In this document: positions 1-64,000 of the stretch, piece by piece
Numbering within the stretch: the stretch's first letter is position 1
How the letters are laid out: every line of letters starts with the position of its first letter
NCBI RefSeq assembly: GCF_026184235.1
Contig: NZ_CP110806.1
Span: 4,154,001 to 4,218,000, forward strand
Length of the DNA: 64,000 nucleotides
Direction of reading: 5' to 3'
DNA from: Cellulomonas sp. S1-8
GTDB taxonomy: Bacteria > Actinomycetota > Actinomycetes > Actinomycetales > Cellulomonadaceae
Made by a program: the position numbers and the translations under genes
The notes under the pieces: model-generated
The model's database searches: none
Told to the model about the DNA's origin: nothing
What the model saw: the letters and a program-made list of their open reading frames with translations, nothing else

Positions 1-2
1 TG

Positions 3-323
3 TTCCTTCCCGGCGGGTCTGTCGCTCGGAACGTGGACTGGGACCTCGTCGAAGGTCGGCTGTGGCGGTGGGTCACAACCGAGTACCTCTACCCCGACGA
101 GGACACGCAGCACCCGATGTCGGAAGCCACCACTGTCGTCGAGACGACGACCCGACACGACGGCACCGCCTCCGTGACAGTCAGCGACGAGTCGGGGCAG
201 ACGCACGCCACGCAGTTCGCCGACGTCGCCACAGACGGCTACTGGCTCGACGTGCCCGTCTTTGGAGAGTGGGGGCCGATCGTGAACGCCACCCTCGGGG
301 CGACCCCGGGAGCACCGGCGTGA
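3..323 (+). CDS. 3' end of an unrecognised protein, cut by the window start
   Basis: The frame is open from the first bases of the window to a TGA at 321-323, so this is read as the C-terminal 106 or so residues of a longer protein. A GTG at 33 could be a start, but the coding frame is equally open before it. The visible part is hydrophilic, rich in Thr, Asp and Trp, with no membrane segment or cysteine. I do not recognise the family. It is followed on the same strand by a row of small orphan genes and gene relics, a pattern typical of immunity genes behind a polymorphic toxin; that role is only a guess from context. Confidence 0.5.
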   Translation, partial: FLPGGSVARNVDWDLVEGRLWRWVTTEYLYPDEDTQHPMSEATTVVETTTRHDGTASVTVSDESGQTHATQFADVATDGYWLDVPVFGEWGPIVNATLGATPGAPA

Positions 324-395
324 CAGCGTGACGAGCGCTGTTGAACGCTCGTCGGCACCACCCCCGCGGCCACCTGTTCAGCCCCGGGAGCGTTG

Positions 396-678
396 ATGAT
401 GTACTGGCTTCACCCGGTCGTAGAAGGCGACCTCGGCCCTGTCGACTACGACATCACCCGCGAGCGGCAGTTGCTTGCCGAGCTCGTCTACGAGTTCGAT
501 GACTGGTGCGGCGATGACATCGTCCAGACGTCGGGGCCTCAGATCCCACAAGGTCGGTGCTGTCCTGGGCCCTGACGCGGTCATGGAGCACGTGACGAGC
601 AATGCGAGGGCTGCACGATTCCTGGAGTCACGGACGATCGAGCTGGGTATCCGCGGTGACGTTCGACTGGTCCCGTGA
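396..678 (+). pseudogene. Frameshifted small gene, first copy of a decayed family
   Basis: An ATG-started frame begins MMYWLHPVVEGDLG and stops at 575. The next frame, open over the same region, continues to 678 and ends with a plausible coding stretch (EHVTSNARAARFLESR, then TIELGIRGDVR). That stretch closely resembles a relic about 600 bases downstream (1198-1320), which argues that both reading frames were once one gene of about 94 residues, broken by an indel near 530-570. No function is known to me. A sequencing error at this point would give the same picture. It is followed after 16 bases by the intact gene at 695. Confidence 0.5.
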
Positions 679-694
679 ACGGAGGGGATCCGAC

Positions 695-1075
695 ATGCTC
701 GACCTGACCGTCGCCATCCCGGCCGGGGCGTACCGGATCCCCGAGAGCCGTCTCTCGGCGGCGCTGCGGGCGCAGTGGCCGCACACCGTCGTCGTCCGCG
801 CGACAGGGCGCGTGGCCACCTACAACACCGGACAGTGGCAGGTCTTCCCGGAGGTCGGCGCGCCTGTGCTCGCGCTCCTGCGGCTGCACACCGCAGGTGA
901 CGCCGTGGACATCGAGGTCGCGGACCGACACGTGGCGGCGCAGCTCGTGTCGATGCTGACGTGCTTACCCGGCTTCCCCTCCAGTGGTGAGGCACTCCTC
1001 TTCGAGTGGGCACCGTCCGGTCCGGCGGCGCTGACGGCCGCGATGAGCCCCGAGGAGGTGCTTGCCCTTCGATGA
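695..1075 (+). CDS. Small unrecognised protein, 126 residues
   Basis: The start ATG at 695 is preceded by a strong ribosome binding site (GGAGGGG, 681-687), so the upstream extension of the frame is not used. The protein alternates short hydrophobic strands with polar loops, has one cysteine, no signal peptide and no membrane helix, so it is probably a small cytoplasmic alpha/beta fold. I do not recognise a family. It lies between two decayed copies of another small gene, as expected for a cassette-like array of orphan or immunity-type genes; this is inference from context only. Confidence 0.6.
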   Translation: MLDLTVAIPAGAYRIPESRLSAALRAQWPHTVVVRATGRVATYNTGQWQVFPEVGAPVLALLRLHTAGDAVDIEVADRHVAAQLVSMLTCLPGFPSSGEALLFEWAPSGPAALTAAMSPEEVLALR

Positions 1076-1197
1076 GGGCCGAACCGCTCCTGCTGCGGTT
1101 GCTCGAGTTCGTCGTCGGGCGCGCTCACCGCAGGTGACCGGAGGCTGACGCCCCGAAGGCTGCAGCTCGCTGGTGATCAGGTCATCGGAGGAAGGGC

Positions 1198-1320
1198 GTC
1201 GTCGAGCTCACGACCAACAGCCGGGCCGCTGCCGAGTTCGTCGAGGCTCGCACGACGGCGATCGGCGTTCGTGGATATGTCCGCTCACCGGATAGGCGAC
1301 GAGGAGTACGTGATGGCTGA
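1198..1320 (+). pseudogene. Relic of the same family as 396-678
   Basis: An open stretch from 1177 to the stop at 1318-1320 has no good start but encodes VVELTTNSRAAAEFVEAR followed by TTAIGVRGYVR. This matches, residue for residue in many places, the C-terminal end of the broken gene at 396-678 (VMEHVTSNARAARFLESR, TIELGIRGDVR). It is therefore read as the 3' remnant of a second copy. The rest of that copy is gone, and the region 1076-1197 holds no other gene that I can see. The relic overlaps the start of the next gene by a few bases. Confidence 0.5.
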
Positions 1321-1678
1321 TGTTCTCGTAGCGATTCTCGAAGGGCCGGTGTTCGATGTCGCCGATCTGGAGAGCGGAGCACGCCAAGAATGGCGCACCG
1401 TCGATTTCACGGCCTCGACAGGCGAGAGGCGGAGTTCTTCGACAGGTCAGCTGGAGGTCGAGAAGGAAGGCCGGAGCGCGCGCATCGTCATGCTCGTCGG
1501 TGGCGAAGGCCTGGGCATCGAGGGTGATGACGACCTTGTTGCCGACGTCCTCGCGTGGCTCGCGCAACGCGTCCCGGTCCTGGACGGTGCTCTCGTCGTC
1601 GTCACGGACTGGGCTGCCGAGCCGCTAGAGCTCACCCCTGGCACAGAGGTCGACGAACTACGATCCTGGCGCCTCTGA
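1313..1678 (+). CDS. Small unrecognised acidic protein, 121 residues
   Basis: The ATG at 1313 has a good ribosome binding site (GAGGAG, 1301-1306), which selects this start over the longer frame from 1271. The product is acidic, without cysteine, signal peptide or membrane helix, and shows alternating hydrophobic strands (ARIVMLVGG, ALVVVTDWAAEP). It is unrelated by eye to the 695 gene, though similar in size and position (each directly behind one copy or relic of the decayed family). The family is unknown to me; an immunity-like or orphan accessory role is possible from context. Confidence 0.55.
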   Translation: MADVLVAILEGPVFDVADLESGARQEWRTVDFTASTGERRSSSTGQLEVEKEGRSARIVMLVGGEGLGIEGDDDLVADVLAWLAQRVPVLDGALVVVTDWAAEPLELTPGTEVDELRSWRL

Positions 1679-1786
1679 GTGATCTCGCGCGAGCGCGCAC
1701 AGCCGGCCAGGAGGGCGACGAGCGCGACTCGTCACGTCCCGACCCTTGTGACGACCGCGTCACGCGTTCAATCTCTCGTGATCGAT

Positions 1787-1808
1787 TGACGAGTGTTAAC
1801 ATGCGTCA
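1787..1808. promoter_or_regulatory. 22-bp imperfect palindrome, candidate operator of the MNT/HEPN pair
   Basis: Arms TGACG (1787-1791) and CGTCA (1804-1808) flank a central TGTTAACA block whose core GTTAAC is itself a palindrome; 9 of 11 positions of each half match. The site ends just before the preferred start codon at 1810. The downstream protein has an N-terminal winged helix domain, so autoregulation is likely. Binding has not been shown. Confidence 0.5.
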
Positions 1809-1809
1809 T

Positions 1810-2409
1810 ATGCGAACTGAGGCTCCGGCACTGGTACCGATCTTCCGGTCGGCTCTGCAGGCACGTCTCCTCCTGCACATCTTGACCAGCGACAAGCCCG
1901 CCACCGCCGCGGACCTGGCGCGCGTCCTCGACGCACCCGAGCCCACGGTCTCCCGCGAGGTGCGTCGCCTGCTCGACTCCGGTCTGATCGCCGGTGTGCG
2001 GATCGGCCGCGCGACCGTGGTAAGCCCCGCCGTGGACAACCCCGCCACCGCGCCCCTGCGTCAGCTGCTGATCGTGACCTATGGCCCCGCCCGGTTGATC
2101 GAGCAGGCTCTGGCGGGCGTCGACGGCATCGAGGCCGCCTACGTGCACGGGTCCTGGGCCGCGCGGTACCAGGGCGAGGCGGGCAAGGCGCCCGGCGACG
2201 TCGATGTCCTCATCGTCGGCCAGCCCTCCCGCGCTCAGGTCGATGTCGCTCTCGACGGCCTCGAGCACCGGCTGGCACGCGAGGTCAATGTCACCTACGT
2301 GAGCCCGCAGCGCTGGCGCGACGCGGACGAGCCATTCATCGCGGCCGTCCGTGAACGTCCCCTTGTCGAGCTGCACGTGGGCCGCCACGAACAGGCGGCC
2401 GCCTCGTGA
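1810..2409 (+). CDS. Winged-helix plus MNT nucleotidyltransferase antitoxin-type protein
   Basis: The N-terminal 70 residues form an ArsR/MarR-like winged helix (TAADLARVLDAPEPTVSREV as recognition region). The following domain has the minimal nucleotidyltransferase motif, GSWAARYQG followed by GDVDVLIVG, i.e. the GS...DxD signature of MNT domains. MNT proteins of this kind pair with HEPN toxins and can neutralise them by AMPylation or adenylylation. Start chosen at the second ATG (1810) because an ATG at 1801 lies inside the candidate operator and homologous proteins begin MRTxAPxLxPIFRS from memory. The stop overlaps the start of the HEPN gene (GTGA), so the two are translationally coupled. 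Confidence 0.75.
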   Translation: MRTEAPALVPIFRSALQARLLLHILTSDKPATAADLARVLDAPEPTVSREVRRLLDSGLIAGVRIGRATVVSPAVDNPATAPLRQLLIVTYGPARLIEQALAGVDGIEAAYVHGSWAARYQGEAGKAPGDVDVLIVGQPSRAQVDVALDGLEHRLAREVNVTYVSPQRWRDADEPFIAAVRERPLVELHVGRHEQAAAS

Positions 2410-2867
2410 ACCCGTGGGCTCAGGGCCGCGCGACGGTCGACCAGCTGATTGCCGCCGGCACCGTCGAGCGAGTCCCAGCCGATCTCGAGGCGGCGCGAGC
2501 GCTCGTGAACAAGTCGCGGGTGCACCTGCAGTCGGCCGCGCTGCTCGCCGACGCCGATGTCGATCTCGCGTACGACGCCCTGCACGCAGCGAACCGCAAA
2601 GCACTGACCGCTGTCCTGCTCGCCCAGGGCCTGCGCCCCACCCGGGCAGGAGGACACATCGCGGTGTACGACGCTGTCCGGGCCCAGCTCGATCCGCCGA
2701 TGGGCAACACTCTGGCGCCGTACTCGAGGATCCGTCGCGCACGCAACGCCGGCGACTACCTCGACCAGCTTCCGGCCACGGGTGACGACGTGCGAGGCGA
2801 TCTGCCGCTGTGCGAGGCGATCGTCGACGCCGCCGACAGGGTCCTGGGGAAGATGCCGCCCTACTGA
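2406..2867 (+). CDS. HEPN-domain protein, probable toxin partner
   Basis: This 153-residue, mostly helical protein begins with GTG inside the stop of the MNT gene. Two paired helices rich in Ala and Leu are followed by RIRRARNAGDY (around residue 113), which resembles the conserved Arg-rich end-of-helix motif of HEPN proteins (R...N/H). HEPN proteins are RNases or RNA-binding toxins in MNT/HEPN modules. The classical RxxxxH motif is not exact here (N in place of H), so catalytic RNase activity is uncertain. Context, length and coupling support a toxin-antitoxin or defence module with the upstream gene. Confidence 0.7.
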   Translation: MNPWAQGRATVDQLIAAGTVERVPADLEAARALVNKSRVHLQSAALLADADVDLAYDALHAANRKALTAVLLAQGLRPTRAGGHIAVYDAVRAQLDPPMGNTLAPYSRIRRARNAGDYLDQLPATGDDVRGDLPLCEAIVDAADRVLGKMPPY

Positions 2868-2908
2868 ACGGCTCGCGGCGGCGGCTCCCGCGGGCGCCTG
2901 ACTACCGG

Positions 2909-3358
2909 TCAGGGGTGCGAGGACGCTGCGAGCAGCGTGCGGGCTCGCTCGTACTTCGCCACCAGACGCCGGCGCGTGTCCTCGTCGAGCACGGCAAGGC
3001 GCGCCGGGTCGGTGTTGTCGGCCAGGTCCGCGTGCTTGACGGCGATCGCGATCGGGTCGCGGTTCACGCCGGCGAAGTAGTCCTCGACGCTCTGCCCGGG
3101 CACCTTGCTGAGGGCGACGACCGCCGCGACGACGTCGTCGGGAATGCCCGCGGCACGTAGGTGGTCGGGCGTGATGCCGGCGTCCTCGACGACGTCGTGC
3201 AACCACGCCGCGGCGATGACGCGCTCGTCGCCGCCTGCGGCCGCTGCGTGCGCGGCGACGCGGGTCGGGTGACCGATGTACGGGGCGCCGACCTTGTCGA
3301 CCTGGCCGCGGTGGGCGTCGGTGGCGATCTCGCGGGCGGTGGTGACGAGGTCCGTCAT
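2909..3358 (-). CDS. Small HD-domain phosphohydrolase (MESH1/SpoT-hydrolase-like)
   Basis: The 149-residue protein starts at the ATG at 3356-3358 (MTDLVTTAREIATDAHRGQV). It shows the metal-binding signature of HD hydrolases: H in GAPYIGHPTRVA, the HD pair in WLHDVVEDAG, and a distal D in VKHADLADNTD. The order and the EDAG/ADLADN motifs match the stand-alone (p)ppGpp hydrolase type (SpoT N-terminal domain, MESH1 family), so degradation of alarmone or a related nucleotide is likely. No synthetase or TGS/ACT domain is attached. It is convergent with the HEPN gene and 71 bases from TrhA; no operator was seen. Confidence 0.7.
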   Translation of the reverse strand: MTDLVTTAREIATDAHRGQVDKVGAPYIGHPTRVAAHAAAAGGDERVIAAAWLHDVVEDAGITPDHLRAAGIPDDVVAAVVALSKVPGQSVEDYFAGVNRDPIAIAVKHADLADNTDPARLAVLDEDTRRRLVAKYERARTLLAASSHP

Positions 3359-3429
3359 GGCGTCGTCCTCTCTGCGGTATGCCGCGTGCGTGCGGGGCCC
3401 CGGCGGCCGGCGGTGACGCCGACCGGAGG

Positions 3430-4140
3430 TCAGGCCGGCAGCACGTACCAATACATGAGCAAGTAGTGCAGGGCTGCGGCGACCACGACCATCAGGTGCC
3501 AGATCTCGTGGAAGCCGAACACCCCGGGCACCGGGTTGGGCCGCTCGACGACGAAGATCACGAAACCGACGCTGTAGATCACCCCACCGGCGGCCATCAG
3601 CGCGTAGGCGCCCCACGGCAGGGAGACCCCCGCGCCCACGAGCAGCACCGGCATCCAGCCCAGCACGATGTACAGGGTGTTGGTCAGGTGCTTGGGCAGG
3701 TCGCGGCGCAGCGAGCGCAGGACGATCCCCGCGGCCGCGACGAGCCACACCGCCCCCAGCACCGTCCACCCGTAGGTGTTGCGGAACAGCACCAGCACCA
3801 GCGGCGTGACGGACCCGGCGATCAGCAGGAACACCGAGTCGTAGTCGAGCGTGCGCAGCACCTCGTCGACCCGCGGGCTGCGGTCCAGGCCGTGGTGCAG
3901 GGTGCTCGACGCGAAGAGCATGAGCACCGAGAAGCCGTAGACGCCGAAGCCCACGATCTTCCACGGGTCCCCCTGGGCGCCTGCCTGCGTGATCAGCAGC
4001 GCCGACCCGACCAGCGCGAAGCACGTCGCGGCCAGGTGGGAGACGGTGTTGATCCGCTCGTCGGTGACGTGGACGCTGCCGTCCTTGCTCAGTGCCCTCG
4101 TCTCCACCCGGCCAGCGTAGGTGTCGGCCTGACGGCGCAC
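3430..4140 (-). CDS. trhA: TrhA/hemolysin III family membrane protein (PAQR)
   Basis: The protein has seven hydrophobic segments and the metal site of the PAQR superfamily: SSTLHHGLD after the second helix, LDYDSVFLLIAGSVTP in the third, and HEIWHLMV (HxxxH) in the last. Bacterial members are called TrhA and help keep membrane fluidity; the older name hemolysin III is misleading. The annotated start is GTG at 4140; a second GTG at 4107 would remove 11 residues before the core and is equally possible, as neither has a clear ribosome binding site. It is divergent from the second MNT/HEPN pair with only 55 bases between. Confidence 0.85.
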   Translation of the reverse strand: MRRQADTYAGRVETRALSKDGSVHVTDERINTVSHLAATCFALVGSALLITQAGAQGDPWKIVGFGVYGFSVLMLFASSTLHHGLDRSPRVDEVLRTLDYDSVFLLIAGSVTPLVLVLFRNTYGWTVLGAVWLVAAAGIVLRSLRRDLPKHLTNTLYIVLGWMPVLLVGAGVSLPWGAYALMAAGGVIYSVGFVIFVVERPNPVPGVFGFHEIWHLMVVVAAALHYLLMYWYVLPA

Positions 4141-4168
4141 CTGGGACCGGTCCCGTCACGACCACACG

Positions 4169-4188
4169 CGATAGCAGTCGCGCTATCG
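4169..4188. promoter_or_regulatory. 20-bp perfect-arm palindrome, candidate operator of mntA/hepT
   Basis: Arms CGATAGC (4169-4175) and GCTATCG (4182-4188) are perfect inverted repeats around a 6-base spacer. A possible -10 hexamer TATCGT (4185-4190) overlaps the right arm and ends six bases before the ATG at 4196, which suggests a leaderless transcript repressed by the XRE domain of the first gene product. This is inference from position. Confidence 0.55.
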
Positions 4189-4195
4189 TCACACC

Positions 4196-4654
4196 ATGAG
4201 CGACTTCCACGGCGCCGAGCTGCGAGCCCGTCGGACGCGCCTCGGGCTCACCCAACGTGAGCTCGCGGCTCGGTCCGGGGTCGCTCAGCCCGCCATCGCG
4301 GCCGCCGAGACCGGACGTCGCGGCATCGGCCCCGAGGGGTGGGCCAGGCTCGAGGCGGCACTGCGCGTCCGCCCGTCCACCGTGCTCGACCGCCACCGCG
4401 CGGCGGTCCGCGCGGCCGTCGCCCGGCACCACGGTCACGACGCGCTGGTCATCGGCTCGGTCGCCCGAGGTGAGGACACCCCGGACTCCGACGTCGACCT
4501 CATGATCACCTTCGACGACGGAACCGACCTCGTCGACGTCCTCGACCTCACCGACGAGCTCGAGCAGCTGCTGGGGACGAAGGTGGACGTCGTCTCCGGC
4601 CGCGTGGTCGGGGCAGTCAGCGCACATGCCCGTCGCGACGCGGTTCCTCTGTGA
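4196..4654 (+). CDS. mntA: XRE helix-turn-helix plus MNT nucleotidyltransferase antitoxin
   Basis: Residues 5-60 are an XRE/Cro helix-turn-helix (RLGLTQRELAARSGVAQPAI). From about residue 78 an MNT domain follows with the complete signature GSVARGEDTPDSDVDLMI, including the GS and DxD metal ligands. MntA-type antitoxins AMPylate a tyrosine near the active site of HepT. Fusing the operator-binding domain to the nucleotidyltransferase makes this protein both repressor and antidote. The stop overlaps the start of the HEPN gene by one base. There is no Shine-Dalgarno sequence, in keeping with a leaderless start. Confidence 0.8.
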   Translation: MSDFHGAELRARRTRLGLTQRELAARSGVAQPAIAAAETGRRGIGPEGWARLEAALRVRPSTVLDRHRAAVRAAVARHHGHDALVIGSVARGEDTPDSDVDLMITFDDGTDLVDVLDLTDELEQLLGTKVDVVSGRVVGAVSAHARRDAVPL

Positions 4655-4998
4655 TGACGTCGGACAAGGTCGCTCGTCTTCTGGGCGACCTCGTGACCAT
4701 GGGTGAGGACGCAGCACACGTCGTGAGCCTCGGCCAGGACGCCTACCTCGCGGACGACGCCCAGGGTCGGCTGCTGCGCAACGCGGGAGAACGCATCGTC
4801 ATCAAGGTCTCGACGGTCGTCGAGAGACTGCCCGACGACTTCAAGGTGGACCACCCGCACGTCGAATGGGTCAAGATCCAACGGATGCGCAATCTCATCG
4901 CGCACCACTACGACAGGGTGCAGGCAGACTTCGTGTGGGCGACGCTCGCGCACCGCATCCCCGGGCTCATCGAGAACGTGGTGGGACGCCGGAGCTGA
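4654..4998 (+). CDS. hepT: HepT-type HEPN RNase toxin (DUF86)
   Basis: The 114-residue helical protein carries the HEPN catalytic motif R-N-L-I-A-H followed by HYDRV (RMRNLIAHHYDRV, around residue 80), i.e. RxxxxH with the adjacent tyrosine that MntA modifies in characterised type VII systems. The start is the ATG overlapping the mntA stop (TGATG); a GTG three bases earlier is possible. The gene pair is complete and all key residues are present, so this looks like a working toxin-antitoxin module. Three hairpins follow within 180 bases. Confidence 0.85.
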   Translation: MTSDKVARLLGDLVTMGEDAAHVVSLGQDAYLADDAQGRLLRNAGERIVIKVSTVVERLPDDFKVDHPHVEWVKIQRMRNLIAHHYDRVQADFVWATLAHRIPGLIENVVGRRS

Positions 4999-5040
4999 CG
5001 GCCGCTTGCGGACCGCTGTGCCGCCGTCACCTTGATCGGA

Positions 5041-5175
5041 CTGGGCCTCACAGGCCAGATCGACGCTGAGCGTCCGGTGTTCGGTGTTTCTCCGAACAAC
5101 GAACGGGCACCCTCGGAGCGATGCGGCGACAGCTGCCTATCAGCCGGAAGCACGAGAAGAGGACCGTGCTTCCGG
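5041..5175 (+). terminator. Cluster of three hairpins between hepT and the DUF418 gene
   Basis: The stretch between 4999 and 5268 holds no gene longer than a few codons but three stems: CTGG/CCAG with GGCCT/AGGCC (5041-5058), GTTCGG/CCGAAC with a 7-base loop (5079-5097), and a perfect 11-bp stem CCGGAAGCACG/CGTGCTTCCGG with a 10-base loop (5144-5175). There is no T-tract. They may end hepT transcription or belong to the leader of the following operon. Confidence 0.5.
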
Positions 5176-5268
5176 TCAGGTCACACCGGCCCGCGCGGCC
5201 GATGTGCGCGCCCTGAGGCGGCCGCGATCGTGGTGAATCACCATTCCACCGCCACCACGGAGCACATC

Positions 5269-5385
5269 ATGACGATCCCCGCGGTCAACGCGATGCCGCA
5301 CGGCCGGCACCCCACCACCCGACGCGAGGTGCGCGCCCTGCCGGAACCCCGGGCCGTGCGCCGGACTGTGCGGACCGTCCAGTGA
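5269..5385 (+). CDS. 38-residue ORF in front of the DUF418 gene, possible leader peptide
   Basis: An ATG at 5269 with GGAG at 5259-5262 opens a 38-codon frame (MTIPAVNAMPHGRHPTTRR...) that ends in a TGA overlapping the GTG of the DUF418 gene (GTGA). The peptide is rich in Arg and Pro and has no known domain. Stop-start overlap suggests translational coupling; together with the hairpins just upstream it could be a leader peptide. It could also be a non-coding chance frame, since Arg-rich frames are common at this GC content. Confidence 0.35.
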   Translation: MTIPAVNAMPHGRHPTTRREVRALPEPRAVRRTVRTVQ

Positions 5386-6629
5386 GCGCGCCGCCGATCA
5401 CCTCGTCCCCCGGCGCGTCGGCCGGACCGGTCGCGGCGGGCGTCTCGACGGGCCTCGCCGCCCCCATCGCCCGCATCGAGCGCTCGCTCGCCCCCGACAT
5501 CGCCCGGGGCGCGATGCTCCTGTTCATCGCGCTCGCCAACGTGCCGCTCTACCTCTGGAACCGGCCGCTGGACGCGTACGGCCACATCGCCGACGGCACC
5601 GTCGTCGACCGCGCCCTGCACGTGGCCGAGCAGCTGCTCGTCGCCGACCGCGCCCGGCCGATGTTCGCGATCCTGTACGGCTTCGGGATCGCGGTCATGG
5701 CCGACAACCTGGCACGCCGGGGCGTGGCTCCCGCGGGCGCTCGCCGCGTCCTCGCCCGCCGCAGCCTCGCCCTCATCTGCCTCGGCGTCTTGCACGCGCT
5801 GCTGCTGTTCTTCGGCGACATCCTCAGTGCCTACGGCGCGACCGGACTCGTCGCGCTCGCCGTGGTCCACCGTTCTGACCGGGTGCTGCGCCGGTGGCTC
5901 TGGGTCACCGGCACCTACGTGCTCCTGGTGCAGGCCCCGGTGCTCGCCCTGCTCACCTCCGGGGTCATCCCGTTCCCCGCCCCACCGCCTGGTGAGCCGC
6001 TCTACGGCAACACCTACCTGGAGCACCTGGTCATGGGCGTCACGAGCGCCGCGGTCCAGATCGGCATGGCAGCCCTGCTCCTGACGTTCGTGCCGCTCGT
6101 CGTCGCCGGCATGCTCGTGCACCGCCTGGGCTGGTTGTCCCGACCCGCCGAGCACCTCCCCCGCCTGCGCCGGACGCTGGCGATCGCGATGACGGTCAAC
6201 GTCCTCAGCGCGACGCCCGTCGCGCTGATCGCGCTGGGCGCGTGGCACCCTGACGCCCTCGGCCGGGCGGGGGCCGTCTACCTCACGATCGCCGGCGGCA
6301 TGGTCGGCGGGCTCGGCTACGTGTGCGGCTTCGCCCTGCTGGCGCACCGGTGGGCTGCGCGGGGTCGACGAGGCTTCCCCGGAGCCCTCGCGGCGCTCGG
6401 AGAGCGGTCGCTGAGCGGGTACCTCGCGCAGTCGTTCCTCATGGCGCCGCTGCTCGCTGCCTGGGGCCTCGGCCTCGGTGAGGGGCTGGGCTACGCCGGG
6501 GCGTACGCGGTGGCGACGGCGGCTTGGGGTGTGACCCTGCTCGGGGCGGTGGCTCTGGACCGGGCAGGGCGGCGGGGGCCGTTCGACGCGCTCCTGCGAC
6601 GCGTCACGTACGGGCGGGGGCGCCAGTAG
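5382..6629 (+). CDS. DUF418 family multi-pass membrane protein
   Basis: The 415-residue protein has about nine hydrophobic helices and the features of the DUF418 family: an N-terminal ER/IARGAMLLFIALANVPLYLW segment, RPMFAILYGFGIAVM, and a C-terminal YLAQSFLMAPLLAAWGLGLG region. Members resemble acyltransferases of the HGSNAT type and are thought to be integral membrane proteins of unknown substrate. The first 25 residues are Ala/Pro/Ser-rich and look like a linker, so an internal start is possible. It is coupled to the preceding 38-residue ORF by a GTGA overlap. Confidence 0.75.
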   Translation: MSAPPITSSPGASAGPVAAGVSTGLAAPIARIERSLAPDIARGAMLLFIALANVPLYLWNRPLDAYGHIADGTVVDRALHVAEQLLVADRARPMFAILYGFGIAVMADNLARRGVAPAGARRVLARRSLALICLGVLHALLLFFGDILSAYGATGLVALAVVHRSDRVLRRWLWVTGTYVLLVQAPVLALLTSGVIPFPAPPPGEPLYGNTYLEHLVMGVTSAAVQIGMAALLLTFVPLVVAGMLVHRLGWLSRPAEHLPRLRRTLAIAMTVNVLSATPVALIALGAWHPDALGRAGAVYLTIAGGMVGGLGYVCGFALLAHRWAARGRRGFPGALAALGERSLSGYLAQSFLMAPLLAAWGLGLGEGLGYAGAYAVATAAWGVTLLGAVALDRAGRRGPFDALLRRVTYGRGRQ

Positions 6630-6693
6630 GCAGTCGACGCGTCGGCATGCGCACGTGGTTGCTGTTGTTGCAGATAGACCTACCATGGGACGC

Positions 6694-7074
6694 ATGGCGA
6701 CACACGCGCTCTCCACGACTCTCGACCCTGCGGATCCCGCCGTCCGTTCCGATGCCAGGAACCTGGCGGATCGGCTCGTGAGCGACACCCCGGTCGAGGC
6801 CGCCGTGCGCGCGATGCTCGACGACGTGGCACACGGCGCCCGGGTCGTGGTGCTGCGCGCCGAGGACGAGGTCACTCCAGCCAAGGCGGCAGAGATCCTC
6901 GGCGTGACGCGGCAGTTCGTCGACCGTCTGTGCGAGGGCGGCGTGCTCCCCTTCCGCCGCCTGCCGGGCAGTCGCCACCGCCGCATCCGGGTGCAGGACG
7001 TCGTGGACGTCGCCGCCGAGCGCGAACAGCGCCGGGCCGGCGCTGACGCGATCCGCGCAGCTCTCGAGGCGTAG
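6694..7074 (+). CDS. Excisionase-type (MerR-like) DNA-binding antitoxin
   Basis: The C-terminal half carries a MerR-like/excisionase helix-turn-helix, TPAKAAEILGVTRQFVDRL followed by the basic wing RRLPGSRHRRI. The N-terminal half (MATHALSTTLDPADPAV...) matches the antitoxins that precede PIN toxins in actinobacteria. ATG 6694 is chosen; ATG 6685 is an alternative and neither has a ribosome binding site. A PIN gene follows four bases downstream but is truncated, so this protein may now act without a partner. It could still repress its own promoter. Confidence 0.65.
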   Translation: MATHALSTTLDPADPAVRSDARNLADRLVSDTPVEAAVRAMLDDVAHGARVVVLRAEDEVTPAKAAEILGVTRQFVDRLCEGGVLPFRRLPGSRHRRIRVQDVVDVAAEREQRRAGADAIRAALEA

Positions 7075-7078
7075 GTAG

Positions 7079-7279
7079 GTGGCCCGGCTGCCACGGGTCT
7101 TCATCGACACGAGCGAGCTGTTCCCGTTCACGATCATGGACGTCCTTCTCACGCCGGCCGAAGACATCCTGTTCACCTGGGTGTGGACCGACGAGGTCCT
7201 CACCCAATGGGAGGACGTCATCGTCCGCGAGGCCCGGCACACCGGGCTCATCGAGGAGGTCGTAGGCCGGCGGTGCTGA
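7079..7279 (+). pseudogene. Truncated PIN-domain toxin
   Basis: The 66-residue frame starts with GTG and opens like an intact PIN RNase: VFIDTSELFPF has the first catalytic Asp, and the following residues (FTWVWTDEVLTQWEDVIVRE) include a helix with the second acidic residue. The rest of the usual 130-190 residues, including the last two acidic ligands, is missing; after residue 52 the sequence changes to GLIEEVVGRRC and stops. The toxin is therefore very probably inactive. It follows an intact-looking antitoxin, a common end state of a decaying module. Confidence 0.65.
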
Positions 7280-7416
7280 CGGGTCTTCCGCGTGCGGCGG
7301 CAGCGAGGCATGCGGCCTAGCGTCACCGCACGCTGCTGGGTTTCGCCCGGGTGCTCCCTTGCCCGAGGCGATCTTTGCTGGTGAGCTCCGAGCGTGGAGA
7401 AAACGGCGCGTCTCGC

Positions 7417-8550
7417 ATGATGCCCACCGCGGACGACGTCCAGTTCCGCCTGGACGAGTACGACGAGTTAGGCGAGGGCGAGCACCTGCGACGACATCCT
7501 CCGAGAGCACCCGGGCACGTCATCATCGCCCGCGGCCGCAGGTACGACGCAGGCAGCATCGAAGCCGCACTGAGCGGCGCCCAACAGAGTCTTCTGTCGG
7601 CGCGACCGAGCACGAGGCTCCCGCTCCTCGAGGCCGCGGGCTTCACGGTGCTGACCCTCGCCGGGTGGACTCTCGAGGATGAGCGCCGCTGGCGCGCCAG
7701 CGTCTGGCAGGAGCTGCAGAAGACCAGCGGCGTGGTGTCCACGCGCTGGCTCAAGGAGAGGAACGTCCGCACAGGTGGTCGCGGCATCTCGATGGACAAG
7801 AGCAGGACGTCCGCGCTCACGCCGACCGGTCTAGCCGTCAGCGTCCGATCGACGGGCAAGCATTACTCGGATATCAGCGACGAGCACGCCATGGTCTACA
7901 GCTACCCGCGGACCCAGCGACCTGGTCGTGACCGGTCGGAGATCGAGGCGGTCGCCGCTCTCATCGGTGCGGAACTGCCGCTGTTTGTGATTGAGAGTGC
8001 CGGGGCGAATCGACGCGTTCGGCTGGGATGGGTGACGGCTGCGGACGACGCGGCGCAGAGCTTTCTCTTCGAGTTCACGGAATTGGCGCCGCCTCGCCTG
8101 CAGGTCGAACTAGACCCTGACCGACCATTCCAGACCGACCGTTCGCGTAGCCGCCGTGACACAGTGGCGTCCCGCTGGGAACGTGACCCGCACTTCGCGT
8201 TTCGCGTACTGCATCGCTACAGCGGGCGATGCGCCATCACTGGCGTCCCGGTGAAGCAGGTCCTCGATGCGGCCCATGTCATGCCGGTCGCGAAGGGCGG
8301 ACCAGACGATGATCGCAACGGCCTGCTACTGACCGCGACGCTGCACCGTGCCTTCGACGCGGGGCTGTGGGCCCTGCACCCCTCGAAGCTCAGGATGGAG
8401 TTCGGAACCGGCACCAGCGCCGCGGATCTCCGCCTGACGTCAGTTCACCTGCGCGCGGATGTCCCGCCTCCGCACGAGGAAGCCCTCGAGTGGCGCTACG
8501 AGTGGTTCTGTCGGCAGAACAAGATGCAGTCAAGCGACACGCAGCCGTAG
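7417..8550 (+). CDS. HNH endonuclease, probable restriction or modification-dependent nuclease
   Basis: The last 110 residues form an HNH nuclease: RYSGRCAITGVPVKQVLDAAH, then HVMPVAKGGPDDDRNGLLL and LHRAFDAGLW, with the expected H, N and H residues. The middle (about 150-250) reads like a compact recognition domain with the SRA-like run MVYSYPRTQRPGRDRSEIEA and LPLFVIESAG, as in ScoMcrA-type nucleases, but I cannot assign it firmly. The start is uncertain: ATG 7417 or 7420, with GTG 7381 and 7351 in frame. It lies 200 bases before hsdM and may act with or beside the type I system. Confidence 0.65.
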   Translation: MMPTADDVQFRLDEYDELGEGEHLRRHPPRAPGHVIIARGRRYDAGSIEAALSGAQQSLLSARPSTRLPLLEAAGFTVLTLAGWTLEDERRWRASVWQELQKTSGVVSTRWLKERNVRTGGRGISMDKSRTSALTPTGLAVSVRSTGKHYSDISDEHAMVYSYPRTQRPGRDRSEIEAVAALIGAELPLFVIESAGANRRVRLGWVTAADDAAQSFLFEFTELAPPRLQVELDPDRPFQTDRSRSRRDTVASRWERDPHFAFRVLHRYSGRCAITGVPVKQVLDAAHVMPVAKGGPDDDRNGLLLTATLHRAFDAGLWALHPSKLRMEFGTGTSAADLRLTSVHLRADVPPPHEEALEWRYEWFCRQNKMQSSDTQP

Positions 8551-8751
8551 CCCGGAGACATGGGCACCGCTCACAGCCAAGGCGCTTGGCCAGATCGGAG
8601 CTCAGGTCACGGACCGTGGCACGACTCGGGGAGGCGTCCGTCTTCACCTGCCACCCGTCGGATCGACGGCTACGGCGCGACTAGCATCCCTGAGAGCGCC
8701 CGCGTCGTCAGTCGGCCAGCGGGGGCCACTGATGCATGGCGAAGGGGCACG

Positions 8752-10716
8752 ATGTCGCAGCCGCAGGGCTTTCAGGACAAGGTCGCGTTCATCTGGAAGG
8801 TCGCCGACAAGCTGCGCGGCAGCTTCAAGCAGCACGAGTACGGATCGATCATGCTGCCGCTCCTCGTCCTGCGACGCCTCGACGCCGTCCTCGAGCCCAC
8901 CAAGCAGCAGGTCTTGCGCCACGCCGCGAGCTTCGGCGACAAGAAGCTCGGCCCGGGTGAGGACCTCATCCTCCAGGGCATCGCGGGCGCGGCGTTCTAC
9001 AACACCTCGCCGCTGACGTTCCGCACGATCCTGGCCGACGACAAGAACGTTGCCGACAACCTCCACGCCTACGTGTCCGGCTTGTCGCCCGCCGCGTACG
9101 AGGTCATCGAGCGGTACGACTTCGCAGGCAAGGTCGCCCGCATGGAGGCCGCCGGGATCCTCTACGGCGTGCTGTCGGACTTCGCCGACCTGCGCATCGG
9201 CCCGGACGCCGTGTCGAACGAGGCGATGGGACACATCTTCGAGGAGCTGCTGCGCAAATTCTCCGAAATGAGCAACGAGACCGCCGGCGAGCACTACACG
9301 CCGCGCGAGGTCATCCGGCTCGTCGTGGACCTGCTCCTGTCGGGGCAGTCGGCCGAGGCGATCGAAGGCGTGACGATGCCCGTGCGGACGGTGTACGACC
9401 CCGCCGCCGGGACCGGCGGCATGCTCACGGCCGCCATGGATCGAATCCGTGCGCTCAACGACACCGCGCGGGTGCAGGTCTACGGGCAAGAGCTCAACCC
9501 CGAGACGTGGGCGATCGCCCGTTCCGACCTGCTGATCCAGGACGTCGGCGCGGACAACATGGCGTTCGGCAACTCGCTGACGCAGGACGCCTACCCGAAC
9601 GTAAAGTTCGACTACATGCTCGCCAACCCGCCGTACGGCGTGGACTGGAAGAGCTATGCCAAGCCGATCCAGGACGAGGCCGCCGCTCTGGGCTTCGCCG
9701 GGAGGTTCGGCGCGGGCCTGCCCCGCGTCTCGGACGGGTCGTTCCTCTTCCTGCAGCACATGCTGTCGAAGATGAAGTCCGGCTCCCGGGTCGGCATCGT
9801 GCTGTCCGGCTCGCCGCTGTTCTCCGGCGCGGCGGGCTCCGGGGAGTCGGAGATCCGACGGTGGATCATCGAGAACGACTGGCTCGAGGGCATCGTCGCC
9901 CTGCCGGACCAGATGTTCTACAACACCGGCATCTCGACGTACGTGTGGATCCTCACCAACGCCAAGCCCGCGCACCGTGCTGGCAAGGTCGCGCTCGTCG
10001 ACGGCCGCGCGATGTTCACGAAGATGCGCAAGTCGCTCGGCGACAAGCGCAAGTTCCTCTCCGAGGAGTCGATCGACGAGCTCGTCCGCCTCTACGACGA
10101 GCTGCCCGAGGACTCCCGGGTCAAGGTGCTGCCGAACGAGACATTCGGGTTCCAACGCATCACCGTCGAGCGGCCGATGCGTCGCCGCTGGGAGGTCACC
10201 GACGAGGTCCTCTCCCTCCTGCCCGACGACGCGCGCGACGCCATGGGGGCGCACGCCGGGACGTCGGCCGCGACCGAGAAGGAGTTCGCAGGGTGGCTCA
10301 CGGGACTTGAACCCGCGACCCCTGCACTCGACGGCAAGATGCTCCGCGCGGTGCTCAAGGCCGCGGCGGTATACGACGAGGACGCGCCGCCCATCCTCAA
10401 GAAGGGAGAGCCGGAACCCGACCCCGACCTGCGCGACTTCGAGAACATCCCGCTGCCGGCCGGGTACATCACCATGAGGGACGAGCAGCGGGCGAAGGCG
10501 CTCTACGAGGCGGCCGAGACGCACCTGCAGGAGGCGATCCACCCCTACGTTCCGGACGCGTGGATCGACCACAGCAAGACGAAGATCGGTTACGAGATCC
10601 CCTTCACACGGCAATTCTACGTGTACACGCCGCCGCGACCCGTCGAGGAGATCGGCGGCGAGATTCGTGCGCTCGAGACCCAAATCCAGGACTGGATGAG
10701 GGGCCTGGGTCTGTGA
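8752..10716 (+). CDS. hsdM: Type I restriction-modification DNA methyltransferase subunit
   Basis: The 654-residue HsdM shows the N-terminal HsdM_N helical domain (FIWKVADKLRGSFKQHEYG), the SAM-binding motif DPAAGTGGM (around residue 217) and the N6-adenine methylase motif NPPY (LANPPYGVDWK, around residue 294). The start is the ATG with AAGGGG at 8742-8747. It methylates adenines in the target read by HsdS and is needed for both modification and restriction. The C-terminal third contains a short stretch that copies a tRNA T-arm on the opposite strand (see separate entry). hsdS starts inside its stop codon. Confidence 0.95.
   Translation: MSQPQGFQDKVAFIWKVADKLRGSFKQHEYGSIMLPLLVLRRLDAVLEPTKQQVLRHAASFGDKKLGPGEDLILQGIAGAAFYNTSPLTFRTILADDKNVADNLHAYVSGLSPAAYEVIERYDFAGKVARMEAAGILYGVLSDFADLRIGPDAVSNEAMGHIFEELLRKFSEMSNETAGEHYTPREVIRLVVDLLLSGQSAEAIEGVTMPVRTVYDPAAGTGGMLTAAMDRIRALNDTARVQVYGQELNPETWAIARSDLLIQDVGADNMAFGNSLTQDAYPNVKFDYMLANPPYGVDWKSYAKPIQDEAAALGFAGRFGAGLPRVSDGSFLFLQHMLSKMKSGSRVGIVLSGSPLFSGAAGSGESEIRRWIIENDWLEGIVALPDQMFYNTGISTYVWILTNAKPAHRAGKVALVDGRAMFTKMRKSLGDKRKFLSEESIDELVRLYDELPEDSRVKVLPNETFGFQRITVERPMRRRWEVTDEVLSLLPDDARDAMGAHAGTSAATEKEFAGWLTGLEPATPALDGKMLRAVLKAAAVYDEDAPPILKKGEPEPDPDLRDFENIPLPAGYITMRDEQRAKALYEAAETHLQEAIHPYVPDAWIDHSKTKIGYEIPFTRQFYVYTPPRPVEEIGGEIRALETQIQDWMRGLGL
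10293..10330 (-). other. tRNA 3'-half-like sequence inside hsdM
   Basis: On the minus strand this reads like variable loop plus T-arm: GCGGG, loop TTCAAGT, then CCCGT (10300-10316), a complete T-stem/loop with the conserved TTC. Upstream GGGTC resembles a variable loop and downstream GAGCCAC an acceptor strand. No 5' half of a tRNA is present nearby, so this is not a gene. In the hsdM frame it encodes WLTGLEPATPAL. Confidence 0.5.
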
Positions 10717-11939
10717 GACTAATGGCGTCCCAGGCCGCCGAGATCCGCCTCGGCAGACAGCGGGCACCCCAGTACGAAGCGGGAGATCATCTCGTCCCGT
10801 ACCTGAGATCCGCCAACATCGCGGACGGAACCGTCTACGCGGACGACGTGAAGTCGATGAACTTCTCACCGGCGGAGCAGGCGATCTTCAGCCTGTGCGA
10901 CGGCGACGTCCTCGTGACGGAGGGTAGTGGGAGTCGCGACGCCGTTGGAGCCTCGGCGGTCTGGCAGTCCCAGGTGCGGGGTGTTGTGTGCTTCCAGAAC
11001 ACGCTGCTTCGGATGCGCCCGCGGCCCAGCATCGCCGACGGACGATTCATCGCATGGTGGGCACGCCACGCTCACGCGTCCGGTCAGATGGCTGCTGTGG
11101 CCAACGGTGCCAACATCCTGCATCTCGGCTCCGACGGACTGCGTCGTCTGCAGATTGATGTGCCGCCCATCGATGAGCAGCGGCGGATCGCGGACTTCCT
11201 CGACGACCAGGTCTCCCGAATCGACCGTGTGATTGAAGCGAGGCGCAGGCAACTGCATCTCGTTCGGGAGTCTCGGCGCTCAGAACTCGAGGCATTGCTT
11301 GGAGCGGCAGGCGAGGGCAGGACTCTTGCGACGCTCACCGATCCAGCGCGGCCGATCCAATACGGGATCGTGCTGCCTGGCCCCGACTTTCCAGGTGGAG
11401 TTCCCATCATCAAGGGTGGAGACATCGGTGCGCAGAGGCTACATCCGGAACTCTTGCGACGTACGGCCCCGGAGATCGACCGTGCCTACTCGCGCAGTCG
11501 AGTTCGTGAAGGCGACGTCGTCATAGCGATCCGCGGGAGCGTCGGCGAGGTTGCCACTGTCCCGGACACTCTCGCGGGAGCAAACCTGACACAGGACTCA
11601 GCACGGATCGCCCCTCAGGGGGTATGTGGCACCTGGCTTCTTCACGTACTCCAGACGCCAACCGTGCAGGCCCGCATCGCTCGGATGATCGTTGGTGCGA
11701 CGGTCAAGGGCATCAATATCGCCGACCTACGAAGGGTCATAGTTCCTACGCCAAATCTCGATGAACAAGCCCAACTCGCGAAGGCGGCTCAGTCAATCGA
11801 CGCGAGAGGGTTGTCAGCGGCGACTTCTCTTGAGAGTTCGGCGGGTCTTCTCAATGAGTACAAGCAGGCGCTCATCACTGCCGCGGTCACCGGTCATTTC
11901 GACGTCCCGACAGCCTCGGGCAGGAGCCTCCCCGCATGA
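10713..11939 (+). CDS. hsdS: Type I restriction-modification specificity subunit
   Basis: The 408-residue protein has the two-target-recognition-domain layout of HsdS. Each half ends with a conserved helical region: PPIDEQRRIADFLDDQVSRIDRVI in the middle and TPNLDEQAQLAKAAQSIDAR near the end. The two variable halves set the bipartite DNA target. The start is taken as the GTG overlapping the hsdM stop; ATG at 10722 is an alternative. Base composition in the second half is less GC-rich than in the neighbours, as is usual for exchanged target domains. The stop overlaps the hsdR start (ATGA). Confidence 0.92.
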   Translation: MRLMASQAAEIRLGRQRAPQYEAGDHLVPYLRSANIADGTVYADDVKSMNFSPAEQAIFSLCDGDVLVTEGSGSRDAVGASAVWQSQVRGVVCFQNTLLRMRPRPSIADGRFIAWWARHAHASGQMAAVANGANILHLGSDGLRRLQIDVPPIDEQRRIADFLDDQVSRIDRVIEARRRQLHLVRESRRSELEALLGAAGEGRTLATLTDPARPIQYGIVLPGPDFPGGVPIIKGGDIGAQRLHPELLRRTAPEIDRAYSRSRVREGDVVIAIRGSVGEVATVPDTLAGANLTQDSARIAPQGVCGTWLLHVLQTPTVQARIARMIVGATVKGINIADLRRVIVPTPNLDEQAQLAKAAQSIDARGLSAATSLESSAGLLNEYKQALITAAVTGHFDVPTASGRSLPA

Positions 11940-14914
11940 GCGTCCACACCGAGCAGGCGTTCGAGTCGAGCATCGAGAACCACCTGCTGGATAACGGCTG
12001 GGCGAAGGTCCCCCCTCTCGGCTACGACCGCGACCTCGGCCTGTTCCCCGACGAGCTCCTCACCTTCATCGAGCAGTCCCAGCCCAAGGCGTGGAAGCAG
12101 CTCGTCACCCGACTCGGCGGCGACGGCATCGCCCGCTCGAAGGTCGTTCAGCACGTCGCCGCACAGATCGACCACCGCGGCACCATCAGCGTCCTGCGCG
12201 ACGCGATCAAGCTCAACGGCGTCACCTTCCACACCTGCTTCTTCAAGCCGGCCAACACCCTCACCGAGGCACTTACTACCCGGTACGAGGCGAACCGCAC
12301 CGCGATCGTCCGGCAGCTCCACCACAGCGAGTCGACGACGGCGGACTCCCTCGACGTCGTCCTCGTTGTCAACGGCATCCCCACGGCGACCGCCGAGCTG
12401 AAGAACACGCTCACCCAGCAGGGCGTGCAGCACGCGATGCAGCAGTACCGCACCGACCGCAATCCGGCCGATCTGATCTTCCGTGCGCGGGCGTTCGTGC
12501 ACTTCGCCGTCGACCCGCACCGCGCCTACATGACGACGAGGCTGGAGCGGGACAAGACGCGCTTCCTACCGTTCAACCAGGGCACGGGTGGCCCCGGCGA
12601 GCAGGGCGGCGACGGCAACCCCACCAACCCGGAGGGCTACGACAGCGCGTACCTGTGGGAGCAGGTCTGGCAGCGGGACGCGTGGCTCGACATTATCGGG
12701 TCGTTCGTCCACGCCGAGGACGGCAAGATCCTCTTCCCGCGCTACCACCAGTGGCACGCGGTCCGCTCGATCATCGACGCGACCCTGCGCGACGGCGCCG
12801 GCACCAACCGGCTCATCCAGCACTCGGCCGGCTCGGGTAAGTCGAACACCATCGCCTGGACCGCTCACGCGCTCTCGCGTCTGCACGCCGAGTCCAACCA
12901 GCCGATCTTCGACAAGGTCGTAGTCATCACCGACCGTGTGGTCCTCGACCGTCAGCTGCAGGACACGGTGGCAGGGCTCGAGCACACGCCGGGCACGATC
13001 GTGCGGATCGACAAGCACTCTGATCAGCTCAAGGAGGCGCTGCAGGGTCACGCTGCCCGCGTCATCATCACGACGCTGCAGAAGTTCCCTGTCGTGGCCG
13101 CGATGGCCGCAGACGTCGTCGGCAAGTCGTTCGCGTTGCTTGTCGACGAGGCGCACTCGTCGACGTCGGGCGAGTCGATCAAGCAGCTGCAGGCTGTGCT
13201 ATCCGCCGGCGAGATCGCGGAGCTGGAAGCGGAGGAGGCCGACGAGGACGAGGGCGTCGACCTGGGCACCGACGTGATTGCGCACTCCGCGGCTGCGCGC
13301 CGTGCGAGCAAGAACCTCACGTACGTCGCGTTCACGGCGACGCCGAAGCCGAAGACGCTCAACCTCTTCGGCCAGCGTGTTCCGGGCCAGGACGGCAAGG
13401 ACATGTTCGTGCCGTTCCACCTGTACTCGATGCGGCAGGCGATCGAGGAGCGGTTCATCCTCGACGTGCTCGCCAACTACTCGACGTACTCCACCTACTT
13501 CAAGCTCGCCACAACTGCCCCGGACGACCCCGAGGTGCCGGTCGACAAGGCACGTGCCGAGCTCGCACGGTTCGTGTCGCTGCACCCGACGAACCTGCGC
13601 GCCAAGGCGGAGATCGTCGTCGAGCACTTCCGCGCCAAGACCCGAGGCAAGGTGAACGGCCAGGCCAAAGCCATGGTCGTCACCCGCTCGCGGCTGCACG
13701 CGGTGCGCTACAAGCAGGAGATCGACCGGTACATCAAGGAGAAGGGCTACGACACGGGTCCGCGCCCTCTTCGGGCTCTCGTCGCCTTCTCCGGGACGCT
13801 CGCCGACCCGGACGTCCCTGAGGTCGCCTACACCGAGCCGATGATGAACGGCTTTGGAGAGGCCGAGCTGCCGACTAGGTTCGGCGGCAAGGACTACCAC
13901 CTGCTGGTCGTCGCCGAGAAGTACCAGACCGGCTTCGACCAGCCGCTGCTGCACACGATGTACGTCGACAAGAAGCTCGCCGGGGTCAGGGCCGTGCAGA
14001 CGCTCTCCCGGCTCAACCGTACGCACGCCGGCAAGGACGACACGTTCGTCCTCGACTTCGCCAACAGCGTCGAGGAGATCCAGGACGCGTTCGCACCGTT
14101 CTTCGAGTCCTCCACCGCCTTCGCGGCGGAGCCGAACGACATCTACAACCTGCAGCACACCCTCATGGCCGCTCACGTCCTCGACGTCGACGAGATGGAG
14201 CTCGCCGTCGAGGCCCTCCTGTCCGGTCAGCAGTCCAAGCAGCAGGTTGTCTACGCCCAGCTCGGCAAGACCGTCGGTCGCTTCCTGGAGCTCGACGGAG
14301 ACGACCAGGATGCCTTCCGTGACGCCCTGACCGCGTACCTCCGCGCGTACGCATTCCTCGCGCAGATCATGACGTGGACGGACCGCGAGCTCGAGCGGCT
14401 CTACCTGTTCGGCAAGGCGCTGATGACTCAGCTCCCCCGTTCCGAGTCCGACCCCATGCCACTCGTGTCCGACCAGGTGCAGCTCACGCACCTCCGCACG
14501 GCACTGACAGCCGAGGAGGAGAACGCGGCGCTCGCCGAGGGCTCCGACGACCCTGGCGAGGTGCTGCCCGGGGGCGGGATGGGCGGCCAGGATCCGATCC
14601 TCGACAAGCTCTCCGAGCTTGTCGAGCAGCTCAACGACAAGTTCGGCGTCGGCACCACGGACGCCGACAAGGTGTGGTTCAACCAGCAGCGCCTGGAGGT
14701 CCTGGCCGACGACGAGCTGCGCGTGGTCGCGCTGAACAACGACCGCGACCACTTCGATCTTGTCCTGCGCGACAAGCTCCCGCACCACGTCGCCGCCCGC
14801 CACGGTGAGAACGCCAAGATGTTCGACCTGTTCTTCAACAAGCCGGGCTTTCAGAAGATGGTGATCGAGTACCTCGGCGGCGTGTACGAGGAGTTCCGCG
14901 AGACGTCCGCCTGA
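11936..14914 (+). CDS. hsdR: Type I restriction endonuclease/translocase subunit
   Basis: The 992-residue HsdR carries an N-terminal PD-(D/E)xK nuclease (VVNGIPTATAELKN with E and K), a Walker A motif (SAGSGKSNTIAW, around residue 297), the DEAH box (LVDEAHSSTSG) and helicase motifs such as FTATPKP and YQTGFDQPLL. It translocates DNA and cuts unmodified DNA when bound to HsdM and HsdS. It starts in the hsdS stop codon, so all three subunits form one coupled operon. No frame break was seen. The 263 bases after it hold no gene I can support. Confidence 0.95.
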   Translation: MSVHTEQAFESSIENHLLDNGWAKVPPLGYDRDLGLFPDELLTFIEQSQPKAWKQLVTRLGGDGIARSKVVQHVAAQIDHRGTISVLRDAIKLNGVTFHTCFFKPANTLTEALTTRYEANRTAIVRQLHHSESTTADSLDVVLVVNGIPTATAELKNTLTQQGVQHAMQQYRTDRNPADLIFRARAFVHFAVDPHRAYMTTRLERDKTRFLPFNQGTGGPGEQGGDGNPTNPEGYDSAYLWEQVWQRDAWLDIIGSFVHAEDGKILFPRYHQWHAVRSIIDATLRDGAGTNRLIQHSAGSGKSNTIAWTAHALSRLHAESNQPIFDKVVVITDRVVLDRQLQDTVAGLEHTPGTIVRIDKHSDQLKEALQGHAARVIITTLQKFPVVAAMAADVVGKSFALLVDEAHSSTSGESIKQLQAVLSAGEIAELEAEEADEDEGVDLGTDVIAHSAAARRASKNLTYVAFTATPKPKTLNLFGQRVPGQDGKDMFVPFHLYSMRQAIEERFILDVLANYSTYSTYFKLATTAPDDPEVPVDKARAELARFVSLHPTNLRAKAEIVVEHFRAKTRGKVNGQAKAMVVTRSRLHAVRYKQEIDRYIKEKGYDTGPRPLRALVAFSGTLADPDVPEVAYTEPMMNGFGEAELPTRFGGKDYHLLVVAEKYQTGFDQPLLHTMYVDKKLAGVRAVQTLSRLNRTHAGKDDTFVLDFANSVEEIQDAFAPFFESSTAFAAEPNDIYNLQHTLMAAHVLDVDEMELAVEALLSGQQSKQQVVYAQLGKTVGRFLELDGDDQDAFRDALTAYLRAYAFLAQIMTWTDRELERLYLFGKALMTQLPRSESDPMPLVSDQVQLTHLRTALTAEEENAALAEGSDDPGEVLPGGGMGGQDPILDKLSELVEQLNDKFGVGTTDADKVWFNQQRLEVLADDELRVVALNNDRDHFDLVLRDKLPHHVAARHGENAKMFDLFFNKPGFQKMVIEYLGGVYEEFRETSA

Positions 14915-15177
14915 TCCCTCCCGGGCTCGAACGCGAGGTATCAGGCGATGCCCTGCACTCTGACGCCTCCTGCCGGACGCACACCGCCGTGCGAGCAGTT
15001 CGGTCTCTCCGACGCATCCCACGACCGATGTCTGACCCTCGAGGTTCGATCGTGACATGACCTCCTGCCAGCCGCTCCGGGCCATGCCATGACAGGCCAT
15101 TTGAACGGACCCCTGCTCGCCGCCATACGCACCCTCCTCGACCACATCGGACTGCGCGCCGCGCACCAGAGGTCACC

Positions 15178-16314
15178 ATGACCCGGCGTCGTAGTCGCGG
15201 TCCGAACGACCCCACCCATCAGGTCCGGGACGCGCGTCGGCGCTTCCGGATCTCGATCGCATACACGGTCGCTCTCGCGGCAGGCCTCACAGCGGGAATC
15301 GCCGTCCTCATCTCGACGGTCCCCTCCCGGAACGTAGACACGTCGTGGTCTTCCGCACTCCCGCGCTTGGGGCTGAACGAGGCCGTCACGCTCATCACTG
15401 TGTTCCTCGTGGTCTACGGCCTCGGAGTCGTACGGGGTCCGGCGCACATCCGAATGAACGACATCGGTGACACCGCCACCTCGATGACCGACCAGCAGCT
15501 CCGCGAGATCGCCGTCGTCGCAGGGTGGGGCGGCACGACGGTCGCCCTCTGGGCGGCGGTGGACGCGCTCGCGGGATGGGAGGCAGAAGGTCTCACCGCG
15601 GGCGATTCCGTCGGGCGGCTCTTAGCAGCGGTGATGGCAGGCTCGTTGATGGCGTCGCTCGCTGCGCTCGTGCCCGCCCGGTACCCGCCGCGCATCCAAG
15701 CCTTAGTGGACACGGGTAAGCGCATGAACGAAGTGGAGATCCTCCACCAGCTGCGCGAATGGGATCTCGCGGACGAGGAGATCGCTGAGGTGCGTTGGAG
15801 CTCCCGGTCTAGGACCACCAAGCTTGTACTTCCCGTCGTAGGGCAGACGCTTGCGGTGTGCGCGATCGTCATCGGACTCCTCGCCGCGCGACATCCCGCC
15901 GCGGCGCCGAACATCATTGCTCTGGGGCTCCTTTCGTTCGCCTTTGCCGTGATCGGTGCGGTCACCCTGATGGCCCCGTTCGCGTTTTTCCGCGCGGTCC
16001 CACGGGCACCTATCCTCGGCACGTTCTCAGTCCTCTACCTTCTCCTCAACGTCCTGCTCTCCGTCGCGTACATCGCCGTTCAGTGGGGTCGACCGGTGTC
16101 GCTGACGCTCTGGTGCACCCCGATCGTCGTCGTCGGGCTGCGCCTCGGGCTCAGCCTCCTCGTCCGTCGATCGGCGCCCTATGTCGCCCATGGCGGCTGG
16201 TCGGTTCTCGACCGCCGCTGGTGGGTGGCCGCGTTCCTCGAGACCTCGCAGCCTGCGCGCGTCGCGGCTGCTGGGCACGACGCCGACGATCAGCCGGTCC
16301 GCGGCTACATGTGA
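15178..16314 (+). CDS. Multi-pass membrane protein of unknown function
   Basis: The 378-residue protein begins at an ATG with a weak GAGG site eight bases upstream. It has about eight hydrophobic segments in two blocks: four in residues 20-175, then a soluble stretch (GKRMNEVEILHQLREWDLADEEIAEVRWSSRS is part of it), then four more to about residue 335. No transporter or enzyme motif is visible. I do not recognise it. It is the first gene after the type I restriction operon and before a Fic gene, so a defence-island role is possible but unproven. Confidence 0.6.
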   Translation: MTRRRSRGPNDPTHQVRDARRRFRISIAYTVALAAGLTAGIAVLISTVPSRNVDTSWSSALPRLGLNEAVTLITVFLVVYGLGVVRGPAHIRMNDIGDTATSMTDQQLREIAVVAGWGGTTVALWAAVDALAGWEAEGLTAGDSVGRLLAAVMAGSLMASLAALVPARYPPRIQALVDTGKRMNEVEILHQLREWDLADEEIAEVRWSSRSRTTKLVLPVVGQTLAVCAIVIGLLAARHPAAAPNIIALGLLSFAFAVIGAVTLMAPFAFFRAVPRAPILGTFSVLYLLLNVLLSVAYIAVQWGRPVSLTLWCTPIVVVGLRLGLSLLVRRSAPYVAHGGWSVLDRRWWVAAFLETSQPARVAAAGHDADDQPVRGYM

Positions 16315-16403
16315 CCCACGGTCCGCGTGAAGCGTCTTGCTCACTGCGACGGCGTGCGGCCATGCCGTCCTCGTCTCCCACCCTGACGCCCTTACGCGCC
16401 GCC

Positions 16404-16434
16404 GACTGCTGACTGCTGACTGCTGACTGCTGAC
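16404..16434. repeat. Heptanucleotide tandem repeat, 4.4 copies
   Basis: The unit GACTGCT is repeated four times without change, followed by GAC. It lies in the 250-base gap between the membrane protein and the Fic gene, about 130 bases before the Fic start. Simple repeats of this kind can change in copy number. Confidence 0.8.
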
Positions 16435-16503
16435 GAACCTCGTGTCATTGACCACTGCTCGAGCGCGGAAGGGCCGAGCGCGACGGCAACCCTGCCAGCC
16501 AGA

Positions 16504-16530
16504 GATAGATGCTGAGCCCGGTTATCTATC
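16504..16530. promoter_or_regulatory. Inverted repeat upstream of the first Fic gene
   Basis: Perfect 7-bp arms GATAGAT (16504-16510) and ATCTATC (16524-16530) start 20 bp apart, i.e. two helical turns. A possible -10 hexamer TAAGAT (16551-16556) ends six bases before the GTG start, and no ribosome binding site exists, so the mRNA may be leaderless. The Fic protein has a C-terminal winged helix that could bind here. Confidence 0.5.
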
Positions 16531-16562
16531 CCTATACCCTGATCGATGCATAAGATCGCGTC

Positions 16563-17795
16563 GTGCACACCGCTGCAGACACACATCGACCAGCCCCCAG
16601 GGACGGCCGGTGGCCTCCGCTCACCTGGGAGGAGCGACCGTGGCGCTCCACCCTGCCGCCAGACCTGCTCTCCCAGTCCGCGCGCGACGTCGTCCGACAG
16701 CCGTACCGGGCAGCGGTGACACCCGTCGTCGCCGACCTCGACGTCCGTCTGCCGCGTGCGGCAGCTGCCGCCGCCGAGGACGCGTCTGCGGTGATCCGCG
16801 ACTTCGACGCCGACGCGGCCGGTGACGTCGCACCGTTCGCCGCCATCCTGCTGCGGTCCGAGTCCGCGTCCAGCTCCCAGATCGAGAACCTGACGTCCGG
16901 CGCGAAGCAGATCGCCCTCGCGGAGATCGGCGAGGAGTCCCGCCGCAACGCCGCGCAGATCGTCGGGAACGTGCGGGCGATGCAGGCGGCGATCGCACTG
17001 TCGCGGACGATCGACGGTGAGGCGATCCTGGCGATGCACCGGGCGCTGCTCGAGGACGCCGAGCCGCAGACGGCCGGCCGCTGGCGCACCGACCAGGTGT
17101 GGATCGGCGGCACGGGCTACTCGCCTCACGGTGCCGCGTTCGTCGCCCCGCACCCCGACCGCGTCCCCGCAGCGGTCGACGACCTGGTGGCCTTCGCCGA
17201 GCGCGACGACATCCCCCCGCTCGTGCACGCCGCCCTCACGCACGCGCAGTTCGAGACCATCCACCCCTTCCCCGACGGCAACGGCCGCACCGGGCGCGCC
17301 CTGATCCACGCCCTCCTGCGGCGTCGCGGCCTGACGAGGTCCGTCACCGTCCCCGTCTCCGCCGGCCTGCTCGTCGACACGTCCGCCTACTTCGACGCAC
17401 TCACCGCCTACCGGCAGGGCGAGCCGGCGGCGATCGTCCTCGAGCTCGCTCGCGCGACCCACGACGCCGTGGCGAACGGCCGCGTCCTCCTGGCGGACCT
17501 GCGAGCGGCGCGTGACGAGTGGCGGACGAGGATCAGAGCGAGATCGGACTCGTCCGCGTGGCCCCTGGTCGAGCTCGTGCTCCGTCAGCCGGTCCTCAAC
17601 ACCGCGACCGTCCAGCACGAGCTCGGCATCTCCCACACCAACGCGATGCGGGCGATCGAGCGGCTCGTGACGGCAGGCGCACTGGCGGAGGTCGGCGGGC
17701 GCCGCCGGTCGGTGCTGTGGCAGTCGACGCAGGTGCTCACCGCCCTGGACGGGTTCGCGGCCCGGGCGGGGCGGCGGGGGCTGGGGCAGCCATGA
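16563..17795 (+). CDS. Fic family AMPylating protein with C-terminal winged helix
   Basis: The 410-residue protein has a Fic_N-like N-terminal region (VRQPYRAAVTPVV), the catalytic Fic motif HPFPDGNGRTGR (from His234) and a C-terminal winged helix (NTATVQHELGISHTNAMRAIERL). An autoinhibitory motif of the (S/T)xxxE(G/N) type lies before the core: S104-SQI-E108-N109. Fic enzymes transfer AMP or another nucleotide to a protein hydroxyl. The DNA-binding tail and the inverted repeat upstream suggest autoregulation. A paralogue with the same layout lies at 34879-36081. Confidence 0.88.
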   Translation: MHTAADTHRPAPRDGRWPPLTWEERPWRSTLPPDLLSQSARDVVRQPYRAAVTPVVADLDVRLPRAAAAAAEDASAVIRDFDADAAGDVAPFAAILLRSESASSSQIENLTSGAKQIALAEIGEESRRNAAQIVGNVRAMQAAIALSRTIDGEAILAMHRALLEDAEPQTAGRWRTDQVWIGGTGYSPHGAAFVAPHPDRVPAAVDDLVAFAERDDIPPLVHAALTHAQFETIHPFPDGNGRTGRALIHALLRRRGLTRSVTVPVSAGLLVDTSAYFDALTAYRQGEPAAIVLELARATHDAVANGRVLLADLRAARDEWRTRIRARSDSSAWPLVELVLRQPVLNTATVQHELGISHTNAMRAIERLVTAGALAEVGGRRRSVLWQSTQVLTALDGFAARAGRRGLGQP

Positions 17796-17897
17796 GCTCG
17801 CTGCCCTCACGACGGCGGCGCGCACCTCGCACCTCGTCACCCGGCAAGTTTCTCCGGAGTATTGCGCGTCACCCTTGTAGTGCAGGGCAGTCCAAAA

Positions 17898-18383
17898 CTA
17901 GCGAGGAACCTCCCACGCCCACGCGTCCCGCATCCGGACCAGCGCCGCCTCCCCACCGACCTCCTCGACGTACCCGAGCGGCCCGACCACCACCAGCAGC
18001 CCCCGCGCCCGCGACAGCCCCGTCTAGGGCATCGTCCGCGCTCGCGCGACGTTTTCGCGGACTGCACCTGACCACCGGGTCGATCTCGTGCCGTCCCGCG
18101 CCTGACCCCTGCCACCACGTCCCGTAGGCGCGCGTGACGTGCCCGCCCTTGACCTCGACGGCCGCAACCCCCAGCCCCGGCCGGACGACGAGCAGGTCGA
18201 CCTCCCGCTCCGTCGCTCCGTCCTGCAACGCGGTGCCCGCCAGCAGGACCGCGTCGTCGGGGAGGTGGTCGCGCAGGCCTCCCACACGCGCTGCTCGGCG
18301 CCGTCGTCGTCGGGGAAGGCGGCGTGCTCGGGGTACGTGCGCGGCACGGGGGTGGCCTCGTCGGTGAGCGGTCCCCCTCGCAT
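17898..18383 (-). pseudogene. Broken NERD-domain/helicase gene
   Basis: From the ATG at 18383 one frame reads MRGGPLTDEATPVPRTYPEH and DDGAEQRVWEA, then a neighbouring frame continues with LPDDAVLLAGTALQDGATER, VDLLVVRPGLGVAAVEVKGG, i.e. the E...D...ExK core of a NERD nuclease-related domain. Further on, yet another frame gives LSRARGLLVVVGPLGYVEEV before the stop at 17898, which resembles the C-terminal VALSRAR/LVVVGD motif of superfamily I helicases. The pieces fit a NERD-helicase protein with at least two frame changes and a large internal deletion. The 100 bases between the Fic gene and this relic hold nothing I recognise. Confidence 0.6.
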
Positions 18384-18511
18384 CGACAGGTCGGGCGGGG
18401 GAATGAACCTCGGGGTGAGGTGCGGGGCATTCGCCGACGACGGTGCGGGCGGTTGTCCACAGATCGGGCCGCCCATCACCGCGCGATGCTGTGAACCGGT
18501 ACTTTCCCGAC

Positions 18512-19117
18512 ATGCCCACACGTGGATCGCGACGACGCTCACTCGCTGTGCCGGCAGTGATGCTGGCGCTGGGGATGGCGTTGGCGGGGTGCACGGACGG
18601 CGGGAACGCCAGTCCGACGACGACGCCGACGGCCACTGCTTCGCCAACACCGAGCCCGACGCCGTCGCCGACACCGGAGGCACCGGCGCTTCCGGAGCGG
18701 CCGACGGCGATGGCGACGCCGAGCGCCGATGGTGCCACCGCGGCAGCCGAGTACTTCCTGGGCGACCTCTACCCGTACACGTACGAGAGCACGAACCTCA
18801 CCGCATGGGACGAGCTATCCGCGGACACATGCGAGTTCTGCATATCGGTTCGGGATGACGTCGCGGAAATCGCCCGCACGGGCGCGAAGTCTCAGCAGGG
18901 CGAAGTCACGATCGATCAGTCGTTCGGAACCGAGGTGTCACCCCGAGAGTTCTACCGCGTCGAACTCCGCTTCACCCAGGGAGCATCCGTCCGCACAGAC
19001 CGCAATGGCGCGATCCTCGCCGAGAGCGAAAGGTCAGTGGTTGACGCGCTTGTCGTCATGACATGGGCGGAAGGCTGGCAGATCGATGCAGTGGATGTCT
19101 CGGCGGTCGCAGGATGA
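18512..19117 (+). CDS. DUF6318 family lipoprotein
   Basis: The 201-residue protein has a signal peptide with lipobox LALAGC|T... (MALGMALAGCTDGG), then a Ser/Thr/Pro linker (repeated SPTPSPTP) and a globular domain. The domain starts with AAAEYFLGDLYPYTYESTN and has the pair CEFC, which matches DUF6318, a family seen next to PKD proteins in Micrococcales. It should be anchored to the outer face of the membrane. Its stop overlaps the next start (ATGA), so the pair is co-translated. A DnaA-box-like TTGTCCACA lies 50 bases upstream (18453-18461). Confidence 0.75.
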   Translation: MPTRGSRRRSLAVPAVMLALGMALAGCTDGGNASPTTTPTATASPTPSPTPSPTPEAPALPERPTAMATPSADGATAAAEYFLGDLYPYTYESTNLTAWDELSADTCEFCISVRDDVAEIARTGAKSQQGEVTIDQSFGTEVSPREFYRVELRFTQGASVRTDRNGAILAESERSVVDALVVMTWAEGWQIDAVDVSAVAG

Positions 19118-19989
19118 TGCCTCGAGCGCTCGTAGCGGTCGCGCTCGGCGTGCTGATCGCCGGCGCGGCGCCCCCGTCGGAGGGATTCATCCGACAGTCC
19201 GGTCTGTCCGGCCAGGCGGCCCATCTTGACGCCGCTCGCGGAGAAGACGAGCGACGTGATCATGAGAACCTCCGAGGGACACCGGCCTATGAGCTCAAGC
19301 AGTACCGCCGTGCACCACGCTGCAACGTCGCCGGGCCGGTTGCCACGACACCGCTGAACGGCCCGTGCCCCCCGGCCGACGGCGCTGTCGGAGTGAACAA
19401 CTGTGGCGAGGACGCCCCCCTCGACCCGCTGTGGATGCGCGAACGCGCCCAACACACCGACGCCTGGCCCGAGGGCAACTGGCGACTCGTCGACAACGGC
19501 GGCTGCGCCGCCGACATCCTCCCGGTCATGACCGAGGAAGACTTCCGCCGCCTGCCCCTGCCGGCACCGGTTCTGACGATGCAGCCCGACCGCGGCTGGG
19601 TCCTGATCAACATCGAGACCATCGTCTACACCGACCCCACCCCCGTCACCCTGCGCACCGACCTGCTCGGAATCGGGGTCACCGTCGAGGCCACCCCCAC
19701 CCGCTGGACCTACGACTTCGGCGACGGCCACGACCTGGTCACCCGCAACCCCGGCCAACCCCACCCCGACCACGACGTCTTCCACGAGTACGAGGCCCCG
19801 GGCACCACCACCATCACCCTGACCGCCGAATGGACCGGCCGCTACCAAATCGACGGCTCCCCCGCCTGGCGCGACATCAACGGCACCGCGATCACCACGG
19901 CCGCCACCGACCCCTTCACCATCGAAGAACGCACCAGCCGCCTCGTCTCCGGCCTGTGCACCGACCGGCCCAAGCCCCCCGACTGCTGA
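19114..19989 (+). CDS. Secreted PKD-domain protein
   Basis: The 291-residue product begins with a hydrophobic leader (ALVAVALGVLIAGAAPPSEG), so it is probably secreted. After a Cys-containing middle region, a PKD-like beta domain is visible near the end: TRWTYDFGDGHDLVTR, the WDFGDG motif, followed by HEYEAPGTTTITLTAEW. PKD domains act in protein or glycan contacts. The start overlaps the stop of the lipoprotein gene, so the two work together. ATG 19117 is an alternative start. The function of this pair is unknown to me. Confidence 0.7.
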   Translation: MMPRALVAVALGVLIAGAAPPSEGFIRQSGLSGQAAHLDAARGEDERRDHENLRGTPAYELKQYRRAPRCNVAGPVATTPLNGPCPPADGAVGVNNCGEDAPLDPLWMRERAQHTDAWPEGNWRLVDNGGCAADILPVMTEEDFRRLPLPAPVLTMQPDRGWVLINIETIVYTDPTPVTLRTDLLGIGVTVEATPTRWTYDFGDGHDLVTRNPGQPHPDHDVFHEYEAPGTTTITLTAEWTGRYQIDGSPAWRDINGTAITTAATDPFTIEERTSRLVSGLCTDRPKPPDC

Positions 19990-20017
19990 CGACCGACGAC
20001 ATCACGGGTGCGCGGCG

Positions 20018-20242
20018 TCAGTTGCTCGGAATGCGGATCGCGGAGCGCACCAGCGCGACGCCGGCGACGATGCCCATCACCACGACGGCGAGCACCGAGA
20101 CCGCCAGGGACACCGTCGGGTTGACGAGTGCGAGCACGAGCGCGGCCAGGCCGAGGGCAACGACGACCGCCCCCGCGCGACGCTGTCCGCGACGCGCGGC
20201 CATGAGGGCCCGGTCGAGCGCGGGACGCTCGTCCAGCCGCAA
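20018..20242 (-). CDS. Small two-helix membrane protein, perhaps frameshifted
   Basis: The frame encodes 74 residues with two hydrophobic helices (AGAVVVALGLAALVLALVN and LAVSVLAVVVMGIVAGVAL). Just upstream, in another frame, a further hydrophobic helix with its own ATG (20363; VTGLLLVLAVAVALVVTLIG) ends near 20250. The two may be one three-helix protein (20018-20363) split by an indel, or a short protein that starts at the ATG near 20242. No family is recognised. Confidence 0.4.
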   Translation of the reverse strand: MRLDERPALDRALMAARRGQRRAGAVVVALGLAALVLALVNPTVSLAVSVLAVVVMGIVAGVALVRSAIRIPSN

Positions 20243-20454
20243 GCACGCGCCTGCGCGGCGTCCGGCACAGGCGTTTGGGCAGGCCGTTGCCGATCAGCGT
20301 GACGACCAGAGCGACGGCCACCGCCAGGACCAACAGCAAGCCCGTTACGCCCGGGCAGGACATCCGCAGGCCGATTCCGACTTCGTGCGCGCGCCTCCAC
20401 ATACAGAGGGCATGCGGCTTCCCCTCGCTACACCCGGCCGTCTTGCTTGCTGGC

Positions 20455-20703
20455 ATGTCAAGCCTGACCACCGTGAGGATGCCTCGCGCTCTGCGCGACC
20501 GGCTTGCGATACGCGCCCGCGCCAACGACACCACGCTCGCCGGCACACTGGAGCAGCTACTGGACGCGACGGAGGAGCAAGAATTCTGGGCCGCGGTTCG
20601 CGTCAGCAACGCTCGGGTCGAGCACGTCCCCGGGGCCCCGGATGCGCTGCGCGACGGACTCGACAACGCGGACGACGACGCCCTCGGCGCGAACGGCTGG
20701 TGA
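20455..20703 (+). CDS. Ribbon-helix-helix antitoxin-like protein without a toxin
   Basis: The 82-residue protein starts MSSLTTVRMPRALRDRLAIR, a typical ribbon-helix-helix strand and first helix, followed by ARANDTTLAGTLEQLLDATE. The C-terminal half is acidic (DNADDDALGANGW) as in antitoxins that wrap a PIN toxin. No toxin gene follows: the next gene is convergent. It may be an orphan antitoxin or a stand-alone regulator. No ribosome binding site is obvious. Confidence 0.6.
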   Translation: MSSLTTVRMPRALRDRLAIRARANDTTLAGTLEQLLDATEEQEFWAAVRVSNARVEHVPGAPDALRDGLDNADDDALGANGW

Positions 20704-20740
20704 GGCGCGCGACATTCTGCCGTGCGCGCACTACTCAAGC

Positions 20741-20760
20741 GCCTGTTCGGCAGAACAGGC
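20741..20760. terminator. Hairpin between convergent genes
   Basis: A perfect 8-bp stem GCCTGTTC/GAACAGGC with a 4-base loop stands between the ribbon-helix-helix gene and the convergent DUF6507-like gene. No T-tract follows on either strand, so it would be a GC-type or bidirectional terminator. Confidence 0.5.
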
Positions 20761-20769
20761 TGCTCACAT

Positions 20770-21033
20770 CTACTGCATCGCCATGCCGGTGTCCGTCGTG
20801 ACCCACACCTCGACGCTCGATCGAGCGTCACGCGCCAGCTCGCTGGCTCCACCGGCCAGCGCCTGGTCCAGCACCGTCAGCACCAGCGACACGTTGCCCA
20901 GGGCGTCCTGAACGCGCCCTGAGCCCAGCACCTGCGCTGTCGCGACGCACTCGGCCCCCACCACAGTGGTCGATTCCGACGTCATCAACACGAAATCCTC
21001 GACAGCGGACCGGTCGACCTTTAGATCAGACAT
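20770..21033 (-). CDS. DUF6507-like small WXG100-type protein
   Basis: The 87-residue helical protein starts at 21033 behind a strong ribosome binding site (AAGGAGGA). Its make-up (MSDLKVDRSAVEDFVLMTSE..., two long helices, Ala/Val/Ser-rich) fits the small WXG100-like partners found with DUF6571 proteins and the DUF6507 family, although no WxG turn is present. It is the last gene of a minus-strand cassette with a lipoprotein and a 770-residue DUF6571 protein. A role in type VII-like secretion is possible from family and context. Confidence 0.5.
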   Translation of the reverse strand: MSDLKVDRSAVEDFVLMTSESTTVVGAECVATAQVLGSGRVQDALGNVSLVLTVLDQALAGGASELARDARSSVEVWVTTDTGMAMQ

Positions 21034-21055
21034 CGCCGACTCCTCCTTGCCACCA

Positions 21056-21766
21056 TCACGGCGCGTCCGACGGGCTCTGCTCAGGCACGAGAACGTCGTC
21101 GCTGTCGAGCGCCAACAGATCCTCCAGGCGGGGCGCCGGATCGAACAGTGCCCGCGCGATCGTGACACCTCCACAGGACTCGTCGGTCACCTCATCTCCC
21201 GAGGGCAGAGTGAACGCCTCCTGCGGACTCCCGACCCCGACGATGCGCCGATGGTCGTCGTCTCCCAGTTCGAGCTCGTAGACGTACGCCTGCGGCCAAC
21301 GTGCGGACTCTTCCTCAGCCGACTCTGGCGCCACGGCAAGCGGACCCACGCAGCCGACGACCTTGGCACTGCGCCCACCCGCGTTGACGTCGACAGCCAG
21401 AGGAGCGAACGGCTGCGGCCCGAGCACGACTTGCGCCGTGCCGTCTTCCAGCCATCCACGGGCGAGCTGCCCGAACCACCCCAGGTAGTACGAGCTCCAC
21501 GTGCTGGTCATCGAGCTGTCCGAGTAGTTCGCACTGTTGGCAGCTGCGGCATACGCCAGCTCACCGGCGCGCACGGCTCGGACCCATGGGTCGGCTTCGA
21601 TCTCCCCGCTGGGTGGCCCGGTGTCCCACACGATGTCCGGCGTCGGCACGGGCCGCGGGCCGCGGTCGGTGCACCCGCCGACCAGCAGCACGACGACGAG
21701 CGGCAAGGTCACGTTTCGCTGAGGGCGCTGGCTCCCCCGGACCCGGTGCTCCGCCGGTGACATCAC
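21056..21766 (-). CDS. Lipoprotein of the DUF6571 cassette
   Basis: The 236-residue protein has a signal peptide with lipobox LVGGC|TD and is otherwise soluble, with two further cysteines that may form a disulfide (VGCVGPLAV and ESCGGVTIAR). The family is not recognised. Its ATG overlaps the stop of the upstream DUF6571 gene, so the two are co-translated. The product should sit on the outer face of the membrane. The lipobox is preceded by 21 polar residues, so a start further in than the annotated ATG is possible. Confidence 0.65.
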   Translation of the reverse strand: MMSPAEHRVRGSQRPQRNVTLPLVVVLLVGGCTDRGPRPVPTPDIVWDTGPPSGEIEADPWVRAVRAGELAYAAAANSANYSDSSMTSTWSSYYLGWFGQLARGWLEDGTAQVVLGPQPFAPLAVDVNAGGRSAKVVGCVGPLAVAPESAEEESARWPQAYVYELELGDDDHRRIVGVGSPQEAFTLPSGDEVTDESCGGVTIARALFDPAPRLEDLLALDSDDVLVPEQSPSDAP

Positions 21767-24075
21767 CCTTGCTCCCTCACATGGTCCATAGCGTTCGCTC
21801 GCATCGCGTCAACCGTCAGGTTGTACCGGTGGACGTACTCGCGGGCAATGCGGTGGGCATCCGTCGACGAGGTATCCCCCGCGTGGACGCCCTCCTTGTC
21901 CCACGAACCGGCTTGCCTGAAGTCGTGGATCGACTGCTCGAAGAAGTCATCGAGAGACTCGACGCCCGCAGGGATGTTTGACCGCGTGGCCGACTCAGGC
22001 AGGGGCTGGTTGGTGAGCGCCGCCTCGGTCAACTGATGCAGCTGGTTCAAGGCCTGGTCCACACCGATCGAGGCCATCGGCCGCACCGGCGAGAGAGCGA
22101 CCCCGGCGTCGATTGCGTTCCGGGCAGCATCCAGGCGAGCCCGCGTCTCGGCGTCGCGCTCGAAGCGCTGAACCTCGGCCGCGGACACGGTGGCTCCATC
22201 GACAGCACCCCAGACGGTCGCCAGGCGATCAAGCACGGTTCCAGGCGAAGCCCTTCCGGCGTGCGCGGCTTCGAGTGCCTGTTCCTGGAAGGAGAGAACC
22301 GAGTCGCTGATGATCTCCCGGCCTGCCGACTCACTCACAGCGCTCCGAAGAACTGGGCCCACCCAATCATGCTGGAGGACCGCCGTCGCCACGTCGCCAT
22401 CGAGATAGGGCACGTCGACCTCCTCCCAGAGCGTCTTGGCCACGACGCCGCTCGGGACGCTGCTGGCGATCCCGACTTCGACGATCCCCGGGAACTGCGC
22501 ACTGATCGCGCGCGCAAGGTTCTCCGCACCGGCCGGCGAGACATGCCCTGGCCCGAGGGTGGGGTTCTGACTGAGTGCCTGGAAGACGAGGGTGTTGATA
22601 GCCGCAACCTGCTTGGCTTCGGCGCTCACGTCAGCGCACGGGCTTTGCACGTCGACCCAGAGCGCACCGAGCGCCGAGAACCCGTCGGAGGCGCTCACCG
22701 ACCAGTCCCTTTCCCCGAACCAGTGCCCGACTCGTGTGGTGCCGAACATGACACCCAACGTCGAACGCTGCTGATCGCCGCCCGTCAGCCAGTCTCGCGC
22801 TGCCTGCGGGTACGTCCCGAGCGTCGCCAGCACGTGCACCGCCGGATCGTGGACGGGGACGCCGGTGGTGATGTTCCCGTGGCTCGCCAACCCGTCACCG
22901 AGCGAGCCTGGCCCTTCCCGCCAGGCCCCGCCGAGCTCTCGTTCGACAGCGTCGAGCTGGTCAGCCATCGCGACGGTGAAGGACTCGCCCATGCGGGCAC
23001 CGGACGGGTCCGCGAACAGGTACCCGATCACGCTGAGGGCGCCCCTCGTCGACTTCGCCACGCTGACCATCTCGACGGCGAAGGCTTGCGCGGCGGCCGT
23101 CGTCCACGCCTTCGACGCGGTCGCGAGGCCCGATCGCACGGCGGCGGCCGAGTCGACGACGGCAAAGTTGCGCTGGCCTGCGCCTACCAGTCGCGCGTGC
23201 CCGAGGGCCACCAGCAAACGCGCGACGCCGGCTCCACCCACGGCTGCGAACACTGTGGACATCGCCTCGGCGTCGTCGTTCCACGCCTCGAGAAAGCCGG
23301 TCAGCAGGGCTGCCGCTGCCGCGTCGTGTGGGTCGTCCGCCACCGTCTCGACGGCATCGACGAACCATCCCGCCAACACCCGCCGCTGCTCCGCGGTCAC
23401 CGTGCCCGCCCCGGCCGCCGCCAACGCCTGCACAAGCGGCACGTCGACCACCGCGTCCACACCGGTCCCCGGCGCGTAAGCGGCCATCACGTCTACCCCC
23501 ACCAGCCGCGTCGCAGTGTCCCGGTCCAGGTCCTCCCGCTCATCGCAGCACACCGTGAACGCCCGCAACCCGGACGTAGCCTGCCCGACCGCGTCCCGCC
23601 ACACCCGCAGCTCAGCGGCAGCCTCCGGCACGGCCGCATGCGTCGGTGCGTCCATCCAGGACCACGGCACCACCGCCACACCACCAGCCAACGCAGCCGC
23701 CGCGTACCGCTCGCGGGCGGCCACCGCCCGGATCCGCGCCGTAGCGACCTCGTGCCGGGCGACCATCACCCGCCGCTCCAACGCCCGCAACGCCGCCGCA
23801 TACCCCGCCAGCACCTGCGCCACCTGCCGGCACCCACCCGCAGCGTCGTCCATCCCCGACGCCACCCGCACCGACCGCTCCCCTAGAGCCGACGCCCAGC
23901 TCCCGACCGACGCCCCGACCAGCGCGTCCCCGGCAGCCCGCACGCTCACAGCACGCGAGGTGAACCTCTCGGCGCGCGCCACGTACCCGGCCACGAGCCC
24001 GTCGACAGCCCCGACGTCACCCGCCTCCGGCAGGCGCTCCAGCACCCCGAGATCCACACGCACCCCCTGCGACAA
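21763..24075 (-). CDS. Large DUF6571 family protein, ESX/toxin-like architecture
   Basis: The 770-residue protein has an N-terminal alpha-helical, WXG100/LXG-like part (residues 1-150, rich in Ala, Val, Arg), which in many such proteins is the export domain of type VII secretion. The middle and C-terminal part matches DUF6571 (LLTGFLEAWNDDAEAMSTVF, FGERDWSVSASDGFSALG). No signal peptide or membrane helix is visible. It heads a three-gene cassette with a lipoprotein and a small helical partner. I do not see a toxin domain. Function is unknown. Confidence 0.65.
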   Translation of the reverse strand: MSQGVRVDLGVLERLPEAGDVGAVDGLVAGYVARAERFTSRAVSVRAAGDALVGASVGSWASALGERSVRVASGMDDAAGGCRQVAQVLAGYAAALRALERRVMVARHEVATARIRAVAARERYAAAALAGGVAVVPWSWMDAPTHAAVPEAAAELRVWRDAVGQATSGLRAFTVCCDEREDLDRDTATRLVGVDVMAAYAPGTGVDAVVDVPLVQALAAAGAGTVTAEQRRVLAGWFVDAVETVADDPHDAAAAALLTGFLEAWNDDAEAMSTVFAAVGGAGVARLLVALGHARLVGAGQRNFAVVDSAAAVRSGLATASKAWTTAAAQAFAVEMVSVAKSTRGALSVIGYLFADPSGARMGESFTVAMADQLDAVERELGGAWREGPGSLGDGLASHGNITTGVPVHDPAVHVLATLGTYPQAARDWLTGGDQQRSTLGVMFGTTRVGHWFGERDWSVSASDGFSALGALWVDVQSPCADVSAEAKQVAAINTLVFQALSQNPTLGPGHVSPAGAENLARAISAQFPGIVEVGIASSVPSGVVAKTLWEEVDVPYLDGDVATAVLQHDWVGPVLRSAVSESAGREIISDSVLSFQEQALEAAHAGRASPGTVLDRLATVWGAVDGATVSAAEVQRFERDAETRARLDAARNAIDAGVALSPVRPMASIGVDQALNQLHQLTEAALTNQPLPESATRSNIPAGVESLDDFFEQSIHDFRQAGSWDKEGVHAGDTSSTDAHRIAREYVHRYNLTVDAMRANAMDHVREQG

Positions 24076-24299
24076 CCGGACGAACAGGGCACACCGTACC
24101 GACCAGCACCGCCCGCCCGCTGGCGTCGTCCACAGGCCCGTCCAGGCCCCGACGCCAGCTCCCGGCGTCCTCCAGCCCGCGTCCCCACGCCCGCCATGAG
24201 AACGGACCTGCGCACACGAGCACGTGCAGGTACGTGCAGACCCACACCACCTCCGCCGACCTCGCGCGGTCGACTACACCCCTCGACGATCGGCCCGCG
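24076..24299. other. Gap without a supported gene
   Basis: This 224-base gap between the DUF6571 gene and vapC holds a DnaA-box-like TCGTCCACA (24126-24134) followed by GGCCC, and two copies of ACGTGCAG about 11 bases apart near 24225-24240. No convincing gene is present; the promoter of the DUF6571 cassette must lie here. Confidence 0.4.
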
Positions 24300-24692
24300 T
24301 CACGCCGGCGCGAGCACCGCGATCCCGTACGCGGACGCGGCCACTGCGAGCCGGTCGTCGTACGTCACCAGCCCCTCGAGGTCGTCGCCCAGCTCGAGCG
24401 CCGCCGCGACGTGGATCGCGTCGAGGGACCGCAGCGTGGTGGGCTCCAGGCGCCCGGCGACCTCGAACACGCGCGACGTGACGGACAGCAGCACCAGTGC
24501 GTCGAGCACGCGGTGGGCCTGCACGGCCGCGTGCGGCGCGGCGCGGCGGACGGCACGCATCAGCTCGGTCCGGACCAGGTCGCACGCGACCGGTGTCGAA
24601 CCGTGCGACCGCCACCATGTGCGCAGCGCGGCCGTCTCCGACTCCTCGACGACCAGCTTCACGAGCGCGGAGGTGTCCAGGTAGTGCGCCAC
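24300..24692 (-). CDS. vapC: VapC-type PIN-domain RNase toxin
   Basis: The 130-residue protein has all four acidic PIN positions: D in YLDTSALVKL, E in VRTELMRAV, D in RSLDAIHVAAAL and D in LVTYDDRLAVAA. It begins directly two bases after the antitoxin stop. VapC toxins cut tRNA or rRNA and stop translation until the VapB partner is restored. The length is normal and no residue is missing, so the toxin should be active. Confidence 0.88.
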   Translation of the reverse strand: MAHYLDTSALVKLVVEESETAALRTWWRSHGSTPVACDLVRTELMRAVRRAAPHAAVQAHRVLDALVLLSVTSRVFEVAGRLEPTTLRSLDAIHVAAALELGDDLEGLVTYDDRLAVAASAYGIAVLAPA

Positions 24693-24694
24693 CG

Positions 24695-24967
24695 TCAGCG
24701 CTCGTCGTCGCGCAGGTCGGCAAGCGTCTCGGAGAGCGACGGTTCACCGGGCTCCGGAGCCAGCGGGGTGGGCGCGTCTGCGAGGTCGGTGCGGGCGGGG
24801 CGAGCGGCACCGCTCTGGAGCAGGCGCGCCAGAGGCGACGTCGGCAGGGGCGACAGCTGCGCCGTCGGGCGGCCGCGATCTGTCACCGTCAACGTCTCCC
24901 CCGCGGCCACGCGGGCGACCACGGCGGAGGCGTTCTGCTTGAGCTCCCGGATCCCGATCATCGTCAT
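24695..24967 (-). CDS. vapB: Phd/YefM-type VapB antitoxin
   Basis: The 90-residue protein opens with the Phd/YefM fold, MTMIGIRELKQNASAVVARV followed by GETLTVTDRGRPTAQLSP, which binds DNA. The C-terminal half is disordered and acidic, as expected of a toxin-binding tail (GEPSLSETLADLRDDER). It is placed immediately before vapC. Start at the ATG at 24967; the second ATG two codons later is possible. A short inverted repeat lies just upstream. Confidence 0.85.
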   Translation of the reverse strand: MTMIGIRELKQNASAVVARVAAGETLTVTDRGRPTAQLSPLPTSPLARLLQSGAARPARTDLADAPTPLAPEPGEPSLSETLADLRDDER

Positions 24968-24970
24968 GTG

Positions 24971-24981
24971 CTACATGGTAG
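24971..24981. promoter_or_regulatory. Inverted repeat at the vapB promoter
   Basis: CTAC and GTAG flank a 3-base ATG core just upstream of the antitoxin start. On the minus strand this includes TACCAT, a fair -10 hexamer. Phd-type antitoxins usually bind such short palindromes; binding is not shown. Confidence 0.35.
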
Positions 24982-25070
24982 CTCTTGCGTCTTCGCCCGC
25001 ACCTCGCGGACACCGCTCTCGTAGGGCTGAGCGGCAGGGTGGACCGTGATCGGCGTCATGCCGCAGGACG

Positions 25071-25907
25071 CTAAGGGCGGCCGGGCACCCTTTCGTCCGG
25101 TTCGCCCACATCTGTGGATAACCCTGTGCTTGACGTCGAACCTTCCCCAGCTTCAACCCTGGGGAAAACACCCGACACGCGCCCGGCCCCCACCACCCGG
25201 TGCGCCAGCAGCGTCGCCCCGGCCACCGCCGCCGGCATCGTCGCGACCGCCCCACCCGGCACCAGGAAGCACAGCTGCGTCGCAGCCCCGAACCCGATGG
25301 CCTCGCGTCGGTGCGCCCGCAGCAGCCGGTTCCGCTCCGCCCGCGTCAGCCCCCGCGACACCAGCGCGCGCGAGGTGAGCTCGTGCGCCAGCACCCACCC
25401 GGTCAGCGTCAGCCCGGCCAGCCACCCGAGCACCGTCCCGACCAGCGGCACCAGCCCGAGCCCTCCGGCGACGACGGCGACGAGCAGGCCGCGCGTCAGC
25501 AGCGCGAACCCGTCGACGGCCCCGCGCCAGAATCCCGTGTCCCCGGCGGGCACCGTCCCGGTCTCGGTGACCTCGACCGCCTTCCAGATCCGGTCGTAGA
25601 ACGGCTCGCCGACCGTCAGGGTCAGCGCCGTGAACGTCACGACGACGAGCACGACGGCGGCCGCCAGCACCACCGCCTGCGCGGCGAGCAGGGCGGCACG
25701 CTCCCAGACCGGCGTCCAGTCGTCGGCGAACGGCGTCAGCCACTCCGCGATCGGGCCGAGGTTGAGCACGAGCACCCCGATGACCACGACCATCCCGAGG
25801 CCCACGATCGCCGCCGGCACCAGCCCGAGCGCCATCGCCCGCGGTCGCAGCCGCCAGTACCCCCACCCGCGCAGCAGCAGCCGCGCACCATCCAGGACCT
25901 CACGCAT
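25071..25907 (-). CDS. EI24 domain membrane protein (CysZ-like)
   Basis: The 278-residue protein has four to five hydrophobic segments and matches the EI24 family: an early helix pair (ALGLVPAAIVGLGMVVVIGV), the conserved GEPFYDRIWKAVE stretch, and a helix ending with PGGAVATMPAAVAGATLLAHRV. Family members include the sulfate transporter CysZ, but the actinobacterial ones are mostly unassigned. The C-terminal 25 residues are polar and variable. A DnaA-box sequence TGTGGATAA lies in this tail (25113-25121). The gene is a single unit on the minus strand, 28 bases from the next gene upstream. Confidence 0.75.
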   Translation of the reverse strand: MREVLDGARLLLRGWGYWRLRPRAMALGLVPAAIVGLGMVVVIGVLVLNLGPIAEWLTPFADDWTPVWERAALLAAQAVVLAAAVVLVVVTFTALTLTVGEPFYDRIWKAVEVTETGTVPAGDTGFWRGAVDGFALLTRGLLVAVVAGGLGLVPLVGTVLGWLAGLTLTGWVLAHELTSRALVSRGLTRAERNRLLRAHRREAIGFGAATQLCFLVPGGAVATMPAAVAGATLLAHRVVGAGRVSGVFPRVEAGEGSTSSTGLSTDVGEPDERVPGRP

Positions 25908-25934
25908 GAGGCCGCAGCGTAGGCCCCGCAGCGC

Positions 25935-27362
25935 TCACCCGCGCGTCGCGTCCCCGTCCGACGCCCCGCCCGACGCACCCTCGTCCGCCCCGTCCGCCCC
26001 GGCGTCCGCCACCACACCCCGCCGCCCCGACACCCCCCGCGTCACCAGGTACAGCACCACCCCCACCGCCATCAGCACCCCGGCGAGCGCCCAGTGCTGC
26101 CCCTCCTGCCGCGTCAGCAGCACCAGGCACGACGCCACGGCGAGCACGGGCAGGAAGGTCGGCGCACGGAAGTGGTCGTGCTCGACGCGGTCGCGGCGCA
26201 GCACCAGGACGGCGATGTTCGTCGACAAGAACACGAAGAGCAGCAGCAGCACGACGGTCGACGCGAGGTCGACGAGCTCCCCGGTGACGGCCAGGACGAT
26301 CGCGACGAGCGTCGTCACGACGATGGCCACGCCGGGCGTCCGGCGCTTCGGCAGCACCCGTCCCAGCGCTGAGGGCAGCAGCCCGCGCTGCGCCATGCCG
26401 TACGCGAGGCGGCTGGCCATGATCATCGTCAGCAGCGCACCGTTGGCCACGGCGATGAGCGCGATGACGGCGAACAGCCCTGGCGGCACGACCCCGGCGA
26501 CGCGGACGACCTCGAGCAGCGGTCCGGAGGACTCCGCCAGCTGGTCCGGCGCGACGACGGCCGGCGCGACGAACCCGAGCAGCAGGTACACGACGCCGGC
26601 GGTGAGCAGCGCCCCGAACAGCGCCTTCGGGTAGACGCGGGTGACGTCGGTGATCTCCTCGGCGAGGTTCGCGGACGTCTCGAAGCCGACGAACGAGTAG
26701 AACGCGATGAGCGCGGACCCCAGCACGGCGACCCACACACCGGTCTCGGCGGGCGGCTCGAACGCCCCGCCCAGGTCGGCGTCGCCGCGCCCGATCACCC
26801 AGGCGCCCAGCACGATGACGGCGACGAGCCCGGTGGTCTCGATGATCGTCATGACGACGTTGGCGCGCAGCGACTCCTTGATGCCCCACGCGTTGAGCAG
26901 CGCGACGAGGACGAGGAAGACGACGGCGGCGGGCACCTGCGGGACGTCGAGGAACGCCGCCAGGTACTCACCGGTGAACGCCAGCGACAGCCCGGCGACG
27001 CTGACGACGCCCGCGGACAGCATGCAGAACCCGACGAGGAACGCGACGAGCGGGCTGCGGTACGCCTTCTCGGCGTACACCGCGGAGCCCCCGGCCTGCG
27101 GGTACTTGGTGACCAGCTCGGCGTACGAGAACGCGGTGAGCAGCGCCAGGACGAGCGCGATCCCGAACGCCAGCCACACCAGCCCTCCGGCCTGCCCCGC
27201 CATCTCCCCGATCAGCGCGTAGACGCCCGCACCGAGCACGTCCCCGAGGATGAACAGGAACAGCAGCGGCCCGGTGACGGCCCGCCGCAGCGTGGGCTTC
27301 CCGCCCGGCGCCGTCCCGGTCCCGGTCGCATCGCCAGCCCCGCCCGTGGTCTCGCTCGTCAC
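25935..27362 (-). CDS. APC family amino acid permease
   Basis: The 475-residue protein has twelve predicted membrane helices and the APC signature in the first helix (GPLLFLFILGDVLGAGVYALIG), plus the conserved SFVGFETSANLAEE in helix 6. It should import an amino acid, probably with a proton. The start is placed at GTG 27362 (VTSETTGG), just before a short polar N-terminus; a longer frame exists but it runs into unlikely Arg-rich sequence. The C-terminus is Gly/Asp-rich. It is divergent from another APC transporter, so both may share control. Confidence 0.85.
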   Translation of the reverse strand: MTSETTGGAGDATGTGTAPGGKPTLRRAVTGPLLFLFILGDVLGAGVYALIGEMAGQAGGLVWLAFGIALVLALLTAFSYAELVTKYPQAGGSAVYAEKAYRSPLVAFLVGFCMLSAGVVSVAGLSLAFTGEYLAAFLDVPQVPAAVVFLVLVALLNAWGIKESLRANVVMTIIETTGLVAVIVLGAWVIGRGDADLGGAFEPPAETGVWVAVLGSALIAFYSFVGFETSANLAEEITDVTRVYPKALFGALLTAGVVYLLLGFVAPAVVAPDQLAESSGPLLEVVRVAGVVPPGLFAVIALIAVANGALLTMIMASRLAYGMAQRGLLPSALGRVLPKRRTPGVAIVVTTLVAIVLAVTGELVDLASTVVLLLLFVFLSTNIAVLVLRRDRVEHDHFRAPTFLPVLAVASCLVLLTRQEGQHWALAGVLMAVGVVLYLVTRGVSGRRGVVADAGADGADEGASGGASDGDATRG

Positions 27363-27825
27363 GCGCCGATTCTGCGACAGGCCGGTCAGACGTGCGCGGC
27401 GAGCGCGTCGTCGTCCGCCGACGCCCCTCGTCGGCGCCTGCCGTCCCACCCACCGGGACGCCCCGCGATCGAGACCGGCCTGGGTCGTCGTCCGGGGCCC
27501 TGACAACGAGTCAGCCCGGTCTCGACGACCCCCCGTCCCACCCCCTGGGACGACCCGCACCCGGGGCCGCCGACCCAGCACCGAGGCACCCGAACCGGCT
27601 GTTCCGCCCGGAACGCCCCGACCCTAGGGTGACAAGTGCCACCCCGACGGGGGTGCGACGCCGGGGGGTGTGCATGGCGGTCACGGGCGCGACCCTCGGC
27701 ATCGCCGCCCGCGCGCACGCGCCGGACGCGATCCCCTGCCGGCCCGGCCCGGCGCCGAGCGTCCGGTACGGCTCCACCGGTTCCCGCATCGAGACGACGT
27801 CACCCGCGCCGACGCTGGAGGACGC
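27363..27825. other. Divergent promoter region between two APC transporters
   Basis: This 463-base gap contains no gene I can support. It holds a hairpin CTGAC/GTCAG with a 5-base loop (27500-27514), flanked by larger imperfect inverted repeats that include GAGACCGG and CCGGTCTC. Promoters for the minus-strand permease and the plus-strand antiporter must lie here. The repeats resemble the palindromes at 52394-52456 in their GGTCTC core. Confidence 0.45.
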
Positions 27826-29274
27826 ATGAGGACGCACGACCCGGAAGCCCCGGCCGCCGCGCCGGCGAGGATGAGCCTGCCGACCCTCACCGCGATGGTC
27901 GTCGGCGGCATGGTCGGCGCGGGGGTGTTCTCTCTGCCCGCCCGCTTCGGCGTCGCGACGGGCGTGCTGGGCGCCCTCATCGCGTGGGCCCTCGCGGGCA
28001 CCGGCATGCTCATGCTCGCGTTCGTCTTCCAGAACCTCGCGGTGCGCAAGCCGGACCTCGACTCCGGTGTCTTCATCTACGCCAAGGCCGGGTTCGGGGA
28101 CTACGCGGGCTTCGCGTCCGCGATCGGGTTCTGGGCGTCGGCCGTCGCGGGCAACGCCTTCTACTGGGTGTTCATCACCGCGACCCTGGGCACGTTCGTC
28201 GACGCGTTCGGCGACGGGGACACGCTGCCGGCCGTCGCCGTCTCGACCGTCGGGGTGTGGCTGTTCCACTACCTCATCGCGCGCGGCGTGCGGGACGCGG
28301 CCGTCATCAACCGCATCGTCACGGTCTTCAAGGTCCTGCCGATCCTCACGTTCGTCGTCGTCCTGCTGTTCGCGTTCGACGCGGGCGTGCTCGCCGACAA
28401 CGTCTTCGCGTACGACGACCTGGGTGGCCTGACCGAGCAGGTCAAGAACACCATGATCATCACGACGTTCGTCTTCCTCGGCATCGAGGGCGCGAGCGTG
28501 TACTCCCGGTACGCCAGGCGCCGCGAGGACGTCGGCCGCGCGACCGTCCTGGGTTTCCTGTCAGTGCTGTCGGTGTTCGCGCTCGTCACGCTGTCGTCGT
28601 ACGCGGTGCTGCCGCGCGACCAGATCGCCGCGACCCGGCAGCCGTCGATGATCGGGGTGTTCGAGTCCGTCGTCGGGTCGTGGGGCGCGACGTTCATCTC
28701 GGTGGCCGTCGTCGTCTCCGTGCTCGGCGCGTACCTGGCGTGGACGCTCATGGCCGCCGAGGTGATGTACCAGCCGGCGCGCAACGAGGACCTGCCCGAG
28801 GTGCTGGGCCGCGAGAACGCGGTCGGCACGCCCATCACGGCGCTCGTCGTCACGTCGATCGCCGTGCAGGGGCTGCTGGTCCTCACGCTGTTCGTGCGCG
28901 ACGCGCTGAACTTCCTGCTCGACCTGTGCACGAGCCTCGCGATCATCCCGCTCTTCCTCGCCGCCGCGTACGCGCTGAAGATCGCCCTGACGGGCGAGGG
29001 CTACGAGGGCGTCGACCCGCGCACACGACGACGGCAGGCGATCGGCGCCGGCATCGCGACGGGGTACACGCTCGTGCTGTTCGTCGCAGCCGGGCTGCAG
29101 TTCCTGCTGCTGTCGACCGTGATCCTCGCGCCGCTGACCCTGCTGTACGTCAGGGCCCGCCGCGAGCGCGGCAGACGCCTGTTCACCCCGGCGGAGGCGG
29201 TGCTGTGCGCGGTCGTCGTCGTCGCGGCCGTCGTCGGGGTCCTCGGCCTGGCGACGGGCCGGATCGCACTGTGA
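27826..29274 (+). CDS. arcD: Basic amino acid/polyamine antiporter of the ArcD type
   Basis: The 482-residue protein has twelve hydrophobic helices and the APC motif in the first ([22 protein letters not shown]). It resembles arginine:ornithine antiporters (YjdE/ArcD/LysI group), e.g. [21 protein letters not shown] after helix 6. The ATG at 27826 has GGAGG six bases upstream. It is followed by arginine deiminase 34 bases later, which strongly suggests export of ornithine or citrulline in exchange for arginine. Whether the substrate is arginine rather than another basic amino acid is inferred from the neighbour. Confidence 0.78.
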
Positions 29275-29308
29275 CGGCCACCTCGCGTCACTCGACGGAA
29301 GGACCAGC

Positions 29309-30562
29309 ATGACCCCGAACGTCTCGGCAGGCTACGGCGTCCACTCGGAGGTCGGCAGGCTGCGCAAGGTGATGGTGTGCCGCCCCGGGCTGGCGCACCG
29401 CCGGCTCACCCCGACCAACAGCGACGCGCTGCTGTTCGACGACGTCCTGTGGGTCGAGAACGCGCAGCGCGACCACGCGGACTTCGTCGACAAGCTGACG
29501 TCCCGGGGCGTCGACGTCGTCGAGCTGCACGACGTCCTCGCCGCGACCCTGCAGGTCCCCGGTGCCCGCGACTGGCTGCTGGACCGCAAGATCGTCCCCG
29601 AGGAGGTCGGGCTCGGGCTGGTCGAGACCACCCGCGCGTACCTGGAGTCCCTGCCGCCCGCGCGGCTCGCCGAGCTGCTCATCGGCGGCCTGGCGACCAC
29701 GGACCTGCCCGAGGACTTCCGTACCCCCGCCATCGGGCTGGCCCGCGAGTCCACCGGCGCCCGCGAGTACCTCATGCCCCCGCTGCCCAACACCCTCTAC
29801 ACGCGCGACACCACGTGCTGGCTGTACGGCGGCGTCACGCTCAACCCCCTGTACTGGCCGGCGCGCCACGACGAGACGCTGATCTACCAGGCGATCTACC
29901 TGCACCACCCCGACTACGTCGGCTCGACGGTGTGGTGGGGAGACCCCGGCAAGGAGTGGGGGCAGTCGACGTTCGAGGGCGGCGACATCATGCCCGTCGG
30001 CAACGGCGTCGTCCTCATGGGCATGAGCGAGCGGACGTCGAGGCAGGCGATCACGCAGGTCAGCGCCGCGCTGTTCGCCCAGGGGGCAGCAGAGAAGGTC
30101 GTCGTGGCGGGCATGCCGAAGCTCCGCGCGGCCATGCACCTCGACACGGTGCTCACGTTCGTCGACCGGGACGTCGTCACGCTCTACCCGACGATCATGG
30201 ACGCGGTCCACACGTTCACGCTGCTGCCGTCCGACACGGCCCCGGGCTTCGAGGTCGTCGACGAGGGGTCGGCGCGGTTCACCGACGTCGTCGCGCGCTC
30301 GCTCGGTCTGGACTCGCTGCGCGAGATCGACACCGGCGGCGACGTGTACGAGTCCGAGCGCCAGCAGTGGGACTCCGGCAACAACGCCGTCGCCCTGGAA
30401 CCGGGCGTGGTGTTCACGTACGACCGCAACACCGTGACCAACACGCTGCTGCGCAAGGCCGGCATCGAGGTCGTCACGATCGTCGGGGCCGAGCTGGGCC
30501 GCGGCCGCGGCGGCGGTCACTGCATGACGTGCCCGATCATCCGCGACCCGCTGGACTGGTAG
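29309..30562 (+). CDS. arcA: Arginine deiminase
   Basis: The 417-residue enzyme hydrolyses arginine to citrulline and ammonia. It shows the family landmarks: N-terminal [15 protein letters not shown], the acidic [45 protein letters not shown], and the catalytic Cys in [17 protein letters not shown] at the end. Length is typical. It is in an operon with the antiporter upstream. The other two pathway enzymes, ornithine carbamoyltransferase and carbamate kinase, are not in this window, so ATP production by this route cannot be judged from here. Confidence 0.93.
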
Positions 30563-30602
30563 CCGGGGGTCGCGTGCCGTCCGCAGGGTCCTGATGTTCG
30601 TG

Positions 30603-30638
30603 CTGGTCACCGGTTCGCCGGAAATGTACGGTGACCAG
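30603..30638. promoter_or_regulatory. Perfect 10-bp inverted repeat upstream of the LuxR-type gene
   Basis: CTGGTCACCG (30603-30612) and CGGTGACCAG (30629-30638) are exact reverse complements with a 16-base spacer, 40 bases after arcA and 42 bases before the regulator. It can be an operator with 26-bp half-site spacing or a terminator hairpin of arcA; no T-tract follows, so I favour the operator. Confidence 0.5.
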
Positions 30639-30680
30639 AGAGGCGACACCCGCAGGGGTGCGCAGGTCGGGGGCTCGGCC

Positions 30681-33164
30681 ATGGCAGTCGGAGAGCACAC
30701 CAGCACCGCCACGGGAGTCGCCTCGCGGCGCCCCGACCGCAACGAGATCGTCCGCGCGCGCTGCGTCCGCGCGCTCGACGTCGGGATCACGACGAGCCTC
30801 GTGACGGCCGTCGTGGCACCCGCCGGGTACGGCAAGACGACGCTCCTGCAGCACTGGTCGGCCCGGCACGACGCGCCGACCGTCGTCGTCAACGGCGCGT
30901 CGGACCTGCGGGCCGCCGTCGTCACCGCCCTGACGGGCGAGGCGTCCGACCGCCCCTGCGACCTCACGGACGCGCTCCGGGCAGCGGATCCCCGCACCGT
31001 CCTGGTGGTGGACGACCTCCACGAGCAGCCGACCGACGCCGCGCGCGAGCTGGTCCGCGAGATCGCGACCGACGGCCCGCTCCCGCTCGTGCTCGCCTCC
31101 CGCTACGACCTGCCGATCGCGGCGCACCGCCTGCGCCTGTCCGGCGACCTGACGGACGTGCGCGCGTCGCAGCTCGCCTTCACGCCGCAGGAGGTGCAGG
31201 ACCTGGCGCGGGCGACCGGCCTGCCGGAGCTCGACACGGACGCGGCGGAGCGCCTGGTCACGGTCACGGACGGCTGGGCGGTCGCCGTCCGGCTCGCGCT
31301 GATGTCGGTGGACACGGACCGGGACGTGTCCGCGCAGCTGCGCACGCTGCACCCGTCCGACCTGGACATCGGCGGTTACGTCGTCGAGGAGGTCGTCGCG
31401 CGGCTCGAGCCCGACGTCCGCGACTTCGTGCTGCGGGCGACCACGGACGACGTGATCGAGCCGGCCCTCGCCGACGAGCTGGCGGCCGGCGGCGCGGCCC
31501 TGCTTGACGACTGCGTGGCACGCGGGCTCTTCCTCACCCCCGAGCACCGGCGCGGGCGGACGGCGTACCGCTGGAACCCCCTGTTCGCTGCGCACTGCCG
31601 CGCGCTGGCCGCCCGGCGGCAGCCGTCGGTCGCCCTGCTGCTGCACCGCCGCGTCGCGCTGCACCGCGCGCAGGACGACCCCGCGGTGTCGGTCGAGCAC
31701 GCGCTGCAGGCGCGGGACCGCGAGCTGGCGCGTGCCGTCCTGACCAACCGCTGGCCCGAGCTCGTGCTCAGCGACCGCGGGCAGGACGTCCTCGCGCTCA
31801 CCGAGCAGACGGGCGCGCTGCACGACCTCGGGCTGGAGTTCGCGCACGACGTCGTCCAGGCGCTGCTGCGGGGCGCGCCCCCCGCGCCGCCGGGGTCCGC
31901 GGGGCCGGTGCCGCTCGCGGTCGCCGCCCTCCTGACGGAGACGGACGCCGCCCGGGCGGCGAGCGCCGCCGACGCCGTGCGCACCCATCTGCCGACCGTG
32001 CCGGCCTCGCAGGCCGCGACGCGCGCCCTCCTGCTGTTCGCGCTCGCCGCGTCCGGGTTGGAGCGCACCGACGACCCGGTAGCCGTCGGCGCGCTGCTCG
32101 GCGAGGCCGCCGCCCTGCGCGACGCCCAGCGGCTCCCCGTGCTGGTGGCGGCGTGCCGCGCGCACCGCGCGCTCCTGCTGGTCGCTGGGGGTGCGGTGCG
32201 GGAGGCGGACGCCGTCGCATCGGCCGCCCTGCGCGCGGCCGAGGAGGTGGGCGCGGCGCGTGCGTCCGCGCTCGTGCCGGCGCACCTGACCCGGGCCCTC
32301 GTGGCCCTGTGGCAGGCCCGGCTGCCCGACGTGGGTGTCCACGTCGAGGCCGCGCTCACCGGTCCGCGGTGCGCCCGGCACGCGGCGGTCTGCCGGGTGG
32401 CGGCCGCGCTGCACGCCGACGCCGACCTGGCCGCCGACGTGCCCGGTGCGGCACGGCGGCTGCACGACGCCCGGTTCGTCGGCGGCGACGTCCCCCCGCT
32501 GTGGGCCGACCTGCTCGACGTCGCGGGCGCCGTCGCGGACGCGCTGACCGGGATCGACACCGGTGCGCAGGGCACGCGCGAGGGGCACGAGGCACGGACG
32601 GCCCCGTCCGTCGGGGGCGACCTGCGTGCCGCGTGGGAGGCGGCGCGCCTCGCGGACGCGGGGCTGCGCGTGCCGGCGCGCGCCCTGCTCGACGACCTCT
32701 CCGAGCGCGCGCCGGTCGGCGTGGTGCGTGCCCGGGTGGCGCTCGCCGAGGCCGTGCTCGACCGGCACCACGGTGAGCCGACGCGCGCGCACGCGCGCCT
32801 CGAGGAGGCGCTGACGGACGCGGTGCCGGACGCGCTGGTCCTGCCCTTCCTGCCGTCGGGCACCACCGGACGGGACCTGCTCGTCGCGCACCTCGCGTGG
32901 GGCACGCAGCACGGTGCGACGATCCGGCTCGCTCTGCGGCTCGCTGCCGCCCGGGAGCGCGTGCCTGCCGAGCACCTGACCTCCCGCGAGCGCGAGGTGC
33001 TCCTCTGCCTGCGCGCCGGCATGTCGAGCCGGGAGATCGCCGACGCGCTCGTCGTCTCCGTCAACACCGTCAAGACGCACCAGCGCGGCGTCTACCGCAA
33101 GCTCGACGTCCCCGGCCGCCGCGAGGCCGTGCGCGAGGCGACGGCCCGCGGCCTCCTCGACTGA
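30681..33164 (+). CDS. Large ATP-binding LuxR-family regulator (MalT/LAL type)
   Basis: The 827-residue protein has a Walker A motif near its N-terminus (APAGYGKTTLL, around residue 46), a Walker B (RTVLVVDDLHEQ), a long Ala/Arg/Leu-rich helical middle of the TPR-like kind, and a C-terminal LuxR helix-turn-helix (LTSREREVLLCLRAGMSSRE, then IADALVVSVNTVKTHQR). This is the STAND/MalT arrangement: an ATP-dependent switch that activates transcription. ATG 30681 is chosen; ATG 30627 lies inside the inverted repeat. It follows arcA on the same strand and may control the arc genes; that is inference. Confidence 0.85.
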   Translation: MAVGEHTSTATGVASRRPDRNEIVRARCVRALDVGITTSLVTAVVAPAGYGKTTLLQHWSARHDAPTVVVNGASDLRAAVVTALTGEASDRPCDLTDALRAADPRTVLVVDDLHEQPTDAARELVREIATDGPLPLVLASRYDLPIAAHRLRLSGDLTDVRASQLAFTPQEVQDLARATGLPELDTDAAERLVTVTDGWAVAVRLALMSVDTDRDVSAQLRTLHPSDLDIGGYVVEEVVARLEPDVRDFVLRATTDDVIEPALADELAAGGAALLDDCVARGLFLTPEHRRGRTAYRWNPLFAAHCRALAARRQPSVALLLHRRVALHRAQDDPAVSVEHALQARDRELARAVLTNRWPELVLSDRGQDVLALTEQTGALHDLGLEFAHDVVQALLRGAPPAPPGSAGPVPLAVAALLTETDAARAASAADAVRTHLPTVPASQAATRALLLFALAASGLERTDDPVAVGALLGEAAALRDAQRLPVLVAACRAHRALLLVAGGAVREADAVASAALRAAEEVGAARASALVPAHLTRALVALWQARLPDVGVHVEAALTGPRCARHAAVCRVAAALHADADLAADVPGAARRLHDARFVGGDVPPLWADLLDVAGAVADALTGIDTGAQGTREGHEARTAPSVGGDLRAAWEAARLADAGLRVPARALLDDLSERAPVGVVRARVALAEAVLDRHHGEPTRAHARLEEALTDAVPDALVLPFLPSGTTGRDLLVAHLAWGTQHGATIRLALRLAAARERVPAEHLTSREREVLLCLRAGMSSREIADALVVSVNTVKTHQRGVYRKLDVPGRREAVREATARGLLD

Positions 33165-33171
33165 CCCCGAC

Positions 33172-33414
33172 TCAGCCGAAGAGCGCGTCGCCCCTGCCGG
33201 ACGCGTCCCCGGAGCCCGGCTCCTCGACGGCCTGCAGGTCGACGACGTGCAGGCCCAGGTCGTGCAGGTACGCGACGACGGACGTCAGCGCGGAGCTGTC
33301 GACGACCCGGCAGGACAGCAGGTGCAGGTCGCCCTCCTCCACGACCACCACGTCCTGGAGGGCGAAGGCCGATGCGGCGGGCACCGGGCCGCGAATGCGG
33401 ATGTGGTACAGCAC
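33172..33414 (-). CDS. Small unknown protein, 80 residues
   Basis: The GTG at 33414 is preceded by GGGGGAGGG, a good ribosome binding site. The protein reads MLYHIRIRGPVPAASAFALQ DVVVVEEGDLHLLS with a beta-alpha-beta pattern that recalls a small ACT-like domain, and ends in a polar Gly/Asp tail. It is convergent with the LuxR-type gene, eight bases from its stop. No family assignment is possible by eye. Confidence 0.5.
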   Translation of the reverse strand: MLYHIRIRGPVPAASAFALQDVVVVEEGDLHLLSCRVVDSSALTSVVAYLHDLGLHVVDLQAVEEPGSGDASGRGDALFG

Positions 33415-33459
33415 CGGCCCTCCCCCGAGTCGCCCTTGACGCCGCCCCCGGCGGGACGG

Positions 33460-33864
33460 TCAGCCTGCGACGTTCTCGACGTCGTCGCCGTGCACCGTGA
33501 GCGCCCACAGGACCGCGAACGACAGGGCGATCGCGACGACGGACCACCAGGGGGTGGCGGGCAGCGAGACGAACTGCGCGAGCACGTTGAGCCCGATCAG
33601 CACGATCGCCGTCACGCGCGCCCACGTGGCGCCGTTCATGAGCGCGAAGCCGGTCAGCGCCAGCGCGGCGCCGAGCAGCAGGTGCACCCAGCCCCACGTC
33701 GAGACGTCGACGACCGCGACGCCCTCGGCGCTCCACGACACGACGACGTCGCTGGAGAAGGCGGCGACCGCTCCCGCGATGACGTTCGTGAAGCCGACGA
33801 CGATGAGTGCGAATGCTCCGAACCATGCCCAGCCCACCCAGGCGCTCGGACCTCGTGCCGCCAT
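33460..33864 (-). CDS. DUF7144-like four-helix membrane protein
   Basis: The 134-residue protein has four hydrophobic helices: WVGWAWFGAFALIVVGFTNV, a second after WSAEGVAVVD, LLLGAALALTGFALM and VLIGLNVLAQFVSLP, ending in HGDDVENVAG. The W-rich first helix and the WGWVHLLLG motif match the DUF7144 family of actinobacterial small membrane proteins, whose function is not known. The start is the ATG at 33864; a longer frame exists but carries Arg-rich sequence unlikely to be coding. Confidence 0.65.
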   Translation of the reverse strand: MAARGPSAWVGWAWFGAFALIVVGFTNVIAGAVAAFSSDVVVSWSAEGVAVVDVSTWGWVHLLLGAALALTGFALMNGATWARVTAIVLIGLNVLAQFVSLPATPWWSVVAIALSFAVLWALTVHGDDVENVAG

Positions 33865-34002
33865 GTCGGTCTCCCCCCGGCGTCGCGTCTCCCTCGACCG
33901 CGGCGGTCGCTGCCGCGTGGACCCACGCTCCCGGAGATCGCCGCGCCGTGCCTCACCCGCCGCGGGTGACCGCCGCAGGGTCGTCGGGCCCGCCGGGTGA
34001 GC

Positions 34003-34021
34003 TGCATGCATTCTGCATGCA
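34003..34021. promoter_or_regulatory. Two TGCATGCA palindromes at the vapB promoter
   Basis: TGCATGCA occurs at 34003-34010 and again at 34014-34021, 11 bp apart, i.e. on one face of the helix. A possible -10 TAGACT (34029-34034) ends six bases before the ATG at 34041, so the mRNA looks leaderless. The antitoxin product is expected to bind here. Confidence 0.55.
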
Positions 34022-34040
34022 CTGTCGGTAGACTGCAGGC

Positions 34041-34274
34041 ATGAGCGTGTCACTCACCGTGCGGGACGTCCCCGACGAGGTCCGGGACGAGCTGGCCGCG
34101 CGCGCCGCGCGCAGCGGCCGGTCGCTCCAGGAGTACCTGCGGGCGACGCTCACCGACCTCGCCTCGCGTCCGACGGCGTCCGACGCCGTCGCGCAGGCAC
34201 GCGGGCGCGCGCTCGCCTACCCCGAGGTCAGCGCGCAGCAGATCCTCGACGACCTCGACGCCGGCCGGCGGTGA
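34041..34274 (+). CDS. vapB: FitA/VapB-type ribbon-helix-helix antitoxin
   Basis: The 77-residue protein starts with MSVSLTVRDVPDEVRDELAA and RAARSGRSLQEYLRATL, the strand-helix-helix of FitA-like antitoxins, and ends in a tail that wraps the toxin (ALAYPEVSAQQILDDLDAGRR). There is no ribosome binding site, in line with a leaderless transcript. The stop overlaps the start of the PIN gene (GTGA), so the two are coupled. Confidence 0.85.
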   Translation: MSVSLTVRDVPDEVRDELAARAARSGRSLQEYLRATLTDLASRPTASDAVAQARGRALAYPEVSAQQILDDLDAGRR

Positions 34275-34669
34275 CGGGACTCCTCGTCGTCGACGCCTCG
34301 GCCGTCCTGGCGACCCTGATCGATCCGGGAGACCGCGGCGAGCAGGCCGCCGCGCACCTCGCCGGTGCGCAGCTCGCCGCACCCGACCTGCTCGGCTACG
34401 AGGTGCTGAACGTCCTGCGTCGGCGTCGCGCGTCCGGCCACCTCACGCCCCACCAGGCGACGCTCGCCGTCCGGACGTGGTCCGAGCTGCCGGTCGACCT
34501 GTGGCCCTTGGCGTCGATCCAGCCCGCCGTGTGGCGGCTGGCGCACAACCTCTCGGCGTACGACGCCGCGTACGTCGCACTCGCGACGCACCTCGACGCG
34601 CCGCTGCTCACGGGCGACCACCGGCTCGCGGCGGCCCCCGGCGTGACCTGCGACGTCCTCACCATCTGA
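34271..34669 (+). CDS. vapC: VapC-type PIN-domain toxin
   Basis: The 132-residue protein has the PIN acidic set: D in VVDASAVLATL, E in LLGYEVLNVLRR, D in LSAYDAAYVALA, and D in LLTGDHRLAAA. The length is complete. It starts in the antitoxin stop codon. This is the second intact VapBC module of the window and belongs to a different subfamily from that at 24300 (ribbon-helix-helix antitoxin rather than Phd). Confidence 0.87.
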   Translation: MTGLLVVDASAVLATLIDPGDRGEQAAAHLAGAQLAAPDLLGYEVLNVLRRRRASGHLTPHQATLAVRTWSELPVDLWPLASIQPAVWRLAHNLSAYDAAYVALATHLDAPLLTGDHRLAAAPGVTCDVLTI

Positions 34670-34789
34670 CACCGCACGACCCACCACCCGGGGCCGGGCA
34701 CCCGCACAGGCCACCTGCGCTCGCCGGGGTACGCCAGTGGCCGGCAACACCCTCCTCCCGCGACGATCCTTCATCGCCGGTGCGGCTCG

Positions 34790-34856
34790 TTGAAGGCTCC
34801 AGCCAGAGTCTTCAATCGGGCTGCCTTGAGTTGAAGACTGTTACCCTAGGCTTCAA
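34790..34856. promoter_or_regulatory. Four alternating TTGAAG/CTTCAA half-sites before the second Fic gene
   Basis: TTGAAG (34790), CTTCAA (34810), TTGAAG (34831) and CTTCAA (34851) alternate in orientation with start-to-start steps of 20, 21 and 20 bp. The inner pair is a 9-bp inverted repeat (AGTCTTCAA/TTGAAGACT). The last site ends 22 bases before the Fic start. Spacing by two helical turns suggests one protein, probably the Fic C-terminal winged helix, binding along one DNA face. Confidence 0.6.
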
Positions 34857-34878
34857 CTGAGCCCGAGGGTGGTGAAGC

Positions 34879-36081
34879 ATGGAGCACGACGCCCGCGGAG
34901 CCCGGACGCAGGCCTGGCCGGCCGTGGCCACCGAGGAGCTCGCGTGGACGGTCACGAACCCCCACCTCGACCCGTTCCAGCGACGACGAGTCGCCCGCCC
35001 GTACCGTGCCGCGGTGGTGCCGCGCATCGCCGACGCCGTGCCCGTCGTCGACCCCGCGGTCCTCCGGATCGCCGAGGAGGCAACCCTCGACGTCGCGCGG
35101 TTCGACGCCGAGATGGCCTTGCTGCCCGTGCCGATGCCCGCGGTGCTCCTGCGCACCGAGTCGGCGTCGAGCTCCCAGATCGAGCACCTGACGACCAACG
35201 CACGCAACCTCGCACTGGCAGCCCTCGGAGCACCGTCGCGGCAGAACGCCGACCTCGTCGCAGCCAATGTGCGGGCGATGTCGAGCGCACTCGCCGGCGG
35301 TGACGACATCACAGCCGCCGGGATCCTCGAGGCGCACCGCGCGCTGCTCGTCCGGTCCGATCCGGACGTCGCCGGGCACTGGCGCACCGAGCAGGTGTGG
35401 ATCGGTGCGTCCTCGATCAGCCCGCACGGGGCCGACTTCGTGCCCCCGCACCACTCACGCGTGCCCGCAGCAATCGACGACCTCGTGGCGTTCGCAGCAC
35501 GTGACGACCTGCCCGCGCTCGTCCACGCCGCCCTCGTGCATGCCCACCTGGAGACGATCCACCCGTTCGTCGACGGGAACGGTCGCACCGGCCGCGTCCT
35601 GCTGCACACGGTCCTGCGACGCCGCGGCCTCGCCCTGCACACCACGGTGCCCGTCTCTGCCGGGCTGCTGCGCGACCCCGAGGCGTACTTCCGCGCCCTC
35701 CAGGCGAGCCGCACGGGCGACCCGAACCCGATCGTCGAGCAGGTCGCGTGGGCCGCGACCGCAGCCACTGCCAACGGCCGCGAGCTCGCGGCCGACGTCA
35801 CGCGGATCCGCGAGGAGTGGCGCGGACGCCTCGGTGCACGGTCCGACTCGGCGGCCTGGCGGCTCACCGACCACCTGGTCGCTCAGCCGGTCGTCACGGC
35901 CGGGCACGTCGCGACGACCCTGGGCGTGTCGGACCGCGGCGCGCGCAACGCGATCCAGGTCCTGGAGACCGCCGGCGTCCTGCACTCCCCCTCGGCGGGT
36001 CACCGGGCCCGCACCTGGCAGGCCGACGACGTCCTGCGCGCGATGGACGCGTTCGCCGCTCGCGCGGGCCGGCGCCGCTGA
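34879..36081 (+). CDS. Second Fic family protein with C-terminal winged helix
   Basis: The 400-residue paralogue of the Fic protein at 16563 shares its layout: Fic_N part (VARPYRAAVVPRIADA), catalytic motif HPFVDGNGRTGR (from His228), and C-terminal winged helix (VTAGHVATTLGVSDRGARNA). The inhibitory motif is altered: S98-SQI-E102-H103, with His in the place normally taken by Gly or Asn. Glu102, which blocks ATP in such enzymes, is kept, so the effect is unclear. Start ATG 34879 is chosen. The gene is convergent with the AraC-type gene. Confidence 0.88.
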   Translation: MEHDARGARTQAWPAVATEELAWTVTNPHLDPFQRRRVARPYRAAVVPRIADAVPVVDPAVLRIAEEATLDVARFDAEMALLPVPMPAVLLRTESASSSQIEHLTTNARNLALAALGAPSRQNADLVAANVRAMSSALAGGDDITAAGILEAHRALLVRSDPDVAGHWRTEQVWIGASSISPHGADFVPPHHSRVPAAIDDLVAFAARDDLPALVHAALVHAHLETIHPFVDGNGRTGRVLLHTVLRRRGLALHTTVPVSAGLLRDPEAYFRALQASRTGDPNPIVEQVAWAATAATANGRELAADVTRIREEWRGRLGARSDSAAWRLTDHLVAQPVVTAGHVATTLGVSDRGARNAIQVLETAGVLHSPSAGHRARTWQADDVLRAMDAFAARAGRRR

Positions 36082-36139
36082 CCCCTGCCGCGTGCGGTCG
36101 ACCCAGCCTCTGGACGCGCCGGCACCGCAGCCCGGGACG

Positions 36140-36964
36140 TCAGCGGAACCGTGCCGCGAACTGCCCCGGCGTCAGCCCCGTGACCCGGCGGAAGTCGCGC
36201 GTGAAGTGCGGCTGGTCGGCGTAACCGAGCTGCGCCGCGACCTGCGCCAGCGACACCTCCTCGTCGCGCAGGCGCTCGGCGGCCTCGTGGAGCCGGCGGC
36301 GCTGGATCAGCCACTTCGGGCTCAGGCCGGTCCGGCGGCGGAGCAGCCGCTGCAGCGCGCGCTCGCCGATCCCGAACCGGTCGCCCAGGTCGTCGACGCG
36401 CAGCAGGTCGGGGTCGTCCTCGACCTGCGCGACGACCCGGTTGACCAGCAGGCCCTCCTCGTCGACGGGGAGGAACGTGCGCAGCAGGTCGGCGTACGCG
36501 TCCATGGCCGCGCGCTGCGCGTCCGGCAGGTCCGCGCCCGCGGACATGGCGGCCCGCACCCGCGTCGTCAGGCGCTCCCCGGGCGCGCCGAGGACCGTCC
36601 CGAGCTCCTCGGCACGGTCGGTCCACCGGTGCACGGGGTCGCCCGTCAGCAGCGCACCGGCCGCGGGTTGCAGCATCAGGCCGACCGCCCAGCCCACCCC
36701 GGTGAGCGTCGTGGTGGACAGCCCCGACACCACGCCGTAGAAGCGCGCGTAGTCCCGGGCGACGACCATCAGGCACACCGGGTACTGCAGGACCTGCTGC
36801 CGCGACTCCGCACCGGCCGGGACGTCCCAGACGGGGATCCAGAATCGCCGGGCCAGGTCCGCCAGGTCGGGCGGGACCTCGTGCCGGTCGATGCGCCACG
36901 TGCGGTCCGCGGGGTCGACGAGGTGGGCGCGCTCGATCGCGTCGAGCCGTCTGACGGCTTTCAT
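36140..36964 (-). CDS. AraC-family transcriptional regulator
   Basis: The 274-residue protein ends with a double helix-turn-helix of the AraC type: FGIGERALQRLLRRRTGLSP followed by EVSLAQVAAQLGYADQPHFT and RDFRRVTGLTPGQFAARF. The N-terminal 160 residues form a variable effector domain of the DUF6597 type. Start at ATG 36964 (MKAVRR). It is divergent from the TIGR03086 gene with 37 bases between, so the two probably share control. The effector is unknown. Confidence 0.83.
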   Translation of the reverse strand: MKAVRRLDAIERAHLVDPADRTWRIDRHEVPPDLADLARRFWIPVWDVPAGAESRQQVLQYPVCLMVVARDYARFYGVVSGLSTTTLTGVGWAVGLMLQPAAGALLTGDPVHRWTDRAEELGTVLGAPGERLTTRVRAAMSAGADLPDAQRAAMDAYADLLRTFLPVDEEGLLVNRVVAQVEDDPDLLRVDDLGDRFGIGERALQRLLRRRTGLSPKWLIQRRRLHEAAERLRDEEVSLAQVAAQLGYADQPHFTRDFRRVTGLTPGQFAARFR

Positions 36965-37001
36965 CAATCCCGCCTCCTCCCCCGGCGCCTACGGTCGGTG
37001 G

Positions 37002-37562
37002 ATGGACACCATCGTGACGGACACGCCTGACATCCCGCGCCTGACCACGGCCTTCGGCGCCGTCTGCGACCGGCTCCCGGCGACCGCCTGGGAGCAGCCG
37101 TCCCCGTGCGAGGGCTGGACGGCGCGCGACGTCCTGCGGCACGTCGTCGACACCGAGCGCGACTTCCTCGACCAGCGCGGCGTGCCGCTGCCGGCGATCG
37201 ACCTGGACGGTGACCCGGCCGCCGTGTGGCGGACGCACGCGGCGGCACTCACGCGGGCCGCCGCCGACCCGGCCGTCGGCGGGCTGGAGTACGACGGCCA
37301 CTTCGGCCGCACGACCGTCGGCGACAGCCTGCTGCGGTTCTACGGCTTCGACCTCGTCGTGCACCGCTGGGACATCGCCACCGCGGCGGGTCTCGACGAG
37401 CGGTTCACCGACGCGGAGCTGGCCTTCGCGGAGGAGTGCGCCGCCGGCTTCGGGGAGTCGCTGCACGCCGAGGGCATCTGCCGCCCGGGCGTCGAGGCCC
37501 CGGCGGACGCCGACCGCCAGACGCGCCTCCTCGCCCTCCTGGGCCGCACACCCCCGCGCTGA
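37002..37562 (+). CDS. TIGR03086 family metal-binding protein (DinB/mycothiol type)
   Basis: The 186-residue protein has the features of the mycothiol-dependent maleylpyruvate isomerase-like, DinB-related family: LPATAWEQPSPCEGWTARDV and LRHVVDTE, with the first metal-binding His, and FDLVVHRWDIATAAG with the second His region. Actinobacterial members are thought to bind a divalent metal and to use mycothiol in thiol transfer or detoxification. Start at ATG 37002, just after the AraC promoter. Adjacent divergent AraC gene suggests an inducible detoxification pair. Confidence 0.75.
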   Translation: MDTIVTDTPDIPRLTTAFGAVCDRLPATAWEQPSPCEGWTARDVLRHVVDTERDFLDQRGVPLPAIDLDGDPAAVWRTHAAALTRAAADPAVGGLEYDGHFGRTTVGDSLLRFYGFDLVVHRWDIATAAGLDERFTDAELAFAEECAAGFGESLHAEGICRPGVEAPADADRQTRLLALLGRTPPR

Positions 37563-37620
37563 CCCCCACCCGCACCGCACCCCCTCCGCGAGAGAGCAAT
37601 CCAGTTCCGGAGGGCGGACG

Positions 37621-37797
37621 TCAGGGGGTCGGGTCGTCGCCGGTGGGGTCGGACGGGTAGATGCGGCGGGCGCCGGTGTCCTGGTTGTCGCCGGGCGTCG
37701 GCTGCCCCTCCGGGCCCTGGGCGCCGGGCAGCGGCTGGTTCTCCGGGTCGTTCGTCTCGGGTCGCTGGGACGCCGGGTGGACGGTCTCCTCGCTCAT
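37621..37797 (-). CDS. Small Pro/Glu/Gly-rich protein, 58 residues
   Basis: The frame starts MSEETVHPASQRPETNDPEN at an ATG (37797) and continues with low-complexity, acidic, Pro-rich sequence to a TGA at 37621. It has no hydrophobic core and looks disordered. A similar short protein is often annotated in actinobacteria as hypothetical, without function. It lies between the TIGR03086 gene and sodC. It may not be expressed. Confidence 0.4.
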   Translation of the reverse strand: MSEETVHPASQRPETNDPENQPLPGAQGPEGQPTPGDNQDTGARRIYPSDPTGDDPTP

Positions 37798-37928
37798 GGA
37801 CCCACCCTCACCCCGGCGCACCGGACCCGCCAGTCAGCAGGTGGCGCACGACCGGCCCGGCGCACACCGGCGTCGCGCGAGGCGCGGCACCTCCTGCAGC
37901 GCCCGCGCGACCACCGGGACCACCGGGA

Positions 37929-37960
37929 CCCGCCACCGGGCGCGTGGTCCCGGTGGCGGG
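37929..37960 (-). terminator. Perfect 12-bp hairpin behind sodC
   Basis: CCCGCCACCGGG (37929-37940) and CCCGGTGGCGGG (37949-37960) pair exactly around an 8-base loop. The hairpin begins five bases after the sodC stop codon on the minus strand and lacks a T-tract, so it is read as a GC-type terminator for sodC. Confidence 0.7.
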
Positions 37961-37965
37961 CGCCG

Positions 37966-38601
37966 TCACCCGGCGACGACCCCGCACGCGACGCGGTCCC
38001 CTGCGTCGCCCGTCTTGCGCGTCGCCTCGTCAGGACCCCCGGCCGCGTACCGCTCCGGGATGTGCGCGACGTTGTCCGGGTCGGCGTGGACCATGACCGC
38101 GGTGCCGTCCTCGTCCTGCAGGTCGGCGAGCGTCACCGCGTCGGTGCGGACCGTCAGCGTGCCGGACCCGGACGAGTCGACGAGCAGCGGCGGCAGGTCG
38201 CCGTGGTGCGCTCCGTGGTCCGCGGCGTCGGCGCCCACGTGCCCACCCGCGGACAGGAAGTCGCCGACCTTCGCCGGGTCCGCGGGATCCGGGCTGTCCG
38301 GCTCGCACACGCCGACGGCGTGCAGGTGGAACCCGTGGAAGCCCGGCGGCATGTCGCTGACCTCCACCTCGATCTCGACCCCGCCCGCCTCCTCGTCGAC
38401 CGACGCGGTCCCGACCTGCGCGCCCGTCGCGTCGAGCAGCGCGAGCTCGGTGTCGTCGTCCTGGCCGTCGGAGCCGGACGTCGCCGTCGCGGCCGTGCCT
38501 GGGTCGTCATCGTTGTCGTCCGCGTCGCCCTGGTCGCTGCAGGCCGTGAGTGCCGCGGCCAGCGCGACGGCGACAAGGGTCGCCCTGAGAGTGCCTCGCA
38601 T
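37966..38601 (-). CDS. sodC: Cu/Zn superoxide dismutase, lipoprotein form
   Basis: The 211-residue protein has a signal peptide with lipobox LTAC|SDQ, an acidic linker (SDQGDADDNDDDPGTAAT) and a SodC domain: FHGFHLHAVGVCE with the copper histidines and the disulfide Cys, GGHVGADAADHGAHHGDLP with the metal-bridging and zinc residues, and GDAGDRVACGVVAG with the active-site Arg and second Cys. It destroys superoxide outside the cell membrane. Start ATG 38601 is chosen; longer frames upstream are not coding. A perfect terminator hairpin follows. Confidence 0.92.
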   Translation of the reverse strand: MRGTLRATLVAVALAAALTACSDQGDADDNDDDPGTAATATSGSDGQDDDTELALLDATGAQVGTASVDEEAGGVEIEVEVSDMPPGFHGFHLHAVGVCEPDSPDPADPAKVGDFLSAGGHVGADAADHGAHHGDLPPLLVDSSGSGTLTVRTDAVTLADLQDEDGTAVMVHADPDNVAHIPERYAAGGPDEATRKTGDAGDRVACGVVAG

Positions 38602-38823
38602 CGTGCCCCCTGGTGTCGGTGCTCGGTCGTCGTCCACCGTACGAAAGGTCCGGTGGGCGTGCCCGCCGAGGGCGGGCCGGGCGACCGACCCGGTTCCTGC
38701 GGCACTGCCCGCGGCCGGGGTGGCGGCCATCCGGTCGTCGTAGGTCAGCGCCGTGCTGACGTCGAGCCGCACGACTACCCTGCCCGCACGCGCACGCACC
38801 GCCACGTCAGGAGGGGGACCACC

Positions 38824-39717
38824 ATGCCCGTACCCCCCGACGAGGTCCCGCTCACGCCCGACGTCGTCGCCGCCCTGCTCGCCGCCCAGCACCCCGACCT
38901 GGCCGGGCTCCCGATCGGGCGCCGGTACGCGGGGTGGGACATGGTGATGTTCCCGCTCGGCGACGACCTCGCGGTGCGGCTGCCGCGGCACGCCGCAGCC
39001 GTCGGGTCGATGGCGTCCGAGCTGCGGTGGGTGCGGCAGCTGGGGGCGGGGTGGACGTTCCCGACGCAGCAGGTGGTGCGGGTCGGCGAGCCGGGCGACG
39101 CGTACCCGTGGCCGTGGGCCGTCGTGACGTGGCTGCCGGGGGTCACCGCCGCGGAGGTGCCGCTCGACGCGTCCGCGGGACCGGAGCTGGGCCGTGCGCT
39201 CGCGCAGGTCCACGTGCCCGCGGCGCCCGACGCGCCGCACAACGGCGAGCAGTCGATCCCCCTGGCCGCGCGCACGGACGGCGTCGTCGCGGCCCTCGCG
39301 CACGTCGAGCGGACCGCCGGCGCGTGGGGGCTGCGTCTGGACCGCGAGCGCGCTGAACGCCTGTGGGCGGACGCGCTCGCCGCGCCCGTCGACCTGCCGC
39401 GCTCCTGGATCCACGCCGACCTGCACCCGCACAACCTGCTGAGCGTCGACGGGCGGTTCGGCGGCATCCTCGACTGGGCGGACATCGCCGGCGGTGACCC
39501 TGCCACCGACCTGGGCTTCCTGTGGCTGGCGCTGCCCGCGGCGGGCGTCGCGGCGGCGCTCGACGCGTACGGCGGGGTGTCGTCCGCGACGGCGGCGCGC
39601 GCCCGCGGCGTCGGCCTGGCGCTCGCCGCGACGTGGACGCAGTGGGACGACGCGTCGCGCGACATCGGGTGTCGGGCGCTGATCGAGCTGGGAGTGGTGC
39701 GGACGGTCACCCTGTGA
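38824..39717 (+). CDS. Aminoglycoside phosphotransferase family kinase
   Basis: The 297-residue protein has the APH/choline-kinase-like fold: Brenner-type catalytic motif WIHADLHPHNLL (residue region 198-209, with catalytic Asp and Asn), and the metal-binding motif GILDWADIAGGDPATDLGF. It begins at the ATG at 38824 after a purine-rich AGGAGGGGG site. Such kinases phosphorylate aminoglycosides, macrolides or ordinary small molecules; the window gives no hint of the substrate, so a resistance role should not be assumed. Confidence 0.82.
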   Translation: MPVPPDEVPLTPDVVAALLAAQHPDLAGLPIGRRYAGWDMVMFPLGDDLAVRLPRHAAAVGSMASELRWVRQLGAGWTFPTQQVVRVGEPGDAYPWPWAVVTWLPGVTAAEVPLDASAGPELGRALAQVHVPAAPDAPHNGEQSIPLAARTDGVVAALAHVERTAGAWGLRLDRERAERLWADALAAPVDLPRSWIHADLHPHNLLSVDGRFGGILDWADIAGGDPATDLGFLWLALPAAGVAAALDAYGGVSSATAARARGVGLALAATWTQWDDASRDIGCRALIELGVVRTVTL

Positions 39718-39800
39718 GCGTCGGCATGCCTCGAGCACATCGCCGCACGCCGGTCAGGGTGGGCTCGCCGCCCCTCCCGACGGGTGCGGGAAGAGCTCGG

Positions 39801-39851
39801 GAAAGTGTGTGGGGTTGATGCCGGTATGCGGCACGAAGGCTTCACACTTTC
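39801..39851 (+). promoter_or_regulatory. Inverted repeat spanning the leader of the HIT gene
   Basis: GAAAGTGTG (39801-39809) and CACACTTTC (39843-39851) are exact reverse complements 33 bases apart; the right arm ends four bases before the ATG and there is no ribosome binding site. A small inner stem CCG/CGG lies between. The RNA could fold over the translation start. Confidence 0.45.
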
Positions 39852-39855
39852 TGCC

Positions 39856-40305
39856 ATGACGACCGACGGCTGTGTCTTCTGCCGCATCGTCGAGCGCAGC
39901 CTCGACGCCTCGATCGTGCACGAGTCCGCGACGGTCGTGGCCATCATGGACATCGACCCGGTGACCCCGGGCCACGTCCTCGTGCTGCCCCGGGAGCACC
40001 TGCCGGGTCTGGCGGACCTCGACGACGAGGTCGCGAGCGAGATGCTCGCCGTGGCGCGCTCGGTCGCCGCCGCGCTCCGACGCTCGCCGCTGCGGTGCGA
40101 GGGCGTGAACCTGTTCTACGCCGACGGCGAGGCCGCGTTCCAGGAGGTCTTCCACTCCCACCTGCACGTCTTCCCGCGGTACGCCGACGACGGCTTCACG
40201 ATCGGCGCGCGGTGGGGCTCGAACCCGGCGCGCGCGGAGCTCGACGCGAACGCCGCCGCGATCCGCGCCGAGCTCGGCCAGGAAGGCCGGCCGGACGAAG
40301 CGTGA
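39856..40305 (+). CDS. HIT family nucleotide hydrolase/transferase
   Basis: The 149-residue protein begins CVFCRIV, and holds the HIT loop HSHLHVFPR (His-x-His-x-His), with PVTPGHVLVLPREH in the middle. HIT enzymes cleave nucleoside 5'-phosphoramidates or diadenosine compounds using the middle His. The start is the ATG at 39856; upstream ATG 39826 would add 10 residues (MRHEGFTLSA). It is monocistronic. Two cysteines at the start may bind zinc, as in several actinobacterial HIT proteins. Confidence 0.87.
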   Translation: MTTDGCVFCRIVERSLDASIVHESATVVAIMDIDPVTPGHVLVLPREHLPGLADLDDEVASEMLAVARSVAAALRRSPLRCEGVNLFYADGEAAFQEVFHSHLHVFPRYADDGFTIGARWGSNPARAELDANAAAIRAELGQEGRPDEA

Positions 40306-40476
40306 CCTGCGCGCAACACGCCTGACACACGCGGCTCGTACCGTCGCCGCACCGACCCGTGGACACGGGGCGCGCACCGCGCGATTCTGGGTCCACCCGG
40401 CTCACGAGGCCGCGCGAGCAGGCCGTGCGGACCACCGCGCACCACCGAGGCGACGCAGCGAGGCAGGAGGGCCGGG

Positions 40477-42711
40477 ATGTTCGACCACGTCGACCCGTTC
40501 ATCGGCACCGACGCGACCGACCTGCCCGCGCCCAGCGGCCTCGCGGCCACCTGGTGGTGGCCCAAGCCGCAGGTCGGCAACACGCACCCCGGGGCGACGT
40601 ACCCGTTCGGCATGGTGTCGGCGTGCGCGTACTCCGGGGCGTACCCGACGGGGTACGGGCGCTACGACCTGTCGACCGAGGGCCTGCCGCCGGTGCTGCA
40701 CGACCGGCTCGTCGCCAGCGGGTTCACGCACTTCCAGCAGTCCGGGACGGGCGCGATCCGCAAGTACTACAACTACTTCCGCGTGACCCCGATGCTCAGC
40801 CCGCTCGACGACCTGGGCCGCACCTGGGAGATCGTCGAGGAGGAGGCGCAGCCGGGGTACTACGCGGCGACGCTCGCGTCGGGCATCCGCGCCGAGATCA
40901 CCGTCGGCCCCAAGTCCGCGGTGCACCGGTACACGTTCCCCGCGCACCACGACGCGCGCCTCGTCATCGACTTCTCGCTCGGCGGCCTGGACATCCCGTA
41001 CGGCCGGACGATCCCGCTGCGCGCGCACCTGGGGTCCGTCGGCGCGGGCTGCGCCGAGGGTGAGATCGTCGTCGAGGGCGCGCCGCTGGCCGTGCGCGTC
41101 GAGTGCGACGCGCAGCAGTGGCGGCAGATGCTCTGGTACGACCGGCGCCTCATGCCCGGCGGCACGCGCCTCGACTTCGACCGCATCCGCCCCACGACGC
41201 TGCGGCCCTTCGGCCTGATGTGGGCCGGGCCGACGGAGCCGGGGCAGGTCGTCGAGCTGCGGTTCGGGTTCTCGCTGCGGGGCGTCGACCAGGCCGCGCG
41301 GACGCTCGAGGAGGAGTGCGGGGCGGACCCGCGGCACTCGTTCCAGCGGCGGCGGGACACGACGCAGGCGGTGTGGCGCGAGCAGCTCGGCAAGGTGCAG
41401 GTCGACACGCCGTCGTCGGACAAGGCCACGGTCTTCGGCACCGCGCTCTACCACTCGCTGATCAAGCCGTGCATCGCGATCGACGAGTCCCCGTTCTGGC
41501 CCACGCCCGGGCCGTTCGCGTTCGACCTGTCGACCATGTGGGACATCTACCGCACGCACCTGCCGCTGATGACGGCGCTGGCCCCGGGCAGGTCCGTCGA
41601 GCTCGCGAACGCGCTCCTGCAGATCGCCGAGGAGGAGGGCAACCTGCCGATCGGGTACCGCATGGCGCGCGGCGCGGACCGGTTCAGCCGGCAGGGCTCG
41701 GCCCTCGCGCACACGTTCCTCGCGGACCTGTGCGCGCTGGGCCTGCCGGGCGTCGACTGGGACTGGGCGCTGGTGCACATGCACGACGACCTGCGCCGCA
41801 CGTACGGCGAGGAGTTCCTGCTGCACGGCAGCACCCACCCCATCAGCCACACCCTCGACATCGCGTTCGGGTACTGGTGCACGGCGATCGTCGCGGGGCG
41901 CGTCGGCGACCTGACGCTCGTCGACCAGTTCGGCCCCCTGGCCGCGCGCTGGACCAACGCGTACGACCGCGAGACCGGCCTGCTCGTCGACTCCACGTAC
42001 TACGAGGGCGGGCGCTGGAACTACTCGTTCCGCCTCATGCACGACATGGCGTCCCGCATCGCGCTGGCCGGCGGCGACGACGCGTTCACGAGGATGCTCG
42101 ACCGCTTCTTCGGCTTCGGCGCCGACCCCGTCAAGCAGCCCGGCCTGCGTCCCGACGTCGAGGAGATGGCCGCCGGGTACGCGCTGCACCGGTTCGAGGG
42201 CCTGAACAACGAGCCCGACATGGAGGCCCCCTGGTCCTACATGTACGCGGGCCGTCCGGACCGCACCGCGCAGGTCGTCCACGACGTCGTCCAGCAGCAG
42301 TTCGGCACCGGGCGTGGCGGGCTGCCCGGCAACGACGACTCCGGCGGGTTGTCGTCCTGGTACGTGTGGGCGACCCTGGGACTCTTCCCCGTCGCCGGGC
42401 AGAACCTGTTCCTGCTCAACGCGCCCGCGTGGCGCGAGGCACGGCTCGACGTGGGCGGTCGGCCGTTCACGGTCGAGACCACCGGATTCGTCGAGCCCGA
42501 GCCCGGCGGACCCGTCCAGCACGTGCAGTCGGTCCACCTCGACGGCGCCCCGCTCGAGCGCCCGTTCCTCACGGGCGGCGAGCTGCACTCGGGGGGTCGG
42601 CTGCTCATCGGCCTCGGCCCGGAGCCCTCAGGCTGGGGCACCCGGCACCGACCGCCCAGCGCGCGCGCCCCGCACGTCGACGTCCCGCTCCCCCGCCTGC
42701 CCCTCCGGTAG
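40477..42711 (+). CDS. Glycoside hydrolase family 92, probable alpha-mannosidase
   Basis: The 744-residue protein matches GH92 over its full length: VDPFIGTD at the start, GNTHPGATYPFGMVSACAYS, and the C-terminal (alpha/alpha)6 barrel with GNDDSGGLSSWYVWATLGLF. GH92 enzymes are calcium-dependent exo-alpha-mannosidases. No signal peptide is visible, so this one appears to act in the cytoplasm, unlike many secreted GH92 enzymes. The start is the ATG at 40477 after a GGAGGG site. A glycosyltransferase follows 61 bases later. Confidence 0.88.
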   Translation: MFDHVDPFIGTDATDLPAPSGLAATWWWPKPQVGNTHPGATYPFGMVSACAYSGAYPTGYGRYDLSTEGLPPVLHDRLVASGFTHFQQSGTGAIRKYYNYFRVTPMLSPLDDLGRTWEIVEEEAQPGYYAATLASGIRAEITVGPKSAVHRYTFPAHHDARLVIDFSLGGLDIPYGRTIPLRAHLGSVGAGCAEGEIVVEGAPLAVRVECDAQQWRQMLWYDRRLMPGGTRLDFDRIRPTTLRPFGLMWAGPTEPGQVVELRFGFSLRGVDQAARTLEEECGADPRHSFQRRRDTTQAVWREQLGKVQVDTPSSDKATVFGTALYHSLIKPCIAIDESPFWPTPGPFAFDLSTMWDIYRTHLPLMTALAPGRSVELANALLQIAEEEGNLPIGYRMARGADRFSRQGSALAHTFLADLCALGLPGVDWDWALVHMHDDLRRTYGEEFLLHGSTHPISHTLDIAFGYWCTAIVAGRVGDLTLVDQFGPLAARWTNAYDRETGLLVDSTYYEGGRWNYSFRLMHDMASRIALAGGDDAFTRMLDRFFGFGADPVKQPGLRPDVEEMAAGYALHRFEGLNNEPDMEAPWSYMYAGRPDRTAQVVHDVVQQQFGTGRGGLPGNDDSGGLSSWYVWATLGLFPVAGQNLFLLNAPAWREARLDVGGRPFTVETTGFVEPEPGGPVQHVQSVHLDGAPLERPFLTGGELHSGGRLLIGLGPEPSGWGTRHRPPSARAPHVDVPLPRLPLR

Positions 42712-42772
42712 ACCCCCACCCATCCCCGCGAGCGGGCGACCCAGCCCCGACCTGACCCGAGAGGACGACGCC

Positions 42773-44077
42773 GTGGACCCCACCGCCGCCCGCCCCGACC
42801 GCCGCCTCGTCATCGTCGTGCGCGCCGACCCGGTGATCTGCGGTCACTCGGGCGAGGCCCGCAACCTCGCCGAGGCCGCGCTCGCCCGCGGGTTCGACGA
42901 CGTCCGCATCGTCACCTGGCCGATCGACCGGCTGCAGGAGGCGGGCCTGCCGCTCAAGCCCCTGGACGGCGTCATGCCGTACTCCCCGGGGATCGTCGTC
43001 GAGCGCCCCGGGCCCGTCGGCGACTACAAGGTCCCCGACGGCCGCTACCTGGCCGGCCTGACGGGCCGCCTCGTCGAGCTGTTCACCGACGGCGTCCCCA
43101 CGGTCGCGATGTCCCTGTACCTGTCGCCGCACGCCACGGCCGTCGCCGACGCCGTCTCGGTCGCGCGCCGCACGGGCCTGCCCGTGAACGTCGTGACGGT
43201 CGCGGAGGCCGTCGGGTCCGACGTCACCAACGTCGTGCGTGCGTGCGTCGAGCAGGACCGGTTCGGTGCCGCCGCGCACGTCCTCGCGCAGTACCTCTCG
43301 CACGACGTCGCGCTCGCGGTGTCCCAGTACACCCGCGACCTCATCATCAGCGAGGCCACCCTGCTCGACGCCCGCTACGGCACGCACTTCGCCGAGGCGT
43401 GCCGCGCCCGCGTCCACGTCTCCTACCCCGCGATCGACGTCGGCACGTACCTGGCCCGCGACGAGGGCGAGACGGACCGCGTCCTGGCGGAGCGTGGCCT
43501 GACGCGCGACGGGTACGTGCTGTTCCTGTCGCGGCTCGCGCACGCCAAGGGCGTCGACGACCTCATCGACGGGTACGTGCGCTCGGGTGCACCCGCCGCA
43601 GGGCGCCGCCTGGTCGTCGCGGGCAGCGGCCCGCAGGCCGCCGAGCTGCGCGCCCACGCCGCCGGGACGCCCGTCGCGGACCTCATCACGTTCCTCGACG
43701 ACGTCACCGACGACCAGAAGGGCCACCTCATGGCCGGCTGCACGGCCTTCGTGCTGCCGTCCAAGCCGCGCCCCGAGTTCGTCGAGACGTTCGGCATCGC
43801 CCTGGTCGAGAAGATGCTGTCCGGCGGCGGACCCGTCGTCACCACCGTCACCGGAGGCATCGGCGAGGCCGTCGGCGACACCGCGATCATCGTCCCCGTC
43901 GACTCCCCCGACGCGATCGCCGCGGCGATCGACGACGTCCTGGCCATGGACCGCGCCGAGCGCGCGGCCTGGTCCGAGCGTGCGCGGGAGTACGCGCTGC
44001 AGTTCGACCGGGGCGTCGTGCTGGACCGGATCCTCGACCAGGTCGCGGCGGTGACGCGGGAGCCGGTGCCGGCGTGA
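42773..44077 (+). CDS. GT4-type glycosyltransferase
   Basis: The 434-residue protein has the GT-B fold in the GT4 style: an N-terminal Rossmann-like part (RLVIVVRADPVICGHSGEAR), then YVLFLSRLAHAKGVDDLIDG and GRRLVVAGSGPQAAELRAHA with the nucleotide-sugar site, and the E-x7-E motif in PEFVETFGIALVEKMLSGGG. The start is GTG 42773 after GAGAGGA. The acceptor is unknown. Its stop overlaps the start of a Phd-type antitoxin relic (GTGA), so a toxin-antitoxin unit is coupled to it. Confidence 0.83.
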   Translation: MDPTAARPDRRLVIVVRADPVICGHSGEARNLAEAALARGFDDVRIVTWPIDRLQEAGLPLKPLDGVMPYSPGIVVERPGPVGDYKVPDGRYLAGLTGRLVELFTDGVPTVAMSLYLSPHATAVADAVSVARRTGLPVNVVTVAEAVGSDVTNVVRACVEQDRFGAAAHVLAQYLSHDVALAVSQYTRDLIISEATLLDARYGTHFAEACRARVHVSYPAIDVGTYLARDEGETDRVLAERGLTRDGYVLFLSRLAHAKGVDDLIDGYVRSGAPAAGRRLVVAGSGPQAAELRAHAAGTPVADLITFLDDVTDDQKGHLMAGCTAFVLPSKPRPEFVETFGIALVEKMLSGGGPVVTTVTGGIGEAVGDTAIIVPVDSPDAIAAAIDDVLAMDRAERAAWSERAREYALQFDRGVVLDRILDQVAAVTREPVPA

Positions 44078-44305
44078 GACGGGTGAGCATCGACGACGCC
44101 ACGACGCACCTGTCGCGGCTCGTCGCGCGCGCCGAGCGCGGCGAGGAGACGGTGATCACCCGCCACGGTCGGCCGGTCGCACGCATCGTGCCGATGCCGC
44201 CCCGTCCGCTCGTCCGCACCCGGCGCGCTGCGCGGCCGCCTCACCATCGCCGCCGACTTCGACGACTTCACCGACGAGGACGCCCGGGACTGGTACGGCG
44301 CGTGA
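44074..44305 (+). pseudogene. Frameshifted Phd-type antitoxin
   Basis: From the GTG at 44074 the frame gives MRRVSIDDATTHLSRLVARA and EETVITRHGRPVARIVPMPP, a good Phd/YefM DNA-binding domain. Near 44215 the coding pattern jumps to another frame: GALRGRLTIAADFDDFTDED, then ARDWYGA, stop at 44303-44305, which is the usual toxin-binding tail. In the frame of the N-terminal half there is no stop; it runs on directly into the toxin frame. So the antitoxin has lost its tail to an indel, or a sequencing error is present. Confidence 0.6.
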
Positions 44306-44673
44306 GGCTCCTCGCCGACACCCACGTGCTCCTGTGGTGGTGGGCGAACGACCCCCGCCTGCCGGCCCGGCACCGCGACGTCCTGGCCGACGGCGGCACC
44401 GAGGTGCTGTTCTCGTCCGTGAGCATCGCGGAGATCGCCATCGAGGCGTCGCTCGGCAAGCTCGACTCCCCTCCCGACGTCGCCGCGGTGCACGTGCAGG
44501 GCGGCTTCGTCGAGCTGGCCTTCACCGCCCGACACGCCGCCCTGCTGGGCACGCTGCCGTGGCACCACCGCGACCCGTTCGACCGGACGCTCGTCGCGCA
44601 GGCCGTCGTCGAGGGGCTGACCATCGCGAGCGTCGACGCGCGGGTGGCGCAGTACGACGTGGCGGTGCTCTGA
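44302..44673 (+). CDS. vapC: VapC-type PIN toxin behind the broken antitoxin
   Basis: The 123-residue protein has the four PIN acidic positions: D in LLADTHVLLWWW, E in SIAEIAIEASLG, D in HHRDPFDRTLVA and D in IASVDARVAQYD. It matches the group of PIN toxins paired with Phd antitoxins. It starts at GTG 44302, overlapping the stop of the original antitoxin frame (GTGA). Because the antitoxin is frameshifted, the cell may either make a fused 199-residue antitoxin-toxin protein or have a damaged module. No residue of the toxin itself is missing. Confidence 0.78.
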   Translation: MRLLADTHVLLWWWANDPRLPARHRDVLADGGTEVLFSSVSIAEIAIEASLGKLDSPPDVAAVHVQGGFVELAFTARHAALLGTLPWHHRDPFDRTLVAQAVVEGLTIASVDARVAQYDVAVL

Positions 44674-44691
44674 CCAGTCTCGGCGACACGG

Positions 44692-44719
44692 TCGTCCACA
44701 GGCCCCACCGTTGTCCACA
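44692..44719. repeat. Two DnaA-box-like direct repeats
   Basis: TCGTCCACA (44692-44700) and TTGTCCACA (44711-44719), each followed by GGCCC, lie 19 bases apart in the gap between the PIN toxin and a lipoprotein gene. TTGTCCACA is the DnaA box form known for high-GC actinomycetes. No origin genes are near, so these may titrate DnaA or be coincidental. Confidence 0.4.
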
Positions 44720-44824
44720 GGCCCACCCACGGGGATGTGCCCGATCTGCCAGGCTCCTCCCGGTCGTAGGTGAGCGACGAGCCGACCGGCTCGGCCGCCC
44801 GGCCGGTCACCGGAGGTCCCTGCC

Positions 44825-45655
44825 GTGCTGTCGCGCCGTCACGCTCGTCTCGCCCCTGCCCTCGTCCTGCTGCTGGGCGCCCTGACCGCCTGCGCGGGTG
44901 GTGCGACCGCCGACGCGGGCACCAGCCCTGTGCCGCTCGCGCCCGCGCCGGACGCGGTGCTCGCCAGCCCCGAGGTGACCGGCCCCGCCACGCTGACGGC
45001 CGACGACTTCATCCGCACGGTCGTCGACGCGCAGGTGACCGCGCAGAGCTACGACTTCACGCTGTCCCTGGGCAGCGGGGACGAGCTCATGGCGATGAAC
45101 GGCTCCATGCACCTCGGCGGCGGCTCACCCTCGTTCGCGATGTTCGTGCTGATGCCCGACGCCCCGCCGATGACGATCCGGTCGGTCGCCGGCATGAACT
45201 ACGTCAGCCTCGGCGACGTCACCGGCGGCAAGTTCCTCGCGGTCGACCCGCAGGACACGTCGCACCCGCTCACCGCCGTCTTCGCCGACTCGATGAGCCA
45301 GGTCGACCCCACGATGGGCCTCGGGGAGCAGGAGGCCGCCGTCGTCAGCGTGACGCCGGACGGCGGGCCCGTCGACCTCGACGGCACGCAGGTGCAGAGG
45401 TACGAGGTCGTGGTCGACCCCTCGAAGATGCCGGAGAAGCTCGCCCAGCTCGAGGCCGGCCTGCCGCCCGGCATGGAGGTCCCCGAGACGCTCACCTACA
45501 CCTACGTGGTCGACACCGAGGGCCGCATCCAGATGGTGACCTTCGACGTCCTCGGGATCCGCGGGCGGATGGGCTTCTCGAACTGGGGCAGCGGGACCCC
45601 CGTCGAGGCGCCGACCGCCGAGGAGATCACGACCGAGGACCCGTTCACCGGCTGA
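44825..45655 (+). CDS. LppX/LprG-like lipoprotein
   Basis: The 276-residue protein has a signal peptide with lipobox LTAC|AGG, then a 200-residue beta-rich domain with the layout of the LppX_LprAFG family: FIRTVVDAQVTAQSYDFTLS, GMNYVSLGDVTGGKFLAVDP, and LTYTYVVDTEGRIQMVTFDV. Family members carry lipids or lipoglycans across the periplasm-like space in actinobacteria. It starts at GTG/CTG-rich sequence; the annotated start is the GTG at 44825, followed by basic residues LSRRHAR. It is monocistronic. Confidence 0.72.
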   Translation: MLSRRHARLAPALVLLLGALTACAGGATADAGTSPVPLAPAPDAVLASPEVTGPATLTADDFIRTVVDAQVTAQSYDFTLSLGSGDELMAMNGSMHLGGGSPSFAMFVLMPDAPPMTIRSVAGMNYVSLGDVTGGKFLAVDPQDTSHPLTAVFADSMSQVDPTMGLGEQEAAVVSVTPDGGPVDLDGTQVQRYEVVVDPSKMPEKLAQLEAGLPPGMEVPETLTYTYVVDTEGRIQMVTFDVLGIRGRMGFSNWGSGTPVEAPTAEEITTEDPFTG

Positions 45656-45730
45656 GTGCCGGGGCGCGCCGGTCGCCACGCACCCAGCACCAGCACGCGT
45701 CGCATGCGTCCAGTCAACCGTGCCGACGGG

Positions 45731-45745
45731 CCGGGGCCGCCCCGG
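45731..45745. terminator. Short GC hairpin between convergent genes
   Basis: CCGGGG/CCCCGG with a 3-base loop lies between the lipoprotein gene and the convergent LLM oxidoreductase, four bases from the latter's stop. It is short and has no T-tract, so it may only be a weak terminator. Confidence 0.35.
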
Positions 45746-45748
45746 TGC

Positions 45749-46708
45749 TCACCGCACCCGGGCGAGCTCCTCCAGCGCGGCAACCGGGTCCGGGCCCGTC
45801 GGGAACAGCACGCAGGTCGTCGCACCTGCCGCACCGCGGGCGTCGATCCGCTCGCGGACACCCTCCGGAGTCCCCGCGAGCGCGAGCTCCCGGACCCACG
45901 CGTCGGGCAGGGCGGCGGCGAACTCGTCCGGCGACGCGCACCCCCGGCGCAGCGCGGCCAGGTCGGCGGCGAACGGCAGCGGTGCGACGTGCGGCGCCCA
46001 GTCGGGCTCCCCGATCCACGCCAGTCCGGGACGGGCACGGTCGAGGGCGCGGGCCTCGTCGTCGTCGACGGCCGCGACGTCGTACGTCACGACGCGCGAC
46101 GGGCGGGTCGCCGCGACCTGCGCCACCGCGGCGCGCACGTAGGCCGGCGCGCACGGCTCGGCCAGGACGACCCCGTCGGCCACCCGACCGGCCGCCGCGA
46201 GCGACCGCGGCCCGCGCACGCCGAGCAGCACGTCCGGCACGACGTCGGGCACGGACGACGGGTCGAGCGCGACCCCGTCGAGCAGGACGGGAGCGCGCGG
46301 CCCGGTCGTGACGGTCTCGCCGCGCAGCAGCGCCCGCAGCGCGACCGTGTACGCCTCGAGGTACGTCAGCGGGCGCGCGGGCCACCGCCCCACCGACCGC
46401 ATCCAGTCCGGCATGCCGTGCCCGACGCCGTACGTCACCCGCCCCGGGAACAGCCGGGCGAGCGTCGCGGCGTCCATCGCGGCGAACGCGACGTCGCGCG
46501 CCGCGGCGGGCACGATCCCCACGCCGACGTGGATCCTCTCGGTCGCTGCCAGGACGGCCGCGGCCTGCGCGGCACCGCCCCGGAACCCCAGGTCCTCGAC
46601 GACCCACAGCTCGTCGAACCCGAGCGCCTCGGCGCGGCGGGCGTGCGCGAGCACACGGTCGGCGGGCAGGTCACGCGGCAGGAGCACCCCGAGGGACGGC
46701 GTCGTCAT
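45749..46708 (-). CDS. LLM-class flavin/F420-dependent oxidoreductase
   Basis: The 319-residue protein is a TIM-barrel luciferase-like monooxygenase/F420 oxidoreductase: LPADRVLAHARRAEALGFDE and LWVVEDL near the start, IHVGVGIVPAAARDVAFAAM, GRVTYGVGHGMPDWM, and a C-terminal GTPEGVRERIDARGAAGATT. Whether FMN or F420 is used cannot be told, but F420 is common in this group in actinobacteria. Start at ATG 46708. The substrate is unknown. It is divergent from the adhesin gene. Confidence 0.82.
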   Translation of the reverse strand: MTTPSLGVLLPRDLPADRVLAHARRAEALGFDELWVVEDLGFRGGAAQAAAVLAATERIHVGVGIVPAAARDVAFAAMDAATLARLFPGRVTYGVGHGMPDWMRSVGRWPARPLTYLEAYTVALRALLRGETVTTGPRAPVLLDGVALDPSSVPDVVPDVLLGVRGPRSLAAAGRVADGVVLAEPCAPAYVRAAVAQVAATRPSRVVTYDVAAVDDDEARALDRARPGLAWIGEPDWAPHVAPLPFAADLAALRRGCASPDEFAAALPDAWVRELALAGTPEGVRERIDARGAAGATTCVLFPTGPDPVAALEELARVR

Positions 46709-46776
46709 GGGGACATCCTCCCCTCGGAACGTCCGCGCCGTGACCGCGGCGCGGTGCGCACTGCACGGCGCGCGAC

Positions 46777-46845
46777 CGGACCTTCCAAGGCAATCCGGTC
46801 ACCGGGAGACCGAGGTCCCTTGATCTCCTCGGCTGTGACGGTCCG
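46777..46845 (+). ncRNA. Structured leader of the adhesin mRNA, unassigned
   Basis: An outer stem CGGACC/GGTCCG (46777-46782/46840-46845) encloses two inner stems that cannot both form fully: CGGTC/GACCG (46796-46800/46808-46812) and CGAGG/CCTCG (46811-46815/46827-46831). An additional pairing GGACCT/AGGTCC is also possible. Mutually exclusive stems 65 bases before the adhesin start recall a cis-regulatory RNA. It does not match the riboswitch classes I checked by eye (c-di-GMP-I, ydaO). Confidence 0.35.
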
Positions 46846-46909
46846 ATCCTCGATCCTGGGCGGCGACGCCCATGCGCGGGCGCCACCACCCCCCCAGGAG
46901 TCGACGCCC

Positions 46910-49900
46910 ATGCGCGTGCACACGAAGATCGCCTCGACCACGACCGTGATCGCCCTGGTGGCGGGAGGGACCCTCTGGTCGGCCGTCCCGGCGTCGGCGG
47001 CGACGGCACCCGACCTGGCGTCCGCGATCTTCGCGACGCCCTCGGTGGTGACGGCGTCGAGCCTGAGCGCCCCGTCGGCCGCCACGACGGCCGTCCGCAC
47101 CGACCCGGTCGCGGGATTCCCGAGCCGGGCCGGGGGCTCCTACGCCGTGCTCTCGTCGGGGGCGGCCGCGTCCCTCACCGCAGGCCCGCAGAGCTCGGGG
47201 GCGGACACGAGCTACGTGACCACCTCCTCACGGGGCGGCGCCTACGACGTGACGACGCTCGAGGTCACGCTCGACGTCCCGGCGGGGATCAACTGCCTCC
47301 TGGGTGTCACCTTCCGCTTCCTCACGGACGAGTCCCCCAACGGCACCACCTTCCAGTTCAACGACTCCTTCGTCGCCGAGGTCGGCGCCAGCACCTGGAC
47401 GGTCAACCCCGACCGGTCGATCACCGCGCCCAACAACTTCGCCTTCGACACGTCGGGCCGCCCCATCAGCGTCAAGGCGGGTCTGTTCTCCGTCGCCGGC
47501 GCTGCGGGCGAGGCCGCCGGGACGATCTTCAACGGCGCGACTCCCCAGCTCACCGCCCAGGTCCCGCTCACCGGGGGCGAGGAGCAGAAGCTGTTCTTCT
47601 CGATCTTCGACGTGGGCGACTCCGTGGTGGACTCGGCGGTCCTGATCGACAACCTGCGCATCGGCACGGTCGACGACCCGGCGACGCAGTGCCAGAAGGG
47701 CGCGACGACGAACCCGACGGAGATCCGCGTCTCGGCGACCGCACCGACGCAGGTCGACGCGTTCGGCACCGCCGACGACACGTACACGATCCCGGCCACC
47801 GACGGCGTCGACTACGCGATCGAGGGCACCACCGTCGCTGCTGGGGAGTACCCCGCGACGGGGACCGTCGTCGTCGACGCGACCGCCAAGGCCGGGTACG
47901 AGCTGTCCGGTCCGACGCAGTTCACGCTGGTGTTCACCGACATCCTCGAGGCCACCGCCACCGAGCCCACCTGGGACGACACCTGGGGCACCGCGGACGA
48001 CACGTACACGATCCCGTCGGTGACGGGCGTGGAGTACTCCGTCGACGGCACCCCCGTCGCCGCGGGCAGCTACCCCGCCACGGGCACCGTCACGGTCGAG
48101 GCCGCGGCGACCACCGGCTACGGCCTGACCGGTCCCAGCGCGTTCACGCACACCTTCACCGACATCCGTCAGGTCAGCGCCACCGAGCCCACCTGGGACG
48201 ACACCTACGGCACGGCCGACGACCGCTATACGGTCCCCGCGGTCACGGGCGTGGAGTACACGGTCGACGGTGCGGTCGTGGACCCGGGCACCTACCCCGC
48301 CACCGGCACCGTCACCGTCGACGCCACCGCGACCGCCGGGTACGTCCTGACCGGGCCCTCGCAGTTCACGCACACCTTCACCGACATCCGTCAGGTCAGC
48401 GCCACCGAGCCCACGTCCGTGGACGCGTACGGCACGGCCGACGACACCTACACGATCCCCGAGGTCACCGGCGTCGAGTACGCGGTCGACGGCGCGCCCG
48501 TCACCGCCGGCGACTACCCCGGCGCCGGCACCATCGTCGTCACGGCGACCGCCACCGCCGGGTACGAGCTCACCGGCCCGGCAGAGTTCACGTTCACCTT
48601 CACCGACATCCGCCTGGCGACCGCCGTCGAGCCCACCTGGGACGACACCTACGGCACGGAGGACGACACGTTCACCGTCCCGTCGGTGACGGGCGTGCAG
48701 TACGCGGTCGACGGCACCCCCGTCGCCCCCGGTGAGCACCCCGCGAGCGGCCCCGTCGTGGTGACGGCCACCGCGACCACCGGGTACGAGCTCACCGGCC
48801 CGTCGGAGTTCACGTTCACCTTCACCGACATCCGCCTGGCCACCGCCGTCGAGCCCACCTGGGACGACACCTACGGCACCGCCGACGACACCTACACGAT
48901 CCCCACGGTCACCGGCGTGCAGTACGCGGTCGACGGCACCCCCGTCGCCCCCGGCGAGCACCCCGCGAGCGGCACGGTCGTCGTCACCGCGAGCGCCACG
49001 ACCGGCTACGAGCTCACCGGTGCCTCGGAGTTCACGCGCACCTTCACCGACATCCGCCTGGTCACGGCGCAGGCGCCGACGCAGGACGACCCGTACGGCA
49101 CGGCAGCAGACACCTACACGATCCCGTCGGTGACGGGCGTGGAGTACCGGGTCGACGGGGACGTCGTCGACGCCGGCACCTACCCGGGCACCGGGACGGT
49201 CGTCGTGACGGCGACGGCGACGCCGGGTCACGAGCTGACCGGGCCCTCCGAGTTCACGCTCGTGTTCACGGACATCACCCTCACCGAGGTCGTCGCGCCC
49301 ACGTGGCACGACGTCGACGGCACCGCGGACGACACGTTCACGCTGCCGGCGGTCGACGGTGTCGTGTGGACGCGGGACGGCGGCGTCCTCGCGCCCGGCA
49401 CGCACCCCGGCAGCGGCACGGTGACCCTCGTCGCGACCGCGGCCCCCGGTCACGAGCTCACGGGGACCACGACGCACTCCTTCACGTTCACCGACCTCGA
49501 GCACGTGACGCCGACGGCGCCGACCGCGACCGACAACCCGGGGACGGCGCTCGACGTCGTCACGATCCCCGCGGTCACGGGCGTGACCTACCTGCACGAC
49601 GGGACCGCGCTCGCGCCCGGCGACCACGCCCTCACGGGTGACGTCGTCATCACGGCCGTCCCGGCCGCACCGCGCTACGTGCTCGTCGGGACCACGACGT
49701 TCACGCTCCACCTGTCCGACGTGGACGTCCCCGGTGCGCCGACGATCACCGCCGTCACCGTCGGCAGCCGCAGCCTGACCGTCGCGTTCGCGGCCCCGAC
49801 CGCGACCGGCGGCATCCCCGTCACGGGGTACGCGTACTCGCTCGACGGCGGCAGCACGTGGGTCGAGGCCGACGGCTCGCCGGTGGTGGTGACGGGCCTC

Positions 49901-50602
49901 GTCAACGGGACGGAGTACCGCGTCGCCGTGCGGGCGCACAACGCCCAGGGCCCGGGCAGCGCCACCGCGGTCGTCACGGCGACCCCCGTGCCCGCCCCCT
50001 ACGAGCAGCGGGGTGTCGACGGGACGCTCGCCCTGCCCGCACCGGCGCCCGACCAGGCCGAGGCCTGGGTCGACGGCGCTCGCGTGCCGAGCACGGTGAC
50101 GACCGACGCCGGCACGCGCACCGTCACCGCGGGCAGCGTCCGCGTGACGCTGACCGGGCTCGACGCCTCCGGCCGGCCCGCCGGGGCCGACGGCCGGCTC
50201 GTCGTCACGCCCGACGGCTCGGTGACGGTCACGGGCTCCGGGTTCGCGCCCGGGGAGCTGGTCGACCTGTGGCTGTTCTCGACGCCCGTGCTCCTCGGGA
50301 CGGCGCACGTCGGGTCCGACGGCACCTTCGCGGCGCGGTTCGCGCTGCCCACCGGGGTGCCGGCGGGGCAGCACACGCTGCAGCTCAACGGGACGGCCGC
50401 CGACGGCACGCTCGTGAGCATCGCCTCGGGCGTCCTCGTCGAGGCCGCGCCGGTCGCGGCACCGGCGTCGCCCGCTCCCCGCAGCGCGGCGCTCGCCGTC
50501 ACCGGCGGGTCCGTCGCCGCGGGCGTGGTGCTCGCGACGTCGCTGCTGGCCGCCGGCGGTCTCGCCCTCGCGTTCGCCGGCCGCAGGCGGCGCGACGCCT
50601 GA
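46910..50602 (+). CDS. Surface repeat protein with LAXTG wall-sorting signal
   Basis: The 1230-residue protein has a signal peptide (IALVAGGTLWSAVPASAATA), a choice-of-anchor-L-like domain (residues about 40-265: LDVPAGINCLLGVTFRFLTD), nine 74-residue tandem repeats (47723-49723), one fibronectin III domain (VTGYAYSLDGGSTW), a linker, and a C-terminal sorting signal LAVTGG, a hydrophobic helix and GRRRRDA. LAXTG is the signal used by class E/D sortases of actinobacteria. The ATG at 46910 has AGGAG nine bases upstream. It is likely an adhesin or surface layer protein; the ligand is unknown. Confidence 0.82.
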   Translation: MRVHTKIASTTTVIALVAGGTLWSAVPASAATAPDLASAIFATPSVVTASSLSAPSAATTAVRTDPVAGFPSRAGGSYAVLSSGAAASLTAGPQSSGADTSYVTTSSRGGAYDVTTLEVTLDVPAGINCLLGVTFRFLTDESPNGTTFQFNDSFVAEVGASTWTVNPDRSITAPNNFAFDTSGRPISVKAGLFSVAGAAGEAAGTIFNGATPQLTAQVPLTGGEEQKLFFSIFDVGDSVVDSAVLIDNLRIGTVDDPATQCQKGATTNPTEIRVSATAPTQVDAFGTADDTYTIPATDGVDYAIEGTTVAAGEYPATGTVVVDATAKAGYELSGPTQFTLVFTDILEATATEPTWDDTWGTADDTYTIPSVTGVEYSVDGTPVAAGSYPATGTVTVEAAATTGYGLTGPSAFTHTFTDIRQVSATEPTWDDTYGTADDRYTVPAVTGVEYTVDGAVVDPGTYPATGTVTVDATATAGYVLTGPSQFTHTFTDIRQVSATEPTSVDAYGTADDTYTIPEVTGVEYAVDGAPVTAGDYPGAGTIVVTATATAGYELTGPAEFTFTFTDIRLATAVEPTWDDTYGTEDDTFTVPSVTGVQYAVDGTPVAPGEHPASGPVVVTATATTGYELTGPSEFTFTFTDIRLATAVEPTWDDTYGTADDTYTIPTVTGVQYAVDGTPVAPGEHPASGTVVVTASATTGYELTGASEFTRTFTDIRLVTAQAPTQDDPYGTAADTYTIPSVTGVEYRVDGDVVDAGTYPGTGTVVVTATATPGHELTGPSEFTLVFTDITLTEVVAPTWHDVDGTADDTFTLPAVDGVVWTRDGGVLAPGTHPGSGTVTLVATAAPGHELTGTTTHSFTFTDLEHVTPTAPTATDNPGTALDVVTIPAVTGVTYLHDGTALAPGDHALTGDVVITAVPAAPRYVLVGTTTFTLHLSDVDVPGAPTITAVTVGSRSLTVAFAAPTATGGIPVTGYAYSLDGGSTWVEADGSPVVVTGLVNGTEYRVAVRAHNAQGPGSATAVVTATPVPAPYEQRGVDGTLALPAPAPDQAEAWVDGARVPSTVTTDAGTRTVTAGSVRVTLTGLDASGRPAGADGRLVVTPDGSVTVTGSGFAPGELVDLWLFSTPVLLGTAHVGSDGTFAARFALPTGVPAGQHTLQLNGTAADGTLVSIASGVLVEAAPVAAPASPAPRSAALAVTGGSVAAGVVLATSLLAAGGLALAFAGRRRRDA
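47723..49723 (+). repeat. Nine tandem 222-bp repeats inside the adhesin gene
   Basis: Each unit encodes 74 residues around the pattern EPTWDDTYGTADDTYTIP, GVEYAVDGTPVAPGEHPA, GYELTGPSEFTFTFTDI. Neighbouring units 4-6 are nearly identical in DNA as well, which points to recent duplication or conversion. Units 8 and 9 are the most diverged. The exact 18-base run CACCTTCACCGACATCCG returns every 222 bases. Confidence 0.9.
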
Positions 50603-50625
50603 CCGGCGCAGCACCCGACCGGCGC

Positions 50626-50669
50626 GACGGCGACGGGCTCCCGCGACAGCGCGGGGGCCCGTCGCCGTC
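50626..50669. terminator. Strong bidirectional hairpin
   Basis: A stem of 20 pairs (GACGGCGACGGGC, T/G wobble, CCCGCG against CGCGGG, G, GCCCGTCGCCGTC) with a 4-base loop stands between the adhesin gene and the convergent deacetylase, whose stop codon lies in its right arm. It should end transcription from both sides. Confidence 0.8.
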
Positions 50670-51327
50670 AGAGCGTGTCGGGGTCTGCCCCACCGGTCCG
50701 GTCGTCGACGGCGGCGAGCGGCACCGAGAACGTCCACCCCGCGGCGCGCATCGTCGGTATGACCCGTGCGACCGCCTCGACCGTCTGGCTACGGTCCCCG
50801 CCGCCGTCGTGCAGCAGGATCACGCCCCCCGGCTCCACGCCACCGAGGCGCCGGACCAGCTCGTCGACGCCCGGCGGGTCCCAGTCCCCGACGACGAGCT
50901 GCATGTCCAGGGCCTGCATCCCCAGATCCGCGGCGACGGGGATCGTCCGCCCCCAGTGGCCGTACGGCGCCCGGAAGAACGGCACGGGCGCGTCGGGGAC
51001 GACCGCGTGGATCGCGTCGAGCGTGCGCTGCAGGTCCGCGCGGACGGCGTCGGGCTCCCAGTCCTCGAGGTCGTCGTGCCGGTACGAGTGGTTCGCCAGC
51101 ACGTGCCCGTCGGCGACGATGCGCCGCACGACGTCCGGGTGCGCCTCGACCTGCTCCCCGACCAGGCAGAACACCGCGGGCACCCCCTCGCGTGCCAGCA
51201 GGTCGAGGAGAGTGAGGGTGTCGGGCGGGTTCGGCCCGTCGTCGAACGTGAGGACCGCACGGGGTGCCGCGGGGTCCGAGGGGACGTACCGGATGACGTC
51301 GGCGAGGCCGGGGGCGTGGGGGTCCAT
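50668..51327 (-). CDS. Polysaccharide deacetylase (NodB homology)
   Basis: The 219-residue protein shows all five NodB motifs: TFDDGPN (catalytic base and metal Asp), NHSYRHDD (metal histidines), RAPYGHWG, the DWDPPG region, and LLHDGGG with the catalytic His. It removes acetyl groups from wall glycans or chitooligosaccharides using zinc or cobalt. There is no signal peptide, so it either acts inside or uses a non-classical route; the annotated start ATG 51327 could be later than the true one. It lies convergent with the adhesin. Confidence 0.85.
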   Translation of the reverse strand: MDPHAPGLADVIRYVPSDPAAPRAVLTFDDGPNPPDTLTLLDLLAREGVPAVFCLVGEQVEAHPDVVRRIVADGHVLANHSYRHDDLEDWEPDAVRADLQRTLDAIHAVVPDAPVPFFRAPYGHWGRTIPVAADLGMQALDMQLVVGDWDPPGVDELVRRLGGVEPGGVILLHDGGGDRSQTVEAVARVIPTMRAAGWTFSVPLAAVDDRTGGADPDTL

Positions 51328-51358
51328 CCCGGCATCCTGCCGCACCGGGTCGGCGCCG

Positions 51359-52297
51359 CTACTGCGCCAGCCGCGGGTCCGTCGTCAGCTCGACGTTCGC
51401 CCACAGCTCGTACCCCAGGGGCTCGAGGCGGTCGAGCACAGCCCGCCGCACGCGGTCCTCGCCGCTGACGTCCCACGTGCCGGGCTCGACGACGAAGTCG
51501 ACCTCGACGTACAGCCGCTCGCCCAGCTTGGTGGCCCGCACGAGCGGCTCCCCCAGGCCGTGCTCTGCGCGGACGTGCGCGACCGCGTCGGCGAGCGCCT
51601 GCGCGACGTGCGCGGGGGGTGCGGCCTCCAGCAGCTCGAGGGCCGCGGCCCGCAGCAGGCGCAGCGGCACGGGCAGCAGGGCCAGGCACGCGAGCAGCAC
51701 CAGGCCGGGGTCGAGGTAGCGGACGACGTCGTCCCACCGCAGCGCCGACAGCAGCAACGCCACCCCCGCGCCGGCCGCGTACACGAGGCTGAGGACCGCG
51801 CCGGCGCGCCACTGCGCGGCCTCGGCGGCCACCAGGTCCGAGTCCGGCGCGAGCCGACGCACCCGCCGCTCGATGAGCAGCGACGCGACCAACGACGCCA
51901 GCCCGTACGCGACGACGACACCCGCGGCCACGTCGGCGCCCCCGGCGACGATGACGATCACCGCGTCGGCCGCCGCGTACACGAGCGTGCCGAGCAGCGC
52001 GGCACCCTGCACCGCGATGGCCAGCGGCGTCACCGCCTGCTTGCCGAACGGGAAGCGGGCGCTCGGCGCGGCGGCCGCGGCGCGCGACGCCACCAACGAC
52101 ATCGCGGACAGCACGATCCCCAGCACGACGAACGCGCCGTCGAAGATCAGCACGCGGGACTGCACGAGCACGCCCCCGACGAGCGCCCCGGTCCCGATGA
52201 CACCCGCACCGACGATCGACTCGACGATCGCCCGCCGCTCCCGCGCCTTCCCGTCGACCGGCTTGCCGTCGACTGGCGTCCCGTCGGTCGCGGTCAT
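51359..52297 (-). CDS. Cation diffusion facilitator-like membrane protein
   Basis: The 312-residue protein has six hydrophobic helices and a soluble C-terminal domain (residues 215-312), the layout of CDF transporters; SARFPFGKQAVTPLAIAVQ after helix 2 is the typical RFPFGxxR/K loop. However, the metal-binding acidic/His residues of helices II and V are mostly absent (FDGAFVVLG keeps one Asp; VYAAGAGVALLL has none), so transport of Zn or Fe is doubtful. It follows the deacetylase closely on the same strand. Start at ATG 52297. Confidence 0.65.
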   Translation of the reverse strand: MTATDGTPVDGKPVDGKARERRAIVESIVGAGVIGTGALVGGVLVQSRVLIFDGAFVVLGIVLSAMSLVASRAAAAAPSARFPFGKQAVTPLAIAVQGAALLGTLVYAAADAVIVIVAGGADVAAGVVVAYGLASLVASLLIERRVRRLAPDSDLVAAEAAQWRAGAVLSLVYAAGAGVALLLSALRWDDVVRYLDPGLVLLACLALLPVPLRLLRAAALELLEAAPPAHVAQALADAVAHVRAEHGLGEPLVRATKLGERLYVEVDFVVEPGTWDVSGEDRVRRAVLDRLEPLGYELWANVELTTDPRLAQ

Positions 52298-52393
52298 CTC
52301 CGGCCTCCCCCGTCACCCGAAGGCCCCCGCTCGCGAGCCTAGCGACGCCGTCCGGGCCGCGGCACCCACGTCGCGTGATGCTGCACCGAAGCC

Positions 52394-52456
52394 CGGTCTC
52401 GCGAGACCGACAGATCCGGGCTCACCGGTCCCGGAAAGCTCGGTCTCGCGAGACCG
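52394..52456. repeat. Pair of 16-bp palindromes (REP-like)
   Basis: The perfect palindrome CGGTCTCGCGAGACCG occurs at 52394-52409 and 52441-52456, 47 bp apart, each followed by AC and set in a larger CCCGG...CCGGG frame. They lie between the sucrose phosphorylase stop and the next gene and could form two cruciform or terminator structures. Confidence 0.7.
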
Positions 52457-52468
52457 ACGAGGCCCGGG

Positions 52469-53959
52469 TCAGGCGGGGGTGGCGGTGGCGGTGTCCGTGT
52501 CGGTGAGGAACGGCTGCTCGCCTTCCGGGCCCGTCGCGTGGACCTGGAAGGTGCCGTCGGACACGTCGAACGTCAGGGTCGCGCGCGCCTCGCCGGAGAC
52601 CCACGCGAAGCAGCCACGCGTGCCGTCGACGTCCCACTCGAACTCCCCGTCGAACGCCGGGTGCGACGACCGCAGCCGCAGCGCGGCGAGCTGGCCGCGC
52701 ACCGCGGGACGCGTGAGCGCGTCGGCGACCTCGTCCGGCGTAAAGTGGTGACGGTTGACGTCCCGGCCGACGCCGGTGGCCGCGAGCAGGTCCATGTCGT
52801 TGGACCCGGCGAGCAGGCCCACGTAGTAGACCTGCGGGATCCCGGGGACGAACAGCTGCATCAGCCGTGCCAGGAGGTAGCGGCGGTCGTCGCGTGCGAG
52901 GGCGTCGTAGAACGTGCAGTTGACCTGGTACAGGTCGAGGTTCGACGCGGCCGCGCCCGTGGCCTGCCGCGACGTGCCGCCGGAGTTCGCGTGGATGTGC
53001 TCGACGAGCGCGTCGATCTTCTCGGGAGCGAGCAGGCCGGGCTCGCCGGGGCGCAGGTCGGAGGGGCCGACGTCGACGATGCCGATGCCGTCGTGCGTGT
53101 CCAGGACGGTCACCGCGTTGCCGGGCCGGATGGCCAGCCACCCGGCGAGCGGGTCGAGGTCGTGCGCGGTCAGGGCGTGCAGCACCAGCGGCGGCAGCGC
53201 GAAGTCGTAGACGAGGTCGACCTTGCGGGCGATCTCGATCTGCTGGGTGTGGTGCCCGTGCACCTCGACGAGCACCTGCGCGCCGCGGGCGTGCGCCTGC
53301 TCGACGATCCGCTCGGTGTACGCGTCGGTCGCGGGCGTCATGAAGCAGTCCGTGCCGGCCTCCTTGCCGGTGTACCCGACGGCGTCGAGCCGCAGCACCG
53401 TGACGCCGCCGGCGGTCAGCGCGTCGACGACGGACGTCAGGTAGTCCCAGGCCTGCGGCGTGCGCAGGTCGAGGTCGACCTGGTCGGGCGTGAACGTCGT
53501 CCACACCACGCGTCGTCGCCCGCCGAGCGTCATGACCGTGAACGGCAGGCCGGGGCGCGGGCGGTAGACCCGCGCCAGGTCCTCCTCGGTCGCGCCGTCG
53601 GGGAACACGGACCCGAGCGTGAGGAACATGGGCGCGTGCGGGGACGCGTCGCCGCGCTCGCGCACGTCGCGGAAGCGCTCGGAGTCCGCGGAGACGTGGT
53701 TGACGATGACGTCGGCCATGACGGTGCGGCCCTCGGCGAGGCCCCGGACGTCGTCCCAGGTGCCCAGGCGCGGGTCGACCTGCGTGTGGTCGCGCGGGTC
53801 GAAGCCCGCGTCGGCGCCGTCGTACGGCGGGTAGAACGGCAGCACGTGCACGCCGGTGAACGCACCCGCGAGCGCCCCGTCGAGCAGCGCGCGCAGGCCG
53901 GGCAGGTCGCCGGCGAGGCGGTCGGCGTAGGTGATGAGCTGCGGGCCGTGGTGGGTCAC
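52469..53959 (-). CDS. sucP: Sucrose phosphorylase (GH13_18)
   Basis: The 496-residue protein follows bifidobacterial sucrose phosphorylase from end to end: HGPQLITYADRLAGDLPGL, DGADAGFDPRDHTQVD, IYRPRPGLPF-type YRPRPGLPFTV, the nucleophile region RLDAVGYTGKEAGTDCFMTP, acid/base EVHGHH, and the DTHDGIG and PQVYYVGLLAGSNDM loops. It converts sucrose and phosphate to glucose 1-phosphate and fructose. The start is GTG 53959, inside the stop of the upstream hydrolase gene. It is the last gene of the sugar operon. Related GH13_18 substrates (glucosylglycerate, glucosylglycerol) cannot be fully excluded by eye. Confidence 0.87.
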   Translation of the reverse strand: MTHHGPQLITYADRLAGDLPGLRALLDGALAGAFTGVHVLPFYPPYDGADAGFDPRDHTQVDPRLGTWDDVRGLAEGRTVMADVIVNHVSADSERFRDVRERGDASPHAPMFLTLGSVFPDGATEEDLARVYRPRPGLPFTVMTLGGRRRVVWTTFTPDQVDLDLRTPQAWDYLTSVVDALTAGGVTVLRLDAVGYTGKEAGTDCFMTPATDAYTERIVEQAHARGAQVLVEVHGHHTQQIEIARKVDLVYDFALPPLVLHALTAHDLDPLAGWLAIRPGNAVTVLDTHDGIGIVDVGPSDLRPGEPGLLAPEKIDALVEHIHANSGGTSRQATGAAASNLDLYQVNCTFYDALARDDRRYLLARLMQLFVPGIPQVYYVGLLAGSNDMDLLAATGVGRDVNRHHFTPDEVADALTRPAVRGQLAALRLRSSHPAFDGEFEWDVDGTRGCFAWVSGEARATLTFDVSDGTFQVHATGPEGEQPFLTDTDTATATPA

Positions 53960-54969
53960 GCGTCGGGCTCCGTCGTCGTCGGCGACCGGTGTCCGGTCGG
54001 GGTGGGGGCGTAGGTCCGGGCGAGCAGGCGCGCGAGCCAGCGGGCGCGGGCCGTGCGGGCGTCGCGCGACACGGGTGCGTCGGGGACGAGCCCGTCGAAC
54101 CCGTGGCAGCCGCCGGGCCACACGTGCAGCTCGGCGTCGCCGCCGTCGGTCCAGATCCGCGCGGCGTAGCGCACGCACTCGTCGCGGAACGTCTCGGCGG
54201 AGCCGACGTCGACGTACGCGGGCGGCAGGCCGTCGAGCTGCGCGGCGCGGGCCGCCGACGCGTACGCCGGGGTGCTCGGTCCGCCGGCGGCGTCGCCGAG
54301 GTACGCGGCCCAGCCGGTCGCGTTGGCGGTGCGGTCCCACGACCCGACGCCGGCCATCTGCTCACCGGACGCGCTGTCGTTGCGGTCGTCGAGCATGGGG
54401 CACACCAGCAGCTGACCCGCGAGCGTCGGCCCGCCGCGGTCGCGGGCGAGCAGCGCGAGCGCCGCCGCGACCCCGGCACCGGCGCTGACGCCGGTCACGA
54501 CGACGCGCGCGGCGTCCAGCCCGAGCGAGTCGGCCTGCCCGACGAGCCACACGAGGGCCGCGTACGCGTCCTCGACGGCCGCCGGGTAGGGGTGCTCGGG
54601 CGCGAGCCGGTAGTCGACGGACGCGACCGCCCACCCGGGACCGGTCGCGGCGGTCGCGGCGACGTCGTCGGAGACGGTCCCGGCGACGAGCCCGCCGCCG
54701 TGCAGGTGCAGCAGCACGGGCACGGGACCGTCGGACGCGGGCCGCAGCAGCGCCACGCGGACCTCGCCGTCCGGCCCGGGCGCGTGGTGCCACGTCAGGG
54801 TGCGGCGGGCGAGCACGGCGACGTCGTCGAGGTCCGGCGGCTGCGCACGGGCGCGCAGCGCGGCGATCTCGTCGGGGGCGAGGGTCGTGACGACGTCCCC
54901 GGGCCGGTCCGCCAGGGCGGACGCGACCGCCGGGTCGAACGGTGGCCGGGTGGTCCCCTCGCCGCTCAT
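53956..54969 (-). CDS. HSL-type alpha/beta hydrolase (esterase)
   Basis: The 337-residue protein has the hormone-sensitive-lipase family marks: oxyanion motif HLHGGGLVAG, nucleophile elbow GVSAGAGVAA, and the distal CHGFDGL with the catalytic His. The region VGSAETFRDECVRYA holds the third triad residue. No signal peptide is present, so it is intracellular. It starts in the stop of the permease gene and its own stop overlaps the sucrose phosphorylase start; it is thus translated as part of the sugar operon. A role in removing acyl groups from imported sugar esters is inferred from this. Confidence 0.85.
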   Translation of the reverse strand: MSGEGTTRPPFDPAVASALADRPGDVVTTLAPDEIAALRARAQPPDLDDVAVLARRTLTWHHAPGPDGEVRVALLRPASDGPVPVLLHLHGGGLVAGTVSDDVAATAATGPGWAVASVDYRLAPEHPYPAAVEDAYAALVWLVGQADSLGLDAARVVVTGVSAGAGVAAALALLARDRGGPTLAGQLLVCPMLDDRNDSASGEQMAGVGSWDRTANATGWAAYLGDAAGGPSTPAYASAARAAQLDGLPPAYVDVGSAETFRDECVRYAARIWTDGGDAELHVWPGGCHGFDGLVPDAPVSRDARTARARWLARLLARTYAPTPTGHRSPTTTEPDA

Positions 54970-55790
54970 CCCTTCAACGCCCCCTGCATGAGAGCGGTGA
55001 CGAACTGGCGCTGGAACGCGAGGAACACGATGAGCGTCGGCGTGAGGATGAGCAGGGACCCGGCGCACAGCAGCGGGACGTTGGTGCCCCACTGACCCTG
55101 GAACGCCCCGAGGGCACCGGCCATGGTGCGCTTGGTCGGGTCGGACACCAGCACCACGGCGAGCAGGAACTGGTTCCACGTCCACAGGAACATGAGGATC
55201 CCGAGCGAGGACAGCGCCGGCTTCGACAGCGGCAGGTGGATCCGCGTGAACAGCTTCCACGTGCCGGCACCGTCGATGCGCGCGGCCTCGGACAGGTCCT
55301 CCGGCATGTTGACGAAGTGCGCGCGCATCCACATGACCGCGAACGGCATGTACAGGCCGATGAGCGGCAGGATGATCGCCCACCGGGTGTTCAGCAGGCC
55401 CATGTCACGCATCTGGTAGTACAGCGGGACGATGACGGCCTGGAACGGCAGCGTGAGCCCGAGCAGGAACGTCAGGAAGATGACGCGGTGCCCCGGGGGG
55501 CGCAGGTGGCCCAGTGCGAACCCGGCGAGGGTCGCGATGAGCAGGGCGACCGGGACGACGCCGATCTCGATGAGGACGCTCGACCACAGCAGCGCGCCCA
55601 TGTCGGCGACCCGGAAGGCGTCGACGAAGTTCGACCAGTACGGCGTCTCGGGCCAGGCGAGGCCCGACGGGTACGTCCCGGGCTCGTGCAGGGCGGTGAC
55701 GAAGAGGCTGACGAACGGCACGACCGTCACCAGCATGAGGACGACGAGCAGGACGCGGCCCACCCACGTCTCGCGGCGCGACACGATCAT
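54966..55790 (-). CDS. Carbohydrate ABC transporter permease (MalG type)
   Basis: The 274-residue inner-membrane protein has six helices and the EAA loop (EAARIDGAGTWKLFTRIHLP) that contacts the ATPase. It is the second permease of a CUT1 family importer for di- or oligosaccharides. It overlaps the upstream permease and the downstream hydrolase gene, so the operon is fully coupled. No ATPase gene is present; in actinobacteria a shared MsiK-type ATPase usually serves such importers. Confidence 0.9.
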   Translation of the reverse strand: MIVSRRETWVGRVLLVVLMLVTVVPFVSLFVTALHEPGTYPSGLAWPETPYWSNFVDAFRVADMGALLWSSVLIEIGVVPVALLIATLAGFALGHLRPPGHRVIFLTFLLGLTLPFQAVIVPLYYQMRDMGLLNTRWAIILPLIGLYMPFAVMWMRAHFVNMPEDLSEAARIDGAGTWKLFTRIHLPLSKPALSSLGILMFLWTWNQFLLAVVLVSDPTKRTMAGALGAFQGQWGTNVPLLCAGSLLILTPTLIVFLAFQRQFVTALMQGALKG

Positions 55791-56755
55791 CGGGCGTCCT
55801 CCCGGGTGAAGCGCTGGATCGGCAGGACGACCGCGAGCACCAGCGCCATGAAGACGACGGCGAGCGCGGAGGCCTGACCGACCTCGCGGCTGAAGAAGCC
55901 GAGGTAGTAGATCTCCAGGCCGGGCACCATCGTGGAGTTGGCGGGCCCGCCCTGCGTGGAGATGTAGACGATGTCGAAGGCCGCCAGCGCGGAGATCACC
56001 GTGACGGTGACGGCGACGCCGACCTCCTGACGGACGCCCGGGAGCGTGATCGAGAAGAACTCGCGCACGGCGCCGGCGCCGTCGATGCGGGCCGCCTCGT
56101 ACAGCGCGGGGTCGATCTTGGACATGCCGGCCAGGAGCAGGATCAGGCACAGGCCGAGCGCGACCCACGCGCCGATGACGCCGACGGCGGGCAGTGCGGT
56201 GTTCGTGTCACCGAGCCAGGCCCGCGTGAGGCCGCCGAGGCCGAGGGCTCGCATGACCTCGTTGATCAGGCCGTCGGTGGCCAGCAGCCAGGTCCACATG
56301 ATGCCGGCGGCCACGAGCGGGATCACCTGCGGCAGGAACAGGACGGTCCGGGACACCAGCGCGAGCCGGCTGGTCGCGAACTTGCGGATGACGGCCGCGG
56401 CGAGCAGCCCCAGGATCACGGGGACGAAGCTGAAGTAGATGATCAGCTGCAGGGCGTTGCCGATCGACCCGAGCATCCGGGAGTCGCTCAGCAGGCGGGA
56501 GTAGTTCTCGAGCCCCACCCAGGTGGACTCGGTGACGCCGTTCCACTCGTAGAACGAGTACTGGATGGTGAGCGCCAAGGGCTGCAGCACGAACAGTGCG
56601 TAGGCCACCGCGGCCGGGACCACGAGGCCGAGGGCCACCCAGCCTCGGCGCAGGCGCCGCGCCCGCAGGGCGCGGCGCCTGGCCTCGTGGCTGTGCGGGG
56701 TGATCCCCACGGCCTCGCGGACGCCGCTGGTACCGGTCGTCCGCGAGGTGGCCAT
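55787..56755 (-). CDS. Carbohydrate ABC transporter permease (MalF type)
   Basis: The 322-residue protein has six to seven helices, an N-terminal segment typical of MalF-like permeases (VALGLVVPAAVAYALFVLQP), and the EAA loop EAARIDGAGAVREFFSITLP. It pairs with the MalG-type permease downstream. Its start overlaps the stop of the binding protein gene by one base (TGATG). The first 33 residues are polar and basic and lie in the cytoplasm. Confidence 0.9.
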   Translation of the reverse strand: MATSRTTGTSGVREAVGITPHSHEARRRALRARRLRRGWVALGLVVPAAVAYALFVLQPLALTIQYSFYEWNGVTESTWVGLENYSRLLSDSRMLGSIGNALQLIIYFSFVPVILGLLAAAVIRKFATSRLALVSRTVLFLPQVIPLVAAGIMWTWLLATDGLINEVMRALGLGGLTRAWLGDTNTALPAVGVIGAWVALGLCLILLLAGMSKIDPALYEAARIDGAGAVREFFSITLPGVRQEVGVAVTVTVISALAAFDIVYISTQGGPANSTMVPGLEIYYLGFFSREVGQASALAVVFMALVLAVVLPIQRFTREDAR

Positions 56756-58128
56756 CAGCTGCCGATCTCGGACTCGTAGTCGGCCTGGACCGAGGCGAGC
56801 AGGGCCGCGGCGTCGATCTCACCGGCGACGAGCCTCTGCAGGTTGGGGGTCCAGCTGGTGGCGTAGATCGCACCGGTCGCGTTGGCGATGAACTCCATCG
56901 AACCGTTGTCCTCGGCGATCGTGGCGCCGGCCGCGAGGGTCTGGGCGGTCACGGAGTCCGCGTCGACCTCGGGCATGAAGGCGTCCGACGGGCCCATCGG
57001 GTGCGAGCCGCCGATCTCGACGGCGATGGTGCGGGCCTCGTCGTTCGTGGCGATCCAGTCGAGGAAGAACGCCGCACACTCGGGGTTCTCGGCCTTGGCG
57101 GAGATGCCGTACGTCAGCGGCGCCGACATCGCGCCGACGGTGCCGCCCTCCTCGAGCGGGGGCATGAGGAAGAACCCGACGTTGCCGGGCATCTGGGTGT
57201 CGAGGTTCCCCGACTCCCAGTCGCCGTTGAAGATGAACAGGCTCTCGCCGTCGATGAAGCGGCCCATCATCATCGAGTAGTCGAGGGAGTTGATGTCCTC
57301 GGCGAAGTAGCCGGCCTCGATCCACTTCTGCAGGTGCGCGGCGGCCTCGACGTTGCTCTCGGTGTCGATCGTCGAGCCGGGCTGCTGGAAGGTCCAGTCG
57401 TTGATCGCCGACACGTCGCCGTAGGAGGCCATGAGCGCCTGCAGCGGGAACGCGAGGCCGCCGGTGGCGCCACCGTTGAACTGCGTCGACGGCGTGATGC
57501 CGGCGTCCTTGGCCGCCTGCATGAAGCCGTCGAGCTCGGCGAGCGTCGCCGGCGCCTCGGTCATGCCGATCTGGGCGGCGAGCTCCTTGTTGTAGAACAC
57601 GCCGGTCATCGAGTAGTTCAGACCCTGGGCGTACAGGGGGCCGTCGCCGCGGCGTCCCTCGTCGTCGACGCGCATCTGCTGGAGCTGCGACGCGGGCCAC
57701 TCGTCCCAGCCGAGCGCCGTGGCGGCCTCGTCGAGGTTGTAGAGCAGGCCGTCGGCGGCCAGGTCGGACACCTGCGGCAGACGCATGAGGTCGGGCGGGT
57801 CGTCGGCCAGGACGCGGGGGGCGTTCTGGGTGATGACCGCGAACTGGTCCTCGCGGACGTCGAACGTCACGTTCGGGTACTGGGCCTCGAACTCGTCGAA
57901 GAGCGCGGCGGAGAGCGGGAACCCGGTCTCGATGTACGCGTCGAGCGTGACGTCGTCGGTACCGCAGGTCCAGTCGCCGTCGGCGGCGACCGTGTCACCG
58001 TCGGCGGTGGCCTGGTCGTCGGTGGTGCCGCCGCCGGGTGCGCTGCACGCCGTCAGGGCGAGGATGCTTGCCAGGAAAACGGACGAGGCTGCGGCCGCGT
58101 TCCGTGACCTTCCAGTCGATCGAGACAC
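56755..58128 (-). CDS. Sugar-binding lipoprotein of the ABC importer
   Basis: The 457-residue protein has a signal peptide with lipobox LTAC|SAP and the fold of CUT1 family solute-binding proteins: LFDEFEAQYPNVTFDVRED near the start, GVFYNKELAAQIGM, FIFNGDWESGN, and LTYGISAKAENPECAAFFLD. It captures the substrate outside the membrane and hands it to the permeases. The start is GTG 58128 with AAGGGAG at the right distance. The operator at 58179-58194 lies 51 bases upstream. Confidence 0.9.
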   Translation of the reverse strand: MSRSTGRSRNAAAASSVFLASILALTACSAPGGGTTDDQATADGDTVAADGDWTCGTDDVTLDAYIETGFPLSAALFDEFEAQYPNVTFDVREDQFAVITQNAPRVLADDPPDLMRLPQVSDLAADGLLYNLDEAATALGWDEWPASQLQQMRVDDEGRRGDGPLYAQGLNYSMTGVFYNKELAAQIGMTEAPATLAELDGFMQAAKDAGITPSTQFNGGATGGLAFPLQALMASYGDVSAINDWTFQQPGSTIDTESNVEAAAHLQKWIEAGYFAEDINSLDYSMMMGRFIDGESLFIFNGDWESGNLDTQMPGNVGFFLMPPLEEGGTVGAMSAPLTYGISAKAENPECAAFFLDWIATNDEARTIAVEIGGSHPMGPSDAFMPEVDADSVTAQTLAAGATIAEDNGSMEFIANATGAIYATSWTPNLQRLVAGEIDAAALLASVQADYESEIGS

Positions 58129-58178
58129 CGGTGTCTCCCTTCATCGGGTCGGCCTCCGGGGGGGCTCCGGTGACCGTT

Positions 58179-58194
58179 GCTAAATCGTCTTAGC
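58179..58194. promoter_or_regulatory. LacI-type operator in the divergent promoter
   Basis: GCTAAATC followed by GTCTTAGC: the left half fits the ideal palindrome GCTAAATC/GATTTAGC exactly, the right half with two changes; the centre is CpG, the mark of LacI-family sites. It stands between the ABC operon and the LacI gene. A second copy is at 62333-62348. Confidence 0.75.
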
Positions 58195-58363
58195 GCTGCC
58201 ATGCTCGCCACTGTTCCGCAGGCGTGTCAAGCGGTGGCAGGTCACGGATCGATGACGCCGCCGCGGCGACCCGGGAGAAGTCGGACAGTCGTCCGGATGG
58301 GAGCGCGACCGGCGCCGGGCGCCCTGACGCCACCTCTAGGATCGCTGCGACGAAAGGACCGAC

Positions 58364-59428
58364 GTGACCCGACGCGTGACGCTCGCCGACGTCGCCCGCA
58401 CCGCCGGGGTGTCGTCCACGACGGCCTCGCTCGTGCTGTCCGGGCGGGGCTCGGAGCTGCGCATCTCACCGGCCGTGCAGGAGCGCGTCCGCGACGCCTC
58501 CGCCGACCTCGGCTACCGCCCGAACATCGTGTCCGTCGGGCTGCGCAAGGGCACCACCCGCACGCTCGGCCTCGTCTCCGACACCGTCGCGACCGGCCAG
58601 ATGGCCGGCGACATGATCAAGGGCGCCATCGAGGCCGCCCGCGACCACGGCTACATGCTGTTCATCGGCGAGACCGAGGGCGACCCCGCCATCGAGAGCG
58701 CCCTCATCGACGCCATGCTGGACCGCCGCGTCGACGGGATCATGCTCACCTCGATGTTCACGCGCACCCGCGCCGTGCCCGCCGCCCTCGAGCGCCTGCC
58801 CACCGTGCTGCTCAACACCCTGCCCAGCGGTCCGACGCGCGCGCCGGCCGTCGTCCCCGACGAGGTCGAGGCCGGCCGTGCCGCCGCACGCCTGCTGCTC
58901 GACGCCGGGCACCGCGACCTCCACCTCGTCGGCGCCGGCCCTGGCCCCGACGACGTGCCGCCCGACACCGTCGCCGGCCACGAGCGCCTCACCGGCATCC
59001 TCGAGGTCCTGCACGCCGCCGGCCTCGAGCCCGCGTCGGGGCACCTGTGCGACGACTGGGTGCCGCCGCAGGGCTGGGCCGCCACGCACGACCTGCTCGA
59101 GCAGCACCCGCGCCCGCGCGCCGTCATCTGCTTCAACGACCGCCTCGCGTTCGGCACCTACCAGGCGCTGCAGGAGGCGGGCCTGCGCATCCCCGACGAC
59201 GTGTCCGTCGTGTCGTTCGACAACTACGAGATGGCCGGGTGGCTGCGGCCCGGCGTGTCGTCCTTCGCGATCCCGCACGAGGCCCTCGGCCGGCGCGCCG
59301 TGGAGCTGCTCATCGGGCAGGTCACGCGCGGTGCGGACGGTGACGCGCAAGGCGCTGCCGACGGCGCCGGGGCGGTGCACCGCCTGCCCCTGCCGCTGTG
59401 GTCGCGCGGCTCCGTCACCCCGGCCTGA
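58364..59428 (+). CDS. LacI-family transcriptional regulator
   Basis: The 354-residue protein has the N-terminal LacI helix-turn-helix (VTLADVARTAGVSSTTASLV and the hinge GYRPNIVSVGLRKGTTR), followed by a periplasmic-binding-protein-like effector domain (LGLVSDTVATGQ, DGIMLTSMFT, VICFNDRLAFGTYQAL, DVSVVSFDNYEMAGWL). It probably represses the sugar operon until the sugar or a derivative is bound. GTG 58364 has AAAGGA upstream. It is divergent from the ABC operon, and the operator between them suggests autoregulation. Confidence 0.92.
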   Translation: MTRRVTLADVARTAGVSSTTASLVLSGRGSELRISPAVQERVRDASADLGYRPNIVSVGLRKGTTRTLGLVSDTVATGQMAGDMIKGAIEAARDHGYMLFIGETEGDPAIESALIDAMLDRRVDGIMLTSMFTRTRAVPAALERLPTVLLNTLPSGPTRAPAVVPDEVEAGRAAARLLLDAGHRDLHLVGAGPGPDDVPPDTVAGHERLTGILEVLHAAGLEPASGHLCDDWVPPQGWAATHDLLEQHPRPRAVICFNDRLAFGTYQALQEAGLRIPDDVSVVSFDNYEMAGWLRPGVSSFAIPHEALGRRAVELLIGQVTRGADGDAQGAADGAGAVHRLPLPLWSRGSVTPA

Positions 59429-59467
59429 CGGCGGGACCGTCCTGACGGCGGGACCTTCCTGACGGCG
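59424..59467. repeat. 17-bp tandem repeat over the lacI stop codon
   Basis: CCTGACGGCGGGACCNT occurs twice in tandem (59424-59440, 59441-59457) and a third, partial copy CCTGACGGCG follows (59458-59467). The first copy contains the TGA stop of the LacI gene. Confidence 0.7.
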
Positions 59468-59474
59468 CACCGGA

Positions 59475-59501
59475 CCGCCCCCGTCGCGAGGACGAGGGCG
59501 G
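59475..59501. terminator. Hairpin between the LacI gene and the surface esterase
   Basis: CCGCCC (59475-59480) and GGGCGG (59496-59501) enclose further pairing of CCGTC with GACGA. It stands between two convergent genes and probably ends both transcripts. Confidence 0.65.
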
Positions 59502-59513
59502 CCCGGCGTGGGG

Positions 59514-62291
<2,778 letters not shown>

Positions 62292-62332
62292 GCGTGTCTC
62301 CTTCGACAGTGCTGATCCGGTGCAGCGGCGTT

Positions 62333-62348
62333 GCTACACCGATTTAGC
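62333..62348. promoter_or_regulatory. Second LacI-type operator, before the surface esterase
   Basis: Read on the minus strand, GCTAAATC and then GGTGTAGC: again one perfect half (GCTAAATC), a central CpG and two changes in the other half. It differs from the site at 58179 only in the middle of the weaker half, and sits 42 bases upstream of the esterase start. Confidence 0.75.
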
Positions 62349-62416
62349 ACCCTAAGCGGGAGCCCCGAAGACGACAATCAGTACGGCCCATCGGTGCGCA
62401 GCGTGCGTCGCCGCGA

Positions 62417-63112
62417 TCACGCCACCCGACGCGCCCGCGCCCGCAGCACCCACCACACGACGCCGCCGACGAGCACCCCGAACCCCACGGCCGCCAGCCC
62501 CAGCGTGACGAACACCCCCATCACGGTGCCCCAGACCGCGCCGAAGAACGGCGCGAACGGCTTGTCCGGGGCGAGGGCGACCCACGCGCCCGGCACGCCC
62601 GCGTCCGGCACCGCCACCTCGTACGTCCCCGTCTCAGGTGCCTGGAACGCGCCGACCGTCGCGGCGACGTGGTCCTGCACACCGGACGTCATGTTCACGC
62701 CCGGTGCGTCGTCGGCCTCGAGCACCGCGCCCGACGGCGTCAGCAGCAGCACGTCCTCGGCCAGGTCGGGTCGCTCGTCGTCACCCAGGGAGTCGCGCGG
62801 CACGACGAGGTACACGGCGTACCGCTCACCGGCCGTGAGCTCGACGCGGGTCGACCCCGGTGCGTCCGCCCACGCCAGCACGGCCGGGCCCGGGCCGCCG
62901 TCGGCCCGCAGGACGTCGCTGCGCACCGCGCCGACGAACCCGCCGGCCGTCGCCACCGCCGCGATCACCGCACCGACGAGCAGCAGCACCCCGAGGACGG
63001 TCAGGACGACCGGCCCGACGAGCGACGTGCGGCGCGGTGGCACGGGCGCGGCTCCGGGCGCAGGGGCAGGCACTGGCGCAGGTCCGGGCACGGGGGCGGC
63101 AGGGGTGCTCAC
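62417..63112 (-). CDS. Two-helix membrane protein with Pro-rich N-terminus
   Basis: The 231-residue protein starts with a low-complexity Pro/Ala segment (PAAPVPGPAPVPAPAPGAAP), then a membrane helix (LVGPVVLTVLGVLLLVGAVI), a 110-residue outer beta-rich domain (VELTAGERYAVYLVVPRDSL; GTYEVAVPDAGVPGAWVALA) and a second membrane helix with a basic tail. No enzyme motif is visible and I do not recognise the family. Start at GTG 63112. It lies 125 bases beyond the esterase operator on the same strand and may be unrelated to the sugar locus. Confidence 0.6.
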   Translation of the reverse strand: MSTPAAPVPGPAPVPAPAPGAAPVPPRRTSLVGPVVLTVLGVLLLVGAVIAAVATAGGFVGAVRSDVLRADGGPGPAVLAWADAPGSTRVELTAGERYAVYLVVPRDSLGDDERPDLAEDVLLLTPSGAVLEADDAPGVNMTSGVQDHVAATVGAFQAPETGTYEVAVPDAGVPGAWVALAPDKPFAPFFGAVWGTVMGVFVTLGLAAVGFGVLVGGVVWWVLRARARRVA

Positions 63113-63162
63113 ACCGCGAACCTACCGGCAGGTCGTCCCGCCGGCGCGGGTCCTCCCGCCCG

Positions 63163-64000
63163 TCAGATCGACGCGACCCACAGCCCGTCGCGGGCGCGCG
63201 TCATGGCGACGTACAGCTCGCGCAGGCGGTACTCGCGGCGCTCGCGGTGCACGTCGTCGAGGCCCTCGCCCTTCTCGGTGAACCACGACGCGTACGGGTC
63301 GACGACGAGCACCTGCTTGAACTCCAGGCCCTTCGCACGCTTGACGGTGCCGACCTTGACGCGGTTGACGGGCACGCCGTCGTACCGCTCGAGGTTGACG
63401 ACCGGGACACCGGCGCGCTTGAGCGCCGCCGTGGCGTCCTCGACGCCGCGGCGCGACAACGACAGGACGCCCACGTCACCGAAGTTGACGCCGACCTCGG
63501 CGACCACCTCGTGGACCCGCTGCACCATGCGCCGCTGCCGGTCCTCCTCGCTCGCGCACCGCAGGTACACGGGCTTGGACCCCGTGCGCGGCACCGCGAC
63601 GGGACGGTCCCCGCGCGCCGTCGCCCCCTCGATGTCCGCGAACTCGTCGTCGCGCACGAGCATCGACGCGAACTGCAGGATCTCGCGGGTGTTGCGGTAG
63701 TTGACGTCGAGGACCGTGCCGCGCCCGGCGACGGACACGCCCGCCTCGGCGAGCGTGAACCCGCCGGGGTAGATGGTCTGCTGGCCGTCGCCGACGAGCG
63801 TCAGGCCGTCGGGCACGTCGCCGACGAGCGCGTGCAGCATGCGGATCATCACGCACGTGAGGTCCTGCGCCTCGTCGACGACGACCGCGGTGTACTGCTC
63901 GGCGAGGGGCTCGCGCCGCAGCTCCGCCGCCGCCATCGCGATCTGGTCGGCGAAGTCGTGGACGCCGCGCGCCCGCAGCTCGGCCTCGTAGGCCTGGTAG
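63163..64000 (-). CDS. 3' part of a UvrD-type (superfamily I) helicase
   Basis: The frame is open to the window edge, so about 278 C-terminal residues are seen. They contain helicase motifs II (VVVDEAQDL), III (LTLVGDGQQTIYPGGF), IV (VLDVNYRNTREIL), V (VGTVKRAKGLEFKQVLVVDP) and VI (RRELYVAMTRARD as REYRLRELYVAMTRARD). Superfamily I helicases of this kind unwind DNA in repair, and some are fused to a nuclease domain such as NERD at the N-terminus, which would lie outside the window. A broken NERD/helicase relic is present at 17898-18383. Confidence 0.85.
   Translation of the reverse strand, partial: YQAYEAELRARGVHDFADQIAMAAAELRREPLAEQYTAVVVDEAQDLTCVMIRMLHALVGDVPDGLTLVGDGQQTIYPGGFTLAEAGVSVAGRGTVLDVNYRNTREILQFASMLVRDDEFADIEGATARGDRPVAVPRTGSKPVYLRCASEEDRQRRMVQRVHEVVAEVGVNFGDVGVLSLSRRGVEDATAALKRAGVPVVNLERYDGVPVNRVKVGTVKRAKGLEFKQVLVVDPYASWFTEKGEGLDDVHRERREYRLRELYVAMTRARDGLWVASI

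Follow-up and report, generated by a model that had tools for sequence, protein, structure and literature searches.

Why would a sucrose phosphorylase operon include one esterase gene and lie beside a second with a similar operator? This question is raised by a locus in Cellulomonas sp. S1-8 (NZ_CP110806.1), within a 64,000-nt stretch that we call the window and whose positions are used throughout. The reading that we favor, at a probability of roughly 0.58, is that LacI controls a regulon for the use of O-acylated sucrose and of sucrose itself.

A sucrose phosphorylase operon with an internal esterase gene

Five genes lie end to end on the minus strand. They encode a sugar-binding lipoprotein (SBP; 56755-58128, PF01547, lipobox LTAC identified by eye), CUT1 permease 1 (55787-56755) and permease 2 (54966-55790), both matching PF00528, a 337-residue HSL-type (family IV) esterase (53956-54969), and sucP, a 496-residue sucrose phosphorylase (SP) of GH13_18 with a GTG start (52469-53959). 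The single operon proposed in an earlier note is borne out, since all of these genes are present and overlap, by 4, 4, 4, and 1 nt from sucP to the SBP gene. Overlapping stops and starts thus hold throughout the window operon, but the 4-nt overlap of the sucP start with the HSL stop is not conserved in relatives, where about 30 to 235 bp separate the match ends at 23 of 24 loci. By profile matches, the SBP and the two permeases make up a CUT1 importer. No ATPase gene is present in the SBP/permease operon; actinobacterial CUT1 importers commonly use a shared ATPase. A LacI-family regulator gene (58364-59428, plus strand; PF00356, PF13377) is divergent from this operon and convergent with the gene of an EstA-type exported esterase (59514-62291, minus strand).

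The phosphorylase scores above its curated family cut-off (TIGR03852, 382.8 versus 334.4 bits) and slightly below that of the C-terminal domain PF09244 (21.2 versus 23). It matches Bifidobacterium adolescentis SP (1r7a) with an E value of 2e-168, with residues 7-471 aligned and the loop-A motif in common. In sucrose phosphorylases, loop A reads N(L/V)D(I/L/V)YQ (PMC7178133), a fingerprint that NLDLYQ in the window enzyme fits; the alignment also contains EVHGHH and no (T/S)ETN motif. This loop rules out assignment as a glucosylglycerate, glucosylglycerol, or sucrose-6-phosphate phosphorylase. Gene context differs from that of the B. adolescentis enzyme, and we saw no feature predicting another substrate for the window SP. 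A sucrose core of the system is a well-supported prediction.

Two esterases and a common operator

LacI-type operator 1, TTGCTAAATCGTCTTAGCG (58177-58195), lies in the LacI/SBP divergent region about 58 bp upstream of the SBP start, and operator 2, TTGCTACACCGATTTAGCA (62331-62349), lies about 49 bp upstream of the EstA start. These sites and the gene coordinates agree with the proposal of a divergent LacI gene and a neighboring esterase with a like operator. The consensus is TGCTAA-N2-CG-N2-TTAGCA. When the 4.5-Mb genome was scanned with a pattern derived from the two sites and up to 2 mismatches were allowed, just those two sites matched; the backward-pattern control gave no match there. Across 46 genomes, mostly picked for presence of the system, 53 sites were found in 40 genomes at up to 1 mismatch, with no sites for the backward control; six same-genus genomes without a sucP match had none. 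All 53 precede SBP (40), EstA-type (11), or stand-alone HSL (2) genes only, as expected of a local LacI regulon, and one of the EstA-type sites is common to a divergent PF00756 esterase gene. Both stand-alone HSL genes (L093, L167) lie outside the operon and bear their own operator. In two genomes (G187, G186), EstA is genomically unlinked, yet the sole other operator site precedes it. Among the 15 genomes with an EstA match, the operator (up to 1 mismatch) precedes EstA in 11 and is absent in 4. The predicted co-regulation of EstA and HSL with the importer operon is therefore well supported by operator placement. Among the regulon genes, we saw none for the acid product.

The HSL protein matches PF07859 (171 bits). 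Its HGGG, GVSAG, FRDE, and CHGF motifs, aligned to 7wol and 7b4q, place it in family IV, and no signal peptide was recognized by eye. The HGGG, GxSAG, Asp, and His motifs are shared with those reference esterases; in contrast to them, the window HSL falls in a separate clade tied to a sugar ABC operon. This clade unites the 42 HSLs of LacI-type loci (support 0.963) in a tree from which two short matches (L003, L004) were dropped; the set includes L183, a broken contig that lacks SBP and encodes an SP relative, HSL, and EstA. HSL adjoins SP at 25 of 29 close loci (SP identity at least 72%). The earlier note had named absence of the esterases from related sucP operons as refuting its pairing of esterases with a sucrose-type transporter and phosphorylase; for HSL, these counts go against such an absence. 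This adjacency, the single clade, and the operator borne by relocated copies rule out a chance neighbor. Two operon relatives lack HSL (L059, L162). Conversely, no SP or GH32 gene was found alongside HSL at L090, L097, L106, L112, and L169, so their link to sucrose is one of orthology. At L172-L174, HSL is divergent from SBP, a PucR-type regulator gene is present, and no such operator was found at up to 2 mismatches. Because HSL served as the query for a set of 80 loci, these are uninformative on its frequency.

The EstA protein comprises two repeats of PF18435 (EstA_Ig_like; 174.6 bits) plus alpha/beta-hydrolase and matches 3doh (E 4e-32), an EstA-type esterase from Thermotoga. PF18435 and the hydrolase are shared with 3doh; the tandem repeat, predicted wall anchor, altered first repeat, and sugar-regulon control distinguish the window protein. 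By eye, it has a signal peptide, an LAVTG motif, a hydrophobic helix, and a basic tail, and the genome contains three sortase matches, in keeping with a predicted sortase-anchored wall protein. The double esterase of the earlier note stands as far as the two repeats go. Repeat 2 has a complete Ser/Asp/His set, but repeat 1 has Arg at the catalytic-type His position, so that repeat 2 alone is perhaps active in the window EstA. An inactive repeat 1 is not a general feature, since the His-to-Arg change occurs in the window copy only, 1 of 15 repeats aligned (L044 and L049 left out), with His in the other 14. EstA is patchier than HSL, being found in 8 of 18 searched same-genus genomes with the operon. 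In another family it accompanies the full operon and has its own operator (L161, L165), and in a further family it occurs alongside LacI/SBP loci (L191, L192, L196). HSL and EstA are broad families, and their sequences give no acyl specificity.

Relatives of the transporter

Wide context was read for 41 of 81 SP places, the window and 40 relatives, with relatives' genes taken from a simple gene caller of our own or from tblastn spans; L058, L092, L160, and L192 lie at contig ends. Family-level loci were found with SP as the query, so SP is present in them by construction. With SBP as the query, in order-level and class-level samples of 347 and 394 genomes, SP was found at 9 of 15 order-level loci and a GH32-type gene at 2 of 15; at class level, Pfam identified GH68 at 6 of 14 loci (L190, L191, L194, L195, L197, L198) and a GH32-like gene at 1 of 14. 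Similarity to GH68 at L187, L193, and L196 was limited to weak tblastn matches. Orthologous transporters without a sucrose phosphorylase gene can have GH32-like or GH68 neighbors, in agreement with the proposed link of this transporter to sucrose.

Other hydrolases also occur in these surroundings. A GDSL hydrolase gene immediately follows the permeases at L188, L189, and L199, three loci without such an operator at up to 2 mismatches. At L068, SP lies in an operon of a distinct type, next to hydrolases of HSL-like, S15/CocE-like, and alpha/beta kinds. With the queries used, no esterase was found at L187, L194, L195, L197, L198, and L200. This transporter family probably takes plain sucrose as a substrate too, given the two operons without HSL and the absence of esterase matches at four GH68 loci (L194, L195, L197, L198).

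Acylated sucrose as the candidate substrate

In the regulon that we propose, LacI would block the two operators when substrate is absent; we infer both repression by the window LacI and the identity of its inducer. Upon induction, wall-anchored EstA would remove acyl groups outside the cell, the CUT1 binding-protein transporter would bring in sucrose with some acyl groups left, cytoplasmic HSL would take off the residual groups, and SP would convert the freed sucrose to glucose 1-phosphate and fructose. Of this scheme, sequence supports the genes present, their layout as an operon, the operators, EstA and HSL as regulon members, and the sucrose-splitting enzymes next to the orthologous transporter. 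We infer that the esterases act on acyl-sucrose and that they divide the labor between outside and inside. The natural substrates are likely to be acyl-sucroses from plants, either phenylpropanoid sucrose esters, which are cinnamoylated and sometimes acetylated, or others.

A plain sucrose regulon, in which imported free sucrose is a plant cue and LacI co-induces esterases for other plant esters (cell-wall feruloyl or acetyl, phenolic), is an unlikely reading that survives best among the alternatives. It would accommodate the resemblance of EstA-type domains to feruloyl and PHB-type esterases, an EstA that is optional and sometimes unlinked, and the operons without HSL. However, a cytoplasmic esterase encoded between permease and phosphorylase genes, a position kept at those 25 close loci, suits an imported ester, and both the GDSL gene after the permeases elsewhere and the operator of relocated HSL point the same way. 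It is improbable that the imported compound is instead another acylated sucrose- or fructose-containing sugar, such as acylated fructan fragments or acyl raffinose-type sugars: GH32-like and GH68 partners could take fructosides too, but the window enzyme has the SP loop motif, and an unsystematic reading of the loci revealed no alpha-galactosidase or endo-fructanase. Less probable still is a repair or detoxification role, in which HSL would undo acetylation by sugar acetyltransferases of the same cell or act on a toxic co-imported ester; HSL does resemble acetyl esterases and HSL-family lipases, with scores below their cut-offs, but this role leaves the predicted co-regulation of the exported esterase, which the operator precedes in 11 of 15 genomes, unexplained.

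LacI-type sucrose regulons (ScrR/CscR, and bifidobacterial ScrR with ScrP), as described in the main texts of PMC4052901 and PMC4746261, join regulator, transporter, and phosphorylase in one local regulon, as in the window; the word esterase does not occur in either main text, whereas the window operator is common to an ABC importer, an internal esterase, and an exported one. What is new is the extension of a known LacI sucrose regulon by two esterases. Systems for acetylated plant oligosaccharides likewise combine deacylation, import, and intracellular cleavage, with xylan or mannan fragments in place of the sucrose core. Plants make many sucrose esters, and acylated sucroses serve partly for defense. 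Searches of open-licence PMC papers returned no title or opening of an abstract that describes bacterial catabolism of acyl-sucroses, or their use by soil or leaf bacteria.

Beyond the window, we give about even odds to a dedicated acylated-sucrose pathway across several actinobacterial families, built round one orthologous transporter. Its LacI form would place importer, HSL, and exported EstA/PF00756 esterases under one operator; across the transporter family as a whole, unrelated esterases (HSL, GDSL) and sucrose-splitting enzymes (GH13_18, GH32-like, GH68) would be recruited interchangeably, with the GDSL form so far under other control. The regulon supplies genes, a regulator, and an operator for direct testing of acyl-sucrose use, and its enzymes could serve in the deacylation or synthesis of sucrose esters. 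It also illustrates a possible route by which a sucrose operon is extended to the sugar in protected form.

Gene organization of the locus

The genome of Cellulomonas sp. S1-8 is a single contig of 4,504,702 bases. Five minus-strand genes encode a sucrose phosphorylase (SP; sucP, 52469-53959), a cytoplasmic HSL-type esterase (HSL; 53956-54969), two CUT1 permeases (permease 2, 54966-55790; permease 1, 55787-56755) and a sugar-binding lipoprotein (SBP; 56755-58128). The gene for a LacI regulator (58364-59428) is divergent from this operon and is followed by a minus-strand gene for EstA, an exported esterase of 925 aa (59514-62291). Pfam, NCBIfam and PDB matches fit the name of each product. The overlapping stops and starts described in the earlier note hold across the operon, where each neighbouring pair overlaps by 1 to 4 nt. 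Among relatives the HSL-sucP overlap is absent from 23 of 24 loci, with match ends about 30 to 235 bp apart. Alignment of SP with the B. adolescentis enzyme spans residues 7-471, and its loop A reads NLDLYQ, a loop type described as a fingerprint of sucrose phosphorylase (PMC7178133).

Just past the sucP stop (52395-52455), the perfect palindrome GGTCTCGCGAGACC occurs twice with a spacing of exactly 47 bp. The genome carries 11 copies of it (control, 0); 10 are clustered at this 47-bp step, and the stretch between clustered copies is variable. The stretch beside sucP folds well as RNA (z -4.6). The element looks like an intergenic repeat. Separately, inspection by eye revealed a large exported repeat protein on the plus strand (about 46900-50602), with about eight YGTADDTYTIP..VTGVEY..DG repeats and a hydrophobic C-terminal segment.

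Operator distribution

Similar LacI-type palindromes lie upstream of SBP and EstA, at distances of about 58 and about 49 bp from the respective gene starts. A pattern built from both matched the whole genome at these two places only (at most 2 mismatches; backward control, 0). We searched 46 genomes with TGCTAANNCGNNTTAGCA, allowing at most 1 mismatch: 34 in which the system was found by sucP or SBP search, six same-genus genomes without a sucP match (the first six on the list of such genomes) and six included via named loci. This set shows site placement where the system exists, not system frequency. Sites were present in 40 of the 46 genomes and in none of the six lacking sucP; the backward control gave 0 in every genome. 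With each palindrome counted a single time, there are 53 sites, of which 40 precede SBP (one per genome), 11 precede an EstA-type gene and 2 precede an HSL gene apart from the operon (G355 and G520). Three more sites before SBP lie in genomes beyond the 46 (L168, L170, L171); the 57-row site listing comprises these, the 53 sites and one G355 site repeated in an overlapping locus. Sites of the single-repeat EstA genes in L044, L049, L180 and L181 were placed manually from EstA match coordinates because the match begins late in the query; for L180 and L181 open frames were used, and the operator lies about 80-100 bp from the EstA open-frame start.

These data support the proposal that the surface esterase shares the operon's operator type. 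EstA was matched at E up to 1e-20 in 15 genomes, 11 of which carry the operator before it at no more than 1 mismatch. EstA is on a different contig from the operon in G187 and 2.86 Mb from it (contig coordinates) in G186, yet in both the genome's only other operator site precedes EstA. Of the other four genomes, G518 has a site that carries 2 mismatches, G480 and G262 have no operator before EstA at up to 2 mismatches within the stretch read, and G495 has none at up to 1 mismatch. Within the genus, EstA occurs in 8 of 18 genomes with the operon and 0 of 6 without, a difference that is weak by itself.

The two esterases

The pairing of an esterase with related sucP genes was also borne out. HSL adjoins SP in 25 of the 29 family-search places with at least 72% SP identity (our window and L040-L067) and was not found beside SP in L057, L059, L061 and L064. 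At wider SP loci (L068-L079, <72%), 10 of 12 showed no HSL; in L068 and L070, the latter read by tblastn only, HSL is more distant (44%) and comes with separate permeases and a separate SBP. L068 (2979-12466) and L070 represent a second operon type, composed in L068 of SBP, permeases, HSL (44%), a PucR-like gene, S15/CocE-like and alpha/beta hydrolases, and SP, with the two hydrolases between the HSL/permease/SBP group and SP. In a FastTree phylogeny of 69 HSL sequences, rooted on one paralogue from our genome, those of LacI-type loci (n = 42) formed one clade (support 0.963), separate from 21 other-context relatives, the paralogue and five sequences from other operon types. Most of the closest named HSL relatives are from Cellulomonas.

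EstA contains two EstA_Ig_like plus hydrolase repeats (Pfam). A signal sequence, and an LAVTG motif followed by a helix and basic tail, were recognised by eye; the genome has three sortase matches. We aligned repeats from six two-repeat proteins (window, L040, L047, L048, L161, L165) with the single-repeat proteins of L180 and L181 and with the second portion of the L091 protein. Ser and Asp are kept at the expected places in all 15 repeats and the catalytic-type His in 14, the exception being repeat 1 of the window EstA (Arg); the five other two-repeat proteins have His in both. Same-genus single-repeat forms correspond to repeat 2. In L091 (C. massiliensis) a PF00756 esterase is fused to an EstA repeat, and in L167/L182 one operator is flanked by EstA and PF00756 genes. 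L196 (3434-13997) has a tandem pair of EstA genes at its LacI/SBP locus, with GH32 and a PfkB-like kinase nearby.

Transporter partners and a candidate pathway

The search for SBP matched 25 of 347 order-level genomes and, at a stricter threshold, 16 of 394 class-level genomes (own genome included in both). SP is present in 9 of the 15 non-family order-level loci (L160-L174; SBP identity at least 64%). L167 has a short GH32-like enzyme and a PfkB kinase, L160 has GH32 beside LacI, and no SP or GH32-type enzyme was seen in L169 and L172-L174. HSL occurs in 13 of 14 uncut loci, L162 being the exception; in L172-L174 it is distant (42-45%) and transcribed divergently from SBP, and these loci have a PucR-like gene but no operator. 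Among 14 class-level loci (L187-L200), Pfam identifies GH68 in six (L190, L191, L194, L195, L197, L198); L200 has a GH32-like enzyme, and L187, L193 and L196 show weak GH68/GH32-like similarity. In L093 (named Microbacterium), a GH32-like gene follows the permeases and HSL has its own operator. The GH32-like enzymes of L093 (4494-5468) and L167 (8640-9608) are about 310 aa, with Pfam matches to the N-terminal GH32 domain only. SBPs at about 40% identity accompany GH13 alpha-glucosidase-like or GH32-like enzymes. Sucrose is common to SP, GH32, GH68 and alpha-glucosidases.

Esterases also vary among these loci. EstA bears its own operator in L191, L192 and L196, and a distant HSL relative lies downstream of the GH68 gene in L190 (PF07859) and L193. 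A GDSL hydrolase immediately follows permease 2 in L188 (8354-9568), L189 (5858-6757) and L199 (5788-6666), the position held by HSL in other lineages; neither a LacI-type operator nor a close LacI was found there. The operons of L059 and L162, which lack HSL, and six loci in which our queries found no esterase (L187, L194, L195, L197, L198, L200) count against an acyl-sucrose reading.

LacI regulation of sucrose genes is known, including bifidobacterial ScrR with sucrose phosphorylase (PMC4052901, PMC4746261); the word "esterase" does not occur in either main text. Titles and abstract openings in the open-licence literature searched yielded no description of bacterial acyl-sucrose catabolism. 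On sequence evidence, the genes of the locus appear to be a single regulon centred on a sucrose-type transporter. The best reading is the acylated-sucrose pathway put forward earlier, in which exported EstA would trim acyl groups outside the cell, the CUT1 transporter would import sucrose carrying residual acyl groups, cytoplasmic HSL would complete deacylation and SP would cleave the freed sucrose. We infer the acyl group on the imported sucrose. A fitting natural substrate class would be the phenylpropanoid sucrose esters, in which sucrose bears cinnamate and in some cases also acetyl groups (PMC11397724). Acylsugars have also been reported in tomato root exudates (PMC7047909).
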